From contig NZ_PYGE01000007.1 of the NCBI RefSeq assembly GCF_003014555.1, positions 124,001 to 188,000 of the forward strand: DNA of 64,000 nt, written 5' to 3'. Origin of the DNA: Haloactinopolyspora alba. GTDB taxonomy: Bacteria > Actinomycetota > Actinomycetes > Jiangellales > Jiangellaceae. Position numbers and translations under genes: made by a program. Below, in pieces: positions 1 through 64,000 of the stretch (its first letter is position 1; the number at the start of each line of letters is the position of its first letter). Below the pieces are notes generated by a model. The model was not told the origin of the DNA. It worked only from the letters and a program-made list of their open reading frames with translations, and ran no database searches.

Positions 1-640
1 GCAGTTCCATGGCGATGTCGTACGGGTCGTCACGTCCGGTGAGCAGTCTGCCCTCCTCGAGGTTGGGCATGACGACGTCACACATTGCCGCCGTGTAGCG
101 GGTGACGGCCCGGGCCTCGTGCAGTGGCCACAGCTTCGGCCGGATGTTGGGGTCGTAGGTGACGATCGTGTCCGCGGCCCGGGCCCGCTCGACGGCCTGG
201 AAGACGGCGTCGCACGCGGAGCGGCCGATGGCCTGGGTGATCCCGGTGACGTGGAGCAGCCGCGCCCGCTCGACCCACCCGTCGGGGATGTGCTCCGGGC
301 ACAGCTGCGCGGCGGCGGAGCCGTCCCGCCGGTAGACGAACTCCGCGGCCGAGCCGTCCCGGACGATGAAGTACAGGCCGGTCGGGTGCTCCGGGTCGGT
401 CGCCACCCGGGACGCGTCGACGCCCTCGTCGCGCCACAGGTCCAGCAGCATCCTGCCGAACCTGTCGTCGCCGACGCGGGTGAGGTACCCGGCGCGGCCG
501 TCGAGACGCGCGGTGGCGATCGCGAAGTTCGAGCTGTCGCCACCGAACCCGATGCTGTACAGGGCTCCGGATCGCGGGCCTCCGACGGCCTCCGCATTGA
601 ACTCGACGAGGGGCTCGCCGAAGGACACGATCTCTGCCAC
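1..640 (-). CDS. PfkB-family sugar kinase, probably 2-keto-3-deoxygluconate kinase (3' end outside window)
   Basis: About 213 residues of the N-terminal part are visible; the catalytic C-terminal GAGD region lies beyond position 1. The start is a GTG at 638-640 behind a GGAGGA-type ribosome site. Residues 31-42 carry the PfkB substrate-loop motif GFGGDSSNFAIA, and DPNIRPKLW further on is a second family hallmark. This motif set is typical of kinases that phosphorylate 2-keto-3-deoxy-sugar acids. It is the last gene of an operon that also encodes an enolase-superfamily enzyme and an RraA-like aldolase, which supports an acid-sugar substrate. Fructokinase or another PfkB sugar kinase remains possible. 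Confidence 0.85.
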   Translation of the reverse strand, partial: MAEIVSFGEPLVEFNAEAVGGPRSGALYSIGFGGDSSNFAIATARLDGRAGYLTRVGDDRFGRMLLDLWRDEGVDASRVATDPEHPTGLYFIVRDGSAAEFVYRRDGSAAAQLCPEHIPDGWVERARLLHVTGITQAIGRSACDAVFQAVERARAADTIVTYDPNIRPKLWPLHEARAVTRYTAAMCDVVMPNLEEGRLLTGRDDPYDIAMEL

Positions 641-683
641 GGTCTCCACTCCTCCGTGCGTGGCCGGACGTCGGATGCGGACG

Positions 684-1334
684 TCAGATGCGGCCGTACC
701 GCGCCATGCCCTCGGCCAGTGAACCGGTCTCGAGGATGAGCTTGGTCTGCTGGCGTTCCTTCTCCTCGATCTCCCGGGCGGTGGCGAGCGTCTCGTCGAC
801 GTGGGCGGCGGGAACGGCGACGACGCCGTCGCTGTCGCCGACGATCAGGTCACCTGGGGTGATGCGCACCCCTCCGCAGGTCACGGGCACGTTCGACTCG
901 ACCGTGCGGAACCTGCCGACGGTGGTGGCAGGGGTGGTGGAGCGGGCGAAGACGGTGAAGTCGAAGTCGCGGCCGATCTCCTCGACGTCCCGGACCCCGG
1001 CGTCGAGGACCGCCCCGGCGAGCTTGTTCGCCACCGCGCCGGCGGTCATGAGACCGCCCCAGACGGCGACCTCACTGGCTCCGTCGACGTCGATGACGAC
1101 CACCGAGCCGGGCACCGCGGCATCGATGAGATCGAGGGCGAGCGTCGGCGGCTCGGCCTGGTCGGTCGGCTCCTCGCGTACGGTGACGGCCGGCCCGACG
1201 ATCTTGTGGCCGACGCGCAGGCGGATCTGCGAGGACAGGAATCCCTGCACGCCGAGGGACTGCAGTGCGTCGCAGACCGACGCGGTGGTGACGGCGCGGT
1301 ACCCGTCGATGGTGTCCTGGCTGTACGTGGTCAT
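684..1334 (-). CDS. RraA-like family protein (putative 4-hydroxy-4-methyl-2-oxoglutarate-type aldolase)
   Basis: This 216-residue protein belongs to the RraA/HMG aldolase family. It shows the conserved core with VWGGLMTAGA, then GVRDVEEIG, the R-D pair used with a downstream acidic residue to hold the metal and pyruvate enolate in class II pyruvate aldolases. GDSDGVVAVP near the C-terminus is also typical. The start ATG has AGGAGA nine bases upstream. Family members are either aldolases acting on 2-oxo acids or RNase E inhibitors; neighbouring sugar-acid genes favour an aldolase or decarboxylase role. It sits 43 bases upstream of the kinase gene in the same operon. Confidence 0.85.
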   Translation of the reverse strand: MTTYSQDTIDGYRAVTTASVCDALQSLGVQGFLSSQIRLRVGHKIVGPAVTVREEPTDQAEPPTLALDLIDAAVPGSVVVIDVDGASEVAVWGGLMTAGAVANKLAGAVLDAGVRDVEEIGRDFDFTVFARSTTPATTVGRFRTVESNVPVTCGGVRITPGDLIVGDSDGVVAVPAAHVDETLATAREIEEKERQQTKLILETGSLAEGMARYGRI

Positions 1335-1349
1335 ACTCGTGGTTCTCCT

Positions 1350-1706
1350 CTAGAGGTCGATGTCGAGTTCGGGCAGGTCGAGCGGGCCGAGGTGGTCGAC
1401 CCAGTAGATGCGGGCGATGGAGTCGACGTCGTCGGGCGCGACCTCGCGCAGTTCGACGGTGTTGTCCTCGACACCGGCCACACGCCCGAACTCCTGCAGT
1501 TCGAGCGTGTGGAAGCGTTCCGGCGGAAAGTCGAGGGTGACGGCGACGCTGACAGGGGCATCGGCTTCGGAGGCCTGCTCGATCTCGGGGTCGATCTTGC
1601 CGCCGGCGGCCAGCGTGAGGTAAAGCTGCCAGCCCAGCCAGGCGACGAGCAGGACGATGAGGGTCCGGCCGCCTGTGCTGCGGATCGCCTTGGCGAGCAG
1701 GGTCAC
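1350..1706 (-). CDS. small single-span membrane protein of the ABC transporter operon, function unknown
   Basis: The protein has 118 residues. Residues 14-33 form one hydrophobic helix (TLIVLLVAWLGWQLYLTL) followed by an extracytoplasmic domain of about 80 residues rich in acidic residues, ending in DLPELDIDL. No known family is recognised. Its GTG start overlaps the stop of the ATPase gene by four bases, so it is translationally coupled to the importer. Because it sits between the transporter and the catabolic enzymes, an accessory role in uptake or assembly is possible, but this is inference only. Confidence 0.7.
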   Translation of the reverse strand: MTLLAKAIRSTGGRTLIVLLVAWLGWQLYLTLAAGGKIDPEIEQASEADAPVSVAVTLDFPPERFHTLELQEFGRVAGVEDNTVELREVAPDDVDSIARIYWVDHLGPLDLPELDIDL

Positions 1707-2485
1707 GGCGCCACCTCCGCGCCCTCGACGCCGAGCATGCCCATCAGCTCACGGCGGATGGACACGAAGTCCTCGTTCGTGTGCATGTCCGTCCAGGAGC
1801 GCGGCCGCTCGATCGGGATCCGGATGTCGGCCTGGACCTGGCTCGGACGGGTCGACAGCACGATGACGCGGTCGGACATGAACACGGCCTCGTCGACGTC
1901 GTGCGTGACGAACAGCACCGTCGTGCGGCGCAGGTCCCAGATCCGCAGCACCTCCTGCTGCAGGACCCGCCTGGTCTGCGCGTCGACACTGGCGAACGGC
2001 TCGTCCATCAGCATGATCGACGGCTCCGTCGCCAGCACCCGCGCGACGGCGGCGCGCTGGCGCATGCCGCCGGACAACTCGTGCGGGAACTTCCGCTCGA
2101 ACCCCGACAGCCCGACGAGGTCGATCATCTCCTGCGCGGTGGCCTGTCGCTCGGCCTTGCCGACGCCGTTCATCTTCAGCCCGAAGGCCACGTTGGCCAG
2201 GACGGTCTTCCAGGGGAACAGCGCGAAGTCCTGGAACACCACGCCGCGGTCCGGTCCCGGGCCCGCGACGGGCACCCCCTCCAGCTGCACGGCGCCGCCG
2301 GTCGCCTCGACGAACCCGGCCACGATGTTCAGCACCGTGGTCTTGCCGCATCCGCTGGGCCCGATCAGCGAGACGAACTCGCCCGCGGGGATGGTGAACG
2401 AGACGTCGTCGATCGCGACGGTGTGCTCGTTCGTGTAGACGTCCGTGTAGACCTGGTTGAGCCGGTCCACCGTCAGGAAACTCAT
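1703..2485 (-). CDS. ABC transporter ATP-binding protein, nitrate/sulfonate/taurine (SsuB/TauB) type
   Basis: A 260-residue cytoplasmic ATPase powers import through the two permeases encoded just upstream. Walker A is GPSGCGKTT at residues 42-50, the Q-loop is VVFQDFALFPW, the signature is LSGGMRQR, Walker B is IMLMDEPF, and the switch histidine is in FVTHDVDEA. The LFPW stretch after the Q-loop is characteristic of the SsuB/TauB/NrtD group. The start ATG overlaps the stop of the preceding permease gene by four bases. The natural substrate cannot be read from the ATPase; the enzymes in the operon suggest an acid sugar or its dehydration product. Confidence 0.93.
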   Translation of the reverse strand: MSFLTVDRLNQVYTDVYTNEHTVAIDDVSFTIPAGEFVSLIGPSGCGKTTVLNIVAGFVEATGGAVQLEGVPVAGPGPDRGVVFQDFALFPWKTVLANVAFGLKMNGVGKAERQATAQEMIDLVGLSGFERKFPHELSGGMRQRAAVARVLATEPSIMLMDEPFASVDAQTRRVLQQEVLRIWDLRRTTVLFVTHDVDEAVFMSDRVIVLSTRPSQVQADIRIPIERPRSWTDMHTNEDFVSIRRELMGMLGVEGAEVAP

Positions 2486-3339
2486 CGGCCGATTCCTTCC
2501 ACGAGCCCCCAGCGCTCCACCGTCTCCTTCTCGAGCGGAGCGAGGACGAGGGCGTCGGTCATGTACCAGAGCACGCCGAGCACCGCCATGCCGACGAAGA
2601 CGTGCGAGACGTCGCCCTGCCGACGGGCGTCGAACATCATGAAGCCGACACCGCTGGTGCCGATGATGATCTCGGCGGCGATCAGTGCCCGCCATCCGTA
2701 GCCGAGTCCGGTGCGTACGCCGCTGGACAGGCCCGGCAGCGCACCCGGGACGTAGACCTCCCAGAACATCCGCCAGCGGGAGGCGCCCAGGCTGGACGCC
2801 GCGCGCAGCAGGTTCGTCGGGATCGCGTCCAGGCCGGCGACGATGCTGATGATCAGCGGGAACACGACCGTGTAGACGATCACGACGGTGACCGACGTGA
2901 GGCTGAACCCGAACCAGATGATCACGATCGGTAGCCAGGCGATGTCGCCGATCGCCTGGAAGAACAGCAGCAGCGGCCAGCTGAACCGGCGCGCGTGCCG
3001 GTTCAGCCCGATCAGGAAACCCAGCGCCACGCCGACCAGCAGGCCGACGCCGGTTCCGACGGCCAGCCGGGTCAGCGAGTCCACGATGTACGCGGGCAGG
3101 ATCCCGCGCTGGACCGACGTGAGCAGGCTGTCGGCGACGGTGGCCGGGCCGACGAAGAACGCGCTCGGGAACACGCCGAGTTCGGCGACGACCGCCCAGA
3201 CCGCGATGACCACGGCGAACGGGAACAGCGTCGTGACCAGCGGGCGGCGGCGCAGCGCCCGCCAGCGTGCGGCCGCGGAGGTGCCCGTCCTGCGCGGCGG
3301 GTCCGGTCGGGAGGTCTTCGCTGTCGTCTGCACGCTCAT
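2482..3339 (-). CDS. ABC transporter permease, SsuC/TauC type
   Basis: A 285-residue inner-membrane protein with about six hydrophobic helices after a positively charged N-terminal tail. The cytoplasmic EAA loop that docks on the ATPase is visible as ASSLGASRWRMFWEVYVPGA, near the middle of the C-terminal half. It is homologous to the next permease gene, with which it overlaps by four bases, so the channel is probably a heterodimer. The family imports nitrate, sulfonates, taurine, pyrimidines or other small anions. Last residues also overlap the ATPase gene start by four bases. Confidence 0.92.
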   Translation of the reverse strand: MSVQTTAKTSRPDPPRRTGTSAAARWRALRRRPLVTTLFPFAVVIAVWAVVAELGVFPSAFFVGPATVADSLLTSVQRGILPAYIVDSLTRLAVGTGVGLLVGVALGFLIGLNRHARRFSWPLLLFFQAIGDIAWLPIVIIWFGFSLTSVTVVIVYTVVFPLIISIVAGLDAIPTNLLRAASSLGASRWRMFWEVYVPGALPGLSSGVRTGLGYGWRALIAAEIIIGTSGVGFMMFDARRQGDVSHVFVGMAVLGVLWYMTDALVLAPLEKETVERWGLVEGIGR

Positions 3340-4139
3340 GCCCGCGCCTTCCGTTCACCCGACCAGCGCTGGATCGTCCGGCGCTCGAAGGGGGCCAGCA
3401 ACAACCGGTCCATGACCAGCCAGAGCACGCCGATGAGGATCATCATCAGGATGATCACGTCGGTCTCGTAGTACTGCCGGGCGAGGAACAGCGTGTACCC
3501 GAGCCCGGTGCTCGTCGCGATGATCTCGGCGGCGATCAGCCCGCGCCAGGCGAACCCGAGACCGACGCGCAGCCCGGTGACGATGTTGGGCAGCGCACCG
3601 GGCAGGTAGACCTCCCAGAACATCTGCCACCGGGACGCGCCGAGGCTGCGCGCGGCGCGCAGCAACGACGTTCCCGTCTGGCGCACCCCGAGCATCGAGT
3701 TGTAGACGATCGCGAAGAACACGGCGTTGAACACCACGAAGACGACGGCGCCGTTGCCGTAGCCCAGCCACAGCGTCGCCAGCGGGATCCACGCGATTCC
3801 GGCCAGCGCCACCGAGAATCGCAGTAGTGGCGAGAAGAACGTCGACAGCGCGGCGCTCATCCCCATCAGCAGCCCGGCCGGCACTCCGACCGCGACCGCG
3901 ATGCCGGCGCCGAGGAACACCCGGCCCAGGCTGGACAGCACGTGCGGGATCAGTTCCCCGGCCGCCGTCTGGTCGACCAGGGCCGACCAGACGGCGGGCG
4001 CGGAGGGGAACGTCCGCGGTGAGACGTCCAGCGCCGGTATCGCGACCAGCCAGGCCGCGAGCAGCACGACGAACGGGCTCAGGAACCACGCGGCCGATTC
4101 GACCCGAGCGCGGGTCCGGATCTTGTGCGTCATCGTCAA
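3336..4139 (-). CDS. ABC transporter permease, SsuC/TauC type (second subunit)
   Basis: A 267-residue membrane protein and the likely partner of the downstream permease. The EAA loop reads AARSLGASRWQMFWEVYLPG, very close to that of its neighbour, which suggests an old duplication. The first codon is uncertain: a TTG at 4137-4139 lies seven bases after GAGGAG, whereas an ATG two codons later lies thirteen bases away, so TTG is preferred. Its gene overlaps the next permease by four bases. About six membrane helices are predicted from hydrophobicity. Confidence 0.92.
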   Translation of the reverse strand: MTMTHKIRTRARVESAAWFLSPFVVLLAAWLVAIPALDVSPRTFPSAPAVWSALVDQTAAGELIPHVLSSLGRVFLGAGIAVAVGVPAGLLMGMSAALSTFFSPLLRFSVALAGIAWIPLATLWLGYGNGAVVFVVFNAVFFAIVYNSMLGVRQTGTSLLRAARSLGASRWQMFWEVYLPGALPNIVTGLRVGLGFAWRGLIAAEIIATSTGLGYTLFLARQYYETDVIILMMILIGVLWLVMDRLLLAPFERRTIQRWSGERKARA

Positions 4140-4187
4140 CGGACGACTCCTCGCATCTTCACAGGTGGTACGGGGTCCGGGGCCGCG

Positions 4188-5627
4188 TCAGCTCCAGATC
4201 CGGTCCCAGGACTTGTTCTCGTTCCACTCGTCGGACTTGGGGAAGAGCTTGGTGCCCTTCTTCAGGAACTTCTTGGCGGCGTCCAGATTCAGGTCGACGC
4301 CGAGTCCCGGCCGGTCGGTGAGGGTGTAGAAGCCGTCCTTCATCAGCGGCTTGTCCATCCCGTCGACGAGGTCGTCCCAGCCGTCGACGTCCCAGGCGTG
4401 GTACTCCTGAGCCTGGAAACCGTTGGTCGCGGCGGCGATGTGCGCGGACGCGATGGCACCGATGGGTGAGCCGGCATAGTGCAGCATCGTCGCGATGTGG
4501 TTGCGTTCGGCGTAGTCGCCGATGCGTTTGGTCTCCAGGATGCCGCCGGCGGTCGCCGGGTCGGGGTGGATGAGCTCGACCATGCCGTCGTCGATGATCT
4601 TCTGGAAGGCGTCGAACCCGTACATGTCCTCGCCGGTCATCGTCGGCACGTTGACGCTCTCGGTGATCTGGCGCCAGTCGTCGTGGTAGAACCACGGCAC
4701 CAGGTCCTCCTGGTAGGCCAGGTGGAACTCCTGGAACCGGTTGGTCAGCCGGATCGCGGTGTCCACCCCGAAGTGGCCGGTGTGGTCCATGCCCAGCGGG
4801 ATGTCGTAGCCGATGGCGTTGCGGACGGCGGCCACGTACTTCGCCATCTCGTCCAGGCCCTTGTCGGTGATCTGCACCTGGGTGAAGGCGTGCTCGGTCA
4901 TGCCGTAGCTCTTCGGGTCGCCGTTGTACTGGCCGAGGTCACCGCCCCACAGGCTCTCGCCGACGATCGTGCCGGGGATGTCCTTGACGATGGACAGGCC
5001 GAGATCCATCTTGAGGAAGGTGACGCCGGCGTCGACGCGTTCCTTCATCCGGGCGGCGTACTCTTCGGGGTCCTCGGACTCGGTGGCGTCGGTGTAGACG
5101 CGGACCTTGTTGCGATACTGACCGCCGAGCATCGCGTACACGGGCACGCCGTACGCCTTGCCGGCGAGGTCCCACAGCGCCATCTCGACCCCGGACACGC
5201 CGCCGCCCTGCCGGCCGTGCCCGCCGAACTGCGCGATCCGCTTGAACAGCATCTCGACGTTGCACGGGTTCTCGCCGAGCAGCCGGCTCTTGAGCATCAG
5301 CGCGTACCGCGGGTCGGCGTCGTCGCGCACCTCGCCCCAGCCGGTGATGCCCTGGTTGGTGTCGATGCGCACGATCGGGCTGGTGAACGGTACGCCTTCC
5401 AGCACGGCGATGCGCAGGTCGGTGATCTTCAGCTGCGACGGCTTCGAGGCGCGGCTGACGTTCTGGGTGGCGTGGGCGACGCGGTCGTCGATCGGCAGCG
5501 ACGAGGCGGCGGCGAGGCTCACGCCACCGGCGCCCACCGCGGCGGCGGACTTGATGAACGAACGCCGCCCGGAGCGGCGGCCGTCGGGCCGTACGACCTG
5601 TTCGTGCTGTTCGGGGGTGCTGGACAT
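4188..5627 (-). CDS. Tat-exported enolase-superfamily (mandelate racemase/muconate lactonizing) enzyme
   Basis: This 479-residue protein has a strong twin-arginine signal: RRSFIK at about residues 21-26, then a small-residue hydrophobic core and a VAHA-type cleavage site. The rest is a complete enolase-superfamily dehydratase or racemase: a capping domain, then a barrel with LKMDLG, MDHTGHF, YQEDLVPW and TGEDMYGF as the putative base and metal-ligand strands, and MLHYAGSPIG as the late histidine region. These features resemble acid-sugar dehydratases. The start ATG follows GAAGGAGT. Export of such an enzyme is unusual because most relatives are cytoplasmic. Exact reaction unknown; sugar-acid dehydration is inferred from the kinase and aldolase in the operon. 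Confidence 0.88.
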   Translation of the reverse strand: MSSTPEQHEQVVRPDGRRSGRRSFIKSAAAVGAGGVSLAAASSLPIDDRVAHATQNVSRASKPSQLKITDLRIAVLEGVPFTSPIVRIDTNQGITGWGEVRDDADPRYALMLKSRLLGENPCNVEMLFKRIAQFGGHGRQGGGVSGVEMALWDLAGKAYGVPVYAMLGGQYRNKVRVYTDATESEDPEEYAARMKERVDAGVTFLKMDLGLSIVKDIPGTIVGESLWGGDLGQYNGDPKSYGMTEHAFTQVQITDKGLDEMAKYVAAVRNAIGYDIPLGMDHTGHFGVDTAIRLTNRFQEFHLAYQEDLVPWFYHDDWRQITESVNVPTMTGEDMYGFDAFQKIIDDGMVELIHPDPATAGGILETKRIGDYAERNHIATMLHYAGSPIGAIASAHIAAATNGFQAQEYHAWDVDGWDDLVDGMDKPLMKDGFYTLTDRPGLGVDLNLDAAKKFLKKGTKLFPKSDEWNENKSWDRIWS

Positions 5628-5671
5628 GCTGACTCCTTCCATCGGGGGGAACGGAAAAGCAGTCGGTCGGT

Positions 5672-6814
5672 TCAGCTTCCGCACTGCCGCGCGGACGGAT
5701 CGAACGAGAAGTCCTCGGTGACCTCGGCGCTCTCGGGAATGGGAGGAAGGTCTTCGAACAGCTCGGGTGACTCGGAGACGACCTCGTTGATGGCCGCGGG
5801 TTCGAAAACCGACGCCGGATCGAACGTGTCGTCGATCGATCCGAGGTCGTGCAATGTTGTCATCGCGGAATTCAGCGCGGCGTAGTTGCACGCCGATATC
5901 CGCGGGTCGAGTTGTTGGATGTTGTGCTGCATCGCCTCTTTGGCGATCGCGGGGTCGAGATTGGACAGCCAACGTGAGGCGACACCGGCGGCGTCGTCGG
6001 GATTCTTACGCATCCACTGGTCCGCGGCGGCACGTGCGGTGAGGAAGCGCTTGACGAGGTCCGGGTGCTGCTCGGCCCACTCGCGCTCGGCGACGAGGTA
6101 ACCGATGAAGCCGATGTAGCCGCCGCCGCGGGTGACCTCGTAGGCGCCTTCGACCTGCTGCTCGATCAGCAACGGCCACGGGTCCCAGACGATGGCCGCG
6201 TCGATGCCGCTGGTCTGCAGGGCCACACCCATGTCGGGTGGCGCGGTGTTGACGATCTCGACGTCCTCCGGAGTCATCCCGTGCTCCTTCAGGGCGGCGA
6301 GCAGGTAGAGATGGTTGATCGAACCCACCGCGACACCGACTTTCTTGCCGGCCAGCGTCGACAGATCGTCTTCCTTGATGCCCGAGTCCGCGCGGGCCAT
6401 GACCGCCATCGTCTCGTCGATGCCCAGCTGGGACGCGCTTCCGGTGTAGTTGCCGAGGATCACGTAGTCGGCACCGCTGAGCACGGCGCCGATCAGCGGC
6501 GTGCCGACCTGGGCGATGTCGATCTGCCCGGTGTCGAGGGCGTTGAGCATGTCCACGCCGGTGGCGAAAGGCTCCTGGACCTCGACCCGGACGCCGGCGG
6601 CCTCGAAGTATCCCTTGTCCAGCGCCGCCGGCAGGCCGATCTGGTCGATGGCGCCGACCATGCCGGCCGAGATCTGCGCTTCGCCTTCCGCGGTGGCTCC
6701 GCCGCCACTACTGCCGCCGCCGCTGTCGTCGTCGGAGCCGCCGCACGATGTCAGCGCGGCGCACACCGCGAGCGCCGCGGTGGCGCCGGCAACGGCGCGT
6801 CGTGTTGAGAGCAT
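5672..6814 (-). CDS. ABC transporter substrate-binding lipoprotein, NMT1/TauA/SsuA type
   Basis: A 380-residue lipoprotein with a short signal ending in the lipobox LTSC (cysteine 24), followed by a Ser/Gly-rich linker. The mature part has the two-lobed NMT1/SsuA pattern, including an early GAIDQIGLPAALDKGYFEAAGV segment split over the hinge, and VWDPWPLLIE in the second lobe. It delivers ligand to the two permeases downstream. The start ATG at 6812-6814 is preceded by GAGGTGGG. It is the first gene of the operon, so the promoter must lie in the 313-base gap upstream. Confidence 0.92.
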   Translation of the reverse strand: MLSTRRAVAGATAALAVCAALTSCGGSDDDSGGGSSGGGATAEGEAQISAGMVGAIDQIGLPAALDKGYFEAAGVRVEVQEPFATGVDMLNALDTGQIDIAQVGTPLIGAVLSGADYVILGNYTGSASQLGIDETMAVMARADSGIKEDDLSTLAGKKVGVAVGSINHLYLLAALKEHGMTPEDVEIVNTAPPDMGVALQTSGIDAAIVWDPWPLLIEQQVEGAYEVTRGGGYIGFIGYLVAEREWAEQHPDLVKRFLTARAAADQWMRKNPDDAAGVASRWLSNLDPAIAKEAMQHNIQQLDPRISACNYAALNSAMTTLHDLGSIDDTFDPASVFEPAAINEVVSESPELFEDLPPIPESAEVTEDFSFDPSARQCGS

Positions 6815-6951
6815 GACTGTCCCACCTCTTCTCAAGGCATGAATCGAGCGTGGTGATCGGTGTCCGTCAGTCGCACGAATGCGTTGGCGCTTTGACGTTG
6901 CCAGGACATTAACCAGCGCCGATCCGGCGGTGAAGGGCGGATGTGGAATGT

Positions 6952-6965
6952 GTCCTATTCAGGAC
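6952..6965. promoter_or_regulatory. candidate operator dyad GTCCT-ATTC-AGGAC
   Basis: A perfect 5-4-5 inverted repeat lies about 140 bases upstream of the binding-protein start. A related half-site AGGACA lies at 6903-6908. The position fits an operator of the leftward operon, but no regulator is visible nearby, and a five-base arm can occur by chance. Confidence 0.3.
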
Positions 6966-7049
6966 CCGGATACTGCCTGCTCGGCGGCGGAACGAACGCG
7001 GCCGGCGGCGCGGTAATTCGGTATTCGAATTCGGATCGTGCGCAATGTG

Positions 7050-7116
7050 TCGCCCCCGTGATCGTCGGGCGGTTGTCGGTCACGGGACCGGACAAGTGCC
7101 CACGATCACGGGGCGA
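7050..7116 (-). terminator. long stem-loop after the GH15 gene
   Basis: The arm at 7050-7070 pairs with 7097-7116, with a one-base bulge; both arms centre on CGTGATCGT/ACGATCACG. The loop is about 26 bases. It starts eleven bases beyond the stop codon of the leftward GH15 gene, as expected for an intrinsic terminator of the U-poor type common in high-GC actinobacteria. Confidence 0.6.
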
Positions 7117-7127
7117 CGGCGTGGAAC

Positions 7128-8912
7128 TCAGGCGTGCCCGGTCGCGGGGCCGGGCATCTCGGCGATCAGATAGGCCGCCGTCACCAGCGGGATGTGGCTC
7201 AGCGCCTGCGGGAAGTTCCCCACCATCCGGCCGGTCCGCGGGTCGTACTCCTCCGCCAGCAGGCCCAGGTCGTTGCGCAGCGACAGGAGCCGTTCGAACA
7301 GCTCACGGGCGCGTTCCGGCCGCCCGGTCAGGTGCAGCGCCTCCACCATCCAGAACGAGCAGGCCAGGAACGCGCCCTCGTCGCCGGGCAGGCCGTCGAC
7401 GCCGTCGCCGCGGTAACGCAGCAGCAGGCCCGAGTCGACGGACAGCTCCCGCTCGACGGCGTCGACGGTGCCGATCACCCGCGGGTCGTCCGGGGGCAGG
7501 AACCCGACGATCGGGATCTGCAGGAGCGCGGCGTCCAGCGTCGGCTCACCGTAGGACTGGGTGAACGTCGACCGCTCGGAGTCGTAGCCGTACTTCGTGA
7601 CCTCCGACAGGATCGTGGCGCGCATCGCCCGCCACCGGTCGATGTCGCCGCGCATCTGGTTCTGCTGCAGGGTCTGCACCGCGCGGTCCGCGGCGACCCA
7701 GGCCATCACCTTCGAGTGCACGAAGTGCCGGCGAGGCCCGCGGACCTCCCACAGCCCTTCGTCCGGCTCCTGCCACGCCTTCTCGAGGTGCTCGAGCAGC
7801 TTCTCCTGCAGTGCCCACGCATGCTGCTCGAGGGGCAGGCCGTGCTGGCGGGCACGGGCGAGCGTGTCCAGCACCTCGCCGTACACGTCGATCTGCAGCT
7901 GTTCGGCGGCGGCGTTGCCGACCCGTACCGGGCTCGAGCCCTCGTAGCCGCCGAGCCAGTCCAGCTCGTACTCCGCCAGCCGTCGCTCGCCGGCGAGGCC
8001 GTACATGATCTGCAGCTCGCCGGGGTTGCCGCCGATGGCGCGCAGCAGCCAGTCGCGCCACTCGCGCGCCTCGTCGACGTAGCCGCTGCGGATCAGCGCG
8101 TCCAGCGTGAACGCGGAGTCGCGTAGCCAGCAGTACCGGTAGTCCCAGTTGCGCACGCCGCCGATGTCCTCCGGCAGCGAGGTGGTCGGCGCGGCGACGA
8201 TGCCCCCGGTGGGGGCGAAGGTGAGTGCCTTGAGCGTCAGCAGCGACCGGATCACCGCGTCGCGGTACGGCCCCTGGTAGGTGCACCGCGACGCCCACTC
8301 GTTCCAGAACGCCTCGGTCGTGTCGAGGGCGTGGCGGGGGTCGACCGGCGCCGCCGGCGGCTCGTGCGACGGCGACCAGGCGAGCACGAACGCGACTCTC
8401 TCGCCCTCGTTGACGATGAAGTCCGAATGGGTGGTCAGCGCCCGTCCGTACGTCGGGACGTCGCAGTGCAGGGCCACCGAGTCGGGACCGGCGACACCGA
8501 CGATCATCCCGTCCTTACGGTGCATCCACGGCACCGACCGCCCGTAGTCGAAGCGCAGCCGCAGCTCGCTGTGCATGGCCACGCGCCCGGAAATGCCCTC
8601 GACGATGCGCACCAGGTCGTGCTGGCCGCTGCTGGGCGGCATCAGGTCGGTGACCTTCACGCTGCCGTCCGGGGTGTCCCAGACGTGCTCGAGGATCAGC
8701 GTTTCGCCGCGGTACCAGCGGCGATCCGCCTGGCCGGCGCCGGTGGGCGCCATCCGCCAGTAGCCGTGCTTCTCGGTGCCGAGCAGGGCGGCGAAGCAGG
8801 CGGCGGAGTCGAAGCGCGGCAGGCAGAGCCAGTCGATGGTTCCGTCGCGGTCGACGAGCGCGGCGGTGTGCAGGTCGCCGATGATCCCGTGGTCCTCGAT
8901 CAGCCCAGTCAT
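7128..8912 (-). CDS. glycoside hydrolase family 15 protein (glucoamylase- or trehalase-like)
   Basis: A 594-residue cytoplasmic protein with an N-terminal beta-sandwich region beginning IEDHGIIGDLHTAALVDRDG and DWLCLPRFDS, then the (alpha/alpha)6 barrel with LPEDIGGVRNWDYRYCWLRD, a hallmark of bacterial GH15 enzymes. There is no signal peptide. In actinobacteria, members of this subgroup include trehalases, so intracellular trehalose or short glucan hydrolysis is plausible. The start ATG lies one base after the stop of the SURF1 gene (TGA-C-ATG), which suggests cotranscription. Confidence 0.9.
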   Translation of the reverse strand: MTGLIEDHGIIGDLHTAALVDRDGTIDWLCLPRFDSAACFAALLGTEKHGYWRMAPTGAGQADRRWYRGETLILEHVWDTPDGSVKVTDLMPPSSGQHDLVRIVEGISGRVAMHSELRLRFDYGRSVPWMHRKDGMIVGVAGPDSVALHCDVPTYGRALTTHSDFIVNEGERVAFVLAWSPSHEPPAAPVDPRHALDTTEAFWNEWASRCTYQGPYRDAVIRSLLTLKALTFAPTGGIVAAPTTSLPEDIGGVRNWDYRYCWLRDSAFTLDALIRSGYVDEAREWRDWLLRAIGGNPGELQIMYGLAGERRLAEYELDWLGGYEGSSPVRVGNAAAEQLQIDVYGEVLDTLARARQHGLPLEQHAWALQEKLLEHLEKAWQEPDEGLWEVRGPRRHFVHSKVMAWVAADRAVQTLQQNQMRGDIDRWRAMRATILSEVTKYGYDSERSTFTQSYGEPTLDAALLQIPIVGFLPPDDPRVIGTVDAVERELSVDSGLLLRYRGDGVDGLPGDEGAFLACSFWMVEALHLTGRPERARELFERLLSLRNDLGLLAEEYDPRTGRMVGNFPQALSHIPLVTAAYLIAEMPGPATGHA

Positions 8913-8913
8913 G

Positions 8914-9762
8914 TCACCTGTCTACCTGGTCGCGGCCTCCACCGTGTGCACGTGCGGCAGGTTCGCCGGCCGCGTGGTCGCCGGAGTCTTCCCCGGGTCC
9001 CGAGCTGTCGCCGTGGCCGGGCTCGGCCGCCGCCTCGGCGCGGCCGCGGGCCTCGGCGCGCACCAGTAGCACGTACCCGCTGACGCCGACGACGGCGAAC
9101 AGGAACCACTGCACCGCGTACGACAGGTGCGGCCCGGACTCGGTCTCCGGCGCCGGGATGGTGCGCAGCTCGCCGGAGCCGGCGGGATCCTGCGCGGTCC
9201 GCTCGATCCACGCGCCGTACAGCGGGTACGGCATCGTCTCGGCGATGCCCGCGATGTCGACGTAACGGATGTCCCCGCGTGCGGCGTCGCCGCCGGTACC
9301 CTGGCCCGTTTCGCTCGTCCGCGCCCGTCCGGTCACGGTGACCCGCCCCTCGGGAGGCGGCGGAATGGGCACTTCGTCGTCGCGGGTGCCTTCGGACGCG
9401 ACGTAACCGCGGTCGACCAGGACCGCGTTCCCGTCGTCGGTCACCAGCGGCGTCAGCGCGTGCACGCCGGGCACGCCGTTCACCGGACGCAGCCGCAGGA
9501 TCAGTGCGTTGTCGGTGTCGTAGCGTCCGGTGACCTGGACCGTGCGCCACTGGTCGTCGTCGGCGAGGGCGGCGCCGGGCGCGGCGAGCCGGTCGATCGG
9601 CACCGCGTCGTCGTCGACGTTCGCCTCGACGACGTCGTTGTGCGCGGTGCGCTGCTCGTTGCGGTCGAGCTGCCAGATCCCCAGCCGGACGCACACGAGC
9701 ACCAGGAGTATCCCGGCGATGGTGCGAACCAGCCACCGGCGGCTGGCCAGGAACCTGTACAC
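8914..9762 (-). CDS. SURF1 family protein (cytochrome oxidase assembly), copy A
   Basis: A 282-residue membrane protein. Residues 11-27 are the first helix (TIAGILLVLVCVRLGIWQL, where LGIWQ is a SURF1 hallmark), followed by an external domain with the conserved VLVDRGYV segment and a second helix (VQWFLFAVVGVSGYVLL) near residue 225. A charged Gly/Ala/His-rich tail follows. The start chosen is GTG-TAC at 9760-9762, matching the start of the paralogue at 24,264. SURF1 proteins help insert heme a into cytochrome c oxidase. The gene is divergent from moaA across 70 bases. Confidence 0.85.
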   Translation of the reverse strand: MYRFLASRRWLVRTIAGILLVLVCVRLGIWQLDRNEQRTAHNDVVEANVDDDAVPIDRLAAPGAALADDDQWRTVQVTGRYDTDNALILRLRPVNGVPGVHALTPLVTDDGNAVLVDRGYVASEGTRDDEVPIPPPPEGRVTVTGRARTSETGQGTGGDAARGDIRYVDIAGIAETMPYPLYGAWIERTAQDPAGSGELRTIPAPETESGPHLSYAVQWFLFAVVGVSGYVLLVRAEARGRAEAAAEPGHGDSSGPGEDSGDHAAGEPAARAHGGGRDQVDR

Positions 9763-9832
9763 GCTGCCGACCGTAGTCGCCGCGTCAGCACGCGTGCCGA
9801 CAGGGGTCGCAGAATGGTCGTAGGGTGGTGGT

Positions 9833-10822
9833 GTGTTGGTAGACCGGTTCGGGCGTATCGCCACTGACCTGCGTGTGTCTCTGACCGATCGGTGCAACCT
9901 GAGATGCACGTACTGCATGCCGGAGGAAGGGCTCGCCTGGCTGCCTCGCGAGTCGCTGCTCACCGACGACGAGGTCGTGCGGCTGGTGCGCATCGGTGTG
10001 GAGCGCCTCGGCATCCGCGAGGTCCGCTTCACCGGCGGCGAGCCGCTGCTGCGCCGGGGCCTGGTGGACATCGTCACCGAATGCGCCGCGCTGCGGCCAC
10101 GGCCGGAGCTGTCGTTGACCACCAACGCGGTCGGCCTCGCCCGCGTCGCCGAGACGCTGGCGACCGCCGGGCTCGACCGCGTCAACGGCTCGATCGACAC
10201 GCTGAGCCACGAGCGGTTCGAGACGATGACGCACCGGCGCCGCCTCGACGACGTGCTGGAAGGGCTGGCCGCGGCGCGTGCCGCCGGACTCGAGCCGGTG
10301 AAGATCAACGCGGTGCTGATGCGCGGCATCAACGACGACGAGGCGCCCGACCTGCTGACCTGGGCGCTGGAGCAGGGCTACGAGCTGCGCTTCATCGAGC
10401 AGATGCCGCTGGACGCCCAGCACGGGTGGGACCGGGCGGCCATGGTGACCGCGGACGAGATCCTGACCTCGCTGCGGACGAGGTACACGCTCAGCCCGAT
10501 CGGCGACGTCGAGCGCGGCAGCGCGCCGGCCGAGACGTGGCTGGTCGACGGCGGCCCGCAGCGGGTGGGTGTCATCGGGTCGGTGACCCGGCCGTTTTGT
10601 GGTTCGTGTGACCGGACCCGGCTCACCGCCGAGGGCGAGATCCGCAACTGCCTGTTCGCCCGGCACGAGTCCGACCTGCGGACGCCGCTGCGCGCCGGCG
10701 CGGACGACGCCGAGCTCGCGTCGCGCTGGGAGATGGCGATGGCCAGCAAAGCTGCTGGTCACGGCATCGACGACGAGGGTTTCCTGCAGCCGACGCGGCC
10801 GATGTCGGCGATCGGTGGCTGA
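9833..10822 (+). CDS. moaA: GTP 3',8-cyclase MoaA
   Basis: A 329-residue radical-SAM enzyme for the first step of molybdenum cofactor synthesis. The N-terminal cluster motif is DRCNLRCTYCMPE at residues 19-31, and FTGGEPLL follows. The second iron-sulfur cluster is formed by CGSCDRTRLTAEGEIRNC. The essential C-terminal glycine pair is present (AIGG at the end). One departure is RVNGSIDTL, where most MoaA proteins have a branched hydrophobic residue in place of the glycine. The GTG start has only a weak upstream purine run. No other cofactor gene is in the window. Confidence 0.95.
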   Translation: MLVDRFGRIATDLRVSLTDRCNLRCTYCMPEEGLAWLPRESLLTDDEVVRLVRIGVERLGIREVRFTGGEPLLRRGLVDIVTECAALRPRPELSLTTNAVGLARVAETLATAGLDRVNGSIDTLSHERFETMTHRRRLDDVLEGLAAARAAGLEPVKINAVLMRGINDDEAPDLLTWALEQGYELRFIEQMPLDAQHGWDRAAMVTADEILTSLRTRYTLSPIGDVERGSAPAETWLVDGGPQRVGVIGSVTRPFCGSCDRTRLTAEGEIRNCLFARHESDLRTPLRAGADDAELASRWEMAMASKAAGHGIDDEGFLQPTRPMSAIGG

Positions 10823-10840
10823 GCCGAGACGCACGTGAAT

Positions 10841-10960
10841 CGCCGGGCACCCACGGCGCCCGGCGAGAGATGACGACGTCGGGCAGCCACGGGGGAAGCC
10901 GCCCGACGTCGCCGGTACGCGTCGCACCGACGGGGGAATACGGAACGCGCGCGATGGGGA
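10841..10960 (-). ncRNA. candidate structured RNA or tandem terminator: hairpins with TTCCCCC loops
   Basis: Two strong stems lie between convergent moaA and the DUF3099 gene: 10841-10848 with 10858-10865, and 10875-10884 with 10901-10910 (ten perfect pairs). On the minus strand the second stem displays TTCCCCCGT in its loop, and TTCCCCCGT occurs again at 10950-10958 inside a GC-rich stretch that can form a weaker stem. C-rich loop pairs recall the actinobacterial 6C small RNA, but the loops have five rather than six cytosines and the locus differs. The simple alternative is a bidirectional terminator. Confidence 0.35.
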
Positions 10961-10996
10961 GTATTGCACGCGAGCAGACGTCTCCGGAAGAGCCTC

Positions 10997-11287
10997 CTAC
11001 TCATTGATTCGATCATCGCGGGTCCGTGCGGCAGGTAGCTCTGCGCGGGGTTTCGGCGGCACCGGAGACAGCTCGCCCGAGGCCGGACGGCGGGTCGCGT
11101 TCGCGACGACGACGGCGACGTAGGGCAGGACGACAGCCCCGACGATAAAGATCCAACGTAGCCATCCGTCGGTCACGACAGCCAGCGGCAGGCAGGCGAT
11201 GCGGATTCCCATCATGATCAGGTAGCGCCGCTGCCGCCCGGACACGTCGGTGCTGTTACCGGCGGCGGCCGTGGTGACCGAAGGCAC
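10997..11287 (-). CDS. DUF3099 membrane protein
   Basis: A 96-residue actinobacterial protein with the family core RQRRYLIMMGIRIACLPLAV and two membrane helices (about residues 28-42 and 49-66), the second with VVLPYVAVVVANA. The GTG start at 11285-11287 has GGAGGG eight bases upstream; a GTG at 11330-11332 is possible but has no spaced ribosome site. Function is unknown. The C-terminal tail is hydrophilic and proline-rich. Confidence 0.8.
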   Translation of the reverse strand: MPSVTTAAAGNSTDVSGRQRRYLIMMGIRIACLPLAVVTDGWLRWIFIVGAVVLPYVAVVVANATRRPASGELSPVPPKPRAELPAARTRDDRINE

Positions 11288-11404
11288 CGGATCGTCCCTC
11301 CGGTGTCGGCTCGGGCCGTTCGCACCGCTCACCTTCCAACCGTAGGCCAGAATCGCTGGAGTGAAACATCCGCAGTCCGGGTTTTGCGCGACGAAGGAGG
11401 AACC

Positions 11405-11614
11405 ATGAACCGCACTTATCGAGTGAGCGAGATCGTCGGCACGTCGACCGACAGCGTCGACGACGCGGTACGCAACGGCATCGGACGCGCCGCCCAGACG
11501 CTGCGGCACCTCGACTGGTTCGAGGTGACCGAGATCCGCGGACAGATCGTCGACGGCGAGGTCGAGCACTTCCAGGTCGGCATGAAGGTCGGTTTCCGCC
11601 TCGAAGACGCGTGA
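11405..11614 (+). CDS. dodecin family flavin-binding protein
   Basis: A 69-residue protein that matches dodecin over its full length: EIVGTSTDSVDDAVRNGI, TLRHLDWFEV with the flavin-stacking tryptophan, and a C-terminal GMKVGFRLE strand. Dodecins form hollow dodecamers that store or buffer flavins. The ATG has GAAGGAGG a few bases upstream, so the start is firm. The gene stands alone, divergent from the DUF3099 gene. Confidence 0.95.
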   Translation: MNRTYRVSEIVGTSTDSVDDAVRNGIGRAAQTLRHLDWFEVTEIRGQIVDGEVEHFQVGMKVGFRLEDA

Positions 11615-11617
11615 GGG

Positions 11618-11716
11618 GAGGTTGTGCCCGTGCGCGCTGTCCTCGCCCGCGGCTCGCTCGTTCCTCGCTCGCCGATGCCCGACCGAACCCTGGCCGTCGC
11701 AGGCGGGCGCAACCTC
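11618..11716. repeat. long-range inverted repeat enclosing CTCGCTCG direct repeats
   Basis: Thirteen bases at 11618-11630 pair with 11704-11716 with one mismatch. The 73-base loop contains two copies of CTCGCTCG separated by TTC. This fills most of the gap between the dodecin stop and fabG. It could terminate the dodecin transcript or be a degenerate intergenic repeat element; no coding capacity is seen. Confidence 0.4.
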
Positions 11717-11800
11717 TCCGGGTCTGTTGGAGGCAGCGGCGGGGCGACTGGCGGGATCCGGTAGCGTCGACGCGGTCCGCCTATGAGAGGAGCTGCGAAG

Positions 11801-12505
11801 GTGAGTCGCTCGGTTCTGGTGACCGGCGGAAACCGCGGCATCGGCCTGGCCATAGCCCGCTCGTTCGCCGAAGCAGGCGACGCCGTCACCGTCACCCATC
11901 GTGGCGGTGAGCCCCCTTCCGGGCTGTCCGGCGTGCGCTGCGACGTGACCGACATGAGCTCGGTCGAGTCGGCTTTCGACGAGGTCGAGTCCACCCAGGG
12001 GCCGGTGGAGGTGCTCGTCGCCAACGCCGGCATCACCCGCGACACGTTGTTGCTGCGCATGGGTGAGGACGAGTTCACCGACGTCGTCGACACCAACCTG
12101 ACCGGCGCGTTCCGGGTCGCCAAGCGCGCGGCCAAGGGGATGTTGCGTGCGCGTCGCGGGCGGGTGGTGTTCATCTCCAGCGTGGTGGGGTTGCTCGGCT
12201 CGCCCGGGCAGGTCAACTACGCCGCCAGCAAGGCCGGGCTCGTCGGCATGGCCCGTTCCATGGCTCGCGAGCTGGGCAGCCGCGGCATCACCGCGAACGT
12301 CGTCGCGCCGGGGTTCGTGGAGTCGGACATGACCGACGAACTGTCCGACGAGCGGCGCGAGCAGATCCTGGCGGAAGTGCCGCTGGGACGCTACGCCTCG
12401 GCCGACGAGGTGGCCCGGGTCGTGCGCTGGGTCGCCAGCGACGACGCGGCGTACGTGACCGGCGCGATCATCCCGGTCGACGGCGGTCTGGGCATGGGAC
12501 ATTGA
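11801..12505 (+). CDS. fabG: 3-oxoacyl-ACP reductase FabG
   Basis: A 234-residue short-chain dehydrogenase of fatty acid synthesis. The NADP motif is TGGNRGIG at residues 8-15, NAG follows at NAGITRD, the catalytic triad sits in SSVVGLLGSPGQVNYAASK (serine, tyrosine, lysine), and the end reads IPVDGGLGMGH. This is the mycobacterial MabA type. The GTG at 11801 is preceded by GAGGAG with an eight-base spacer, so it is preferred over an ATG six codons upstream that contains the ribosome site. It forms an operon with fabI, as in other actinobacteria. Confidence 0.95.
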   Translation: MSRSVLVTGGNRGIGLAIARSFAEAGDAVTVTHRGGEPPSGLSGVRCDVTDMSSVESAFDEVESTQGPVEVLVANAGITRDTLLLRMGEDEFTDVVDTNLTGAFRVAKRAAKGMLRARRGRVVFISSVVGLLGSPGQVNYAASKAGLVGMARSMARELGSRGITANVVAPGFVESDMTDELSDERREQILAEVPLGRYASADEVARVVRWVASDDAAYVTGAIIPVDGGLGMGH

Positions 12506-12531
12506 CGGACGAGAGCGCAGGAGAGCCGAAC

Positions 12532-13320
12532 ATGAGCGAGCCGACCGTACCGGGCGGGCGCATCCTCGAGGGCAAACGGATCCTGGTCACGGGCGTGCTG
12601 ACGGACTCGTCGTTCGCCTTTCACACAGCACGGCTCGCCCAGCTGGCCGGCGCCACCGTGGTGGTCACCGGGTTCGGCCGGATGAGCCTGGTCGAGCGGA
12701 TCGCGAAGCGGCTGCCGCACGAGGCGCCGGTGCTGGAGCTCGACGTCCAGGACGACACGCACCTGGACAGCCTGGCCGAGCGGGTCGGCGAGCATGTCGA
12801 CGGGCTCGACGGCGTCGTGCACTCGATCGCGTTCGCGCCGACCACCGCGCTCGGCGGGGCGTTCCTGGACACGACGTTCGACGACGTGTCGACGGCGATG
12901 CAGGTGTCGGCGTACTCGCTGAAGTCGCTCACGACGGCCACCCTGCCGTTGATGCCGTCGGGCGGTTCCGTCGTCGGGATGGACTTCGACGCCCAGGTGG
13001 CCTGGCCCGGCTACGACTGGATGGGTGTCGCGAAGGCCGGCCTGGAGGCGACGACGCGGTACCTGGCGAAGTACCTGGGGGAGCGGCATGTCCGGGTGAA
13101 CCTGGTGTCGGCCGGGCCGGTGAAGACGATGGCCGCCCGCTCGATCCCGGGGTTCGACCAGTTCGAGGGGGTCTGGGACGAGCGCGCCCCGCTGGGGTGG
13201 GACCTCGGCGACCCGGAGCCCGCCGCGCGCGGCGTCGTGGCGTTGCTGTCGGACTGGTTCCCCAAGACGACCGGCGAGATCGTCCACGTCGACGGCGGCG
13301 TGCACGCGATGGGTGCGTGA
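12532..13320 (+). CDS. fabI: enoyl-ACP reductase, InhA/FabI type
   Basis: A 262-residue NADH-dependent enzyme that completes each round of fatty acid elongation. The N-terminal LEGKRILVTGVLTDSSFAFH and LELDVQDDTHL match InhA closely. VVHSIAF holds the serine equivalent to the isoniazid-linked InhA position, and YDWMGVAKAGLE holds the catalytic tyrosine and lysine. The end is VDGGVHAMGA. The ATG at 12532 follows GGAGAG by six bases, so the TTG at 12502 that overlaps fabG is rejected. fabG and fabI are 26 bases apart. Confidence 0.95.
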   Translation: MSEPTVPGGRILEGKRILVTGVLTDSSFAFHTARLAQLAGATVVVTGFGRMSLVERIAKRLPHEAPVLELDVQDDTHLDSLAERVGEHVDGLDGVVHSIAFAPTTALGGAFLDTTFDDVSTAMQVSAYSLKSLTTATLPLMPSGGSVVGMDFDAQVAWPGYDWMGVAKAGLEATTRYLAKYLGERHVRVNLVSAGPVKTMAARSIPGFDQFEGVWDERAPLGWDLGDPEPAARGVVALLSDWFPKTTGEIVHVDGGVHAMGA

Positions 13321-13330
13321 GGCACCCTCT

Positions 13331-13390
13331 TCCCATGATCATCGGCACTTTCCCGGCCACACGGCCGGAAAGTGCCGATGATCATCGGGA
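13331..13390. terminator. long bidirectional palindrome between fabI and the polyprenyl synthase gene
   Basis: Arms at 13331-13358 and 13363-13390 pair almost completely, apart from one unpaired base in each arm, leaving a 4-base loop. The arm contains ATGATCATCGGCACTTTCC. The TGA of the leftward polyprenyl synthase gene (13382-13384) is inside the right arm. It would terminate both convergent genes. Confidence 0.85.
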
Positions 13391-14479
13391 GCGGTCGGTG
13401 GCGAGCTCGATCAGCCTGGCCAGCGCCGTGTGCCCGTCCGCGGTGACCTGCGCCGTGTCCAGCGCCGTGTACGCCTCCGCGACGAGCTCGGCCACCCGCG
13501 CCTCGACTCTGGCCAGCGCGTCGGTGCGCACCAGCACGTCGCACAGCCGCTCGATGCCGTCGGGGTCGAGAGCCGGGTCGCCGAGCAGGCGCTCGACCAG
13601 CTCCGTCTGCGCGGTATCGGCGCGTTCCAGCGCGTACGCGACCAGCACGGTCCGTTTGCCCTCGCGCAGGTCGTCGCCCGCGGGTTTACCGGTACGGTCC
13701 GGGTCGCCGAAGACGCCGAGGATGTCGTCACGCAGCTGGAACGCCTCGCCCAGCGCGGCACCGTAGCGGTGCAGCGGCGCCAGCGCGGCGTCGTCGGCGC
13801 CTGCCAGGCACGCGCCGATGGTCAGCGGATGCTCGACGGAGTAGCGCGCCGCCTTGTACCTGATCACGGTGCGGGCGCGCTCGGCCTGACCGTGCGGGCG
13901 GCTCGCGCCGCTGGCCTGCTCGAGAACGTCCAGGTACTGGCCGGAGCCGACCTCGGTGCGCATCCGGTTGAACACCGTGCGGGCACGGCGTAAGCCGGCC
14001 GCATCGACAGCCGCGGAGTCGAACAGCTCGTCGCTCCACCCGAGCAGCAGGTCACCCAGCAGGACGGCGGCCGCGGCGCCGAAGGCGTCCGGGGCGCCGC
14101 GCCACCCGTCGTCACGGTGCACCCCGGCGAAGCGCCGGTGTGCCGACGGTTCGCCGCGCCGCGTGTCGGAGCCGTCGATGACGTCGTCGTGCACCAGCGC
14201 GGAGGCCTGGAACAGCTCCAGCGCGGCCGCCGCGGTCAGCACCGCGTCGTCGTCCGGAGCGCCTCCGACCGCGCGCCAGCCCCAGTAGCAGAAGGTCGGG
14301 CGCAGCCGTTTGCCGCCGCGGAGCAGCCTGGCCCCGGTGTCGAGCAGGACCACCGCGTCGGCGCTCACCTGGTGCACCAGGGCGCGTTGCCGTTCGAGGA
14401 ACTGCTCGATGACACGGTCGACGCGCGGTCGGACGTCGTCCACCGGGTGCGTCGGCCGGGGAGAGGCGGCGGTATCCAC
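13382..14479 (-). CDS. polyprenyl diphosphate synthase (geranylgeranyl type likely)
   Basis: A 365-residue trans-prenyltransferase. The first Asp-rich motif is DDVIDGSDTRRG near residue 97, and the second is RDDILGVFGD near residue 246; both bind the magnesium-diphosphate groups. The small residue pattern before the first motif (ASALVHDDVID) suggests a medium-chain product such as C20, but chain length cannot be fixed. The start is a GTG at 14477-14479. It may supply menaquinone side chains or carotenoid precursors; a CrtI-like oxidoreductase lies 3 kb away but is not in the same operon. Confidence 0.9.
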   Translation of the reverse strand: MDTAASPRPTHPVDDVRPRVDRVIEQFLERQRALVHQVSADAVVLLDTGARLLRGGKRLRPTFCYWGWRAVGGAPDDDAVLTAAAALELFQASALVHDDVIDGSDTRRGEPSAHRRFAGVHRDDGWRGAPDAFGAAAAVLLGDLLLGWSDELFDSAAVDAAGLRRARTVFNRMRTEVGSGQYLDVLEQASGASRPHGQAERARTVIRYKAARYSVEHPLTIGACLAGADDAALAPLHRYGAALGEAFQLRDDILGVFGDPDRTGKPAGDDLREGKRTVLVAYALERADTAQTELVERLLGDPALDPDGIERLCDVLVRTDALARVEARVAELVAEAYTALDTAQVTADGHTALARLIELATDRSR

Positions 14480-14548
14480 GGTGGTCAGGCTAAGCGGTCC
14501 GGTCGGCGGCCGTCGTGCGCCCTCCGGGCCCTCCGGTGGCGGGACATC

Positions 14549-15547
14549 TCAGCCGGCTCCGAGCGCGGCGTCGATGTCGTCGAGGATCCGGTGCGCACCG
14601 CGGTATGTCGAGCTGCCCCAGACGTCGTAATCCGCATGGTGGACATCGCCGCGCTGCGCGGCGCCGAGGTTGCGCCAGAGCCCGGACGAGGTGATCTGGT
14701 CGCGGGCGCCGGTGTTGTCGTCGTTGGCCATGGTGAAGATCACGTCGGCGTCCGTGCGCGGGATCAGCTCGAGGCTGATCTCGATGAAGTCGCGGTCCGG
14801 ATCCGGTTCGAGGTGACCCTCCGGGCGGGCGAAGCCGACGTCGTCGACCACCTGTCCGGGGAATGACCGCGGCGTCTCGATCCGCAGCACGTCGGCGGCC
14901 TGCACGCGGACCAGCGAGACGGTGATCGCCGACGGGTCGCCGACGGACTCGCGGACCTGCCGCACGTGCTCGTCGTACTCGGCGACGATCTGGTCGGCTC
15001 GGTCGCCGGCGCGGAGCACCTCCGCGAGGTCGGTGAGGTGCGTGCGCCAGCTCTCGGTCCCGGCCCATTCCAGCGAGACGGTCGGCGCGATGCGGTCCAG
15101 GTCGTCGTAGGCCTCGGCGAAGCCGGCGACGTCGACGGAGAGGATCAGGTCCGGCTCGGCGGCCGCGAGCGCCTCGATGTCCGGCTCGCGGGTGCCGGCG
15201 ACGATCTCGAGCTCGTCGGCCGGGTAGTCGTCCGGCAGGAACGGCCCGAGGTCGGCGCCGTCGGCCTCGCCCGCTCCGGTCGCGACCGGGTCGAAGCCGA
15301 GGTTGACGAGCGCCGACAGGGTCGGCCGCCACAGCACGGCGATGCGCTGCGGGTCGTCGGGAACCTCGGTCTCGCCTTGTGCGTGCTGGACGGTGTGGGT
15401 GTCGTCCGGTGACGAATCCGCGGCGGAGTCGTCGCCGCATCCGGCGGCCACGGCGGCCGTCGTGACCAGGGCGAGCAGGCCGGCGACGCGCCGCCGGAAG
15501 GACAGGGGCACGGACAGCGGCACGGAGAGGGGCACGGACATCGGCAT
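14549..15547 (-). CDS. iron-siderophore ABC transporter substrate-binding lipoprotein
   Basis: A 332-residue lipoprotein of the FepB/FecB periplasmic-binding family. A signal with three copies of VPLS (residues 5-16), RRR and a hydrophobic core ends in VAAGC (cysteine 37). The mature part has RIAVLWRPTLSALVNLGFDP, the EPDLIL segment and DVIFTM typical of type III binding proteins. The start ATG has GAGG six bases upstream. It lies 40 bases downstream of the FhuF-like gene, so both are probably controlled by the IdeR box at 16,532. Cognate permease and ATPase genes are not in the window. Confidence 0.9.
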   Translation of the reverse strand: MPMSVPLSVPLSVPLSFRRRVAGLLALVTTAAVAAGCGDDSAADSSPDDTHTVQHAQGETEVPDDPQRIAVLWRPTLSALVNLGFDPVATGAGEADGADLGPFLPDDYPADELEIVAGTREPDIEALAAAEPDLILSVDVAGFAEAYDDLDRIAPTVSLEWAGTESWRTHLTDLAEVLRAGDRADQIVAEYDEHVRQVRESVGDPSAITVSLVRVQAADVLRIETPRSFPGQVVDDVGFARPEGHLEPDPDRDFIEISLELIPRTDADVIFTMANDDNTGARDQITSSGLWRNLGAAQRGDVHHADYDVWGSSTYRGAHRILDDIDAALGAG

Positions 15548-15587
15548 GGCGGACCTCACGGGCTCGTGCGGGCTCGGACGCGACGGA

Positions 15588-16499
15588 TCAGTGCGTGGGT
15601 GACTCCAGCGCGGCGCGGCGGCGGTCGGCGCGCACGTCGTCGCCGACGTACGGGCAGCCTCCGCAGAACTCTTGTGGCCGCTGCGCGGCGTCACGGGGGT
15701 GCAGGTCCTGTTCGAGGTACTTCAGGCAGCAGGTGCCCTTGACGGTGCTGACGGCGGTGCCGCCCGTCCAGGGGATCTCGAGCAGCCGGGGACGCCGCCT
15801 GACCGGGGCGCCGAGCGCGGCCAGCCGGTCGACGACGCCGTGCGTGCGCCGCCAGCACTCGTGTGGGTCGAGCCCGCCGAGGTTGGCGGCCAGTACCGCC
15901 GGTCCGGCCAGCCGGTCGGCGACCGCGCTCCACATGTTCGCCCTGCTGTAGCGGGCGAGGCGGGTGGCGGCCTCGATGACGGGCGTGAGCACCGTGTGCA
16001 GGCGGACCGCGATCAGTTCGGCCAGCGCGTCGTGGTCGAGGGGCACGGGGCCCGGGCGGCCGGTGACGTCGCGGCTGTCGCGGACCGGGTCGTCCGGACC
16101 GACCTCGACGGCGCCCGCGGGCAGCGCCAGCCGGTCGAACTGCTCACCGTCGAGGCGGACCGCGGCGTGTTCGTCGTCGATGGGAAGACCGCGGCCCTGC
16201 AACAGGTAGGCGGCCATCAGCGGAGTCGCCACGCTGCCGGTGAGCCGCAGGACCAGGTACGAGGCGGCGACCGTGCGATGCCCGCCCGCAGCGGCGGTCA
16301 GCCGGTCCAGCCAGGCGCCGACCTGGGCCTCGGTGACCGCGGACAGGGCGACCCAGCCGTCACCGTCGGGTGCGGCCGGGGTGAAGGCGAACGTGTCGTG
16401 CACGCGTCCGAGCTCGTGCGCGACGGCGACGAGCGCAGCGGGCGTGCTGTCCGTCCCGGGGCGCGGGAGGGCCGCGAGGTCGGCCGTGACGAGTGGCAT
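15588..16499 (-). CDS. FhuF-like (2Fe-2S) ferric-siderophore reductase
   Basis: A 303-residue protein whose C-terminus carries the FhuF cluster ligands: GTCCLKYL and, about 20 residues later, FCGGCPY. The upstream region has the variable alpha-helical FhuF fold without a signal peptide. FhuF-type proteins release iron from imported siderophores by reduction. It is the first gene of a two-gene iron unit with the siderophore-binding lipoprotein. A consensus IdeR/DtxR operator lies 33 bases upstream of the start. Confidence 0.85.
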   Translation of the reverse strand: MPLVTADLAALPRPGTDSTPAALVAVAHELGRVHDTFAFTPAAPDGDGWVALSAVTEAQVGAWLDRLTAAAGGHRTVAASYLVLRLTGSVATPLMAAYLLQGRGLPIDDEHAAVRLDGEQFDRLALPAGAVEVGPDDPVRDSRDVTGRPGPVPLDHDALAELIAVRLHTVLTPVIEAATRLARYSRANMWSAVADRLAGPAVLAANLGGLDPHECWRRTHGVVDRLAALGAPVRRRPRLLEIPWTGGTAVSTVKGTCCLKYLEQDLHPRDAAQRPQEFCGGCPYVGDDVRADRRRAALESPTH

Positions 16500-16531
16500 G
16501 TACGGTCCAGACGATCAGGGAGCAGTGTGGG

Positions 16532-16550
16532 TTAGGTGTTACTAACCTAA
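16532..16550. promoter_or_regulatory. IdeR/DtxR iron box
   Basis: The 19-base site TTAGGTGTTACTAACCTAA matches the actinobacterial iron box at TTAGGT on the left and the full CTAACCTAA on the right. It lies 33 bases upstream of the FhuF-like start and 58 bases from metF, which points away. Iron-replete repression of the FhuF-lipoprotein unit is expected. Confidence 0.9.
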
Positions 16551-16607
16551 CGTCTACCATGTGGCGCGCGCGAGTCACCCCCGGGCGGTGGCCGTTATCC
16601 TGTTCGG

Positions 16608-17528
16608 ATGGTTTTGGAGCAACTGCCCACATCACCGGACGCGGCACAGTCCGTCGGTGAGCTGTTGGCCTCAGGGGAACAGTCGTTCTCGTTCGAGTTC
16701 TTCGCCCCGAAGACCGAGGACGGTGAGACGACGTTCTGGCGGACCATCCGTGAGCTCGAGCGGCTCTCGCCGACCTTCGTGTCCGTGACCTACGGCGCGG
16801 GCGGAACGAGCAGAGAGAGCACCGTCCGCATCACCGACGGTCTCGCGCGTGAGACCACGTTGACCACGGTCGGGCACCTGACGGCTGTCAACCATTCGGT
16901 CGCCGAGCTGCGCCACGTCATCGGCGAGTACTGCGACGCGGGCATCCGCAACGTTCTCGCGCTGCGCGGCGACCCGCCGGGCGACCCCGGCGCCGAGTGG
17001 GTCAAACACCCGGAGGGGTTCGAGTACGCCGAAGAGCTGGTGCGCCTCATCCGCGAGATGGGCGACATCTGCGTGGGCGTCGCTGCGTTCCCGGAGAAGC
17101 ACCCGCGTGCGCCAGACGTGGAGACCGACGCCAAGTTCCTGGTGCGCAAGTTCCGCGCCGGTGCCGAGTACGCCATCACCCAGATGTTCTTCCACGTCGA
17201 GGACTACCTGCGCATGCGCGACCGGGTCGCCGCGGCCGGGGGAGAGGCGCCGATCATCCCGGGGATCATGCCGGTGACGAACGTCCGCCAGATCGAGCGG
17301 TTCGCCACCCTGTCCGGCGCCGACTTCCCGGCCGACCTCGCCGAACGGCTGATGGCCGTCGAGCACGACCCGGAGGCCGTGCGCTCCATCGGCGTCGAGG
17401 TCGCCACCAAGCTGTGTGAGCGGCTGCTGGCCGAGGGGGTGCCGGGTCTGCACTTCATCACGCTGAACCGGTCGACGGCCGCCCGCGAGGTGTACGAGGC
17501 ACTGGGACTCGCCAACCGCACCACCTGA
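16608..17528 (+). CDS. metF: methylenetetrahydrofolate reductase
   Basis: A 306-residue flavoenzyme that makes 5-methyltetrahydrofolate for methionine synthesis. It shows the family blocks FSFEFFAPK with the catalytic glutamate, [31 protein letters not shown] and [10 protein letters not shown], and ends normally. The 57-base leader after the divergent iron box is too short for a SAM riboswitch. It is transcribed alone and ends before a perfect terminator hairpin. Confidence 0.96.
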
Positions 17529-17572
17529 GCCGGCGCCCGCCGGCCGCGGTGACGGCACGTTCCGCCCGAGGC

Positions 17573-17606
17573 CGCCGGAGACCACCCGCGGCGGTGGTCT
17601 CCGGCG
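17573..17606. terminator. bidirectional terminator hairpin
   Basis: Fourteen perfectly paired bases (CGCCGGAGACCACC and its complement) with a six-base loop lie between convergent metF and the CrtI-like gene. The stop of the latter is at 17,610, so the hairpin can serve both transcripts. Confidence 0.85.
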
Positions 17607-17609
17607 CCC

Positions 17610-19028
17610 TCATGCGCGGCCGACGCGGTCGGCGACGAGGCCGGAGGAGATGACCCCCATCGGCACGCCGGGCCCGGGATGTGCGCCGGCCCCGGCGAGC
17701 AGCAGCCCGTCGACGCGTGTCGACGGGCCCGGGCGGCTCACGTAGGCCGGCGGGTCGCCGGAGCGCTCGCCGTGCACACGGCCCCCCGGAGCGCCGACGC
17801 GGTGCGCCCAGTCGTACGGCGTGCGCACCAGGAGCGGCGCGATCTCGGCGGCTGCGGGCCCCAGGGCTCCCGCGGCGACGGCGTGCCGGATCAGCGCCGC
17901 GGTGTGGCGGTCGGCGACGCCGGGAGCGGTCCAGTCGAGTGCTGCGCGTCCGGTGCCGTGCGGGGCGCAGTCGGCGTTGATCACCCAGATGACCTCCGGC
18001 CCGGCTGCGTCGCCGGCCCGGTGCACCGTCATGGCCGGGCGGTCTCCGGCGGGCGGCAGTACGACGCGGGCGCCGTCCTGCGCCCGGGGCCCGGCCGGCG
18101 CGCGGAGCACGACGCACAGGCACGAGCGCCCGGACGGGCGGCCCGGATCGCGGCGGAGCCCGGTCGCGAGGTCCGTCAGACTCCGTCGCGGATCGCGGAG
18201 CAGCGGCACCGGGACCAGTTCGCGCACCGCGGCGGGCTGGACGGCCGCCACCATGAGATCGGCGCCGAGCCGCTCGCCGTCCGCCAGCACGACAGCCGTC
18301 GCGCGCCGGCCGGAGCCGACGTCGATCGCCTGCACGGCCGTGTCGGTACGGACGCGGGCTCCGCGTTGTTCGGCCCGGTCCCGTAGGGCGTCCACGAGCC
18401 GGCCCGGTCCGCCGCGGACGGTCCAGGTGCCGAACGCCTGCTCGAGGTACGGCAGCACGGTGACGGACTCGGGGGCACCGGCTGGGTACTCGCCGACGGT
18501 CGTCGCGTGCCAGCCGAGCAGCGACCGCAGCCGGTCGTCATGCAGGTGCGCCGTGTACTCGTCGAGCGCCGCGACCCGGGTGCCGGCGCGCGCGGCGTAG
18601 CCCATGACACGCGGGCGCAGCGTGCGCCAGAGCGCGTCGCCGTGCCGGACGACGGAGTCCCACTCGGCGCCGGATCCAGCGCCGAGCGCGTCGTCGAACG
18701 CGCGCCTCGCCCCGGCACTCGTGGCGTTCGGCAGTTCCACCACCGAACCGTCGCCGAACAGCACCCGCATGGCCGGATCGGCCGGAACCAGGTCGAGTTC
18801 GCGCTCGAGGGGACGCCCGGTCGAGCGGAACAGCTCACGCACCGGGGCGGGAAGTGTGAACGCCGCGGGGCCGAGGTCGACGACCCCGCCGTCCAGCTCG
18901 ACCCGGTCGATCTGGCCGCCGACCGTCGACGAGCGCTCGAGGACGGTGACGTCGTGGCGCAGGTCGGCCAGCCTGAGCGCGGTCGCGAGCCCGGCCAGGC
19001 CGGCTCCGATCACCACGACCTTCGCCAC
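17610..19028 (-). CDS. FAD-dependent oxidoreductase, phytoene desaturase (CrtI)-like
   Basis: A 472-residue flavoprotein with the N-terminal dinucleotide motif VVVIGAGLAGLATALRLA and VLERSSTVGG, and a C-terminal FAD block LLLAGAGAHPGPGVPMGVIS that resembles CrtI, where the consensus is close to GAGTHPGAG. This places it with carotenoid desaturases and related oxidoreductases. Other carotenoid genes are absent from the window, so the substrate is unknown. The start ATG is 22 bases after the YbaK-like stop, suggesting an operon of SDR, YbaK-like and this gene. Confidence 0.8.
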   Translation of the reverse strand: MAKVVVIGAGLAGLATALRLADLRHDVTVLERSSTVGGQIDRVELDGGVVDLGPAAFTLPAPVRELFRSTGRPLERELDLVPADPAMRVLFGDGSVVELPNATSAGARRAFDDALGAGSGAEWDSVVRHGDALWRTLRPRVMGYAARAGTRVAALDEYTAHLHDDRLRSLLGWHATTVGEYPAGAPESVTVLPYLEQAFGTWTVRGGPGRLVDALRDRAEQRGARVRTDTAVQAIDVGSGRRATAVVLADGERLGADLMVAAVQPAAVRELVPVPLLRDPRRSLTDLATGLRRDPGRPSGRSCLCVVLRAPAGPRAQDGARVVLPPAGDRPAMTVHRAGDAAGPEVIWVINADCAPHGTGRAALDWTAPGVADRHTAALIRHAVAAGALGPAAAEIAPLLVRTPYDWAHRVGAPGGRVHGERSGDPPAYVSRPGPSTRVDGLLLAGAGAHPGPGVPMGVISSGLVADRVGRA

Positions 19029-19050
19029 GTCGCGTCTCCCGCGGGCGCCG

Positions 19051-19425
19051 TCAGCCCGCGACGTCGACGGGTGTGCCGCCGGTGACCCGGACCAGCTCGT
19101 CGAACGTGGTCGCGAACACGGTGTGCGGATGACCGGCGGCCGCCCACACGCGGTCGTGCTCGGCCAGTCGGGTGTCGACGAACGTCCGGATCGGGGCCGG
19201 GTGGCCCACGGGCGCGACCCCGCCGATGGCCTGGTCGGTGTGCTCGCGGACGAACGCGGCGCCGGCGCGGCCTACCTGCACGGCACCGGCGGCTCGGGCC
19301 AGCGCCGCGGTGGGGGCGGACTCCGGCAGCACCGTGATCTCGCGGTCGACGCCCGCCGCGCGCAGTGCCGAGCGCACCTGGGCGACCTTGGGGTGGTTCG
19401 AGGTGTCCTGGGTCGAGCTGGTCAC
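19051..19425 (-). CDS. YbaK/EbsC-family protein with an internal deletion
   Basis: Only 124 residues against about 160 in the family. The N-terminus (HPKVAQVRSALRAAG) and C-terminal half (FVREHTDQAIGGVAPVGHP, VWAAAGHPHTVF, FDELVRVTGG) align well with aminoacyl-tRNA deacylases. From residue 42 to about 52 the sequence jumps from PTAALARAA to VGRAGAAF, so roughly 35-40 residues that normally include the VGAI-x-x-SLVF strand and following sheet are missing in frame. The reading frame is otherwise intact. It may be non-functional, changed in function, or an assembly artefact. Confidence 0.75.
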   Translation of the reverse strand: MTSSTQDTSNHPKVAQVRSALRAAGVDREITVLPESAPTAALARAAGAVQVGRAGAAFVREHTDQAIGGVAPVGHPAPIRTFVDTRLAEHDRVWAAAGHPHTVFATTFDELVRVTGGTPVDVAG

Positions 19426-19449
19426 GGCAACCGAGCTTACCGTCCGACG

Positions 19450-20280
19450 TCATCGCAGCAGTTCTTCGGAGCGGTCCCAGAGCCGGCGGGCCAGGACGGC
19501 GTCGTCGGCCTGCCGGTTCGTGCGCTTCGCGGGCCGGCGCTTCTCGTAGTACGTGCCGGACTCCCACTCCACGCCGGGCCGGCTCTCGGCGAGCCAGGCC
19601 AGCTGGTCGGCGCCCTTCTCCGGGGTGGTCAGCATGGCGCGGGTGATGCGGTTGGTGGTGATGAACCTCATCAGCCGGCTCTCGGACCGGGTGCCGAAAC
19701 TCGTCGCCACGTTGCCCGGGTGGAAGGCGGCGGCGGAGAGGCCGTGGGAGTGGTATCGGCGGTGCAGTTCCCTGGTGAACAGGATGTTCTCGAGCTTCGC
19801 CGCGTTGTAGACGCGTACCGGGCCGAAGTTCCGGTCGTGGTCGAGGTCGTCGACGTCGAGTGTGTCCGCCATGCGCGCGCCCACGCTCGAGGTCTGGATC
19901 ACCGTCGCGTTGCTGGCGACGAGCGTGTCCGTCAGGAGCTTGGTGAGCAGGAACGGCGCCAGGTGGTTGATCTGGAAGGTCCGCTCGAAGCCGTCGGCGG
20001 TCTTGGCGCGATCGCCGAAGACACCGCCGGCGTTGTTGGCGAGCACGTCGATGCGCGGGTAGGCGGTGCTCAGTTCGCCGGCGAGCTCGCGGACGTCGTC
20101 GAGGCGCGTGAAATCGGCGACGTAGTGGTCCACGCCGATCTCGGCGGCGACGGCGCGGGTCTTCTGCGGCGAGCGGCCGACGATGGCGACGCGGTGGCCG
20201 TCCCGGTGGAGCATGCGGGCCGCTGCTGCGCCGATGCCGTCGCTGGCTCCGGTGACGACGATGGTCTTGCCCTCGGTCAT
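19450..20280 (-). CDS. short-chain dehydrogenase/reductase (retinol-dehydrogenase-like)
   Basis: A 276-residue SDR with the cofactor motif TGASDGIG at residues 10-17, NNAGG, and the catalytic TSSVG and YNAAKLENI (Tyr-x3-Lys). The long form with a C-terminal tail of about 40 residues resembles retinol dehydrogenase or WW-domain oxidoreductase relatives. It is divergent from a TetR gene with a shared 100-base control region containing a palindromic operator, which suggests that the TetR protein represses it. Substrate unknown. Confidence 0.88.
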   Translation of the reverse strand: MTEGKTIVVTGASDGIGAAAARMLHRDGHRVAIVGRSPQKTRAVAAEIGVDHYVADFTRLDDVRELAGELSTAYPRIDVLANNAGGVFGDRAKTADGFERTFQINHLAPFLLTKLLTDTLVASNATVIQTSSVGARMADTLDVDDLDHDRNFGPVRVYNAAKLENILFTRELHRRYHSHGLSAAAFHPGNVATSFGTRSESRLMRFITTNRITRAMLTTPEKGADQLAWLAESRPGVEWESGTYYEKRRPAKRTNRQADDAVLARRLWDRSEELLR

Positions 20281-20335
20281 TGGTCTTCCCCTCGTGGCTG
20301 AACCGACGCTTGCAGATGACAGCGTACGCCTAGGA

Positions 20336-20350
20336 TGGCAGTTACTGTCA
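20336..20350. promoter_or_regulatory. candidate TetR operator
   Basis: TGGCAGTTACTGTCA is a 15-base palindrome with six of seven paired positions. A second TGTTACTGTCTG copy lies at 20,365-20,376, and an ATGACAG at 20,316-20,322. The cluster sits between the divergent SDR and TetR starts, as expected for autoregulation plus control of the SDR gene. Confidence 0.55.
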
Positions 20351-20382
20351 TTCTGGACGGAGCCTGTTACTGTCTGGGCATC

Positions 20383-20994
20383 ATGAGCGAGAAACAGCGC
20401 GATCTCCGGGAGCGCACCCGTCGGGCGGTGCGGAACGAGATCGCCGAGGCCGCCAACGAGCTGTTCGTCGAACGCGGCTTCGAGGCCACGACCATCGACG
20501 ACATCGCCGCAGCCGTCGGCATGTCCCAGCGCAGCGTCTTCCGCTACTTCTCGTCCAAAGAGGAGGTCGTTCTCGGCAAGTTCGACCTCGTCGTGGACGA
20601 CATGCTCGCCGCCCTGCGTGCGCGCCCGGCCGACGAGGCGGTCTGGACGTCGCTGCGCCGAGTGTTCGACGTGCTGACGTCCTTGGCGGAGATGCCGGGC
20701 AGCGTCCGGATGGTGGAGCCGATCCATCGAATGGTCTTCGAGACTCCCGTGCTGTTGGCCGGTTACCTGCAGAAGCTGCAGCACATGCAGGACGCTGTGG
20801 TCGCCGAACTGATGGATCGCGCCGAGGCGGCCGGCACGCCCTACGCCGCCGACGATCCGACGCCCCGCGCCCTCACCGCCGCGGCGTTCGGGTGTCTCGT
20901 GGCCGCGCAGCACTCCTGGCTCGCATCCGGCGCGCAGGGTTCGTTCACCGATGCCGTCGACCGCGCCATGGCCACCGTCGGCCCGCGCGCCTGA
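20383..20994 (+). CDS. TetR-family transcriptional regulator
   Basis: A 203-residue repressor with a typical TetR helix-turn-helix: ANELFVERGFEATTIDDIAA, then VGMSQRSVFRYFSSKEEV. The ligand-binding half is alpha-helical with no recognised ligand. The ATG at 20383 is used because the upstream codons run through the operator region. It probably controls itself and the divergent SDR-YbaK-oxidoreductase unit. Confidence 0.9.
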   Translation: MSEKQRDLRERTRRAVRNEIAEAANELFVERGFEATTIDDIAAAVGMSQRSVFRYFSSKEEVVLGKFDLVVDDMLAALRARPADEAVWTSLRRVFDVLTSLAEMPGSVRMVEPIHRMVFETPVLLAGYLQKLQHMQDAVVAELMDRAEAAGTPYAADDPTPRALTAAAFGCLVAAQHSWLASGAQGSFTDAVDRAMATVGPRA

Positions 20995-21067
20995 CGTCCG
21001 CGCCGCATCGTGCCGGCGGCCGTGACGCGGCGCCGGATCTCGGCGCGCCGTCGGTGAGCGTTCGGTG

Positions 21068-21098
21068 TTGACGGGCTGTCGGTCCCGAGGTGTACAGT
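21068..21098 (+). promoter_or_regulatory. candidate sigma-70-type promoter of the HEPN gene
   Basis: TTGACG at 21068-21073 is followed by TGTACA at 21091-21096 (17-base spacing; TACAGT at 21093-21098 gives 19). A start of transcription near 21,103 would fall just before the LexA box, so a bound repressor would block promoter escape. Confidence 0.55.
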
Positions 21099-21108
21099 CT
21101 TCAGCGTA

Positions 21109-21124
21109 TCGAACAAAAGTTCGA
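21109..21124. promoter_or_regulatory. LexA-type SOS box
   Basis: TCGAACAAAAGTTCGA is a perfect match to the actinobacterial SOS box TCGAAC-N4-GTTCGA. It lies 21 bases upstream of the GTG start of the HEPN gene and just downstream of a good -10 region, the normal arrangement for LexA repression. Confidence 0.92.
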
Positions 21125-21145
21125 ACGGCATGTTCGGAGGCGACG

Positions 21146-21664
21146 GTGACAGTTGAATTCCAGCAGGTCAGCAGGGCGACGCACGGTTCGGACGCGTCCC
21201 GGCCCGGGCGCTCGCGCCCACCGATGGGGCACGCCACGCTGGACCTGATCGATCAGGCGCGGGCGTGCCTGGCGGAGTCCGCGACGGCGGGCACGGCGAA
21301 CGACCGGTTCGTCGCGGCGCACCTGGGCGCGCTGCGAGCGGCAGCGGCGGTGCTGGCCGCGCGGGCGCGGCCGGTCAACCCACGCCGCTCGGGGCGCAGC
21401 GCGCGGCGCGGCCACGGCCCGCGGAACGTGTGGGAGCTGCTCCCGGGGGTGGCGCCCGAGCTGTCCGAGTGGGCCGCGTTCTTCGCCGCCAACGCGGGGA
21501 AGCGGTCGGCGGCTCAGGCGGGGCTGCGCTCGGCGGTGACGGTCCGCGAGGCCGACGATCTGCTGCGCGACGCGGACGCGTTCCTCGGCCTCGTCTGCGT
21601 GCTGCTGGGCCTGCCGTATCAGGAGCCGGTGGACGTCTGCGTGGTCGCCACCGCGCACGAATGA
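21146..21664 (+). CDS. SAV_6107-type HEPN-domain protein, SOS regulated
   Basis: A 172-residue helical protein that I recognise as the SAV_6107 HEPN group from HATLDLIDQARACLAES, the RFVAAHLGALRAAAAVLAAR block and WAAFFAANAGKRSAAQAG. HEPN domains often act as RNases or RNA-binding modules; a possible R-x5-H pair occurs in RSARRGH, but its position relative to the helices is not proven. The GTG start has GGAGG five bases upstream. The perfect SOS box makes it a DNA-damage-induced gene. No translesion polymerase gene is adjacent, although dinB lies 9 kb away. Confidence 0.8.
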   Translation: MTVEFQQVSRATHGSDASRPGRSRPPMGHATLDLIDQARACLAESATAGTANDRFVAAHLGALRAAAAVLAARARPVNPRRSGRSARRGHGPRNVWELLPGVAPELSEWAAFFAANAGKRSAAQAGLRSAVTVREADDLLRDADAFLGLVCVLLGLPYQEPVDVCVVATAHE

Positions 21665-21740
21665 TCTGTTCCGGGAAGCGTGCGGGCCGGTTCGGTGTTG
21701 TACGTGGTGTCCGTGTCCACACGACGTCTGGAGCCTGGTC

Positions 21741-22652
21741 ATGTCGAACGGCAGTGATCTGTACGAGTTCGTCGGTGAACTGCCCGAGCCGGAGTCGCCG
21801 GTCCTCGTCTACTGGTTCGACGGGTTCGTCGATGCAGGGAAGGCCGGCAAGGGTCTGATCGACCATCTGCTGGCGACCCTCGATCACGAGGTCGTCGCGC
21901 GGTTCGACGTGGACACGTTGATCGACTACCGCTCCCGCCGGCCGGAGATGCGCTTCGCCGACGGCGCGTTCCAGGAGTACGCCGCACCGGAGCTGACGCT
22001 TCGCCGGGTCCACGACGACACCGGGTCGTCGTTCCTGCTGCTGTCCGGTCCTGAGCCGGACGTGCGGTGGGAGGCGTTCGCCGCCGCCGTCATCGACCTG
22101 GTCGAACGGCTAGACGTCCGGTTGTCCGTCGGCGTGCAGGGCATTCCGAACCCGGTTCCGCACACCCGGCCGATCGGTGTGCTCTCGCACGCCACCCGGC
22201 CCGAGCTGCTCGACGGCAACGGCATGGTCGATGTCGAGCTGCGCGTTCCGGGAAACGTCTCGTCGCTGCTCGAGTACCGGCTGGGTAAGGCCGGGAAGGA
22301 TGCCATCGGGCTGGTGGCGCGGGTGCCGCACTACCTCGCGGAGTCCGATTACCCGCAGGCGTCGCTGAGCCTGCTACGGGCGCTGAGCAGCGTCAGCGGG
22401 CTGTTGTTGCCGTCGGACGACCTCGTCGAGGCCTCGCGCCGTGCCGACGAGCTGGTGCAAGAGCAGGTCGAGGGCAACGAGCAGGTGGCGAAGGTCGTGC
22501 ACGCGCTCGAGAGTCAGTACGACGCGTTCGCGGGCAGCGAGAGCCGGGGCAGCCTCATCGCCGAACAGCAGGCGGTGCCCAGCGCCGACGAGATCGGCGC
22601 GGAGCTCGAGCAGTTCCTCGCCGAGCTCAGCGACGGTGACGACGGCAGCTGA
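21741..22652 (+). CDS. PAC2 family protein (proteasome-assembly-chaperone-like)
   Basis: A 303-residue actinobacterial PAC2 protein: VLVYWFDGFVDAGKAG near residue 20, LLLSGPEPDVRWEAFA in the middle and VQGIPNPVPHTRPIGVLSHA at the core of the fold. The C-terminal 70 residues are an acidic helical region (EVLEASRRADELVQEQVE type). Bacterial PAC2 proteins have unknown function; many occur in bacteria with proteasomes. The ATG follows TGGAGCC. Confidence 0.88.
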   Translation: MSNGSDLYEFVGELPEPESPVLVYWFDGFVDAGKAGKGLIDHLLATLDHEVVARFDVDTLIDYRSRRPEMRFADGAFQEYAAPELTLRRVHDDTGSSFLLLSGPEPDVRWEAFAAAVIDLVERLDVRLSVGVQGIPNPVPHTRPIGVLSHATRPELLDGNGMVDVELRVPGNVSSLLEYRLGKAGKDAIGLVARVPHYLAESDYPQASLSLLRALSSVSGLLLPSDDLVEASRRADELVQEQVEGNEQVAKVVHALESQYDAFAGSESRGSLIAEQQAVPSADEIGAELEQFLAELSDGDDGS

Positions 22653-22683
22653 CACCGGAACTCCGGCCGGCCGGGCCGGTGTC
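22651..22683. terminator. hairpin between convergent PAC2 and arfB genes
   Basis: GACACCGG at 22651-22658 pairs with CCGGTGTC at 22676-22683; the loop itself contains CCGGCCGG self-complementarity. It begins at the PAC2 stop codon and precedes the arfB stop. Confidence 0.5.
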
Positions 22684-22696
22684 GCGGTGCCCGCGC

Positions 22697-23122
22697 TCAG
22701 CCGTCGTCCGGGCGGCCCCGGAGCCGTTTGGTCCGGCCGCGTTGCTTCTTGTGCTCCACACGGCGGGCACGGGCCGCGCGTGAGGGTTTCGTGGGGCGCC
22801 GTGGCGGCGGGGGCGGACGCAGCGCCTCGTCCAGGGTCCGCGCGAGCCGCGCCATCGCTGCCCGTCGGTTGCGCAGCTGCGAACGGTGCTCGGCGGCCAC
22901 GATCGTCAGCACCCCGTCGTTGAGCCGCTCACCGAGGTGGGTACGGATCCGCTCACGCTCGGCCGCGCCCAGCACGCTCGAGGCCGACACGTCGAACGAC
23001 AGCTCCACTCTCGAGTCAGTGGTGTTGACGTGCTGGCCTCCCGGACCACCGGAACGCGAGAAGCGCCAGGTCAGCTCCTCGTCAGGGATGACGATCGCGT
23101 CCCGCACCCGCACCGGAGCCAT
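22697..23122 (-). CDS. arfB: peptidyl-tRNA hydrolase ArfB (ribosome rescue)
   Basis: A 141-residue release-factor-like protein. The GGQ motif is in RSGGPGGQHVNTTDSRVEL at about residues 22-40, where it enters the peptidyl transferase centre, and the basic C-terminal tail (KKQRGRTKRLRGR) is what binds the empty mRNA channel. It rescues ribosomes stalled on non-stop mRNA. The ATG at 23120-23122 is preferred; a GTG six codons upstream is an alternative. Confidence 0.92.
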   Translation of the reverse strand: MAPVRVRDAIVIPDEELTWRFSRSGGPGGQHVNTTDSRVELSFDVSASSVLGAAERERIRTHLGERLNDGVLTIVAAEHRSQLRNRRAAMARLARTLDEALRPPPPPRRPTKPSRAARARRVEHKKQRGRTKRLRGRPDDG

Positions 23123-23207
23123 GTCGCGATTGTCGCTCACCGGCCGGGCGCGCGTGCCGGACGGGCCCGCGGCGGTGCGCGCGTGTCGTCGCCGATAGGC
23201 TCGAGGG

Positions 23208-23519
23208 GTGCGCCGAGATGCTGTGCCTTTCTACCGCGTGATGGCTTACATCACGGGGGTCTTCCTGCTCGTGCTGTGTGTGGCCATGGTCGTCCGCTAC
23301 GGTCCCGCCGGCGACCCGACCATGAGCCACATCGTCTCGCCGATCCACGGCTGGTTCTACGTGATCTACCTGGTCGCCACGGGCATGCTGGTGTATCAGC
23401 GCAACTGGAAGCCGAGCTGGGCGGTGCTCATCGCGCTGGCCGGAACCATCCCGTTCGCATCGTTCGTGGCCGAGCGCTTCGTGGTCACGAAGGCGCGTGA
23501 GACACAGCGGGTGCGTTGA
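23208..23519 (+). CDS. DUF3817 membrane protein
   Basis: A 103-residue protein with three membrane helices and the family pattern YRVMAYITGVFLLVLC, SPIHGWFYVIYLVA and GTIPFASFVAER. Function is unknown; the domain occurs alone or fused in actinobacteria. Its 3' end overlaps that of the convergent SURF1 gene by 35 bases. Confidence 0.88.
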   Translation: MRRDAVPFYRVMAYITGVFLLVLCVAMVVRYGPAGDPTMSHIVSPIHGWFYVIYLVATGMLVYQRNWKPSWAVLIALAGTIPFASFVAERFVVTKARETQRVR

Positions 23520-24264
23520 TCTCGCGTTTGCGCGTCCGTACGCCCGAGCGCACGATCGACGCCCAGAACACGACTGCCGCGAGGCCGAAGACCCACCACT
23601 GCGCCCAGTAGGACAGGTTCTGCCACGGGCTGACGTCGCGGATCGGCGCCACCTCGTCGATGCCGAGCGGCTGCGGGGCCGCCGTGGGAGCGGGGCTCTC
23701 GGCGCCGAGCAGCAGGTATCCGCGCAACGCCGTCCGCTCCGGCACGCCGGCGCGCTCGGCGAGCCGCCCGGGCGCGATGTAGGCGACCTGGCCGGGCTCG
23801 AGCACCTGGCCGCGGCGGACCGTCGCGTGCTCAGAGGTCTCCGGCGGCAGCAGGTGACCCTCGACCGTGACCGGCCCCGGTGGTACCGCGGTTGCCGCGG
23901 CGCCGTCCGCGTCGTCGACCCAACCACGCAGGACGGGAACGACCATGCCGTCCTCGAGGCGCAACGGAGTGACGACGTACGAGCCCAGGACGTTGTCGTG
24001 CACCCGCCCCGGCACCAGGCGCTGCTGCTCGGCCAGGTACCGGCCCTCGGCGACGGCCGGCCGCTCGCGCGCGTCACCCAGCGGCTCGCCCGGCTGCGCG
24101 AGCTCGGACACCGCTACTGCGGGCTCGTCGCGGACGTCCTGGCGATCCCGGCTGTTCTCGTACACGCCGAACTGCCACCAGCCGAGGACGAGACACACCA
24201 GCAGGGCGATGATCATCACGGCATGCAGAGCCATCCACCGTGGCGTCAGCAGGAACCGGTACAC
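23485..24264 (-). CDS. SURF1 family protein (cytochrome oxidase assembly), copy B
   Basis: A 259-residue SURF1 protein. Helix 1 contains LVCLVLGWWQFGVYE, the external domain has VVPVLRGWVDD (the site where copy A has VLVDRGYV) and GYLLL, and helix 2 begins QWWVFGLAAVVFW. The GTG-TAC-CGG start parallels copy A. The two copies differ clearly in sequence, so this is not a recent duplication; actinobacteria often carry more than one SURF1 gene. Convergent overlap with the DUF3817 gene is 35 bases. Confidence 0.85.
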   Translation of the reverse strand: MYRFLLTPRWMALHAVMIIALLVCLVLGWWQFGVYENSRDRQDVRDEPAVAVSELAQPGEPLGDARERPAVAEGRYLAEQQRLVPGRVHDNVLGSYVVTPLRLEDGMVVPVLRGWVDDADGAAATAVPPGPVTVEGHLLPPETSEHATVRRGQVLEPGQVAYIAPGRLAERAGVPERTALRGYLLLGAESPAPTAAPQPLGIDEVAPIRDVSPWQNLSYWAQWWVFGLAAVVFWASIVRSGVRTRKREINAPAVSHAPS

Positions 24265-24414
24265 GTGTTCACGGTATCCGGCAGGCACGCCGCAAATACG
24301 GCCGGATGGCCGACTGATCGGCTCGGCTCCGGCAGGTAAGCTTCGGACCAGACTCGTTCGGGGGCGGGCACAATCCACCAGCGGTGAAACGATCATGATG
24401 GAGAGAAGATCGAG

Positions 24415-25167
24415 ATGAGCCGACCACACCCGCTGACCGTGATGAAAGAGTGGGAGTGGTCGCGTACGTGGGACGAGCAACAAGAGATCGTGGACCAGTC
24501 CCGTGCCGGCGGTGGCGCCTGGCTGCCGAACGTGGTCGAGACACGGCAATGGGGTGCGGTGCGCTGGACATCGGGCCGTCCTGCTCACGCGTCCGAGTCG
24601 GGCCAAGCGGTGCCCGAGACGTTCGCGGTGTTGCGCCCAGGTCTGGACGACCCGGTCCTGCGTGAGCGCCTACCCGAGGTGCTGCGCGACCCGCCGCCGT
24701 TGTTCCAGGTCGCCGGTATCGGTGCGCGTCGGCACCAGCTGCTCGGCGCGGCGCCGGGCGCCGTCGTGGGCGCCGCCCTGCTGGGTGTGCTGATCGGCGT
24801 GCTCGGCCTCGGCGCGGTCGGGGTCGTCGTGGGCGTGCTGTTGGGCCTCGTCCTCGGCGCCGTCGGCGGCGCGGCCGTGGCGCAGTACCTGCACGACCGT
24901 GACCGGTCCGCGGTGTTGAAGGACGGCGAGCGCGTGCGGGTCGTCACCGGCCGTTACGCGCCGACGTCGTGGGCCAGGCTGGTCGAGGCGACGACCGGCC
25001 TGGAACGCGCGTCGGCGGGCAGCGACGGACCGGACGACCAGGCGGCGGAGGCCGTGCAGACCGCGCTGTGGGAGGCGGCAGGGCTGCTGCTCAGCTCGTC
25101 GGACCACACCGGCGTCGAGGTGCTTGCCGACGGCATGGAGCGGCTGGCGCAGGCCCACCGCGGCTGA
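24415..25167 (+). CDS. glycine-rich two-helix membrane protein, function unknown
   Basis: A 250-residue protein. Residues 1-100 are soluble with many aromatic residues; residues 109-150 form a very hydrophobic glycine-zipper hairpin (GAVVGAALLGVLIGVLG, VVVGVLLGLVLGAVGG); the C-terminus is soluble and helical. The ATG follows GGAGAGAAG. No family is recognised. A channel-like or membrane-anchored role is conceivable but unsupported. Confidence 0.7.
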   Translation: MSRPHPLTVMKEWEWSRTWDEQQEIVDQSRAGGGAWLPNVVETRQWGAVRWTSGRPAHASESGQAVPETFAVLRPGLDDPVLRERLPEVLRDPPPLFQVAGIGARRHQLLGAAPGAVVGAALLGVLIGVLGLGAVGVVVGVLLGLVLGAVGGAAVAQYLHDRDRSAVLKDGERVRVVTGRYAPTSWARLVEATTGLERASAGSDGPDDQAAEAVQTALWEAAGLLLSSSDHTGVEVLADGMERLAQAHRG

Positions 25168-25192
25168 CCACCGGCTGTGCGGGGCCGGGTGG

Positions 25193-26749
25193 TCACGGCG
25201 TCGTGCCGGCAGGGCGCAGGATGGCGTGTACGGCGCCGACGGTGTCGGCCTCGGCCGGCGGCTTGTCGGTGCGGTGGCGCAGCACGCGCGCGAAACGCAG
25301 CGCCATGCCCGCGGGGTACCGCGGTGACGTCTGCACGCCGTCGAAGGCCACCTCGACCAGCAACTCCGGCCGGACGCTGACGACCGGTTGCTGCGTCGAG
25401 CCCTCGGCGAGCTCCTGGAGCCGTCGCGTCTGCCAGTCGAGCATGGCGTCGGTCAGGCCCTTGAACGTCTTGCCGAGCATGACGTAGCCGCCCTCGGGAC
25501 CGTAGTCACCGGCGGGGTCCCGTGCGCCGAGATGCAGGTTGGACAGCCATCCGCGCCGCCGGCCGTGGCCCCACTCGGCGGCGAGGACCACGAGGTCGAG
25601 GGTGTGCCGCGGCTTGACCTTGAGCCAGCCCGCGCCCCGGCGGCCCGCCTCGTACGGCGCCGACAACGACTTCACGATGACGCCCTCGTGACCGCGGGCC
25701 AGCGCACGGTCGAAGAACGCGCGCGCCTCGTCCGGCTCGGCGGTGACGACGCGCGGCACGACGTGCGCCTCGGGCACCACGCCGGCCATCGCGGCCCAGC
25801 GCCGCGGACCGAGCTCGCCGATCAGGTCGGTGCCGTCCAGGTGCAGGCAGTCGAAGACGTAGACCGCCAGCGGCACTTCCTGCCGGGCGCGTTCGACGGC
25901 GGTCCGGCTGCTGACCCGTGCCGAGGTGCGCTGGAACGGCAGCGGCCGGCCGTCCCGGTCGAGAGCGATGGTCTCGCCGTCGAGGACCACGGACTCGACG
26001 GGCAGCGCGAGCGCCGCTTCGACGATCTCGGGCACCTGCGCGGTGATGTCGTCGAGAGTGCGGCTGTACACGGTGACGTCGCGACCGCGGCGGTGGATCT
26101 GCACCCGCACGCCGTCGAGCTTCCACTCGACCGCGGCCTCGCCGGTCCGGGTGAGCGCCTCGTCGATGTCGGCGGCGGGCGCGGCGAGCATCGGACGTAC
26201 CGGCGAGCCCACCGTGAGCCGGAACGCGGCCAGCCCCGCGGCTCCCTCGGCCAGCACCGCGCCGGCCACCGGCACCAGCGCACCGGCGACGGTCACCGCG
26301 CGGCGCACCTCGGCCGGATCCAGGTCCGCCGCCACGGCGACGGCTTCGGTGAGGACGCCGTCCGACGCGCCCTGCCGCAGCTCACCGCTGACCAGCCCGG
26401 CCAGTAGCCGTTGCTCGGCGGGGGTGGCCCGGGTAAGCAGCGCCCGGAAGCGCTCGCGCCGCCGGGTCGTGGACCCGGGGCCGGACAGTTGGGCGAGCTC
26501 GGCGAACTCGGCATCGACCTCGAGCACGTCCAACCCGGCCTCGGAGGCGGGAGGCGGCATCTCGCGCAGAGCCGCGTACCCCAGACCGGTGCGGCGTTGG
26601 CGCAGCTCACCGCTGAGGTAGCTGGTGACGACCGGCGCTTCGTCCGGCCCGGCGCGGCGCAGGCACTCGGACAGGGTGCGGATCTTGGCCAGCCGGCCGG
26701 AGACCTCGGCCACCGCGACGGACGTGTCGGCGACATCGTTCAGGAGCAC
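25193..26749 (-). CDS. lig: ATP-dependent DNA ligase (LigB type)
   Basis: A 518-residue ligase. The adenylated lysine is in motif I EWKLDGVRVQIHR near residue 210; DGETIALD is motif III-like, GVIVKSL is motif IV and GWLKVKP is motif V. An N-terminal helical DNA-binding domain of about 190 residues with LSGELRQRRTGLGY matches the mycobacterial LigB layout, where it is an accessory repair ligase. The GTG at 26747-26749 is chosen because it matches the LigB N-terminus; an upstream start adds eight residues. Confidence 0.93.
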   Translation of the reverse strand: MLLNDVADTSVAVAEVSGRLAKIRTLSECLRRAGPDEAPVVTSYLSGELRQRRTGLGYAALREMPPPASEAGLDVLEVDAEFAELAQLSGPGSTTRRRERFRALLTRATPAEQRLLAGLVSGELRQGASDGVLTEAVAVAADLDPAEVRRAVTVAGALVPVAGAVLAEGAAGLAAFRLTVGSPVRPMLAAPAADIDEALTRTGEAAVEWKLDGVRVQIHRRGRDVTVYSRTLDDITAQVPEIVEAALALPVESVVLDGETIALDRDGRPLPFQRTSARVSSRTAVERARQEVPLAVYVFDCLHLDGTDLIGELGPRRWAAMAGVVPEAHVVPRVVTAEPDEARAFFDRALARGHEGVIVKSLSAPYEAGRRGAGWLKVKPRHTLDLVVLAAEWGHGRRRGWLSNLHLGARDPAGDYGPEGGYVMLGKTFKGLTDAMLDWQTRRLQELAEGSTQQPVVSVRPELLVEVAFDGVQTSPRYPAGMALRFARVLRHRTDKPPAEADTVGAVHAILRPAGTTP

Positions 26750-26845
26750 GACAGCCAGTGTGCCCGGTCGCACCGACAGACGTCGCCGCCCCGGCGACCG
26801 CGCGATGGCGGCCGGCCGGGGCGGCGGAGCGACGGACGGGCCGGA

Positions 26846-28372
26846 TCAGGTGGTCTCGGTGTCACTGCCCAGGGTCACCTGAGCGGTCTGCTCCTCACCG
26901 TCGCGCAGGTACGTCAGCGTCACCTCGTCGCCGGGACGGTACGTGCGGATCGCGGCGATCAGCGAGGTCGCGCTGTTGACCGGCCGGTCGTCGACCGCGG
27001 TCACGATGTCACCCTCCTGCAGGCCGGCCTCGTCGCCGCCGCTGCCCGGGTTGACCGACGCGATGTAGGCGCCGCGGGTGTCCTGCGGGTTGTTGACACC
27101 GACACCGATCCGCGCGTGCGTGGCCTCCTGGCCGTCCAGCAGCTGCTCGACGATCGGCTTGGCCTGGTCGATCGGGATGGAGAAGCCCAGGCCGATCGAG
27201 CCGGAGCTCTGCCCGGCCGTGGCGATGGCGCTGTTGATGCCGATGACCTCGCCGTTCATGTTGACCAGCGGCCCGCCGGAGTTTCCGGGGTTGATCGGCG
27301 CGTCGGTCTGGATCGCGTTGATGACCGAGTTCGTGCCGGACTGTTGCTGCTGCTGACCGGCGACGACCGGACGGTTCATCGCCGACACGATCCCGCTGGT
27401 GACGGTGCCGTCCAGGCCCAGCGGCGAACCGATCGCGACGACCTGTTGGCCGACGCCGAGGTCGGCCGAGCTGCCGAGCTCGGCCGGGGTGAGGCCGGAG
27501 ACCCCCTGCGCCTTGATGACGGCGAGGTCCGTCAGCGGGTCGGTGCCGACGACCTCTGCCTCGGCGGTCGTGTTGTCGGCGAACGTCACCTGCAGCGCGC
27601 CGCCGCCCTGCGCGGCCGCCGCGACGACGTGGTTGTTCGTCAGGATCTCGCCGTCGGAGGAGATGACCACGCCGGTGCCGCCGGCCTGGCCCATCTGGCT
27701 ACGCACCGAGATCGACACGACGCTGGGCAGCACCTGGTCGGCGACCTGCTGCACGTCCGATCCGGTGGCGGCGGGCTGGCCGTTGGCGCTGTCGTCGTCG
27801 TTGCTGCCGCCCGCCTCGCCGTCCGTCCCGACGTCGAGATCGCTGCGTTCGGCGTTCGACGGGGCCGTCTCGGCCTCGTCGTCGACGAGCTGGGTCACGC
27901 CGGCTCCGGCGCCGCCGCCGAGGATCGCTCCGATGGCGAGTCCGGCGAGGACCAGCCGGCCGCGGCCCTTGCGGCGGGGTTCCGGCGCTGTGGTGGTGCC
28001 GCTGCCGCCGGGCGGTGGCGTGGCCACCCCGAACACACTCGTGTCCGAGGGCGGTGCGGCGCCGCCGGAAGCCGCGCCGCCGGTCGCTGTGCCGCTTCCG
28101 TCCGCGGCGGACCCGGTGGGCGTCGTCGCGGAGGACTCGCCGGTGGCGGGCTGCTCACGCGTGGGTTCGGCACCCGTCGTGTCCGCCTCACCCGCGGGCG
28201 GTGTTTCCTGCCCGGCGCTCGTCCACGGACCCGGGCGACCCGCGGGCGAGCCCGCCGGTGTCGACCAGCCGGTCCCGCCGGTGTTCGTGGCCGGCGGTGG
28301 AGGCGTGGGCCCCGGTGTCGGTGGCGAAGCCGGACGGTCGTTGCGGCCTGTGTCGTTCGTGTCGTCGCTCAT
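26846..28372 (-). CDS. pepD: HtrA-family serine protease PepD
   Basis: A 508-residue membrane-anchored protease. Residues 1-145 are a Pro/Thr/Gly-rich cytoplasmic stretch; a helix (LVLAGLAIGAILGGGAGAG) follows near residue 150. The trypsin-like domain has the triad in TNNHVVAAA, TDLAVIKAQ and PGNSGGPLV. A C-terminal PDZ domain contains GAYIASVNPG and GDIVTAVDDRPV. It faces outward and degrades or refolds damaged envelope proteins. It is the third gene of an mprA-mprB-pepD cluster, as in mycobacteria, and has its own direct-repeat box in the 40-base gap upstream. Confidence 0.92.
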   Translation of the reverse strand: MSDDTNDTGRNDRPASPPTPGPTPPPPATNTGGTGWSTPAGSPAGRPGPWTSAGQETPPAGEADTTGAEPTREQPATGESSATTPTGSAADGSGTATGGAASGGAAPPSDTSVFGVATPPPGGSGTTTAPEPRRKGRGRLVLAGLAIGAILGGGAGAGVTQLVDDEAETAPSNAERSDLDVGTDGEAGGSNDDDSANGQPAATGSDVQQVADQVLPSVVSISVRSQMGQAGGTGVVISSDGEILTNNHVVAAAAQGGGALQVTFADNTTAEAEVVGTDPLTDLAVIKAQGVSGLTPAELGSSADLGVGQQVVAIGSPLGLDGTVTSGIVSAMNRPVVAGQQQQQSGTNSVINAIQTDAPINPGNSGGPLVNMNGEVIGINSAIATAGQSSGSIGLGFSIPIDQAKPIVEQLLDGQEATHARIGVGVNNPQDTRGAYIASVNPGSGGDEAGLQEGDIVTAVDDRPVNSATSLIAAIRTYRPGDEVTLTYLRDGEEQTAQVTLGSDTETT

Positions 28373-28394
28373 GCCCCTACACTGCCCCCATACG

Positions 28395-28411
28395 CTGAGA
28401 GAACACTGAAA
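28395..28411 (-). promoter_or_regulatory. candidate MprA box upstream of pepD
   Basis: On the minus strand TTTCAG-N5-TCTCAG forms two half-sites spaced by 11 bases, the layout used by OmpR-family regulators and the pattern reported for MprA. It is 22 bases upstream of pepD and matches the site upstream of mprA. Confidence 0.6.
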
Positions 28412-28412
28412 T

Positions 28413-29966
28413 TCAGTCAAGAGCAGACGAAGAAGCTGCTGGCAGGCGCATCGTCAGCCGGGCTCCGCCCGACGGCGACCGGCCGGCGTCCACGCTGCCG
28501 CCGTGCCGTTCCGCCGTCGCCTTGACGATGGCCAGCCCGAGCCCGGAACCGGGGAGACCACGGGCCTCGGTGGAACGGTAGAAGCGGTCGAAGACGCGGT
28601 CGACGTCCGTCTCGGCGATACCGGGACCCTCGTCGCTGACGTCGAGGGCGCCGTCGCGCAGCGTGACCGTCACAGTGCCGTGCGGCGGACTGAACTTCGC
28701 GGCGTTGTCCAGCAGGTTCGTGGCAGCACGTTCGAGCTGGGTCGCGTCGCCGTCGACGGGCGACGAGTGCAGGTCGGCGGAGAACGCGACGTCCGGCGCC
28801 CGCCGGCGCACCCGCTCCAGGGCGTCGCGGACCACGTCGGCGAGGTCGATCCGCTCGGCGGCCGCGGCGGGCGGATCCTCGCGAGAGAGCTCGACGAGGT
28901 CGCCGACCAGCTGGGTGAGCTCGACCGCCTGGGCACGGGTGTCTGTGATCAGCTGGGCGCGGTCGTCGGCGGACATCCCGCCGCTGGCCTCGCTCTGCGC
29001 CAGCAGGTCGAGGTTGGTGCGCATGCTGGTCAGCGGCGTCTTCAACTCGTGCCCGGCGTCGGCGACCAGCCGCGACTGGCGCAGCCGGGCCTCGCGCAGC
29101 GCCACCAGCATCGCGTTGAAGGCGTGCGCCAGGCGGGCGATCTCGTCGCTGCCGGTCACCTCGATCGGTTCGAGCTCGCCGGTCTCGGCGACGTGCTCGG
29201 CGGCGTCGGTGAGCCGCCGCACCGGGCGCAGGCCGCCGCGGGCGATCGACATGCCGGCCCAGGCCGCCAGTACGATGCCGACACCGCCGGCGATGATGGA
29301 CACGGTGCGCAGCCGGGCCAGGACCTCCTCGGTCTGCTCGGTCGGCTGGGCGAGAACGAGCGCGAAGTCGGGGGCGGCCGGAACGGCGACCACCCGGAAC
29401 GAACCTCCGTCGAGTTCGACGGTTCGCACGCTCTCGGCCGACCGGCCCTTGGCCACCGCCAGCTCCGGGTCGCCCATCGGCGGCGTGCTGGCCTCGTTGG
29501 CCGCGAACGGCTGACCGTCGGCGCGGAGCAGGCCGATGCGCAGGTCGGCGGCGAGGATCGCCTCGGCGGGCTGCTGCACCAGCATCGCGGGGTCACCGAA
29601 CGGGGTCGACACCGCCTGCTCGGCGCGATCCAGCAGGCTTTCGTCGACGCTGTCGGTGAGCTGGGCCGACACCGTCAGATAAGCGGCGAGCGCGGTCAGC
29701 GTGACGGCCAGCCCGACGCCGAATGCCGCGAGCGCGCCGACCCGGGTGCGCAGCGAAAGACGCCCGACATAGCGCGAGACCCCGCCGCCGACGCGGCCAC
29801 CGACGGGCCGGCCGGAGTCACCGTCCGCATCGGTGTCGTCGTCTGACCGGCCGGCCGTCGAGCCGTCATCGGGACGAGTCCCGGACCCGGCGGGATGCGG
29901 CGCGGCGTCCGGTGGCGGCGGAACGGGTGGGACGTTCCGCTGGTCACGGTCGGTCGTGTCACTCAC
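28413..29966 (-). CDS. mprB: sensor histidine kinase MprB
   Basis: A 517-residue sensor. A hydrophilic N-terminal tail precedes helix 1 (about residues 76-98), an extracellular domain of roughly 125 residues follows, then helix 2 (about 222-240), HAMP, the H-box [15 protein letters not shown] near residue 303, and the ATP-binding domain with [17 protein letters not shown] and GSGLGLAIV. It phosphorylates the upstream-encoded MprA. It overlaps mprA by four bases. Gene order with pepD matches the mycobacterial envelope-stress locus. Confidence 0.9.
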
Positions 29967-30652
29967 GGTGGATCCTCGCGCGCGACGTATCCGACGCCCC
30001 GCACGGTGTGGATCAGCCGGGGCTCGCCGGCGTCCTCGGTCTTGCGGCGCAGGTACCCGATGTACACCTCGAGGGAGTTCGCCGTGGTGGGGAAGTCGTA
30101 CCCCCAGACCTCCTCGAGGATCCGGTCCCGGGTCAGCACCTGGCGCGGGTGCTTGAGCAACAGTTCGAGCAGGGCGAACTCGGTGCGCGTCAGGCGGATG
30201 CTCCGCGAACCCCTGGTGACGTCGCGGGTGTCGGGGTCGAGGCTCAGATCGCCCATGCGCAGTTCGTGCGACGGTGTGCCGTCCTCGGACGGCGTCGCCC
30301 GGCGCAGCAGCGCCCGCAGCCGGGCCAGCAGCTCCTCGAGCGCGAACGGCTTCGGCAGGTAGTCGTCAGCGCCGGCGTCGAGCCCGGAGACGCGGTCGGA
30401 GACCTCGTCGCGCGCGGTGAGCATCAGGATCGGCAGGTCGTTGCCGGCCGCACGCAGTGCCCGGCAGGCCGCCAGCCCGTCCATGCGCGGCATCATGATG
30501 TCGAGGACGACGGCGTCCGGCGTGGCGGCCGTGATCGACTGGAGCGCTTCCTCCCCGTCGGTGGCCAGCTCGACCTGGTACCCGTTGAACGTCAGCGACC
30601 GGCGCAGCGACTCGCGCACGCTCGGGTCGTCGTCGGCGACAAGTACTCGCAT
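29963..30652 (-). CDS. mprA: response regulator MprA
   Basis: A 229-residue OmpR-family regulator. The receiver has ADDDPSVRE, the phospho-acceptor aspartate in [12 protein letters not shown] (about residue 48), and LTARDEV and [12 protein letters not shown]. The winged-helix DNA-binding domain starts near residue 130 ([16 protein letters not shown]) and ends [10 protein letters not shown]. It is the first gene of the cluster. A direct-repeat box at 30,675-30,691 upstream suggests autoregulation. Confidence 0.93.
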
Positions 30653-30674
30653 GCTCTCAGTGTGCCCGCGCGAT

Positions 30675-30691
30675 GTGAGAAACGCCTGAGA
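30675..30691 (-). promoter_or_regulatory. candidate MprA box upstream of mprA
   Basis: On the minus strand TCTCAG-N5-TCTCAC gives two half-sites with 11-base spacing, 22 bases upstream of the mprA start. The same pattern lies upstream of pepD and upstream of the LolA-like gene at 61,508. Confidence 0.6.
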
Positions 30692-30710
30692 GCCACTCCT
30701 CCTGCGGGGA

Positions 30711-30754
30711 AATGATCACGCTCCGCATGGAATTCCATGCGGAACGTGATCATT
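30711..30754. terminator. 44-base palindrome at the dinB stop
   Basis: The sequence is a palindrome with one mismatched pair, centred on GGAATTCC, and with AATGATCAC at its outer ends. The dinB TGA (30750-30752) lies in it. It would terminate leftward dinB transcription before mprA. Confidence 0.85.
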
Positions 30755-32156
30755 CCGAAAGGGCTTGGGGGTGGGGGCGGGCTGGGGAGAGTGCGGGGTC
30801 GTCGGCGGCGAACGTGCGCACCGGGCCGGGCGGTGTGCCGGCGGTCTCGAACCGGACGGTGACCCGGCCGAGTCCGCTGCCCCAGACCCAGCCCGGGCCG
30901 TGCTCGTCGTGCACGACGTCCATGCCGGGCACCCACGCCTGCGTCTCGTGCAGGAGTTCGCCGACCCGGACGTCACCGGCACGGTCACCGTCGCTCGGCA
31001 CCGCGTCGGCCGGCGCGTCCTCGCCCGACGCCCCGTCGGTGCGCACGCCGACGAACCCGCCGGCGGACCGCTCGCCGGGGTCCTCGGCGGCCTCCGGCTC
31101 GGTGCCGAACAGATCGTCCTGGACCCAGTCGGACAGTCCGGAGACGCCGACGCCGAGCAGCCGGACACCACCGGTGACGTCGATCTCCGACAGCAGGCGG
31201 GACGCGACGCGCGACACGGTGCGCGGGTCGTCGGTGGGAGCGGGCAACGTGGCCGATCGCGACAGCGTCGTGAAGTCGTGGAGCCGGGTCTTGAGCGTAA
31301 TGGTCCGCCCGGAGTGCCCGGATGCGTTCATCCGCTCGGCCAGCTTCTCGGCCAGCCGCGTGACCAGCGCCGCCAGCAGCGTCGGGTCGGTGACGTCACG
31401 ATCGAAGGTGTCCTCGACGCTGATGGATTTCGATTCGCGCTCGGTGCTGACCGCCCGCTCGTCGCGGGCCCGCGCCAGCCGGTGCAGCATGCCTCCGTGT
31501 GCAGCGCCGACCAGGTCGACGAGGTCGGGCTCGGTGATACGGGCCAGGTCGCCCACCGTCTTCACCCCCAGCCGCGCCAGCCGAGCCGCCGTGGCCGGAC
31601 CGACGCCGGGCAGCGCGCGCACGCTCAGCGGGTGCAGCACGTCGAGCTCGGCGCCGGGCTCGATGACGACCATGCCGTCGGGCTTGGCCTGTTCCGAGGC
31701 GATCTTCGCCATGAGTTTCGACGACGCCACGCCGACGCTGGCGGTGACGCCGGTACGTGCGCGGATGGTGGCGCGCAGGTCGTCGGCGAGCTTGCGGACC
31801 GGGCCGGGGGAGAGGTCGGGCAGGTCGCTGCCGCCGAGGTCGACGAACGCCTCGTCGAGCGAGAGCGGCTCGAGCAGCGGCGAGATCGCGCGCAACTGGT
31901 CCATGACGAACTCGCTGACCTCGCGGTAGACGGCGAACCTGCCGGCCAGGTACGCCGCGTGCGGGCAGCGCGCCCGGGCCTCGCTCATCGACATGGCAGA
32001 GCGGACACCGAACGTGCGCGCCTCGTAGGAGGCGGTGGACACCACCCCGCGCGGGCCGATACCGCCGACGATGACCGGCCGACCGCGCAGCGACGGCTTG
32101 TCGCGCTGTTCGACCGATGCGAAGAACGCGTCCAGGTCGAGGTGGAGGACGCGCAT
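30750..32156 (-). CDS. dinB: DNA polymerase IV (DinB), with actinobacterial C-terminal extension
   Basis: A 468-residue Y-family translesion polymerase. Catalytic acids are in LHLDLDAFFASVEQ at residues 4-17 and SLDEAFVDL; the fingers SYEARTFGVRSAMSM and the little-finger domain TLKTRLHDFTT follow. QDDLFG at about residue 380 fits a sliding-clamp-binding motif. A linker and a final 55-residue domain (WVPGMDVVHDEHGPGWVWG) extend beyond the canonical end; such tails occur in other actinobacterial DinB proteins. No SOS box is present in the 182 bases upstream. Confidence 0.95.
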   Translation of the reverse strand: MRVLHLDLDAFFASVEQRDKPSLRGRPVIVGGIGPRGVVSTASYEARTFGVRSAMSMSEARARCPHAAYLAGRFAVYREVSEFVMDQLRAISPLLEPLSLDEAFVDLGGSDLPDLSPGPVRKLADDLRATIRARTGVTASVGVASSKLMAKIASEQAKPDGMVVIEPGAELDVLHPLSVRALPGVGPATAARLARLGVKTVGDLARITEPDLVDLVGAAHGGMLHRLARARDERAVSTERESKSISVEDTFDRDVTDPTLLAALVTRLAEKLAERMNASGHSGRTITLKTRLHDFTTLSRSATLPAPTDDPRTVSRVASRLLSEIDVTGGVRLLGVGVSGLSDWVQDDLFGTEPEAAEDPGERSAGGFVGVRTDGASGEDAPADAVPSDGDRAGDVRVGELLHETQAWVPGMDVVHDEHGPGWVWGSGLGRVTVRFETAGTPPGPVRTFAADDPALSPARPHPQALSE

Positions 32157-32338
32157 GACCAGATGGTCCCACAAGGCACCGACACCGCCAGGGCAGCGCG
32201 AGGCCGCCCGCGCTGCGAGTACGGCGAATGGCCGCTGCGCGGGTCCGGTGGCGCCGTGTTGCGGTAGCGTTGCGCCGCGACCTGACACGAGCACGACATC
32301 CGTGCGGCAGGAGCCGGCGGGTGCGAGAGAAGGATGCG

Positions 32339-32749
32339 ATGACCGCGATCGTCGTGGGGTACGTTCCGAAGCCCGAGGGCCGCGCGGCGCTGCGGCGCGC
32401 CGCCGAGGAGTCGAAGCTCCGCGGCGCGCGCCTGGTCGTGATCAACTCGGCCCATGGAGGACGCGACCACGACGGCGAGGAGGCCGCGCGCGCCGACGCC
32501 GAACTCGAACAGGCCCGTGGCCAGCTCGCCGAGGCGGGCGTCGAGGCCGAGGTGCGCCAGCTGGTCCGCGGTATGGACGTGGCGGAGGATCTGATCTCGG
32601 TGGCCGAGGAGACCGGCGCCGACTTCATCGTCATCGGGCTCCGGCGCCGCAGCCCGGTCGGAAAACTGATCTTGGGGAGCAATGCTCAACGTATCCTGTT
32701 GGACGCGCCGTGCCCGGTCCTGGCCGTCAAGGCCGAGGACCTGGGCTGA
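32339..32749 (+). CDS. universal stress protein family
   Basis: A 136-residue single-domain UspA protein. VVGYVPKPEG opens the fold, and the nucleotide-binding signature is in GLRRRSPVGKLILGSNAQRI (G-x-x-G-x9-G-S type), followed by APCPVLAVK. The start ATG is preceded by GAGAGAAGG. It is divergent from dinB and 18 bases upstream of the HhH protein gene, so the two may be cotranscribed. Confidence 0.88.
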   Translation: MTAIVVGYVPKPEGRAALRRAAEESKLRGARLVVINSAHGGRDHDGEEAARADAELEQARGQLAEAGVEAEVRQLVRGMDVAEDLISVAEETGADFIVIGLRRRSPVGKLILGSNAQRILLDAPCPVLAVKAEDLG

Positions 32750-32767
32750 TCGAAGGACGTGCGGATC

Positions 32768-33340
32768 ATGACGACGCTGTACCTGGCGGGCGACGCCGAC
32801 GCCGACGCGCTGCTGGCCCGCGATCCGTTCGCGCTGCTGGTCGGGATGCTGCTGGACCAGCAGGTGCCGATGGAGAAGGCGTTTGCCGGCCCGGCGGTCA
32901 TCGTGTCGCGGCTCGGAACCGAGACGCTCGACCCGGCCGTGGTCGTCGACCGCGACCCGGACGAGTTCGCCGAGCTGGTCTCACGTACGCCTGCCGTGCA
33001 CCGGTTCCCGGGCGCGATGGCGGGCCGGATCCAGAAGCTGGCCTCGTACGTCGTCGAGGAGTACGACGGTGACGCCGCCGCCATCTGGACCGGTGCGCAC
33101 ACGGGCGCGGAACTGCTGCGCCGGTTGAAGGCGCTGCCGGGGTTCGGCGCGCAGAAGGCGGCCATTCTGGTCGCGCTGCTCGGCAAGCAGTTCGACGTGC
33201 GGCCGGACGGCTGGCGCGAAGCGGCGGGTGCTTACGGCGAGGAGGGCGCCAGCCGCTCGGTGGCCGACGTGGTCGACGACGAGTCGCTGGCGCGTGTCCG
33301 GGCTACCAAGCGCGAGGCCAAACGCGCCGCGAAGGCCTAG
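32768..33340 (+). CDS. HhH-GPD-type base-excision-repair protein
   Basis: A 190-residue protein with LVGMLLDQQVPMEKAF and a helix-hairpin-helix LKALPGFGAQKAAILVALLG, followed by a strand with VRPDGWREAAG whose aspartate may be the catalytic GPD residue. It fits a small uncharacterised actinobacterial DNA glycosylase-like family, and no iron-sulfur cluster motif is present. The ATG at 32768 follows GAAGGA by ten bases; a GTG three codons upstream is less well spaced. The C-terminus is rich in lysine. Confidence 0.8.
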   Translation: MTTLYLAGDADADALLARDPFALLVGMLLDQQVPMEKAFAGPAVIVSRLGTETLDPAVVVDRDPDEFAELVSRTPAVHRFPGAMAGRIQKLASYVVEEYDGDAAAIWTGAHTGAELLRRLKALPGFGAQKAAILVALLGKQFDVRPDGWREAAGAYGEEGASRSVADVVDDESLARVRATKREAKRAAKA

Positions 33341-33347
33341 GGGACCG

Positions 33348-34955
33348 ATGCGGCCGGCGGACGCGCAACGGCTGCTCGGCGCGCTGGCGGGGGTCGACGC
33401 CCCGGTGGGTTTCGCGGTCTTCGATGCGGAGCACCGTTATCTGGCGGTGAACGCGGCGCTGGCCGAGCGTTCCGGGCGCAGCATCGCCGAACACCTCGGC
33501 CGGACCCCGTCCGAGGTCCTGCCGGACGCGCTCGCGGCCCACACCGACGAGATGATCGAGCGGGTGCTGCGCACCGGCGAGTCCGTGGAGGCCGAGGAAC
33601 CGCCCGTTCCGGACGCTCCGAACGCCTACCACCTGCACTCGTCCTGGTACCTCGTCGACGAGGGCCGCGGGCGGGAGGTGGCGATGTTCGTCGTCGACGA
33701 CACCAGCCATCAGCGCGCCATCTCGTCGCTGCGGCGCAGCCGCGCGCGCAACGTGCGGTTGCTGGAGGTCTCGGACGTCCTGTCCCGCGCTGTGGCCGTG
33801 GAGGAGGTCGCCGAGGCGGTCGAGGACATCGGCCGCCGGAGCGTGGGCGCGCTGCGCACCGGTGTCACGTTGATCGGGCAGCGCGGCCCGTACGCGGTGC
33901 GGGCGCGGCCGGCCGGCGATCAGGTCCAGGACTGGCCCGAGGACGCCGTCTCGCCGGTGGCCGAGGTGATGCGGACGGGCTGGCCGATGTTCGTCTCGGG
34001 TGCCGCGCACGTCCGCGACGATTTCCCCGACCCGCGGTTCCGCGCGTTCCTGGACGCCACGGACGAGCGGGCCTGGGCCGTGCTGCCGCTGACCGTGGAC
34101 GGTGAGCACGTCGGCGCGGTCCGGTTCGCCTTCGCCGAGGAGCGTGAGTTCGACAGCGACGTGTGCCGGTTCCTGCGCGCGGTCGCGCAGCAGTGCTCGC
34201 TCGCGTTCGCCCGCGCCCGGCTGTTCGAGCGGGAACGTACGGCCGCCGTGTCGCTCAGCCAGGGGTTGCTGCCGCGGAGCCTGCCGTCCGTTCCCGGCGT
34301 GGAGCTCGAGGCACGCAGCAGGTCGGACGTGGGCTCCGAGATGGGTGAGGACGCGGTCGGTGGCGATTGGTACGACGCGTTCGTGCTACCCGACGGCGCT
34401 CTGGGTCTGGCGCTCGGTGACGTCATGGGCCACGGTGTGGCGGCGGCGGCCGAGATGGGCCAGATGCGGTCGGCGCTGAGGGCGCTCGCGCTGACCGACC
34501 CGGACCCCGCGGCGGTCCTGCACGGGCTCGATCGGCTGGTGGAGCGCGACGACGTCATCGAGATGCTCACGGTCGTCTACGCGCTGGTCGATCCGTCGTC
34601 GGGTGTGGTCTCGGTCGGAGACGCCGGGCACCTGCCGCTGATCCGGATCCCGGCCGCGGGCGAGGTCGAGCTGGTCGACGTGCACGCGGGCACGACACCG
34701 GTGGGTGTGGCCGAGCCGCGGTCGTCCCAGTCGGTGCGGCTGTCGCCGGGTGACGTCCTGATCGCGTTCACCGACGGACTGATCGAGAGCCGCCGCCGGT
34801 CACTGGAGGACGGGTTCACCCAGCTCCTGCGGTTCCTGGAGGACCAGCGTGGCGCTCCGCTGGGCCAACTGCTGGACACCGTCATCGAACGGATGCGAGT
34901 CGACGAGTCGACGGACGACGTCACCGTTCTCGCGCTACGGTGGGCCGGTCGATGA
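33348..34955 (+). CDS. PAS-GAF-SpoIIE phosphatase (PP2C-type regulator)
   Basis: A 535-residue cytoplasmic protein. Residues 1-120 look like a PAS domain ([19 protein letters not shown]), residues 140-300 like GAF ([21 protein letters not shown]), and the C-terminal 220 residues form a PPM phosphatase with [41 protein letters not shown] and [10 protein letters not shown]. Such proteins usually dephosphorylate anti-sigma-factor antagonists. It starts seven bases after the HhH stop, so it belongs to the same transcription unit, and it precedes hrdB. Confidence 0.9.
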
Positions 34956-34997
34956 GCCTTGCTCGTCGCGGCAGCAGCACGCGTTCTGGAGTGAACG

Positions 34998-35024
34998 GGA
35001 AGCAACACCTGTGCCAGAATGTTG
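34998..35024 (+). promoter_or_regulatory. candidate sigma-R (SigR/SigH-type) promoter of hrdB
   Basis: GGAAG at 34998-35002 and GTTG at 35021-35024 are separated by exactly 18 bases, close to the thiol-stress consensus GGAAT-N18-GTT. The predicted start is about 60 bases upstream of the hrdB GTG. A SigR-dependent promoter is known for Streptomyces hrdB. Confidence 0.6.
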
Positions 35025-35088
35025 TGCTGCCGTCGAGCTGCCTTCTTACGAGCCGCTGTCACTCACAACGAACATCGAGAGGTCGTAC

Positions 35089-36603
35089 GTGTCGTCGAGC
35101 CCGTCTAGCACCAAGCACGCCCAGATCCTCGAACTTCCGCCGGTTCAGGAGCTCGTGACGCGGGGGCTGGAGTCCGGCTCGGTTACGGCCGAGGACGTCC
35201 GCAGTGCTTGCGGGGCCGCCAACCTGCCGATGAAAGAGAGCAGGTTCGTTGTCGAGCATTTGAAGTCGACCGGTATTACCGTCGAGGTAGCTGCTGCGGA
35301 CTCACGGGGTCCGCGTAAGCGAGTGGCCGCTGCGACGTCCTCACGGTCCGGCGCCGTGGCCACCGCGGCGGCAGGCAACAAGTCCAAGCCGGCGGCCAAG
35401 AAGGGCGAAGGATCTGTGAACACGGCGGTGAAGAAGGCGAGTACCGAGGTCGACTCGGACGAGGCCGGCTTCTCAGAAGCGGCTGCTGAAGCGGTTCCCA
35501 AGACGTCGCGGTCGAAGAAGAAGGGCAGCAAGGCGGCCAAGCCCGTCGAGGGCAACGGCGTCGTCCCGACCGACATCGACCCCGACCCTCGTGAGCTGGC
35601 CGCAGAGGAGGCCCGGGCCGAGGACGAGGGATTCGTGCTGTCGGAGGACGACGACACCGACGAGCCCGAACAGCAGGTGGCCGTCGCCGGCGCCACCGCC
35701 GACCCGGTCAAGGACTACCTGAAGCAGATCGGCAAGGTCCCGCTGCTCAACGCCGGCGAGGAGGTCGAGCTCGCCAAGCGCATCGAGGCCGGCCTGTTCG
35801 CCGAGGAGAAGCTGGCCACCGAGTCCGAGTCCATGCAGGCCCGGTATCGCGAAGAGCTGGGCTGGATCGCCGAGGACGGGCGCCGGGCCAAGAACCACCT
35901 GCTCGAGGCGAACCTGCGGCTGGTGGTCTCGCTGGCGAAGCGCTACACCGGCCGCGGGATGCTCTTCCTCGACCTCATCCAGGAGGGGAACCTGGGTCTG
36001 ATCCGGGCGGTCGAGAAGTTCGACTACACCAAGGGCTTCAAGTTCTCCACCTACGCGACGTGGTGGATCCGGCAGGCCATCACCCGGGCCATGGCCGACC
36101 AGGCGCGCACCATCCGCATCCCGGTGCACATGGTCGAGGTCATCAACAAGCTGGCCCGGGTGCAGCGGCAGATGCTGCAGGACCTCGGCCGCGAGCCCAC
36201 GCCGGACGAGCTGGCCACCGAGTTGGACATGACGCCGGAGAAGGTCGTCGAGGTCCAGAAGTACGGCCGCGAGCCGATCTCGTTGCACACCCCGCTCGGC
36301 GAGGACGGCGACAGCGAGTTCGGTGACCTGATCGAGGACTCCGAGGCCATCGTGCCGGCCGAGGCGGTGTCGTTCACGCTGCTGCAGGAGCAGTTGCACG
36401 CGGTGCTGGACACGCTGTCCGAGCGTGAGGCCGGGGTGGTGTCCATGCGCTTCGGGCTCACCGACGGCCAGCCGAAGACCCTGGACGAGATCGGCAAGGT
36501 CTACGGCGTCACCCGGGAGCGCATCCGGCAGATAGAGAGCAAGACCATGAGCAAGCTGCGGCACCCGTCGCGTTCGCAGGTGCTGCGCGACTATCTGGAC
36601 TGA
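35089..36603 (+). CDS. hrdB: principal RNA polymerase sigma factor (HrdB/SigA, sigma-70)
   Basis: A 504-residue housekeeping sigma factor. Residues 1-200 are a poorly conserved Lys/Ala/Ser-rich, then acidic extension typical of actinobacteria. Region 1.2 begins [16 protein letters not shown]; region 2 has [34 protein letters not shown] and [13 protein letters not shown]; region 3 has [12 protein letters not shown]; region 4.2 ends [20 protein letters not shown]. It recognises most -35/-10 promoters. The GTG at 35089 follows GAGAGG by six bases. A candidate SigR-type promoter lies upstream. Confidence 0.97.
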
Positions 36604-36631
36604 TCGCGCGTCCGCCCCGTAGCGGACACGC

Positions 36632-36683
36632 AGATGGTGGGCGGTTTACTGGTGTCATGACGCCAGTGAACCGCCCACCATCT
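36632..36683 (+). terminator. 21-bp-stem hairpin downstream of hrdB that encloses the next start codon
   Basis: The arm at 36632-36652 pairs with 36663-36683 with one mismatch (twenty of twenty-one pairs), leaving a ten-base loop. It lies 29 bases after hrdB and could terminate it. The ATG of the arginase-family gene (36657-36659) sits in the loop, so the hairpin also covers that start. Confidence 0.75.
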
Positions 36684-37430
36684 GTTCTGCTCCCGTACCA
36701 CCTGGACGAGCACCGGCCCGGGCTGGACGTCCCGGTGCCGCCCGACGTGACCGTCACCGCCGCGCTACCCGCCGGCGACGCCTGGCAGCGGATGGCGGTG
36801 CTGTACGAGCAGGTCGCGGCCACGGTGCGGACCGAGGCGGCCGGGGGCCGCACCGTCGTGGTCCAGTCGGGCGACTGCACCACCTCGCTCGGTGTCGTGG
36901 CGGGGTTGCAACGGGCCGGCCACGACCCGTCGATCGTGTGGTTCGACGCGCACGGCGACGTCCAGACACTGGAGACGACGGAGTCGGGCTATCTCGGCGG
37001 CATCCCGCTGCGGCTGCTGACCGGGTACCGCCCGGAGCTCGTCGCCGACGCGCTCGGGTTGACGCCCGTCGCCGAAGACCGGGTGGTGCTGGCCGGAGCC
37101 CGTGACCTCGACCCGCCCGAGCGCGAGTACCTGGAGTCGTCGGCCCTACGGCGCTGCGCGGTCGACGAACTGGACGCCGACCGGGTTCCCGACGGGCCGA
37201 TCTACCTGCACGTCGATCTCGACGTCGTGGACGCCGCCGAACTGCCGGGTCTGCTGTTCCCGGTGCCGGACGGTCCTTCGGCGGACGATCTCGCGGCGGC
37301 GCTGGGGCGGGTGGCGGACACCGGCCGGGTGGCCGCGGTGGGTGTGGGCTGCACGTGGGACCCGGGGCACGGCGCGGCCGAGCGCGTCCGTGCCGTCCTG
37401 GAGCCGGTGCTCGCGCGGACGGAGCCCTAG
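36657..37430 (+). CDS. arginase/agmatinase-family protein
   Basis: A 257-residue ureohydrolase-like protein. The aspartate-rich metal sites are visible in WFDAHGDVQT and YLHVDLDVVD. In the first metal motif, where arginases have GGDHS, this protein has SGDCTTSLG, a cysteine in place of the ligand histidine. The family includes arginases, agmatinases and formimidoylglutamases; the substrate is not clear. The start ATG lies in the loop of a strong hairpin, an unusual position. A later in-frame start would remove conserved sequence and is unlikely. Confidence 0.82.
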   Translation: MTPVNRPPSVLLPYHLDEHRPGLDVPVPPDVTVTAALPAGDAWQRMAVLYEQVAATVRTEAAGGRTVVVQSGDCTTSLGVVAGLQRAGHDPSIVWFDAHGDVQTLETTESGYLGGIPLRLLTGYRPELVADALGLTPVAEDRVVLAGARDLDPPEREYLESSALRRCAVDELDADRVPDGPIYLHVDLDVVDAAELPGLLFPVPDGPSADDLAAALGRVADTGRVAAVGVGCTWDPGHGAAERVRAVLEPVLARTEP

Positions 37431-37439
37431 ACTGGTGGC

Positions 37440-38051
37440 GTGTCGTCCTCGGGTCAGGTGACGCCGCGCCGCGAGATCCCGCCGGCGGTCGCGGCGATGG
37501 TGCCGGTCTTCGTCATGGTGCTGCTCATGTGGGCGCAAGAGATCGTCGACCTGGTGCCGGGCGTCGACCTCGACCAGTACGGCATCCGTCCCCGTGAGGG
37601 CGAGGGCCTGCCGGGCGTGCTGGCCGCGCCGTTCCTGCACGGCGGGTTCGACCATCTGATCGCGAACACCGGCGCGTTCCTGGTTCTCGGGCTGCTCATC
37701 GCGGTCACGACCCGGCGGTACCCGGCAGTGACCATCGGCGTGGCGTTGCTCGGTGGGCTGGCGACGTGGCTCGTCGCGGGGGAGAACACGGTGCACATCG
37801 GCGCCAGCGGACTCGTGTACGGGTACGCGGCGTTCCTGGTCGCGTGGGGTGTGCTGACCCGCAGGGTGCTCAGCGTGGTCGTGGCGACCGTGGTGGTGCT
37901 GATGTACGGCAGTATCGCGTTGGGGGTGCTGCCCGTCCAGCCCGGCGTCTCGTGGCAGGGGCATCTGTTCGGCGCGCTCACCGGCGTGCTGATGGCCTTC
38001 GTGCTGCGAGGCCGGCAGGAGCGAGGCCAGGGCGGCACCGACCGCCGGTGA
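37440..38051 (+). CDS. rhomboid-family intramembrane serine protease
   Basis: A 203-residue membrane protein with six hydrophobic helices. The catalytic serine is in GASGLVYGY (about residue 122) and the catalytic histidine in WQGHLFGALTGVLMAF (about residue 182); HGGFDHLIANT is the conserved early helix. It is a compact rhomboid without extra domains. It starts nine bases after the arginase-family stop and is probably cotranscribed. The substrate is unknown. Confidence 0.88.
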   Translation: MSSSGQVTPRREIPPAVAAMVPVFVMVLLMWAQEIVDLVPGVDLDQYGIRPREGEGLPGVLAAPFLHGGFDHLIANTGAFLVLGLLIAVTTRRYPAVTIGVALLGGLATWLVAGENTVHIGASGLVYGYAAFLVAWGVLTRRVLSVVVATVVVLMYGSIALGVLPVQPGVSWQGHLFGALTGVLMAFVLRGRQERGQGGTDRR

Positions 38052-38058
38052 GTGTGAA

Positions 38059-38099
38059 CCGGTCACGGACACGGTCGAACACGCCGTGCCCGTGACCGG
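38059..38099. terminator. hairpin after the rhomboid gene
   Basis: Sixteen bases at 38059-38074 pair with 38084-38099 with one mismatch and a nine-base loop. It lies seven bases after the rhomboid stop and nineteen bases before the convergent DUF7455-type stop. Confidence 0.8.
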
Positions 38100-38117
38100 G
38101 AAGTCACGTGGCGGTGG

Positions 38118-38333
38118 TCAGTCGTCGACGGGCTCCGGCTTCTCGTGCAGGCGGCTCGTCTCGTCGTGCCACTCCAGAGCGATCGGGCGGAGCTTGGGCT
38201 CGTGCCGACGTCCGTGGTGGCCGCAGAAGAGGAGCTCGCCCTCGCTGAGCACGACGCGGATGTATGCCTGGGCGCCGCAGCTGTCGCAGCGGTCGATGGC
38301 TTTCAAGGGGCTGGTAGCGAGAGCAGTGGTCAC
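38118..38333 (-). CDS. DUF7455-type small zinc-ribbon-like protein
   Basis: A 71-residue protein with RCDSCGAQAYIRV and ELLFCGHHGRRH, i.e. C-x-x-C and C-x-H-H pairs that could hold zinc. The GTG start has GGAAGG eight bases upstream. The family is actinobacterial and often lies near the hrdB-parE locus. Function is unknown; size and metal site suggest a small regulatory or binding role. A SigR-like promoter candidate lies 66 bases upstream. Confidence 0.8.
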   Translation of the reverse strand: MTTALATSPLKAIDRCDSCGAQAYIRVVLSEGELLFCGHHGRRHEPKLRPIALEWHDETSRLHEKPEPVDD

Positions 38334-38398
38334 GTCGCATACCTTCCTGTTCGGTGGGCCACCGGGTTCTTACGGTGGTCGTTTCCTGCATCCGTACC

Positions 38399-38424
38399 AA
38401 CATGAAATCACCCTCAACGTTTCC
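38399..38424 (-). promoter_or_regulatory. candidate sigma-R-type promoter of the DUF7455 gene
   Basis: Read on the minus strand, GGAAA and GTTGG are separated by 18 bases, four of five and three of three consensus positions for the thiol-stress sigma factor. The transcript would have a leader of about 58 bases. It is one of two such sites near hrdB. Confidence 0.45.
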
Positions 38425-38613
38425 CGCGACGCGGGCGCGGCCTGGTTCGCTCTGCGCGTAACGGCCACCGTGTGAGGCTGCTCACGCCGGGTGGGGCGGT
38501 GCGTGGGCACGGCCTGCCGAGCCGTAGGCGTGGCTGCCGTGCTTCGTCGCGCTCCGGGCATAGTGTGGCAGCGCTGACGTTCGTCATGTGTATCAGGAGG
38601 AGGGCGCCGAGCC

Positions 38614-40749
38614 GTGACCGCTGAAACGGCCGAGACACGTCTACCCGGCGGGACCGCCGCGGCCCGCGCCGGAAGTGCGAAGCGCGGGGACTACACCGCG
38701 CGGCACCTCTCGGTTCTCGAAGGGCTGGAGGCCGTACGCAAGCGGCCGGGCATGTACATCGGCTCCACCGACTCCCGCGGGCTCATGCACTGCCTGTGGG
38801 AGGTCATCGACAACGCGGTCGACGAGGCGCTCGGCGGCTACTGCGACCGGGTCGAGGTCATCCTCCGCGCCGACGGCTCGGCCGAGGTCATCGACAACGG
38901 CCGTGGCATCCCCGTGGACATGCACACCAAGTCCGGCCTGTCCGGTGTCGAGGTCGTCTTCACCAAGCTGCACGCGGGCGGGAAGTTCGGCGGCGGGTCG
39001 TACGCGGCCACCGGCGGCCTGCACGGCGTCGGAGCCAGCGTCGTGAACGGGCTGTCGGCCCGGCTGGACGTCGAGGTCGACAAGGACGGTCGGACCCACG
39101 CGATGTCGTTCCGCCGCGGCGAGCCCGGCACCTACGACGGCGACGGTCCCGACGCGCCGTTCACCCCGTTCACCGACCATTCCGAGCTGCGCGTCACCGG
39201 CCGGGTCGCCAAGCGGGTCACCGGCACCCGGGTGCGGTTCTTCGCCGACCGGCAGATCTTCCTCGGCGAGGCCGGTTACGACTGGGACGACATCATCTCC
39301 CGTGCCCGCCAGACCTCGTACCTGATTCCGGGACTCGAACTGGTGGTCCGCGACGAGCGCGGCGACGAGACGGTCGAGGAGACGTTCCGCCACGACGGAG
39401 GCATCAGCGAGTTCGTCGACTACCTCAGCCCGGGTGCCGCGGTGACGGACGTGCTGCGGCTCACCGGCTCGGACACCTTCCGCGAGACCGTCCCGGTGCT
39501 GGACGAGGACGGCCAGCTCGTGTCGAAGGACACGGAGCGCACGTGCACCGTCGACGTGGCCCTGCGGTGGGACACCGGCTACGACAACGCGTCGCGGTCG
39601 TTCGTCAACGTGGTCGCCACGCCGAAGGGCGGCACCCACGTCACGGGCTTCGAGCAGGGCCTGTTGAAGACGATGCGCGATCAGGTCAAGGCCAACGCGC
39701 GCCGGCTGAAGGCCGCGAACGACAAGATCGAGAAGGACGACGTCCTCGAGGGGCTCACGTCGGTGGTGACCGTCCGCCTCGACGAGCCACAGTTCGAGGG
39801 GCAGACGAAGGAGGTGCTGGGCACGGCGGCCGTGCGCGGCATCGTCGCCGGGGTCGTCGAGCGCGAGCTCAAGAGCATCCTGACCTCGACCAAGCGCGCG
39901 CAGAAGGCACAGGCCACGGCGCTGCTCGAGAAGGTCGTCGCCGCGGCGAAGGCGCGGGTGGCCGCCCGGCTGCACAAGGAGACCGTGCGGCGCAAGAACG
40001 CGCTCGAGACGAGCTCGCTGCCGACCAAGCTGGTCGACTGCCGTTCGGCCAACCTCGAGCGCTCCGAGTTGTTCGTCGTCGAGGGCGACTCCGCGCTCGG
40101 CACCGGGCGCTCGGCCCGCGACGCCGAACACCAGGCGCTGCTGCCCATCCGCGGCAAGATCCTGAACGTGCAGAAGGCCTCGGTCGGCGACATGCTCAAG
40201 AACGTCGAGTGTGCCGCCATCATCCAGGTGCTGGGCGCCGGCAGCGGGCGCAGCTTCGACATCGAGCAGAGCCGGTACGGCCGGGTCATCCTGATGACCG
40301 ACGCCGACGTCGACGGCGCGCACATCCGCACGTTGCTGATCACCCTGTTCTTCCGGTACATGCGGCCGTTCGTCGAGGCCGGCCGGCTGTACGCCGCGAT
40401 GCCCCCGTTGCACCGTGTCGAGATCGCGAACCCGAAAAAGGGTCAGGACAAGTACGTCTACACGTACACCGACGCCGACCTCGACCGCACGATGCGCGAG
40501 CTGGCGCGCAAGGGCGTGCGGGTCAAGGACACGCCGCAGCGTTACAAGGGACTCGGCGAGATGGACCCGGAGCAGCTGGCCGAGACGACCATGGACCCGC
40601 GGCACCGCCGGTTGCGGCGTATCAACGCCGCCGACGGCGAGGCCGCCGAGCGGATGTTCGAGCTGCTCATGGGCAACGACGTCGCACCACGCAAGGAGTT
40701 CATCATCGCCGGCGCCGCGGAGCTCGACCGGACGCGCATCGACGTGTGA
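38614..40749 (+). CDS. parE: type IIA topoisomerase subunit B, ParE (topoisomerase IV / second gyrase B)
   Basis: A 711-residue ATPase subunit. The GHKL site is in EVIDNAVDEALGGY and DNGRGIPVDMH; HAGGKFGGGSY and GLHGVGASVVN are the ATP lid. The TOPRIM site is FVVEGDSALG and TDADVDGAHIR; the end has RYKGLGEMDPEQL. It pairs with the parC product encoded 12 kb downstream, and the locus next to hrdB matches the ParE position in Streptomyces, while gyrB is expected near the origin. The GTG start is preceded by a purine-rich stretch. Confidence 0.93.
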   Translation: MTAETAETRLPGGTAAARAGSAKRGDYTARHLSVLEGLEAVRKRPGMYIGSTDSRGLMHCLWEVIDNAVDEALGGYCDRVEVILRADGSAEVIDNGRGIPVDMHTKSGLSGVEVVFTKLHAGGKFGGGSYAATGGLHGVGASVVNGLSARLDVEVDKDGRTHAMSFRRGEPGTYDGDGPDAPFTPFTDHSELRVTGRVAKRVTGTRVRFFADRQIFLGEAGYDWDDIISRARQTSYLIPGLELVVRDERGDETVEETFRHDGGISEFVDYLSPGAAVTDVLRLTGSDTFRETVPVLDEDGQLVSKDTERTCTVDVALRWDTGYDNASRSFVNVVATPKGGTHVTGFEQGLLKTMRDQVKANARRLKAANDKIEKDDVLEGLTSVVTVRLDEPQFEGQTKEVLGTAAVRGIVAGVVERELKSILTSTKRAQKAQATALLEKVVAAAKARVAARLHKETVRRKNALETSSLPTKLVDCRSANLERSELFVVEGDSALGTGRSARDAEHQALLPIRGKILNVQKASVGDMLKNVECAAIIQVLGAGSGRSFDIEQSRYGRVILMTDADVDGAHIRTLLITLFFRYMRPFVEAGRLYAAMPPLHRVEIANPKKGQDKYVYTYTDADLDRTMRELARKGVRVKDTPQRYKGLGEMDPEQLAETTMDPRHRRLRRINAADGEAAERMFELLMGNDVAPRKEFIIAGAAELDRTRIDV

Positions 40750-40871
40750 CATCCGTCCGGGAACCGCACAGGCCTGACCCGCAGCCGTTGTGGGTAAGGG
40801 CAGGTCGTGCGCGCGCCTCATCACCCGCCGCCGACCGCGGGGCCGACGGAGCCTGACCAGGGCGGCGGCCG

Positions 40872-43808
40872 ATGATGGCGGTGCTGATCGCGGCGCATCT
40901 GGCCGCTGCGGCTCTCGCTCCGCTGCTGGCGGGACGGCTGCGCAGCCGGGTTTTCCTCGTGCTCGCGGTGGTGCCGGCGACGGCCTTCGCCTGGCTGGCC
41001 GCTCGCGGCGGCACCGTCGCCGGCCCGGACGCGCGATCGATCACCCAGTCCACGGCCTGGGTCGACTCGCTGGGCATGCAGCTGTCGTTCCGTCTCGGCA
41101 CGCTGTCCTGGGTGATGGCGCTGCTCGTCACCGGGATCGGCGCGCTCGTGCTCGTCTACAGCGCCTACTACTTCCGCCCGGACGAGACCGGCCTGGGCCG
41201 CTTCTCCGGGCTGCTGACCGGTTTCGCGGGCACGATGCTGGGCTTGGTCCTCGCCGACGACCTGCTGTTGCTCTATGTCTTCTGGGAGCTCACGACCGTC
41301 TTCTCGTACCTGCTCATCGGGCACAACCCGGATCGCAGGGCGAACCGGCGAGCAGCCATGCAGGCGCTGATCGTGACCACGTTCGGCGGGCTGGCGATGC
41401 TGGTCGGTGTCGTGATCGTCGGGCAGGCCGCGGGGACGTACAGCATCTCCGGCGTGCTGGCCGACCCGCCGGCGGGCACGGCCGTCTCGGTCGCGGTCGT
41501 GCTGTTGCTGGTCGGCGCCGTGTCCAAGTCGGCGCTGGTCCCGTTCCACTTCTGGTTGCCCGCGGCGATGGCGGCTCCCACGCCGGTCAGCGCGTACCTG
41601 CACGCGGCCGCCATGGTCAAGGCGGGTGTGTACGTGGTGGCGCTGTTCGCTCCCGCGCTGGCCGGCGTGCTGCCGTGGCGGCCGCTGCTGCTGACGGTCG
41701 GCGTGGCCACGATGCTGCTGGGTGCGTGGCGTGCGTTGCGCCAGCACGACCTGAAACTGCTGCTCGCCTTCGGCACGGTCAGCCAGCTGGGGTTCCTCGT
41801 GGTGGTGCTCGGGGTCGGCACGCGCTCGGCCGCGCTGGCCGGTGTCGCGATGCTGGTCGCGCACGCGCTGTTCAAGGCGGCTCTGTTCCTGGTGGTCGGC
41901 ATCGTCGACCACGGCGCGGGCACGAGAGATCTGCGCCTGCTCTCCGGCCTGCGGCGGCGGATGCCGGTGGCGTTCTGGGCCGCGGTCCTCGCGGCGGCGT
42001 CGATGGCCGGTGTTCCGCCCCTGGCGGGGTTCGTGGCGAAGGAATCGATCGTCAAGGCTTTCGTGGACGTCGCCCGGACCGGTGACGGCACGGGGATCCC
42101 TCCGGTGGCCGGCTGGACGGTCCTGGTCGGCTTGGTGGCGGGTTCGGCGTTGACCGTCGCCTACAGCGCTCGGTTCGTCTGGGGCGCCTTCGCCACCAAA
42201 CCGGGGGTGAGCGAGCCGGCCGGGATTCACTCGCCTCCGGTGGGGTTCGCGGCCGCCCCGGCGTTGCTCGCCCTGGGCGGACTCGCGCTGGGATTCCTCG
42301 GTTCGGCGGAGACGCCCGCGCTGGCGCCCTACGCGGAGCACTATCCGGAAGGAGTGCACCACGCGTCGCTGGGCCTGTGGCACGGTCTCAACCTCGCGCT
42401 CGTGCTGTCCGCGGTCTCCCTGGCTGCCGGTGCGGTCATGTACTGGCAGCGCCACGCGGTCGCCCGGGCTCAACGTGGTCTGCGGGTCGGGTACGAAGCC
42501 GAGCACGGGTTCCGCAGGACGCTGCGTGTCGTCGACCGGGTCGCCGTGGAGGTCACGGGCGCGACGCAGCGCGGCTCGCTTCCGGTCTATCTCGTCGTCA
42601 TCTTCGTCGTGGTGATCACCGTGCCGGGCACGGCGCTGCTCATGGCCGGCGTCGGGTCCGTAGACCTGTACGGCTGGGACAACCCCGCGCAACTGGCAGT
42701 CGGCGGCGTGCTGGTGGCCGCGGCGATCCTGACGGCGCGATCGGGTCGTCGGCTCAAAGCCGTGCTGCTGGCCGGCGTCACCGGTTACGGCATGGCGCTG
42801 CTGTTCATGATGCACGGTGCGCCGGATCTCGCGCTGACGCAGGTACTGGTCGAGACCGTCACGCTGGCCGTGTTCGTCCTGGTGTTGCGCAGTCTGCCGC
42901 CGCGGTTCTCCGAGCGGCCGCTGACCAGTACCCGATGGGGCAGGCTCGGCATCGGTGCGTTGGTCGGCGCGCTCATGGCGGGCTTCGCGCTCGTGGCCTC
43001 CGCTGCGCGGACCGCGGATCCGGTGTCCGAGACGTTCGCCGAGCGGGCGGAGGCCGAAGGCCGCGGCCACAACGTCGTGAACGTCATCCTCGTCGACATC
43101 CGCGCGTGGGACACCATGGGCGAGATCTCGGTTCTCGTCGTCGCGGCCACCGGGGTGGCGAGCCTGGTCTTCCTCATCACCGGCCGGACGGGTCGATGGC
43201 GCCCCGACGAGGCCATCGGCAGTGCCCTCGACAGCCATGCGTCGTCGCACCCTGACGGCGGGCGCCCCAGCTGGCTGCGGGCCGGCGGGACACTTCCGCC
43301 CGATCGTCGTTCGATCGTGTTCGAGGTGGTGACCCGGCTGGCGTTCCACATCATCGTCGTGTTCTCCGTCTACCTGCTCTTCTCCGGGCACAACATGCCC
43401 GGCGGCGGCTTCGCCGCCGGGCTGGTGGCGGGACTGGCGCTGATGATGCGCTACCTCGCGGGTGGCCGGCACGAACTGAACGACGCGGCGCCGGTCGACG
43501 CGGGCCTGGTGCTGGGTGTCGGGCTGTTCGTCGCGACCGGCACCGGCCTGGTCCCGCTGGCCGTCGGCGGTGCGGTACTGCAGAGCGCCGTGGTGGACCT
43601 GAGCGTCCCACTGCTCGGCCATGTGCATTTCACGACGTCGCTGTTCTTCGACGTCGGCGTCTACCTCGTCGTCGTCGGCCTGATGCTCGACGTCCTGCGG
43701 AGCCTGGGCAGCGGCGTGGACCGGCACGGCGACGAGAGCGCGGAGAACGGCCGGGACGAGGCCGACGAGCAACACGCCCAGCAGGAGCGGCTCGGGGAGA
43801 CGAGATGA
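40872..43808 (+). CDS. mrpA: Mrp cation/proton antiporter subunit A, fused to subunit B
   Basis: A 978-residue membrane protein. Residues 1-500 are a proton-pumping NuoL-like domain with LGLVLADDLLLLYVFWELTT and the charged helices FKAALFLVVGIVDHG. Middle helices are MrpA-specific. The C-terminal 170 residues are MrpB (FEVVTRLAFHIIVVFSVYLL, SGHNMPGGGFAAGLVAG), so no separate mrpB gene is needed. It is the first gene of the mrpA-C-D-E-F-G operon, which exchanges Na+ (or another cation) for protons and helps pH and salt homeostasis. The acidic tail overlaps mrpC by four bases. Confidence 0.95.
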   Translation: MMAVLIAAHLAAAALAPLLAGRLRSRVFLVLAVVPATAFAWLAARGGTVAGPDARSITQSTAWVDSLGMQLSFRLGTLSWVMALLVTGIGALVLVYSAYYFRPDETGLGRFSGLLTGFAGTMLGLVLADDLLLLYVFWELTTVFSYLLIGHNPDRRANRRAAMQALIVTTFGGLAMLVGVVIVGQAAGTYSISGVLADPPAGTAVSVAVVLLLVGAVSKSALVPFHFWLPAAMAAPTPVSAYLHAAAMVKAGVYVVALFAPALAGVLPWRPLLLTVGVATMLLGAWRALRQHDLKLLLAFGTVSQLGFLVVVLGVGTRSAALAGVAMLVAHALFKAALFLVVGIVDHGAGTRDLRLLSGLRRRMPVAFWAAVLAAASMAGVPPLAGFVAKESIVKAFVDVARTGDGTGIPPVAGWTVLVGLVAGSALTVAYSARFVWGAFATKPGVSEPAGIHSPPVGFAAAPALLALGGLALGFLGSAETPALAPYAEHYPEGVHHASLGLWHGLNLALVLSAVSLAAGAVMYWQRHAVARAQRGLRVGYEAEHGFRRTLRVVDRVAVEVTGATQRGSLPVYLVVIFVVVITVPGTALLMAGVGSVDLYGWDNPAQLAVGGVLVAAAILTARSGRRLKAVLLAGVTGYGMALLFMMHGAPDLALTQVLVETVTLAVFVLVLRSLPPRFSERPLTSTRWGRLGIGALVGALMAGFALVASAARTADPVSETFAERAEAEGRGHNVVNVILVDIRAWDTMGEISVLVVAATGVASLVFLITGRTGRWRPDEAIGSALDSHASSHPDGGRPSWLRAGGTLPPDRRSIVFEVVTRLAFHIIVVFSVYLLFSGHNMPGGGFAAGLVAGLALMMRYLAGGRHELNDAAPVDAGLVLGVGLFVATGTGLVPLAVGGAVLQSAVVDLSVPLLGHVHFTTSLFFDVGVYLVVVGLMLDVLRSLGSGVDRHGDESAENGRDEADEQHAQQERLGETR

Positions 43809-44302
43809 GCGTGAACGTCGTGCTGGTCGCCGTGGTGGGCACCTTGTTCGCCGTCGGCGTCTACCTTCTGCTCGAGCGCAGCCTCACCCGGGTGGTGCTG
43901 GGGCTCCTGTTGATCAGTAACGGCGTCAACGTGCTGTTCCTGATCGCCTCGGGCGGCGCCGGACAGCCGCCGATCGTCGGATCGAGTGCGCCAGAACGGA
44001 TGAGCGACCCGCTGCCTCAGGCGCTCGTGCTCACCGCCATCGTCATCACGCTGGGCGTCACGGCGTTCCTGCTGGCCATGGCCTACCGCTCCTGGCAGCT
44101 CCACGAACACGACGAAGTCCAGGACGACGTCGAGGACGCACTGATCCGGCGGCGGGCGGAGCGCGACGAGGCGTCGTCCAGCTACGACGACAGCGCCGGC
44201 GGAACCCTCGACGAGCGCGGCGCCGACCCGGCCGGCGAGAGCACGCAGGACTCGCGGGACGGCGACGGCGCCCCGATCGGGCCGGAGGGGGAGACACCGT
44301 GA
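43805..44302 (+). CDS. mrpC: Mrp antiporter subunit C
   Basis: A 165-residue NuoK-like subunit with three helices in the first 100 residues (VGTLFAVGVYLLLERSLTRVV, LISNGVNVLFLIA, and LVLTAIVITLGVTAFLLAM). The C-terminal 60 residues are a charged cytoplasmic tail, longer than in Bacillus MrpC. ATGA overlaps on both sides link it to mrpA and mrpD. Confidence 0.93.
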   Translation: MSVNVVLVAVVGTLFAVGVYLLLERSLTRVVLGLLLISNGVNVLFLIASGGAGQPPIVGSSAPERMSDPLPQALVLTAIVITLGVTAFLLAMAYRSWQLHEHDEVQDDVEDALIRRRAERDEASSSYDDSAGGTLDERGADPAGESTQDSRDGDGAPIGPEGETP

Positions 44303-45930
44303 ACGCTTCCGCACTGGTGCCGCTTCCGGTCATCCTGCCGTTGCTCGGGGCAGGGCTCGCGTTCGCCTTCGGCCGCTCGGCCCGGGCGCAGCGTGTCGTC
44401 AGCGTGGTGGTGCTGAGCGTGATCGTGGCCGTCGCCGCGGTCCTGCTGACGCGGGCCGACGCGCACGGGCCGCAGGTGATGCACCTCGGCGGCTGGCACG
44501 CGCCGATCGGCATCGCGCTGGTGGCCGACCGGGTCTCGGCGCTGATGCTGCTGGTCTCCGCCGTCGTCGCCCTGTGCGTGCTCGTGTACTCGCTGGGGCA
44601 AGGGGTGACGGAGTACGGGCCGGACACGCCGTTGTCCGTGTTCCATCCGACGTTCCTGGTCCTCATCGCGGGGGTGTCCAACGCGTTCCTGTCCGGGGAC
44701 CTGTTCAACATCTACGTCGGGTTCGAGGTGCTGCTGGCCGCGAGTTACGTGCTGCTCACCCTCGGCGGCACCAGCGGGCGGATCAGAGCGGGAACGATCT
44801 ACGTGATCGTCAGCCTGGTGTCCTCGGTCATCTTCCTCACCGCGATCGCGCTGATCTACGCGGCCACGGGGACGGTGAACCTGGCTCACCTGTCGGTGCG
44901 ACTGGAGGACGTGCCGGACGGCATCCGGCTCGCCCTGCAGCTGATGTTGATGACCGGTTTCGCGGTCAAGGCCGCGGTGTTCCCGCTGTGGGCATGGCTC
45001 CCGGACAGCTATCCGACGGCTCCGGCGCCGGTGACCGCCGTGTTCGCGGGTCTGCTGACCAAGGTCGGCATCTACGCGATCATCCGCACCCAGACACTGC
45101 TGTTCCCCGGCAGCGAGATCTCCGGGCTGTTGATGTGGGCGGCGCTGCTGACGATGCTGATCGGTGTCCTGGGGGCCGTCGCGCAGACGGACGTCAAGCG
45201 GATGCTGTCGTTCACCCTGGTGAGCCATATCGGCTACATGGTGTTCGGGGTGGCGCTCTCCGGCGACGACGGGCTGTCCGCCGCGATGTTCTACGTCGTG
45301 CACCACATCACGATCCAGACCACGCTGTTCCTCGTGGTCGGGCTCATCGAACGCCGCGGCGGCAGCACCGCTCTGGACCGGCTCGGCGGGCTCGCGCGGA
45401 GCTCGCCGGTTCTCGCCGTGCTGTTCTTCGTTCCGGCCATGAACCTGGCGGGTATCCCGCCGTTCCCCGGGTTCCTCGGCAAGGTCGCGCTGATGCAGGC
45501 CGGTGTGGAGAATGCGAGCCCCATGGCCTACGTCCTGATCGCCGGAGCGGTCACCACGAGCCTGCTCACGCTCTACGCGATGGCGAAGGCCTGGAACCGC
45601 GCGTTCTGGCAGCCGCGGCCGGCCGAGGCCGACGGGTGGCACCGGGACGCCGAGGACGGTGCGGCCGACTCGACCGGTGCGGCGGGCGCTGCCGGCCCGG
45701 CGACGGACCTGCACCGCGGGCCCGTGTCGGTCGCCGAACCGGAGGCGGCCGAGCCGTCGCGGCCGCTACAGCTGGCCATGACCGGTCCGGCAGCGGCGCT
45801 CGTGCTGGTCGGGATCACGTTGTCGGTGGTGGCGGGGCCGTTGTTCGACCTGACCGATCGTGCCGCCGTGGATCTGCGCGAACGCGCTCCGTACGTGGAG
45901 GCGGTACTGCCGCAAGGAGGTGGACCGTGA
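44299..45930 (+). CDS. mrpD: Mrp antiporter subunit D
   Basis: A 543-residue NuoN/NuoM-like proton-translocating subunit with about 14 helices. Conserved elements include LFNIYVGFEVLLAASYVLL with the membrane glutamate, KAAVFPLWAWLPDSYPTAP with the lysine, and AMNLAGIPPFPGFLGK. An insert rich in Ala/Gly/Asp occurs near residue 450, before the last helix. It overlaps mrpC and mrpE. Confidence 0.94.
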   Translation: MNASALVPLPVILPLLGAGLAFAFGRSARAQRVVSVVVLSVIVAVAAVLLTRADAHGPQVMHLGGWHAPIGIALVADRVSALMLLVSAVVALCVLVYSLGQGVTEYGPDTPLSVFHPTFLVLIAGVSNAFLSGDLFNIYVGFEVLLAASYVLLTLGGTSGRIRAGTIYVIVSLVSSVIFLTAIALIYAATGTVNLAHLSVRLEDVPDGIRLALQLMLMTGFAVKAAVFPLWAWLPDSYPTAPAPVTAVFAGLLTKVGIYAIIRTQTLLFPGSEISGLLMWAALLTMLIGVLGAVAQTDVKRMLSFTLVSHIGYMVFGVALSGDDGLSAAMFYVVHHITIQTTLFLVVGLIERRGGSTALDRLGGLARSSPVLAVLFFVPAMNLAGIPPFPGFLGKVALMQAGVENASPMAYVLIAGAVTTSLLTLYAMAKAWNRAFWQPRPAEADGWHRDAEDGAADSTGAAGAAGPATDLHRGPVSVAEPEAAEPSRPLQLAMTGPAAALVLVGITLSVVAGPLFDLTDRAAVDLRERAPYVEAVLPQGGGP

Positions 45931-46493
45931 GTGCCGAGTCCGTGGCCGGCCCGCGCCGGCATCGGTTCCGGTGGCCCTCGGTGCTGGTGCTGACCGCCGT
46001 GTGGGTGCTGTTGTGGGGCGAGCTGTCCGTCGCGAACGTCGTCTCCGGGTTGGCCGTCGCCAGCGTCGTCTTCGCGGTCTTCCCGCTGCCGCCGGTCGCC
46101 TTCGGCGGGCGGATACGCCCGATCGGCCTGGCTCGCCTGCTCGGGCGCTTCGCCGCCGATCTGGCGGTGGCCAGTGTCGAGGTCGCCGTCCTGGCGCTGC
46201 GGACCGGGCGCCGGCCGACGAGCGCGGTCATCCAGGTGGACCTGCGCAGCGACTCGGACCTGTACCTCGTGCTCACCGCCGAGCTGCTCACGCTCCTGCC
46301 CGGCAGCATCGTCATCGAGACGCGCCGGTCCACGAGCACGCTGTTCGTCCACCTGCTCGACGTGCGCAACGAGGCGGACATCGAGCGCACCCGCCGTCAG
46401 GCTCTGGAGCAGGAGGCACGCGTGATGCACGCGCTGGCCTCGTCCGCCGAGCTGGACGCCTACCGGCGTGCGAGCGAAGGAGCGAACGGATGA
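45927..46493 (+). CDS. mrpE: Mrp antiporter subunit E
   Basis: A 188-residue protein with two N-terminal helices (VLTAVWVLLWGELSVANVV and VASVVFAVFPLP) and a soluble domain with ELLTLLPGSIVIETR and LFVHLLDVRNE, the MrpE hallmark region. The GTG start overlaps mrpD (GTGA). Confidence 0.92.
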   Translation: MSAESVAGPRRHRFRWPSVLVLTAVWVLLWGELSVANVVSGLAVASVVFAVFPLPPVAFGGRIRPIGLARLLGRFAADLAVASVEVAVLALRTGRRPTSAVIQVDLRSDSDLYLVLTAELLTLLPGSIVIETRRSTSTLFVHLLDVRNEADIERTRRQALEQEARVMHALASSAELDAYRRASEGANG

Positions 46494-46762
46494 GCGCCGT
46501 CGCGTGGTCGAGCGCCGCACTGCTGACGGCAGCGGCGATCCTGGTGCTGGTCCGGGTGGCACGGGGGCCGAGCGTGCTCAACCGGGTCGTGGCGATGGAG
46601 GTGCTCGTCGTCATCGTCGTCAGCGGTTTCGGCGTGGAGGCGGCGGTCAACCGGCACGCGACGACGTTGCCGATCCTGGCGGTGGTCTCGCTGGTGGGCT
46701 TCGTCGGCGCGGTCAGTGTGGCGCGCTTCGCCGCGCCGGACGAGTGGGATGACCGAACGTGA
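46490..46762 (+). CDS. mrpF: Mrp antiporter subunit F
   Basis: A 90-residue protein of three short helices, with RVARGPSVLNRVVAMEVL as the family block and HATTLPILAVVSLVGFVG after it. The ATG overlaps the mrpE stop and the end overlaps mrpG, so the operon is tightly coupled. Confidence 0.92.
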   Translation: MSAVAWSSAALLTAAAILVLVRVARGPSVLNRVVAMEVLVVIVVSGFGVEAAVNRHATTLPILAVVSLVGFVGAVSVARFAAPDEWDDRT

Positions 46763-47115
46763 ACTGGCACCTGATCGCCGATGTCGTCGCCGGGGTCCTC
46801 CTGCTGGCCGGTGCGCTGCTGTCGTTGCTGGCCGCCGTCGGGTTGCTGCGCTTCCCGGACCTGCTGGCCCGGATGCACGCCGGGGCGAAGCCGCAGGTGC
46901 TGGGGCTGCTGCTGATCCTCGTCGCGGTGGGGTTACGGCTGCGCAGCCTGCACGACATCGGCCTGCTGCTGGTCATCGGGCTGGCGCAGCTGTTGATCGT
47001 GCCGGTCGCGGCGCACATGGTCGGGCGGTCCGCCTACCGTACGGGCGAGGTCGAGCGGGACGACCTGCTGACCGACGAGCTCTCCCCGGCGGTGGACGAG
47101 TCCGGGGACGACTAG
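46759..47115 (+). CDS. mrpG: Mrp antiporter subunit G
   Basis: A 118-residue protein with three helices and the family motif RFPDLLARMHAGAKPQVLG. It is the last mrp gene. The GTG start overlaps mrpF; the stop overlaps by four bases that of the convergent acetyltransferase gene. Confidence 0.92.
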   Translation: MNWHLIADVVAGVLLLAGALLSLLAAVGLLRFPDLLARMHAGAKPQVLGLLLILVAVGLRLRSLHDIGLLLVIGLAQLLIVPVAAHMVGRSAYRTGEVERDDLLTDELSPAVDESGDD

Positions 47116-47609
47116 GGCGTGTCCGCGCCCAGCTCGCGGACGAAGTAGCGCACCGACTTCTCGTGCCCGTCCAGCTCGGACCGGCCGACCTCGGCGAAGC
47201 CCATGGCCGCGTGGAACGCGTCGGACGCCGGGTTCGGCGGCTCGAGATTCACCTCCGCGCACAGCAGGGTGTGACCTTCGGCACCGGCGGCGGTGATCAC
47301 GTCGTCGTAGAGCGTCCGCGCCAGCCCCTTGCCACGTGCGGCGGGCGAGACGACGACCCGGTCGACGTAGACGAACCGGTCGTAGCGGCGGCGGAACCAG
47401 CTGAAGTTCTGCCCGTCCGAGTCGCTGTCCTGGTCGAGGGCGATGACCATCGCGGCGGCGTCGTCCGCGACCCGCACCCGCCAGGCGATGCCCAGCAGAA
47501 CGCGGAACTCGTCCGGCGTGAGCTCGGAGAGTTCGACGGCGTGGTCGTTGTTCAGCTTCAGCAGCGCGGGAACGTCGGCCGGCTGCGGTGGCCTGAGTAG
47601 GTGCGTCAC
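47112..47609 (-). CDS. GNAT-family N-acetyltransferase
   Basis: A 165-residue acyltransferase. The acetyl-CoA loop is VVVSPAARGKGLARTLYDD (R-G-x-G-x-A type), and a late strand with FHAAMGFAEVGR follows. The start is a GTG; the N-terminus fits the fold (LLRPPQPADVPALLKL). Substrate unknown. It is convergent with the mrp operon. Confidence 0.82.
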   Translation of the reverse strand: MTHLLRPPQPADVPALLKLNNDHAVELSELTPDEFRVLLGIAWRVRVADDAAAMVIALDQDSDSDGQNFSWFRRRYDRFVYVDRVVVSPAARGKGLARTLYDDVITAAGAEGHTLLCAEVNLEPPNPASDAFHAAMGFAEVGRSELDGHEKSVRYFVRELGADTP

Positions 47610-47656
47610 TGGTCCAGGGTATGGAATCTCCACCGCGGTCGGCTCGTTGGCCCGGC

Positions 47657-48529
47657 ATGACGGTTGACGTGGGACACAGTGGTGTGTGGGTCGGGCCGGG
47701 GGGCTGGCCCGACGACGGTGCCGCCGGCGACGAGGCGGCCGCGGAACTGGAGGAGCTCGGCTACCGGACGGTGTGGTTCGGCGGGTCTCCCGGCGACCTC
47801 CGCCGTCCGGAGCGGACGCTGTCGGCGACGTCCCGGCTGGTGGCCGCCACCGGGATCGTGAACGTGTGGGGCGACGACCCGGCCGACGTGGCGGCCGCGT
47901 TCCACCGGGTGAACGACGCGTACCCCGACCGGTTGCTGCTGGGCGTCGGCGCCGGGCACGCCACCTTCGTCGAGCAGGCCGGCGGCACGTACCGGCGTCC
48001 GTACAGCAAGGTGGCCGAGTACCTGTACGGCCTCGACGCGGCCGTGCGCCCGGTCCCGGCGCCCGCGCGTGCGGTGGCCGCGCTCGGCCCGCGCACGGTG
48101 GCGCTGGCGGGCGAGCGCAGCGCGGGCGCGCATCCGTACCTGGTGAACCCGGAGCACACCGCGACGGCACGAGAGATCCTCGGCGCCGGACCGCTGCTGG
48201 CTCCGGAGCAGAAGGTGGTCCTCGAGACCGACCGCGACCGGGCACGCGCCATCGCGACGCCCGCCCTGGAGTTCTACCTCGGTCTGCGCAACTACGTGGC
48301 CAACCTCCGCCGGCTCGGCTTCACCGAGGACGACGTCTCCGGCGGCGGCAGCGAGCGCCTGTTCGAGGCGCTGATCGCCTGGGGAGACGAGGACTCCGTC
48401 GTCCGGCGCGTGCGCGAACATCGGGACGCCGGTGCCGACCACGTCTGCGTCCAGGTGCTGACGGGACGGACGGGCCCTGACAGCCTGCCACACGAACAGT
48501 GGCGGCGACTGGCGCCGGCGCTGACCTGA
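47657..48529 (+). CDS. LLM-class F420-dependent oxidoreductase
   Basis: A 290-residue luciferase-like protein with the F420-binding type pattern ELGYRTVWFGG near residue 37, ATGIVNVWGDDP and LLLGVGAGHA, and EHRDAGADHVCVQVL near the end. The family uses F420 to reduce or oxidise diverse substrates. The ATG at 47657 is preferred over an upstream in-frame ATG. It diverges from the acetyltransferase gene. Confidence 0.85.
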   Translation: MTVDVGHSGVWVGPGGWPDDGAAGDEAAAELEELGYRTVWFGGSPGDLRRPERTLSATSRLVAATGIVNVWGDDPADVAAAFHRVNDAYPDRLLLGVGAGHATFVEQAGGTYRRPYSKVAEYLYGLDAAVRPVPAPARAVAALGPRTVALAGERSAGAHPYLVNPEHTATAREILGAGPLLAPEQKVVLETDRDRARAIATPALEFYLGLRNYVANLRRLGFTEDDVSGGGSERLFEALIAWGDEDSVVRRVREHRDAGADHVCVQVLTGRTGPDSLPHEQWRRLAPALT

Positions 48530-48547
48530 GCCACGCGGCGGGACGCG

Positions 48548-49069
48548 TCACACCAGGTGCTCGAGCCGGCCGGTGTCCACGTCGTAGCGGAACCCGCCCA
48601 CCGGGACTCCGGCCGGCAGGAACGGCCACGACCGCACCCGCTGGACGTCGTCGCGCAGCGTCGCCTCCTGGTCGGCGACGAGCCGGAAGTCGAGGCTGCG
48701 CACGTCGATGCCGGACTGCGCCTCGATGGTCGAGACGACCTCCTCGCGGGTGGCGCTGGCCATCTTGCACTTCGTGTGGGCCACCACCATCACCCGGGTG
48801 ACACCCAGCAGGTGGGTGGCGAGTGCGAGCGTGCGCAGTACGTCCGACGTCACGCGGGCCCCCGCGTTGCGCATGATCTTCGCGTCACCGGGCTTCAGGC
48901 CGAGCATGTCCAGCGGTTCGATCCGCGAGTCCATGCAGGTGACGACCGCGAGACCGCGTCCGGCGACCGGCTCGAGGCCGCGCAGGGCGAACGTGCGGGC
49001 GTAGTCGGCGTTGGCGGCCAGCACGTCGCTGAACTGATCCGGGCTCTGATCGGGCGATTGATCGGGCAT
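48548..49069 (-). CDS. beta-carbonic anhydrase family protein
   Basis: A 173-residue zinc enzyme. The zinc ligands and catalytic aspartate are in CMDSRIE (about residue 45) and VVAHTKCKM (His and Cys). It interconverts carbon dioxide and bicarbonate. The first 15 residues include three SPDQ-type repeats (SPDQSPDQFSD). The gene is convergent with the LLM oxidoreductase, with 18 bases between stops. Confidence 0.88.
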   Translation of the reverse strand: MPDQSPDQSPDQFSDVLAANADYARTFALRGLEPVAGRGLAVVTCMDSRIEPLDMLGLKPGDAKIMRNAGARVTSDVLRTLALATHLLGVTRVMVVAHTKCKMASATREEVVSTIEAQSGIDVRSLDFRLVADQEATLRDDVQRVRSWPFLPAGVPVGGFRYDVDTGRLEHLV

Positions 49070-49091
49070 GGGCGGGCAGTCCTTCACACGG

Positions 49092-50015
49092 TCATGGTTC
49101 GGTGGTGGTGACCTCCGCCCGGTACGACACCGGGCGGGCGGCGTCCTTGCCGCAGGACTCGGGGCGGGCCGGCTCGAGGGTCGTCGCGCGGACGCTGACG
49201 CTCCACCGGCCGCCACCACGATGGCTGACGGTCGCCTGCCACGTGGCCGAGTCCAGAGCGTCCACTCTATCGACGGCCAGATCGTCGAGGCCGGCCGCAC
49301 CCGTCACCCGGCGGACCTCCGCCTCGGCGGCCTGTCCGGGGCGCGAGTAGGTGCTGCGGCCGCGGTACCCGTCAGGCAGCAGCCGGCCCGCGCGGGCGTG
49401 CGAGACGACACGCTCGGCCGTGCCGGCGTCGAGCCGCCCGTGCACGACGCCGTGGGGGAGCAGCGCGGTGGTGGGCGCGAACCGGTGCCCGCCCAGGTGG
49501 GTGGTCTCCCAGACCCGGCCGACGACCCGGTCGCGCAGCTGCTGGACGAGCTGGCGGCCCTTGGTCGCGCAGCACACGTCGCGTCGCCCGTTCGTGCAGA
49601 CCAACAGCAACGGGTGGGACTCGGCGCGCAGGAACGGCAGATGTGCGAGGACGGACTCGTGGTCGCCCTCCTCGACCGCGCGCCAGGGCAGCGCGCCCAG
49701 CGCCGCGGGCTCCGCGGTCCACCCGCCGAGCAGCCGGGTCGCGCCCGGCCGGGTCCAGGCCAGCCACACCCGGTGCGACACCGGTCCGCCGGTGTCGGCG
49801 TGCCGGCGGGGCCTGCGGACCAGCGCGACCCGGCCGCCGTGCGCGCCGGCGGCATCGTCGAGCTGCGCACCGAGCTCGGGATCGAGGTGCGACTGGGTGA
49901 GCGCCTTCGCGCCCCAGGGCCCCGACTGCTCGAGCACCAGCCACCAGGCGGCCACCGGGGCGGTGGCCGCGACCGGTTCGGCCAGCGCGGCGCTGGCGTC
50001 CGAGCAGGCCGTCAA
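49092..50015 (-). CDS. sucrase/ferredoxin-like family protein
   Basis: A 307-residue protein of the Suc/Fer-like thioredoxin-fold family. LVCTNGRRDVCCATKGRQL and THLGGHRFAPT hold conserved cysteines and histidines that likely ligate a 2Fe-2S cluster. The TTG start overlaps the stop of the MFS gene (TTGA) and has AGGAGA upstream, so they form one operon. The role with an lprG-MFS pair is unknown; perhaps a redox step linked to envelope lipid export. Confidence 0.83.
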   Translation of the reverse strand: MTACSDASAALAEPVAATAPVAAWWLVLEQSGPWGAKALTQSHLDPELGAQLDDAAGAHGGRVALVRRPRRHADTGGPVSHRVWLAWTRPGATRLLGGWTAEPAALGALPWRAVEEGDHESVLAHLPFLRAESHPLLLVCTNGRRDVCCATKGRQLVQQLRDRVVGRVWETTHLGGHRFAPTTALLPHGVVHGRLDAGTAERVVSHARAGRLLPDGYRGRSTYSRPGQAAEAEVRRVTGAAGLDDLAVDRVDALDSATWQATVSHRGGGRWSVSVRATTLEPARPESCGKDAARPVSYRAEVTTTEP

Positions 50016-51823
50016 CGGTTCTCCTGTCCCGCTGCGACGCGGCGGTGCAGCAGTAGGGCCGCGGCGGCCGCCGCGGCGGCGCACACCGCCGCGCCGGCGA
50101 AGGTGGCGTGCAGCTGCGCCAGCACCGCGTCGCGCAGGGCGTCGTCGTAGGCCGGGCACGCGGTGGGGGAGTCGGGGCACAGGACCGCCGGCGACTCGAT
50201 GCCGGCCTGGGCGTCGTACAGACGGCGCAGGCCGATCGCGGTCAGCGCCGCCAGCCCGGCCAGCATGCCGATCATCCGCGCGACCACGACCAGCGCGCTG
50301 GCGACACCGTGCGTGGCACGCGGCGTCGCGGCGAGCAGCGCGGCGTTGACGGGGGCGATGGCGAGCCCGAAGCCGAGCCCGGTGACGGCGAGCACGACGT
50401 CGTCGCCGACGCCGTCCAGCGACCCGGCGCCCCAGGTCGTCATGGCGGTCAGGCCGGCAGCGGCCACCACCATGCCCGCACCGGCCACCAGTGAGGCGGG
50501 CAGGCGCCGCACGAGCCAGCCGCCCGCGACGGCGCCGACCGGCAGCGCCACCAGGAAACGCAACAGCACCAGCGCGGCGTCGAACTGGTCGGCCCCGTCC
50601 AGGACGGTACGCGCGAGCACCGGCACGTCCACCACCACGGCGACCAGCGCGGCGCCGACCAGAAGACTCACCACGAGCGCGCCCCAGGCCGGGCGGGCGC
50701 GGACGGCGCCGGCGGGCACCAGCGGTGCCCGGGAGTGCCGCTGCCGCCATCCGAACGCCGCGAACGCGACCGCCGAGCCGAGCAGCAGCCACGGCGCGGC
50801 CGGCGACACCAGCCGGACCGCCGGGTCGGCCGTCGCGAAGGTCACGACGATGCCGCCCAGAGCCGCGCCGAGCAGAACCGCACCGGGCACGTCGGCGGCG
50901 CGCACGACCACCGGCGCCCGCCGCAGGTCCAGCAGCGGCCGCCGGGCGGTGAGCTCGCGCACGACGAACGCGGCCGCCGACGCGGCGGCGGTGAGTGCCA
51001 GCGGCGTGCTCCACGCACTCTGCCCGGCGAGCGGGACGAGCAGCTCGCCCCACGCCACGCTGCGCTCCAGCGCCGCCGGCCGAGTCAGGGCGACGGCCGC
51101 TGACACGAGTGCCACCAGTGCCAGTGCGGCCCCGGCCACGTCCGGCCGGCCGTCCGGCGATCCGGCGCGTGGCCGGACGCCACCGCCGGCCGCGCTCGCG
51201 GCCGTGTGCCGGCGGGCGACCGTTCCGAGCAGCAGGAGCGTTCCGGCGACGCCGTTGATCCAGAAGATCGCGCGCCAGTCCGACAGCGCCAGCACGCCGG
51301 CGCCGAACAGCGGCCCGAGCACGGACCCCAGCTCCTGGACGGCGCCGACCAGGCCCAGCGGCACGCCGCGCCGTTCCGGGGGCCACAGATCGGCCACCAG
51401 CGCCAACGTCACCGGAACCAGGGCGCCTCCGCCTGCGCCCTGCAGGAACCGGCCGGTCACCGCCGCGGCGAGTCCGTCCGACGAGGCGGTGACCAGCGAG
51501 CCGGCCGTGAAGACGAGCAGCGCCGCCGTCAGTACCGGTAGCCGTCCCACCACGTCGGAGACGCGGCCCACCAGCGGCAGCACGACGACGTAGCCGAGCA
51601 GGAACATCGAGACCAGCGGGACGGCGCGCTGCAGCTCGTCCGCGTCCAGCCCGACGCCGACCATCATCTCCGGCAGCGCCAGCACGATGACGTACGTGTC
51701 GGCGGCCGCGAGCAGCACGCCGACACCGCACAGCACCAGGACCGAGGTTCCGGCGCGGGTTCTCGTCGGCTCGGCCGGCTCCTCGGCCGGGACCGGCGGG
51801 CGCTGCCTATCCGGTGGGCGCAC
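50012..51823 (-). CDS. major facilitator superfamily transporter, P55-like (DHA2, 14 helices)
   Basis: About 603 residues, with 14 hydrophobic helices. The cytoplasmic MFS motif is GRVSDVVGRLPVLTA, and RFLQGAGGGALVPVTLALVADLWPP split by the loop is typical of DHA2 exporters. It follows an lprG-like lipoprotein gene, the same pairing as Rv1411c-Rv1410c (LprG-P55), which exports lipids to the mycobacterial envelope. The start is uncertain: a GTG at 51821-51823 overlaps lprG by 17 bases, and an upstream ATG would overlap by 74 bases. N-terminal Pro-rich tail. Confidence 0.85.
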   Translation of the reverse strand: MRPPDRQRPPVPAEEPAEPTRTRAGTSVLVLCGVGVLLAAADTYVIVLALPEMMVGVGLDADELQRAVPLVSMFLLGYVVVLPLVGRVSDVVGRLPVLTAALLVFTAGSLVTASSDGLAAAVTGRFLQGAGGGALVPVTLALVADLWPPERRGVPLGLVGAVQELGSVLGPLFGAGVLALSDWRAIFWINGVAGTLLLLGTVARRHTAASAAGGGVRPRAGSPDGRPDVAGAALALVALVSAAVALTRPAALERSVAWGELLVPLAGQSAWSTPLALTAAASAAAFVVRELTARRPLLDLRRAPVVVRAADVPGAVLLGAALGGIVVTFATADPAVRLVSPAAPWLLLGSAVAFAAFGWRQRHSRAPLVPAGAVRARPAWGALVVSLLVGAALVAVVVDVPVLARTVLDGADQFDAALVLLRFLVALPVGAVAGGWLVRRLPASLVAGAGMVVAAAGLTAMTTWGAGSLDGVGDDVVLAVTGLGFGLAIAPVNAALLAATPRATHGVASALVVVARMIGMLAGLAALTAIGLRRLYDAQAGIESPAVLCPDSPTACPAYDDALRDAVLAQLHATFAGAAVCAAAAAAAALLLHRRVAAGQENR

Positions 51824-52508
51824 TGATCTCGGCCGGAGCGTCGTAGTCGTCGAGCCGGACGGTGTAGGTCTGCTCGCCACCCGGGTAGAAGGCGCCGGTG
51901 AGCGTCGCCCGCCGCAGCCGTCCGGACTCGGGGTCGAGCGCCCAGGTGGCCTGGATCTCGGCGCCCGGGTCGGAGATGGCGAGGATGCGGTCGACGGTCT
52001 TGCCCGGCAGCACGGACTCGACCTGGTCGTACACGTCGCCGTCGACGCGGACCTGCCCGGCGGAGGTGACGTCGCTGCCCGCGGTGAGCAGACTGCTGAC
52101 CCCCTGTTCGGGGTCGATCAGCGCGCCGGGGTCGCCGAAGTCGATGTCGTCGGCGGTGATCTCCTCGTACCCGTCGGTCAGCGGCAGCTGCGCCCACAGC
52201 CGTCCGTCGACCGACACCACCGGGATGGTGGCGGGAAGGGCGCCGGAGCGGATGCGGATCTCGCCGTCGAACGAGTCGGGCGGGACCGCCACCCCTTCGG
52301 CGGCGACGACGACCGTGCCGGAGTCCGGCAGGTCGGAGCCGTCCACGGTGAACCGGACGCTGCTGGCCTCGTCCAGGAGCTGACCGGCGGACTCGAGTGC
52401 GGCCGCGGGGTCGGCGACGCCGTCACCGCCGTCGCCACCGCAGGAGGTGAGCGCAAGGACGACGGCGGCGCCCACGGGCAGGAGTGCGCGACGGCCTCTC
52501 GCGTGCAT
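51807..52508 (-). CDS. lprG: LprG/LppX-type lipoprotein
   Basis: A 233-residue lipoprotein with a signal ending LTSC (cysteine 23) and a LppX/LprA/LprF/LprG fold: LDEASSVRFTVDGSDLPDSG, FDGEIRIRSG, TVPVVSVDGRLWAQ, VLPGKTVDRILAI and YTVRLDDYDAP. In mycobacteria LprG carries triacylated lipids to the MFS partner. The gene directly precedes the P55-like MFS gene and lies 44 bases after parC. Presence in a non-mycobacterial genome is interesting. Confidence 0.85.
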   Translation of the reverse strand: MHARGRRALLPVGAAVVLALTSCGGDGGDGVADPAAALESAGQLLDEASSVRFTVDGSDLPDSGTVVVAAEGVAVPPDSFDGEIRIRSGALPATIPVVSVDGRLWAQLPLTDGYEEITADDIDFGDPGALIDPEQGVSSLLTAGSDVTSAGQVRVDGDVYDQVESVLPGKTVDRILAISDPGAEIQATWALDPESGRLRRATLTGAFYPGGEQTYTVRLDDYDAPAEISAPTG

Positions 52509-52552
52509 GGGATGCAGTCTGCCAGTCGACGCCCCGCGGCCGTGCCCCGCTC

Positions 52553-55021
52553 TCAGCTGGTTCCCAGGTTCGGGCCGACCGCGGCGATCGGCTGCTCGGC
52601 CGGCTCGCCGGAGCCGTCCCGGCGGCCCGTCGGCTCGGGCAGGCCGACCGGGACACCGCTGCCCGCGGCCGCACGCGCCGGCGCCGGGCCCGCCCAGGCC
52701 ATGATCAGCGTGTCCTCGCCCTTGAGGAACCGGTGGCAGCGCACGCCGCCGGTGGCGCGGCCCTTGGCGGGGTACTCGTCGTACGGCGTGACCTTGACGG
52801 CGCCGGACTGGGTTCCCGGAAGCGCGTCGGACGAGCCGGACACGGTGACGACGCTGCCCTGCCGCTCCGGGTCGGCGGCGCCGAAGAAGACGACCCGTGC
52901 CCCCGCGGAGAGCTTGATTCCCGCGACGCCGCCGCCGGAGCGGCCCTGCGGGCGCACCAGGCCGGCGGAGAACCGCAGCAGCTGCGCGTCGGAGCTGATG
53001 AACACCAGGTCCTCCTCGCCGGTGCGCAGCTCGACCGCCCCGACGAGCCGGTCGCCGTCGTCGAGCCGGACGACCTCCCAGCTGTCCTTGTTCGACGGGT
53101 GGTCGGCCACGACCCGCTTGACCACACCGCGCTCGGTGCCGACGGCCAGCCCGGCCGAGTCGGGGTCGAAGGTCGTCAGGCACAAGACCTGCTCGTCCTG
53201 CTCGAGGTCGACGAACTCCTTGACCGGTGCGCCACCGGCCAGCGTCAGCGTGGCCGACGGCGGCAGCGACGGCAGGTCGAGCACCGACAGCCGCAGCACC
53301 CGCCCGGAGCTGGTCACCACGCCGACGTATCCGCGTGCGGTGGTCGGTGCGGTGGAGACGACGACGTCGTGCTTGGAGCGCTTGCCCCCGCCGGAGTCGG
53401 GGTCGTCGCCGGGCGTGCCGTCGTCGGCGGTACGGGCGAGCAGGCCGGACGACGAGAGCAGCACCCGGCACGGGTCGTCAGCGATCTCGAGGGAGCCGGC
53501 CGCGGCCTTCGGTGCCGCCTGCCCGGAGTCCTCGAGCAGGACGGTCCGCCGCGGCGTGGCGTGTTTGGCGCCGACCTCGGCGAGCTCGGCCGAGACCGCT
53601 TCGCGCAGCAGCGCGTCGTCCTCGAGCAGCGCGGTGAGCTCGGCGATGGTGCGGCGCAGGTCCTCGCCCTCCTTCTCCAGCTCGAGCCGGTCGTAGCGGG
53701 TGAGCCGGCGCAGCGGCGTGTCGAGGATGTAGCGCGCCTGCACGTCGCTGAGGTCGAAGATCGTCATCAGCCGTTCACGGGCGGCCGACGAGTCGTCGGA
53801 GGAGCGGATCACCGCGATGACCTCGTCGATGTCGAGCAGCGCGACCAGCAGCCCGTCGACCAGGTGCAGACGGTCGGCGGCCTTCGTGCGGCGGAACTCG
53901 CTGCGGCGGCGCACCACGTCGAGGCGGTGCTCGATGAACACCTCGAGCAGTTCCTTCAGCCCGAGCGTGCGCGGCTGGCCGTCGACCAGTGCCACGTTGT
54001 TGATGTTGAACGAGTCCTCGAGCGGGGTGAGCTTGTACAGCTGCTCGAGCACGGCTTCCGGCACGAAGCCGCTCTTGAGCTCGATGACCAGGCGCATGCT
54101 GGTGTTGCGGTCGGTGTAGTCGACGACGTCGGCGACACCGGCGAGCTTCTTGCTCTTGACCAGGTCGACGATGCGCTCGCGGATGCGCTCGGGCCCGACC
54201 ATGTACGGCAGTTCGGTGATGACGATGCCCTTGCGGCGCGCGGTGATGTTCTCGATGCGCGCCGTGGCTCGGGTCCGGAACGCCCCGCGGCCGGTCTCGT
54301 AGGCCTCGCGGATGCCGCTGAGCCCGGCGATGCGCCCGCCGCTGGGCAGGTCCGGCCCCGGGACGAAGCGCATCAGGTCGTCCAGGGTGGCCTCCGGGTG
54401 CGCCAGCAGGTACCGGGTCGCCTCGACGACCTCGCCCAGGTTGTGCGGCGCCATGTTCGTGGCCATGCCGACGGCGATCCCGCTGGAGCCGTTGACCAGC
54501 AGGTTCGGGAACGCAGCCGGCAACACCTCCGGCTGTTCGAACTGGCCGTCGTAGTTCGGGACCATGTCGACGACGTTCTCGTCGAGCGAGGTGGTGAGCA
54601 GCATGGCCGGCTCGGCCATCCGGCACTCGGTGTACCGGTAGGCCGCCGGGCCGGCGTCGAGTGAGCCGAAGTTGCCGTGCCCGTCGACCAGCGGCACCCG
54701 CATCGCCCACGGCTGGGCCATCCGGACGATGGTGTCGTAGATGGCGCCGTCGCCGTGCGGATGCAGCTTGCCCATGACGTCACCGACGACGCGTCCGCAC
54801 TTCACGTGCGGGCGGTCCGGGCGCAGGCCCATCTCGTTCATCTGGAACAGGATCCGGCGCTGGACCGGTTTCAGCCCGTCCCGTGCGTCCGGGATGGCCC
54901 GGGAGTAGATGACGGAGTAGGCGTACTCGAGGAAGCTGCCGCGCATCTCCTCGGAGACGTCGACATCCAGGATGGTCTCCTCGATGTCCTCTGGGGGTGG
55001 TGTGCTCGTCCGGCGTGCCAT
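52553..55021 (-). CDS. parC: type IIA topoisomerase subunit A, ParC (topoisomerase IV / second gyrase A)
   Basis: An 822-residue subunit. The catalytic tyrosine is in AAYRYTECRM near residue 117. The quinolone-resistance region reads HPHGDGAIYDTIVR, so the position equal to GyrA serine 83 is glycine and aspartate 87 is kept. The C-terminal part is a beta-pinwheel region with a Gly-rich insert near residue 510. It starts MARRTSTPPPED like Streptomyces ParC. The ATG at 55,019-55,021 is preferred; an upstream ATG adds three residues. It pairs with ParE, encoded 12 kb upstream on the other strand. Confidence 0.93.
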   Translation of the reverse strand: MARRTSTPPPEDIEETILDVDVSEEMRGSFLEYAYSVIYSRAIPDARDGLKPVQRRILFQMNEMGLRPDRPHVKCGRVVGDVMGKLHPHGDGAIYDTIVRMAQPWAMRVPLVDGHGNFGSLDAGPAAYRYTECRMAEPAMLLTTSLDENVVDMVPNYDGQFEQPEVLPAAFPNLLVNGSSGIAVGMATNMAPHNLGEVVEATRYLLAHPEATLDDLMRFVPGPDLPSGGRIAGLSGIREAYETGRGAFRTRATARIENITARRKGIVITELPYMVGPERIRERIVDLVKSKKLAGVADVVDYTDRNTSMRLVIELKSGFVPEAVLEQLYKLTPLEDSFNINNVALVDGQPRTLGLKELLEVFIEHRLDVVRRRSEFRRTKAADRLHLVDGLLVALLDIDEVIAVIRSSDDSSAARERLMTIFDLSDVQARYILDTPLRRLTRYDRLELEKEGEDLRRTIAELTALLEDDALLREAVSAELAEVGAKHATPRRTVLLEDSGQAAPKAAAGSLEIADDPCRVLLSSSGLLARTADDGTPGDDPDSGGGKRSKHDVVVSTAPTTARGYVGVVTSSGRVLRLSVLDLPSLPPSATLTLAGGAPVKEFVDLEQDEQVLCLTTFDPDSAGLAVGTERGVVKRVVADHPSNKDSWEVVRLDDGDRLVGAVELRTGEEDLVFISSDAQLLRFSAGLVRPQGRSGGGVAGIKLSAGARVVFFGAADPERQGSVVTVSGSSDALPGTQSGAVKVTPYDEYPAKGRATGGVRCHRFLKGEDTLIMAWAGPAPARAAAGSGVPVGLPEPTGRRDGSGEPAEQPIAAVGPNLGTS

Positions 55022-55096
55022 GGACGCCATTGTGGCGTCACCGGCGCCGGAAGTGTCGCACCGACCCGCTGTCCGGACGGCCCGCCGGTGGACGGG

Positions 55097-56221
55097 TCAG
55101 CGGGTCAGCTGGTCCGCGGCCGTGTCCGCGAGGGTGGGGTAGTCGAGGTAGCCGCGTTCGTCGCCGCCGTAGAACGTGCTGCGGTCGGGCGTGTTCAGCG
55201 GCGCCCCGTGACGGAGACGCTCGACGAGGTCGGGATTGGCCAGCGCCTGGCTGCCGACGGTCACGACGTCGGCGAGGCCGGCCGCGACGTCGTGCGCCCG
55301 GGTGTCCAGCTCGGCTCCGCCGCGGTTGAGCACGAGCGCGTTCGGCCAGAGCCTGCGCAACCGGCCGATCAGTTCCAGGTCGTGCCCGGCGACGTGCAGA
55401 TACGCCAGATCCAGCGACGACAGGGCGGAGACCAGCGCGGGGTACAGGTCGGCGACGTCGTGTTCGGCGATGTCGTTGAACGGGTTGCCCGGCGAGATCC
55501 GGATACCGGTGCGGCCGGGCCCGATCTCGTCGGCGACGGCGGCGGCCACCTCGACGGCGAGCCGGATGCGGTTCGGGACGGAGCCCCCGTAGCGGTCGGC
55601 GCGCAGGTTGGCATTGCCGGACAGGAACTGGTGCAGCAGATAGCCGTTCGCCGCGTGGATCTCGACACCGTCCGCTCCGGCGGCGACAGCGGCGCGTGCG
55701 GCGGCACGGAACTCGCCGACCACGCCGCGTACCTCGTCGGTCGACAGTGCGCGGGGCTCCGGGATCGGCAGCATGCCGTCGCTGGTGAACATCCGGGCGT
55801 CCGGTGCGATCGCGGACGGCGCGACCGGCTGCCGCCCGTGCGGCGTGTTCCGCGGGTGCGCGACCCGGCCGACGTGCATCAACTGGATGACGATGCGCCC
55901 GCCCGCGGCGTGCACCGCGTCGGTCACCGCCCGCCAGCCGGCGGCCTGCCCGTCGGTGTGGATTCCCGGGGTGAGCAGGTAGCCCTGTCCGTCCTCGGAC
56001 GGCTGGGTTCCCTCGGTGACGATCAGTGACATGCCGGCGCGCTGTGCGTAGTAGCGGACGTTCATCGCGCTCGGGGTCCCGTCCGGGTGCGAGCGGTCAC
56101 GCGTCATCGGCGCCATCGCGAGCCGGTGCGGCAGTTCGAGATCGCCGACGCGCACCGGCTGCCAGAGCGGGTCGAAGGCGGCCGGGTCGGTCGAGGTCGA
56201 CGGTTGGGTGGTGACGGTCAT
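55097..56221 (-). CDS. old yellow enzyme-family NADH:flavin oxidoreductase / alkene reductase
   Basis: A 374-residue FMN protein. LAMAPMTRDRS, the substrate-binding IHAANGYLLHQFLS with His and Asn, and LNRGGAEL are OYE markers. It reduces activated alkenes using NAD(P)H. The start ATG is behind AGGAGGAACC. It is downstream of the cupin gene in the same direction, and a divergent TetR gene lies beyond, so it may be part of a small inducible detoxification unit. Confidence 0.92.
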   Translation of the reverse strand: MTVTTQPSTSTDPAAFDPLWQPVRVGDLELPHRLAMAPMTRDRSHPDGTPSAMNVRYYAQRAGMSLIVTEGTQPSEDGQGYLLTPGIHTDGQAAGWRAVTDAVHAAGGRIVIQLMHVGRVAHPRNTPHGRQPVAPSAIAPDARMFTSDGMLPIPEPRALSTDEVRGVVGEFRAAARAAVAAGADGVEIHAANGYLLHQFLSGNANLRADRYGGSVPNRIRLAVEVAAAVADEIGPGRTGIRISPGNPFNDIAEHDVADLYPALVSALSSLDLAYLHVAGHDLELIGRLRRLWPNALVLNRGGAELDTRAHDVAAGLADVVTVGSQALANPDLVERLRHGAPLNTPDRSTFYGGDERGYLDYPTLADTAADQLTR

Positions 56222-56260
56222 GGGGTGGTTCCTCCTGAACGGTGTGCAGGGTGTCGTGCG

Positions 56261-56806
56261 TTAGTGGTCAGAGCAGCTCGGTGCGGTACCGGGGGGCCAG
56301 CTGTGCGGCTCGTCCCGGTTCGCCGCCTGCTCGGCTTCGGTGAGCTCCGGTGGCGCGGTCGCGGTCCGGTCGACACGAGGAGCGATCCGCAGGAAGAACT
56401 CCTCCTGTCCCGCCGGTGTGCACATGCACGTCATCCGTGCCGGCTCGCCGGAGACGTTGCGGAAGTGATGTGGCGCGTTGGCCGGGATGTTCACCGTCTC
56501 GCCGGCGCTGACGTCGACGTCCTCACCGCGGAAGGTGAACCGGATCCGTCCGTGCAGGACCGTGAACATCTCCTCGAAGTCGTGCCGGTGCGGGGGAGGG
56601 CCGCCGCCCGGCGGTACGCGCATGTCGATCAGGCAGTACCGGCCGTCGGTCTGCTCGCCCGACAGCAGGATCGTGTAGATGTCACCGGCCAGTGCGATGT
56701 GTCGCAGGTCGTCCGATTCCGGGCGCACCACGGCGAGTTCGCGTCGCGGATCGTCCGGCGGGAGCGGTGATTGATCCGAGGGTTCCGGGAACGTGGGGTC
56801 GGTCAT
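56261..56806 (-). CDS. cupin-domain protein
   Basis: A 181-residue single-cupin protein. Metal-binding residues are in PPPHRHDFEEMFTVLHG (His-x-His and Glu) and NIPANAPHHFRN (His). An aspartate-rich N-terminal stretch and a Pro/Glu-rich tail flank the domain. It may bind or transform a small molecule made or sensed in the OYE unit. The ATG follows GGAG by five bases. Confidence 0.85.
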   Translation of the reverse strand: MTDPTFPEPSDQSPLPPDDPRRELAVVRPESDDLRHIALAGDIYTILLSGEQTDGRYCLIDMRVPPGGGPPPHRHDFEEMFTVLHGRIRFTFRGEDVDVSAGETVNIPANAPHHFRNVSGEPARMTCMCTPAGQEEFFLRIAPRVDRTATAPPELTEAEQAANRDEPHSWPPGTAPSCSDH

Positions 56807-56864
56807 GAGCACTCCTCTCTCCGACAGGTCTGTGGGGACGGCTGCGCGGAAGCTTGGAGAATCT

Positions 56865-56886
56865 AAGCGGAAGATTTCATCCGCTT
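56865..56886. promoter_or_regulatory. candidate operator of the TetR regulator
   Basis: AAGCGGA and TCCGCTT form a perfect seven-base inverted repeat with an eight-base spacer in the 156-base divergent region between the cupin and TetR genes. Size and position fit a TetR-family operator controlling both directions. Confidence 0.6.
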
Positions 56887-56962
56887 TTTGATGCTAGCCT
56901 CCCCGCGGTTGGTACGTCAACGGCTGACGAGTGACGCGCGACACGTACGCGAAGGAGTGACC

Positions 56963-57592
56963 ATGCCCGCTCAACGCAAGCCCCGTCGTGATGCCGAGGC
57001 GAATCGCCAGCGGCTGCTCGCCGCGGCCTCGTCGGCGATGCTGCGGGAGGGCCGCAATGTTCCACTCGCCGACATCGCCGCCGAGGCAGGCGTCGGCGTC
57101 GGCACCTTCTACCGCCGCTATCCGGACCGTGACGCGCTGATGCGCGACCTCGAGCACCGCGCGTACGGACTGCTCGACGGTATCCTCGGCGACATCGAGA
57201 GCCGAGGCGGCAGCGGCCTGGACGCGATCGAGGGGTACCTGGTCGGCGCGTGCGCGATCAGCGACCAGCTGTTCCTGCCGCTGCACGGAGCGCCGCCGCT
57301 GATGACCGAGGAGGCCGTGGCGGCACGTCGCTCGATCAACCGGCGGCTGGAGACCTTCATCGAGAGCGGACGCGGCGACGGCACCATCCGTGCGGCCGTC
57401 AACGCCACCGACATCATCACGTTCACCGCACTGATCACGCAGCCGTTGTCCTACGGCCCGGACTGGAATCACATGGCGCGGCGTCAGATCGCGGTGTTTC
57501 TGAACGGACTGGCCACCGACGGTCCGACCGGTATCCCGGGGCCGGCGGTCGGCGCCACCGACGTCGAGGAGGCCTTCCAGCGCCGCGTCTGA
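56963..57592 (+). CDS. TetR-family transcriptional regulator
   Basis: A 209-residue repressor. The N-terminal DNA-binding domain includes NRQRLLAAASSAML, VPLADIAAEAGVGVGTFYRR, and YPDRDALM. The C-terminal half has the TetR_C pattern with a predicted dimer interface. It is divergent from the cupin-OYE unit and probably its repressor. The ATG follows GAAGGAG. Confidence 0.9.
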   Translation: MPAQRKPRRDAEANRQRLLAAASSAMLREGRNVPLADIAAEAGVGVGTFYRRYPDRDALMRDLEHRAYGLLDGILGDIESRGGSGLDAIEGYLVGACAISDQLFLPLHGAPPLMTEEAVAARRSINRRLETFIESGRGDGTIRAAVNATDIITFTALITQPLSYGPDWNHMARRQIAVFLNGLATDGPTGIPGPAVGATDVEEAFQRRV

Positions 57593-57637
57593 GCGCGCGG
57601 AAATCTGCTCGCGGCCGTCCAGGGCTGGTGTGACACT

Positions 57638-58024
57638 GTGCCGATGATGTCGATCATTCAGAACATCGCTGTGGACTGCGCGAACCCCTACCGGCTGGCC
57701 GAGTTCTGGAGCCGGGTACTCGACCGGCCGATCCATCCGGACAACGAACCGAGCGACGACGAGGTGGGCGTCCAGCTCGGCGACGGCAGGGAGCTGTTGT
57801 TCGTCGAGGTTCCCGAGCCGAAGTCCGGGAAGAACCGGCTGCACCTGTGCCTGCGGCCGCAGCAGCTGCGCGAGGACGAGGTGCAGCGGCTGACCACGAT
57901 GGGCGCGACCCTGGTGGCCGACCACCGCAACGCGGACGGCACCGGGTGGGCGGTACTGGGAGATCCGGAGGGCAACGAGTTCTGCGTGCTGCGCAGCGAG
58001 GAGGAGCTCGCGCGGACGTCGTGA
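57638..58024 (+). CDS. VOC-family (glyoxalase-like) protein
   Basis: A 128-residue VOC domain protein: IIQNIAVDCANPYRLAEFW and VLGDPEGNEFCVLRS are the two beta-alpha-beta hallmarks. Such proteins are common in actinobacteria and can bind or modify antibiotics, or act as dioxygenase or glyoxalase relatives. The GTG at 57638 and ATG at 57644 are both possible starts. It is downstream of the TetR gene but probably not linked in function. Confidence 0.82.
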   Translation: MPMMSIIQNIAVDCANPYRLAEFWSRVLDRPIHPDNEPSDDEVGVQLGDGRELLFVEVPEPKSGKNRLHLCLRPQQLREDEVQRLTTMGATLVADHRNADGTGWAVLGDPEGNEFCVLRSEEELARTS

Positions 58025-58039
58025 CCGGCCGCTACGTCG

Positions 58040-58651
58040 TCAGTCCGTCGAGGTGAGGACGAGAGCGACGGCGACCGCGACACCCGGAACGGCGATCAGC
58101 AGGGTCTTCAGCAACGGCCGGCGCTCGAGCAGCGACACCGCGCGCGGGTGGGTCCTCGCGAGCTCCTTCCCGGTGCTGACGCCACGCAAGACCTGCGGCG
58201 TCAGCCCGAGCGCGCGGAGCAGCCGCCGGTGGTCGTCCTCGAGCCAATGGGTGCCGCTGAGCCTGGCGACGCGCCGGCCGTCGCCGTCCAGCACGAACAG
58301 GTGCGGAAACGTCGGGCTCCGGGGGTGCGAACGCGGCATCGTCGCGGAGACGGCCGTCGTGACCGACCCCCGCGGCGTGCGGCGTCTGCGCAGCAGTCCG
58401 GTGGCGACGAGCTCGGTGGGCGTGACGACCACCGACGCGCGGCGGAAGTACAGCGACATCAGCCCGGAGCCGCCGGCGGCCAGCAGCAGTGCGAACAGGG
58501 TGCCGACGCCGCCACCACGGAGGAACAACACGACGGCGATCACGACGAGCATGGCCGTGGTGGCCCGGTAGGCCTGCAGGTAGCGCAGCATCGACGGCCG
58601 CAGGACCAGGTCGGCGCTGCGCTGCGGAGGGCCGGGCACTGCCGTGTTCAT
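58040..58651 (-). CDS. PH-like-domain membrane protein, copy 1
   Basis: A 203-residue membrane protein. Two helices near residues 34-63 (LVVIAVVLFLRG, LFALLLAAGGSGLMS) precede a beta-rich bPH-like domain (VVVTPTELVATGLLRRRR, FVLDGDGRRVARLSG), and one helix lies at the C-terminus (LLIAVPGVAVAVALVL). It resembles the next protein and is encoded as its tandem partner with a four-base overlap. Function unknown; the family is widespread in actinobacteria. Confidence 0.75.
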   Translation of the reverse strand: MNTAVPGPPQRSADLVLRPSMLRYLQAYRATTAMLVVIAVVLFLRGGGVGTLFALLLAAGGSGLMSLYFRRASVVVTPTELVATGLLRRRRTPRGSVTTAVSATMPRSHPRSPTFPHLFVLDGDGRRVARLSGTHWLEDDHRRLLRALGLTPQVLRGVSTGKELARTHPRAVSLLERRPLLKTLLIAVPGVAVAVALVLTSTD

Positions 58652-59238
58652 AGCGCGCCGACCCCCACCAGCACCGCCAGCAGCACGATCGTGGCGACGC
58701 CGATGCCGGCGCCGACGAGCATCATCCTGAACGGCTGCCGCTCGTCCCGCGACACGGTGCCCGGATACGCCTCGGCGAACTCACGCATGCCGAGCGGACG
58801 GTCGGGACTGGACACGGGCAGGCCGAGATGCTCGACCAGCCGGTCGACGTCGTCCGTCGCGTACCGATGGCCGCTGATCCGCAGCACCCCCTGCCCGTCG
58901 CCGTCCAGCACGAACACGGTGTCGACGATCGGTCCGCGCCCCGGGATCAGGACGGTACGCACGACCGACGCGGCTCGAGTGCGTGACACGTTGCGGCGAC
59001 GCAACGGCCCGACGACGGCGATCTCGTCCGCGGTGACGACGATGCGCGAGCGGCTCGAAGCCGCGGCCAGCAGGGCCAGCCCCGCGGCCACGGCGGCCGC
59101 GGTCACGAGCGCGGCGGTGGCACCGTACACGGCGGCGAGGGCGACGAAGACGGCACCCAGCACCGTGGCGAGAATCAAGATCTCGCGTTGTTTGGACGGC
59201 GCGGGCCGGAGCACGAGGTCGCCGTGAGTGACCGCCAT
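58648..59238 (-). CDS. PH-like-domain membrane protein, copy 2
   Basis: A 196-residue protein with the same layout as the downstream paralogue: two helices near residues 21-60, a bPH-like domain with RIVVTADEIAVVGPLRRR and FVLDGDGQGVLRISGH, and one helix at the end. The two genes are clearly an old duplication. The start ATG at 59236-59238 is followed by VTHGDLVLRPA, the block that matches DLVLRPS in copy 1. Confidence 0.75.
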   Translation of the reverse strand: MAVTHGDLVLRPAPSKQREILILATVLGAVFVALAAVYGATAALVTAAAVAAGLALLAAASSRSRIVVTADEIAVVGPLRRRNVSRTRAASVVRTVLIPGRGPIVDTVFVLDGDGQGVLRISGHRYATDDVDRLVEHLGLPVSSPDRPLGMREFAEAYPGTVSRDERQPFRMMLVGAGIGVATIVLLAVLVGVGAL

Positions 59239-59305
59239 GCGGCCCGACCCTAGCGGCGACACGCACACCGGCGTGCTCCGGGGGACCGCCGGGATGCGAT
59301 CACGG

Positions 59306-60700
59306 TCACACGCTCGGCCCGGGGCCGCCGCCGTACGGCTCGGTGGAGTCGGCCGCGGGGAGCCGCACGACGAACCGAGCGCCGGGAGCGGCGTCGTCGA
59401 CGGTCAGGGTGCCGCCGTGTGCGTGGACGATCTCCCTGGCGATGGCCAGGCCCAGGCCGGTGCCGCCGGCGTCCCGGCCGCGTGCGTCGTCCAGGCGGGT
59501 GAACCGTTCGAAGATCCGTTCGCGGTCGGCCTCCGGCACCCCGGGGCCGTCGTCGGCGACAGCGACCGTCACGGTGCCGGTCTCCGCCCGCACGGTGACG
59601 GTGACCTGCTGCCTTGCGTGCCGGACCGCGTTGTCGACGAGGTTGCGGAGCACTCGGCGCAGCGAGTCGCGGTGGGCCGTCGTCCGGGCCGGCTCGGGCG
59701 CGTCGACGACGAGGCCGGCCCGGGGCTCGGGGATCGCGCCCACGACGTCGTCCACCAGCTCGTGCAGATCGACGACCTCGGCCTGGCGGACCGGACGCGG
59801 GTCGTCCAGGTGAGCCAGTACCAGCAGGTCGTCGACGAGCCTGGCCATGCGGGTGACCTCCGCGAGGGCGTCCTGCGCGGTCTCGCTCGGGTCGGCAGCC
59901 TCCGGGTGGTGCAGCGCGACCTCGAGCTCGGTCTGCAGGGCGGTGATCGGGCTGCGCAACTCGTGCGCGGCGTCGGCGACGAAGGCACGCTGCCGTTCCG
60001 AGGCGGCGTCGAGCCGGCCCAGCATGTCGTTGAGCGTCACGGCGAGCCGGGTCAGTTCGTCGTCGCCGGAGGGGACCGGGAGCCGCTGCTCACCGCCGCC
60101 GCCGGTGATGATGTCCGCCCCGGCGCGGAGCTCGTCCACCGGACGCAGCGCACGCCCGATGACCACCCAGCTCAGCAGTCCCAGTGCGGCCGTCAGGCCG
60201 GCGCCGCCGCCGACGACGCCGATGGCGGCGAACTGCACGCTGCGCTGGTGTTCGGTCAGCGGCACCGCGACGACGACGGTCTGCGGGTCTCCGGGCGGGC
60301 CGGCGGGCTCGCCGACGACCCGCAACTGCCCGGGCATGCCGAGCCGGCCGCCGTCCAGGTTCACCGCCTCGCCGGCGCGCAACGCGTCCAGATCGTCCTC
60401 GGTGACGATCGGGGTGAGCCGGTCGCCCCCCGGCGTGGACGCACGCACGCGGCCCTGGGCGTCGACGACCTGTGCGACCGCGGCGCCGAAGCTGGGCAGC
60501 GGATTGGTGACCTGGTCGGACTCCACCAGCGCGGCGATGTCGCGGCCGTGACCGTGCGCGGTGTCGTCGAGCGCACCCAACAGCGCCCGTTCCAGCGCGA
60601 CCACCATGAGCACACCGGCGACCGCCAGGCCGGCGGCGGCGACGACCGTGGTGGCGAGCGTGACCCGGGCACGTAGCCCGAGGCGGCGAAGCAGCCTCAT
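59306..60700 (-). CDS. sensor histidine kinase
   Basis: A 464-residue sensor. Helix 1 spans residues 12-34, an extracellular region of about 120 residues with no cysteine follows, then helix 2 (about 153-174), HAMP, the H-box DAAHELRSPITALQ near residue 246, and ATP-binding NLVDNAVRHA, DDGPGVPE and GTGLGLAIAREIV. It is translationally coupled by a four-base overlap to the response-regulator gene. It diverges from the LolA-like gene, which may be its target. Signal unknown. Confidence 0.9.
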   Translation of the reverse strand: MRLLRRLGLRARVTLATTVVAAAGLAVAGVLMVVALERALLGALDDTAHGHGRDIAALVESDQVTNPLPSFGAAVAQVVDAQGRVRASTPGGDRLTPIVTEDDLDALRAGEAVNLDGGRLGMPGQLRVVGEPAGPPGDPQTVVVAVPLTEHQRSVQFAAIGVVGGGAGLTAALGLLSWVVIGRALRPVDELRAGADIITGGGGEQRLPVPSGDDELTRLAVTLNDMLGRLDAASERQRAFVADAAHELRSPITALQTELEVALHHPEAADPSETAQDALAEVTRMARLVDDLLVLAHLDDPRPVRQAEVVDLHELVDDVVGAIPEPRAGLVVDAPEPARTTAHRDSLRRVLRNLVDNAVRHARQQVTVTVRAETGTVTVAVADDGPGVPEADRERIFERFTRLDDARGRDAGGTGLGLAIAREIVHAHGGTLTVDDAAPGARFVVRLPAADSTEPYGGGPGPSV

Positions 60701-61374
60701 CCGCCGTCGCCGGCCAGCCGGTATCCGGAACCACGGACCGTCTGGACCGCGTTCCGGCCGAACGGTGTGTCGATCTTGCGGCGCAGGTAACCCACGTACA
60801 CCTCGACGACGTTGGGGTCGCCATCGTAGTGCGCGTCCCACACGTGCTCGAGGATGTCGCGCTTGGACACCACCTCGTCGTTGTGCCGCATCAGGTACTC
60901 GAGGACGCCGAACTCGCGGGCCGTCAGCGTCACCGGAACGTCACCACGGCGCACCGTCCGCGCGCCCGGGTCGAGCTCGAGGTCGCCCGCCGTCAGCACG
61001 GACGGTCGTGCCGGAGCACCACGGCGCATCAGTGCCCGCAGCCGCGCCACCAGGACGACGTACGAAAACGGCTTGGTCAGGTAGTCGTCGGCGCCGACGT
61101 CGAGCCCGTCGGCCTGGTCGTACTCGCCGTCCTTGGCCGACAGCATGAGGATCGGCACCCAGTTGTCCTCGTCGCGCAGCGTCCGGCACACCATGTAGCC
61201 CGACAGCGACGGCAGCATGATGTCGAGAACGACGACGTCGTAGTCGTTCTCGCGGGCCAGGTGCAACCCGTCGAGACCGTCGGCGGCCAGCTCGACGGCG
61301 AACCCCTCGGCGGACAGGCCGCGCTTCAGCGCGCGGGCCAGCCCGCGCTCGTCCTCGACCACCAGTACGCGCAT
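60697..61374 (-). CDS. OmpR-family response regulator
   Basis: A 225-residue regulator. The receiver has VVEDERGLARALK and the phospho-acceptor aspartate in VVLDIMLPSLSGYM (about residue 50), then LSAKDGEYDQADG and KPFSYVVLVARLRAL. The winged-helix domain includes LTAREFGVLEYLMRHNDE and ends TVRGSGYRLAGDGG. It belongs with the sensor kinase next to it. A direct-repeat box of 11-bp spacing lies in the divergent region with the LolA-like gene. Confidence 0.92.
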   Translation of the reverse strand: MRVLVVEDERGLARALKRGLSAEGFAVELAADGLDGLHLARENDYDVVVLDIMLPSLSGYMVCRTLRDEDNWVPILMLSAKDGEYDQADGLDVGADDYLTKPFSYVVLVARLRALMRRGAPARPSVLTAGDLELDPGARTVRRGDVPVTLTAREFGVLEYLMRHNDEVVSKRDILEHVWDAHYDGDPNVVEVYVGYLRRKIDTPFGRNAVQTVRGSGYRLAGDGG

Positions 61375-61412
61375 GCCCCAAGCTTGCCTCGTGTCCGTGA
61401 CCGGCGCCGAGA

Positions 61413-61431
61413 CTTCTCAGCGTCTTCACAG
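61413..61431. promoter_or_regulatory. candidate response-regulator direct repeat
   Basis: CTTCTCAG and CTTCACAG start 11 bases apart, the spacing expected for an OmpR-family dimer. The pattern also contains TCTCAG-N5-TCACAG, the same layout as the MprA-like boxes at 28,395 and 30,675. It is 77 bases upstream of the LolA-like gene. Confidence 0.55.
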
Positions 61432-61507
61432 GCCGCCCGTCGCAGAGTGGGTGCCATCGAGCCGAACCGTGGCTCGAACGACGTACACGATCGTCAGGAG
61501 AACGACC

Positions 61508-62668
61508 ATGCAAACCTCCATTCTCCGCCGCCCGGTGGTCAAATGGGCGCTGCCGTCAGGCGTGGCCGCCGTGGCGGTGGCGGCCGCCGCGGTCGGACCG
61601 GTGATCGCCGGCGCCGATTCCGAACTCCCAGAGCGTTCCGCCACGGAGCTGCTGGTCGAGCTGGCCGGGGCACGCGACGTGGCGTTCTCCGGCACCGTGG
61701 TCCAGTCGGCCGACCTGGGCCTGCCGGAGATCCCCGGTACGGGCGCGGCGGACGCCGGCTCCGCGTCCACCACGGCGCTGTCGTTGCTGACAGGGTCCAC
61801 GTCCGCGCGCATCTGGTACTCCGACACCGAGAACTTCCGGGTGGCGCTGCAGGACGAGCTCGCCGAGACCGACTTCATCCGGAACGGCCAGGACGTCTGG
61901 TTCTGGAACAGCCAGCACGAGTCGGCGACGCACACCACCGTGTCCACCAAGGACTCCGAGCAGAAGATGACGCTGCCCGAGAACGCGCCCATGGGCACCC
62001 CGGGTGCGGCGGCGGCCATGGCGCTGCAGGCCATCGCGCCGACGACGGACGTGGCCGTGGACGGGACCGCCACGGTCGCCGGCCGCGACGCCTACGAACT
62101 GGTCGTCAGCCCGAAGGACGACAAGTCGCTGATCGGGTCGATCCGCCTCGCCGTCGACGGAGAGCACGGGCTTCCGCTGCGGGTGCGCATCCTCAGCAGC
62201 GAGGGCGGCGACCCCGTCTTCGAGATGGGCTTCACGTCCGTGACGTTCGGCGAGCCCGACGAGTCGGTGTACGACTTCAACCCGCCCGCCGGGACGGAGG
62301 TCGAAGAGGTCGACCCGCAGGAGCTGAAGCGGCAGTCGCCGCACGGCCCGAACGGGCACGGGAACGCGAACGCCGAGGACGTGCCCGCCCCGAGCGACGT
62401 GAGCGTCGTCGGCAGCGGATGGACCTCGGTGGCCGTGGTGCGCGACGTGCGCCTGGAGGACCTCACGAAATCGATGGACGGCAAGGCCCCGACGGTCGAC
62501 GCGCTCCTCGGTGAGTTCGAGAAGGTGTCCGGGCCGTACGGGACCGGGCGCGCCATGAGCAACGACATCGTCTCGGCGCTGCTGCTCGACGACGGGCGGC
62601 TGCTGGTCGGCGCGGTGCCGCTCGAGGTGCTCGAGGACGCGGCCATGGATCCGCAGGCGGCCGCGTAG
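61508..62668 (+). CDS. exported LolA-like (outer-membrane lipoprotein carrier fold) protein
   Basis: A 386-residue secreted protein. An N-terminal signal (residues 1-35, with hydrophobic VAAVAVAAAAVGPVIAG) precedes a LolA/RseB-like half-barrel: VAFSGTVVQSADLGLPE, ARIWYSDTENFRVAL, DVWFWNSQHESATH, and AVDGEHGLPLRVRI. A His/Asn/Gly-rich linker leads to a C-terminal ~110-residue domain. The family binds acyl chains or other ligands outside the membrane in many actinobacteria. It diverges from the two-component system and has a candidate binding box upstream. The ATG follows CAGGAG. Confidence 0.8.
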   Translation: MQTSILRRPVVKWALPSGVAAVAVAAAAVGPVIAGADSELPERSATELLVELAGARDVAFSGTVVQSADLGLPEIPGTGAADAGSASTTALSLLTGSTSARIWYSDTENFRVALQDELAETDFIRNGQDVWFWNSQHESATHTTVSTKDSEQKMTLPENAPMGTPGAAAAMALQAIAPTTDVAVDGTATVAGRDAYELVVSPKDDKSLIGSIRLAVDGEHGLPLRVRILSSEGGDPVFEMGFTSVTFGEPDESVYDFNPPAGTEVEEVDPQELKRQSPHGPNGHGNANAEDVPAPSDVSVVGSGWTSVAVVRDVRLEDLTKSMDGKAPTVDALLGEFEKVSGPYGTGRAMSNDIVSALLLDDGRLLVGAVPLEVLEDAAMDPQAAA

Positions 62669-62714
62669 TAGGGGGCGCGGCCGGCCGCGATCCGGAGCGG
62701 CCGCGGGAGAACCG

Positions 62715-62756
62715 CGAGGTGCGGGTGGACGCCGACAGGTGTCCACCCGCACCTCG
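62715..62756 (+). terminator. perfect 16-bp-stem hairpin after the LolA-like gene
   Basis: Bases 62715-62730 are perfectly complementary to 62741-62756, with a ten-base loop. It lies 46 bases beyond the stop codon. It lacks a U-tract, as usual for high-GC terminators. Confidence 0.85.
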
Positions 62757-62816
62757 TTCGTGTCCTGGACTCGCACCGCGCCCCGTGCCCGCACGGTGCG
62801 GCGGTGGTGTCGGAAT

Positions 62817-62868
62817 AGCGACAGCTACCTCACACCGTTCTGCCGGAGCGACACTGTCCTCACACCGT
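62817..62868. repeat. imperfect 22-base direct repeat, period 30
   Basis: Copies at 62817-62838 and 62847-62868 share AGCGACA and CCTCACACCGT with three differences between them. Two tandem copies in a gene-free region might be protein-binding sites; the function is unknown. Confidence 0.4.
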
Positions 62869-63154
62869 GCGTGTCCGGTGTGCGCGGGCCCTTCTCGCAT
62901 TGATCATGGCCGTTCCCGCCCGTTCCCGATGATCGTGTTCGCTCGCGGACGCACAGCGAGCGGTGACGGTCATGCGGATCCGGCGACACGACCGAACCCG
63001 GACGGTCGAGGCGGGGGTCGTGTGTGAGCGGAAGCCGTCGTGTCTGGGTGACCAGCGTCAACTCGGGTCCTTCGTGGCGGCGATCATGAGACAACAACGG
63101 CGTGGGCGCGCACGGGTGAGCGCATGGGCCGCAGGGATCTCCGTGAACGTGATT

Positions 63155-63199
63155 CGCGGGCGGCGGGTGCAGGCCGGAGCCTTGCACCCACCGCCCGCG
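63155..63199 (-). terminator. hairpin downstream of the beta-helix-like gene
   Basis: A 17-base arm at 63155-63171 pairs with 63183-63199, one mismatch, with an eleven-base loop. It is 48 bases past the stop of the leftward gene and probably ends its transcript. Confidence 0.75.
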
Positions 63200-63246
63200 A
63201 AGCGGTGTCACCGGTGTGTCACGAGTGTGTCACCGGTGTGCGGTGA

Positions 63247-64000
63247 TCAGCGGAACGCGTGCCCCGCGTCCTCGGCGGCGTCGGAGCCCGCGTCGGAGCG
63301 AGCCTCGATGTCCGCCTTGACCTCGGCCTTGCGTTCCTCGGCCGGGCCCATGGTGCGGCGCTGGCTCATGGTGCTGATCGCGGATTCGGCGCCGCAGTCC
63401 TCGGTGCCGCGGACCCGGTTGTTCTCCGCGACCGGCGCCGGGTCGTTGCCCGAGCAGGTCAGGTCGCCACGGACGACGTTGCCGGAGACGTACGACTCGG
63501 CGGTGTTGTCGGTGATGCTGAGGTTGCCGCCGAACACGTTGAAGCCGCAGCCCGACAGCGGAGCCGTCGCGCCGACCTGCAGGATGTCGCCGTTGCCGCT
63601 GAACGACGCGTCGCCGTCCACCTCGGAGAGGCAGAAGACGCTGCCCTGCGAGGCACCGGAGACCGACACGTTGCGCTCGACGACCGTGTCGTAGACGTCG
63701 GTCAGCGCGTCGCCCTCGGTGGTGAGGTTCCGGCTGACCCAGCCGCTCTCGAGGAACGTCTCGCCGTTCGTCGACGAGATGTTCCTGCTGTGCGTCGAAC
63801 CGACGCTGTAGAAGAAGCCGGAGTCGGTGGCGTTGACGTTCCCGCCGACCGAGGTGTCCTCCACGTAGGCGCCGTAGGCGGTGGCGAGCCGGACGTTGCC
63901 GGTCACCTCCGAACCGATGACGTCGGCGAACCCGTTGTCACGGACACGGACTGTGCCGTTCACCGTGGCGTTGTCGAGCAGCAGGTCGGCGTCGGCGCGG
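63247..64000 (-). CDS. beta-helix-like repetitive protein (5' end outside window)
   Basis: About 251 residues of the C-terminal part are visible; the start lies beyond 64,000. The protein is made of short imperfect repeats with a period near 23 residues, e.g. VNGTVRVRDNGFADVIGS, VTGNVRLATAYGAYVEDT and VGGNVNATDSGFFYSVGS. Val/Gly/Asn-x-Val steps with Asn/Asp turns fit a right-handed parallel beta-helix. Four cysteines could form disulfides (VFCLSEV, GCGFNV, LTCSG, EDCGAE). The C-terminal 40 residues are charged and helical. Such proteins are often secreted, but the signal is not visible. Confidence 0.65.
   Translation of the reverse strand, partial: RADADLLLDNATVNGTVRVRDNGFADVIGSEVTGNVRLATAYGAYVEDTSVGGNVNATDSGFFYSVGSTHSRNISSTNGETFLESGWVSRNLTTEGDALTDVYDTVVERNVSVSGASQGSVFCLSEVDGDASFSGNGDILQVGATAPLSGCGFNVFGGNLSITDNTAESYVSGNVVRGDLTCSGNDPAPVAENNRVRGTEDCGAESAISTMSQRRTMGPAEERKAEVKADIEARSDAGSDAAEDAGHAFR

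Follow-up and report, generated by a model that had tools for sequence, protein, structure and literature searches.

A SAV_6107-type HEPN gene with a conserved LexA box and its proposed link to translesion synthesis in Actinobacteria

The gene for a SAV_6107-type HEPN protein in the window, i.e., the whole 64-kb stretch of Haloactinopolyspora alba DNA analyzed here, is best explained as encoding a LexA- and PafBC-induced, non-catalytic HEPN accessory of translesion synthesis, a reading to which we assign a probability of roughly 55%. The LexA box, the promoter motif, their spacing and conservation, the operon membership in other families, the HEPN fold and the missing RNase motif were read from sequence; from these features we infer that LexA and PafBC bind here, that the gene is induced in this organism and that its product acts as an accessory.

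Damage-responsive elements upstream of the HEPN gene

The locus comprises five features, listed here in their order along the window:

21076-21098, plus strand: PafBC/RecA-NDp-type promoter, CTGTCGGTC-8 nt-TACAGT, with 10/12 matches to tTGTCRgtg-8N-TAnnnT
21109-21124, plus strand: LexA (SOS) box TCGAACAAAAGTTCGA, a perfect palindrome at or just past the expected transcription start
21136-21140, plus strand: ribosome-binding site GGAGG
21146-21664, plus strand: HEPN_SAV_6107 protein gene, GTG start, 172 aa
21741-22652, plus strand: PAC2-family protein gene, the next gene, after a 76-bp gap

The first-pass annotation had described a perfect LexA site between a promoter and the HEPN gene, and the comparison with TCGAAC-N4-GTTCGA bears this out, as TCGAACAAAAGTTCGA agrees at all 12 of the 12 defined bases. 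It is the sole perfect LexA site in the window, where a first-order Markov model predicts about zero; genome-wide (5.5 Mb), five perfect sites were found, versus none for a reversed control pattern. The open reading frame called at 21065 runs across the box and is too long, so that the GTG at 21146, preceded by GGAGG at 21136-21140, is the likely start; GGAGG or GAGG ahead of the start is kept in most relatives in the alignment of same-family loci. The window genome has a single lexA, and the sites of this gene (TCGAACAGATGTTTGA) and of recA (TCGAACACCCGTTCGG) each differ from the motif by one mismatch, which makes its recognition by the host LexA plausible.

Perfect boxes were also observed elsewhere in this genome. 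One (L002:1501-1516; G000:C4:226664) lies approximately 120 bp 5' of a gene for a 465-aa protein that starts with a LuxR-like helix-turn-helix, a possible further SOS gene. The two others (L001:1501 and L004:1501) are situated one within a coding region and one directly ahead of a 496-aa minus-strand gene.

A stronger argument for a real box than its rarity in the window or the genome is its conservation across relatives. Twenty same-family loci include upstream sequence; the box is perfect in every one of them, and the first following start codon lies 2 to 23 bp away. In a wider set of 80 loci, drawn from 32 actinobacterial families, a perfect box was detected within 1.6 kb upstream in 65 and a one-mismatch box in a further 12, so that 77/80 have no more than one mismatch. 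The density of perfect sites points the same way, with 65 in 126 kb of upstream sequence versus 2 in 724 kb elsewhere in the same loci. Streptomyces carries the HEPN gene with a box that is degenerate at best, and the S. venezuelae LexA paper nowhere mentions HEPN.

The promoter called by the first-pass annotation is present, but its type is better described as PafBC/RecA-NDp than as standard. A sigma-70 scan identified no standard promoter ahead of the HEPN gene, and the PafBC/RecA-NDp reading fits better than an assignment to TTGACG with a 19-bp spacer. The motif tTGTCRgtg-8N-TAnnnT is the published RecA-independent damage promoter used by the activator PafBC (PMC5656591). The alignment of same-family loci revealed that TTGTCGGTG-8 nt-TAnnnT is kept upstream of the LexA box; 10-12 of the 12 motif positions match in 20/20 of these loci, and the motif start and the box are 32-34 bp apart, 33 bp in the window. 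Scores of at least 10 were obtained in 28 of 81 wider loci, versus none of 2608 background windows. The window genome also contains a tandem WYL gene pair resembling PafB/PafC (L031), and its recA bears both the PafBC motif and a LexA box, as does mycobacterial recA with its two damage elements (PMC8223512). The HEPN gene is thus probably controlled by two damage pathways, LexA and PafBC. As other families retain the LexA box but lack a good PafBC motif, dual control is probably a trait of the window's family and several others rather than of all.

A precedent for damage control comes from Corynebacterium glutamicum, in which cg2381 belongs to the LexA regulon and is induced by ciprofloxacin with an M-value of 3.86, equal to that of recA (PMC5055667). 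A PF18726 gene is present in C. glutamicum, and the gene is single-copy in all 60 Corynebacterium genomes positive for PF18726. In Corynebacterium species, the genes after HEPN are DUF3040 and MraZ, in this order; as mraZ is cg2378 in C. glutamicum, position and single-copy status indicate that cg2381 is very probably the PF18726 HEPN gene. With the site and this precedent, the earlier suggestion that the gene is induced by DNA damage is strengthened, and we consider this regulation very likely.

Fold and conserved residues of the HEPN protein

The assignment to the SAV_6107-type HEPN family was confirmed by a match to Pfam PF18726 (HEPN_SAV_6107; E = 6.7e-33, 113.6 bits versus a cut-off of 27.2); no PADLOC or NCBIfam model matched the protein. 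AlphaFold modeling (pLDDT 84.5, confident for most of residues 27-158) predicted helices at residues 29-47, 51-73, 95-102, 104-115, 117-124 and 133-153. A structure search with this model supported the HEPN fold that the first-pass annotation had presupposed: the top match was 2hsb (2.4 Å over 117 residues), followed by 1ufb, the sacsin HEPN domain and 1wol; the best Z-scores, all for HEPN proteins, were 15.7 (2hsb), 13.4, 13.4 and 12.7, clearly above those of unrelated bundles. Searching the PDB by sequence yielded marginal matches only for the family (2hsb, E = 0.69), and the assignment to HEPN is therefore based on Pfam and the fold.

The RNA cleavage proposed earlier is not supported by the sequence. 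The canonical Rx4-6H motif was found at residues 110-145 in 0 of 38 and 0 of 40 rows of two alignments (78 rows, with the window protein common to both), and the SAV_6107 family is tabled as lacking it (Anantharaman 2013, PMC3710099). A string that fits the motif pattern, RFVAAH (residues 54-59, R54-x4-H59), was rejected as an RNase motif, because its position is in helix 2 and it is not conserved family-wide; in several families, Tyr or Gln takes the place of H59. In the weak alignment with 2hsb (E = 0.69), the motif Arg of 2hsb lies opposite R120, its Asp, which replaces the catalytic His, opposite position 124 (Glu/Gln), and the alternative His of AF0298-type HEPN proteins opposite the invariant R64. 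Strong conservation outside the RFVAAH string is mostly found at R64, W96, W109, F113, R120, G126, R134, D137 and R141, a pattern that would fit binding better than catalysis.

Gene neighborhood and translesion polymerases

A survey of the class (393 genomes) detected PF18726 in 246, almost always as a single copy, and outside the class the family is matched only weakly. Loci beyond the class (L086-L094) hold very weak relatives (E = 1e-7 to 1e-5), and those inspected had no LexA boxes of the actinobacterial HEPN-gene type. One further locus (L115), labeled as a Spirochaetaceae MAG, is an actinobacterial HEPN locus whose protein shares 78% identity with that of L068, and is probably a misbinned contig.

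In the window's own family, the HEPN gene stands alone as an SOS unit; the PAC2 gene lies downstream of it in 20/20 same-family loci and may be co-transcribed or co-induced with it. An SDR gene and a TetR gene (window approximately 19450-20994) are situated between YbaK and HEPN; neither is matched in the short flanking sequences of same-family loci, and they therefore look like a local insertion.

Elsewhere, the HEPN gene is frequently associated with translesion polymerases. ImuB-C (DUF6504, PF20114) is immediately upstream in 42 of the 80 loci and DnaE immediately downstream in 39; DnaE lies within 5.5 kb in 48, and some translesion polymerase is nearby in 61. The commonest order is [LexA box]-ImuB-C-HEPN-DnaE-(methyltransferase)-DinB-DUF3040, and [box]-HEPN-methyltransferase-DinB is another. 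Using the window genome's own ImuA' and ImuB as queries, we identified [box]-HEPN-ImuA'-ImuB-DnaE2 operons, with HEPN as the first gene, in families f18 and f37, while family f31 has an ImuB-DnaE2 pair just upstream of a HEPN gene with its own box. With at least three arrangements seen, two kinds of polymerase module have joined the HEPN locus. Approximately half of the surveyed loci share an operon with dnaE2 and imuB or imuB-C. Part of the DinB linkage could reflect an old conserved order, YbaK-HEPN-methyltransferase-DinB-DUF3040. Locus L270 has no DnaE2 between HEPN and the methyltransferase, and carries a second perfect LexA box at +1885 from HEPN, ahead of methyltransferase-DinB.

The DnaE of the ImuB-C operons reached the cut-off of neither the DnaE1 nor the DnaE2 model. 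It forms a clade of its own in a tree that, being rooted on one DnaE1, shows separate clades and not their order, and the PHP-domain residues kept by DnaE1 are substituted. Such substitutions are a DnaE2 trait, and a DnaE2B group has been tied to ImuB-C in Actinobacteria, e.g., Arthrobacter alpinus (PMC12926913); by its sequence, the operon DnaE appears to fit this group. A presence/absence comparison of HEPN and DnaE2 was uninformative, as nearly all Actinomycetes have two dnaE genes. DnaE2-bearing Actinobacteria without HEPN exist (e.g., genus g9), and about two dozen HEPN-positive genomes, some of them incomplete, have a single DnaE; thus, DnaE2 does not depend on HEPN in every genome, and HEPN may function in the absence of DnaE2. 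ImuB-C (DUF6504) likewise occurs in HEPN-free genomes.

In the window genome, imuA'-imuB (contig C25) and dnaE2 (contig C3) both lie apart from the HEPN gene, and a perfect LexA box is located directly ahead of imuA'-imuB (G000:C25:3894-3909; L026, L311). The dinB in the window (approximately 30753-32156, minus strand) has no LexA box, as noted in the first pass; the best site near its start has four mismatches. The conclusion drawn there, that the SOS response may reach beyond translesion synthesis, is not upheld, given the perfect box of imuA'-imuB and the presence of HEPN in polymerase operons of other families. A second dinB (L308, G000:C32), which stands behind a small methyltransferase-like gene, has a palindromic site with two mismatches, GCGAACATGTGTTCGT, 8 bp before its start.

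Proposed role and comparison with known systems

We hypothesize that the gene product is a non-catalytic HEPN protein produced solely upon DNA damage. LexA, bound to the box at the transcription start, would block the gene until its cleavage is triggered by RecA assembled on single-stranded DNA, and PafBC, activated by single-stranded DNA, would recruit RNA polymerase via the TGTCGGT...TAnnnT promoter. The protein would then work with error-prone polymerases, namely DnaE2 with ImuB-C, DnaE2 with ImuA'-ImuB, and DinB, probably by binding a protein of the polymerase complex or nucleic acid via an invariant Arg- and Trp-rich surface. As the HEPN gene is apart from imuA'-imuB and dnaE2 in the window genome, any such cooperation there would be in trans. 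Judged by gene association, the odds for a mutasome role are about even. A broader version, which we put forward tentatively and at somewhat less than even odds, is that SAV_6107 HEPN proteins are an unrecognized class-wide subunit or manager of DnaE2 mutasomes of both the ImuB-C and ImuA'-ImuB types, controlled by LexA and PafBC and built on a catalytically dead domain recruited from RNA biology.

If true, this would give a role to a HEPN family so far without one, and would add a gene at whose compact promoter the two damage pathways of Actinobacteria converge. In the literature, certain actinobacterial DnaE2 polymerases are tied just to a stand-alone ImuB-C, with neither ImuA nor ImuB; for their recruitment, a small gene between ImuB-C and DnaE2 under the same SOS box is an obvious candidate for the missing partner.

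Among the other explanations, the one we rate highest, while still considering it unlikely, is a damage checkpoint or regulator, acting for example on cell division or nucleoid state and merely co-expressed with translesion polymerases. SOS regulons often include a lineage-specific division inhibitor, which favors this role, and it would also fit the HEPN-DUF3040-MraZ order in Corynebacterium, with the Corynebacterium and ancestral site beside mraZ and the division cluster, as well as the status of HEPN as a single SOS unit in the window's family; a division role does not, however, predict that DnaE2 modules joined the locus in at least three arrangements. Somewhat less probable is that the protein, along the lines of the RNA-targeting factor suggested in the first pass, acts upon damage as an RNase or slows translation by binding RNA. 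The HEPN fold, shared with many RNases, and the R-x4-H string formed by R54 and H59 speak for it, but the canonical motif is missing at the right place in 78/78 rows, in agreement with Anantharaman 2013, the alternative AF0298-type His falls opposite the invariant R64 in the weak 2hsb alignment, and H59 is changed to Tyr or Gln in several families.

We regard two further explanations as highly improbable. Membership of the HEPN superfamily would allow the toxin of a HEPN-MNT toxin-antitoxin pair or an SOS-controlled defense module, yet the gene is flanked by TetR and PAC2 genes in the window and, where the arrangement is the commonest one, by ImuB-C and DnaE, with no nucleotidyltransferase among the neighbor genes identified; moreover, the gene is single-copy at a fixed chromosomal locus across the class, PADLOC gave no match and the catalytic motif is missing. 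The second would be a fortuitous box, with the HEPN gene outside LexA control in this organism, but the box, its spacing and the second damage promoter are kept in 20/20 relatives, and cg2381 provides a precedent.

The preferred reading, a damage-induced accessory of translesion synthesis, can be set against several known systems. One of these, cg2381, is the same gene by position and family and is induced by ciprofloxacin alongside recA, lexA and divS, but it is a conserved hypothetical protein in PMC5055667, its PF18726 identity being our own assignment. The HEPN-M (SAV_6107) family of Anantharaman 2013 is the same Pfam family, actinobacterial and without Rx4-6H, described there with neither operon context nor regulation. 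The mycobacterial recA promoter region, with its PafBC P1 and LexA elements, likewise places both damage controls on one gene, whereas at the HEPN gene the LexA box directly follows the PafBC -10 element within a single compact promoter. The genes of the putative DnaE2B-[ImuB-C] module flank HEPN in the commonest operon; the main text of PMC12926913 does not contain the word HEPN, and the window genome has instead the canonical ImuA'-ImuB and DnaE2, located elsewhere. The ImuA'-ImuB-DnaE2 mutasome is similarly SOS-controlled, and HEPN heads its operon in families f18 and f37, but many DnaE2-bearing genomes are without HEPN. To our knowledge, mycobacterial mutasome work names no HEPN component.
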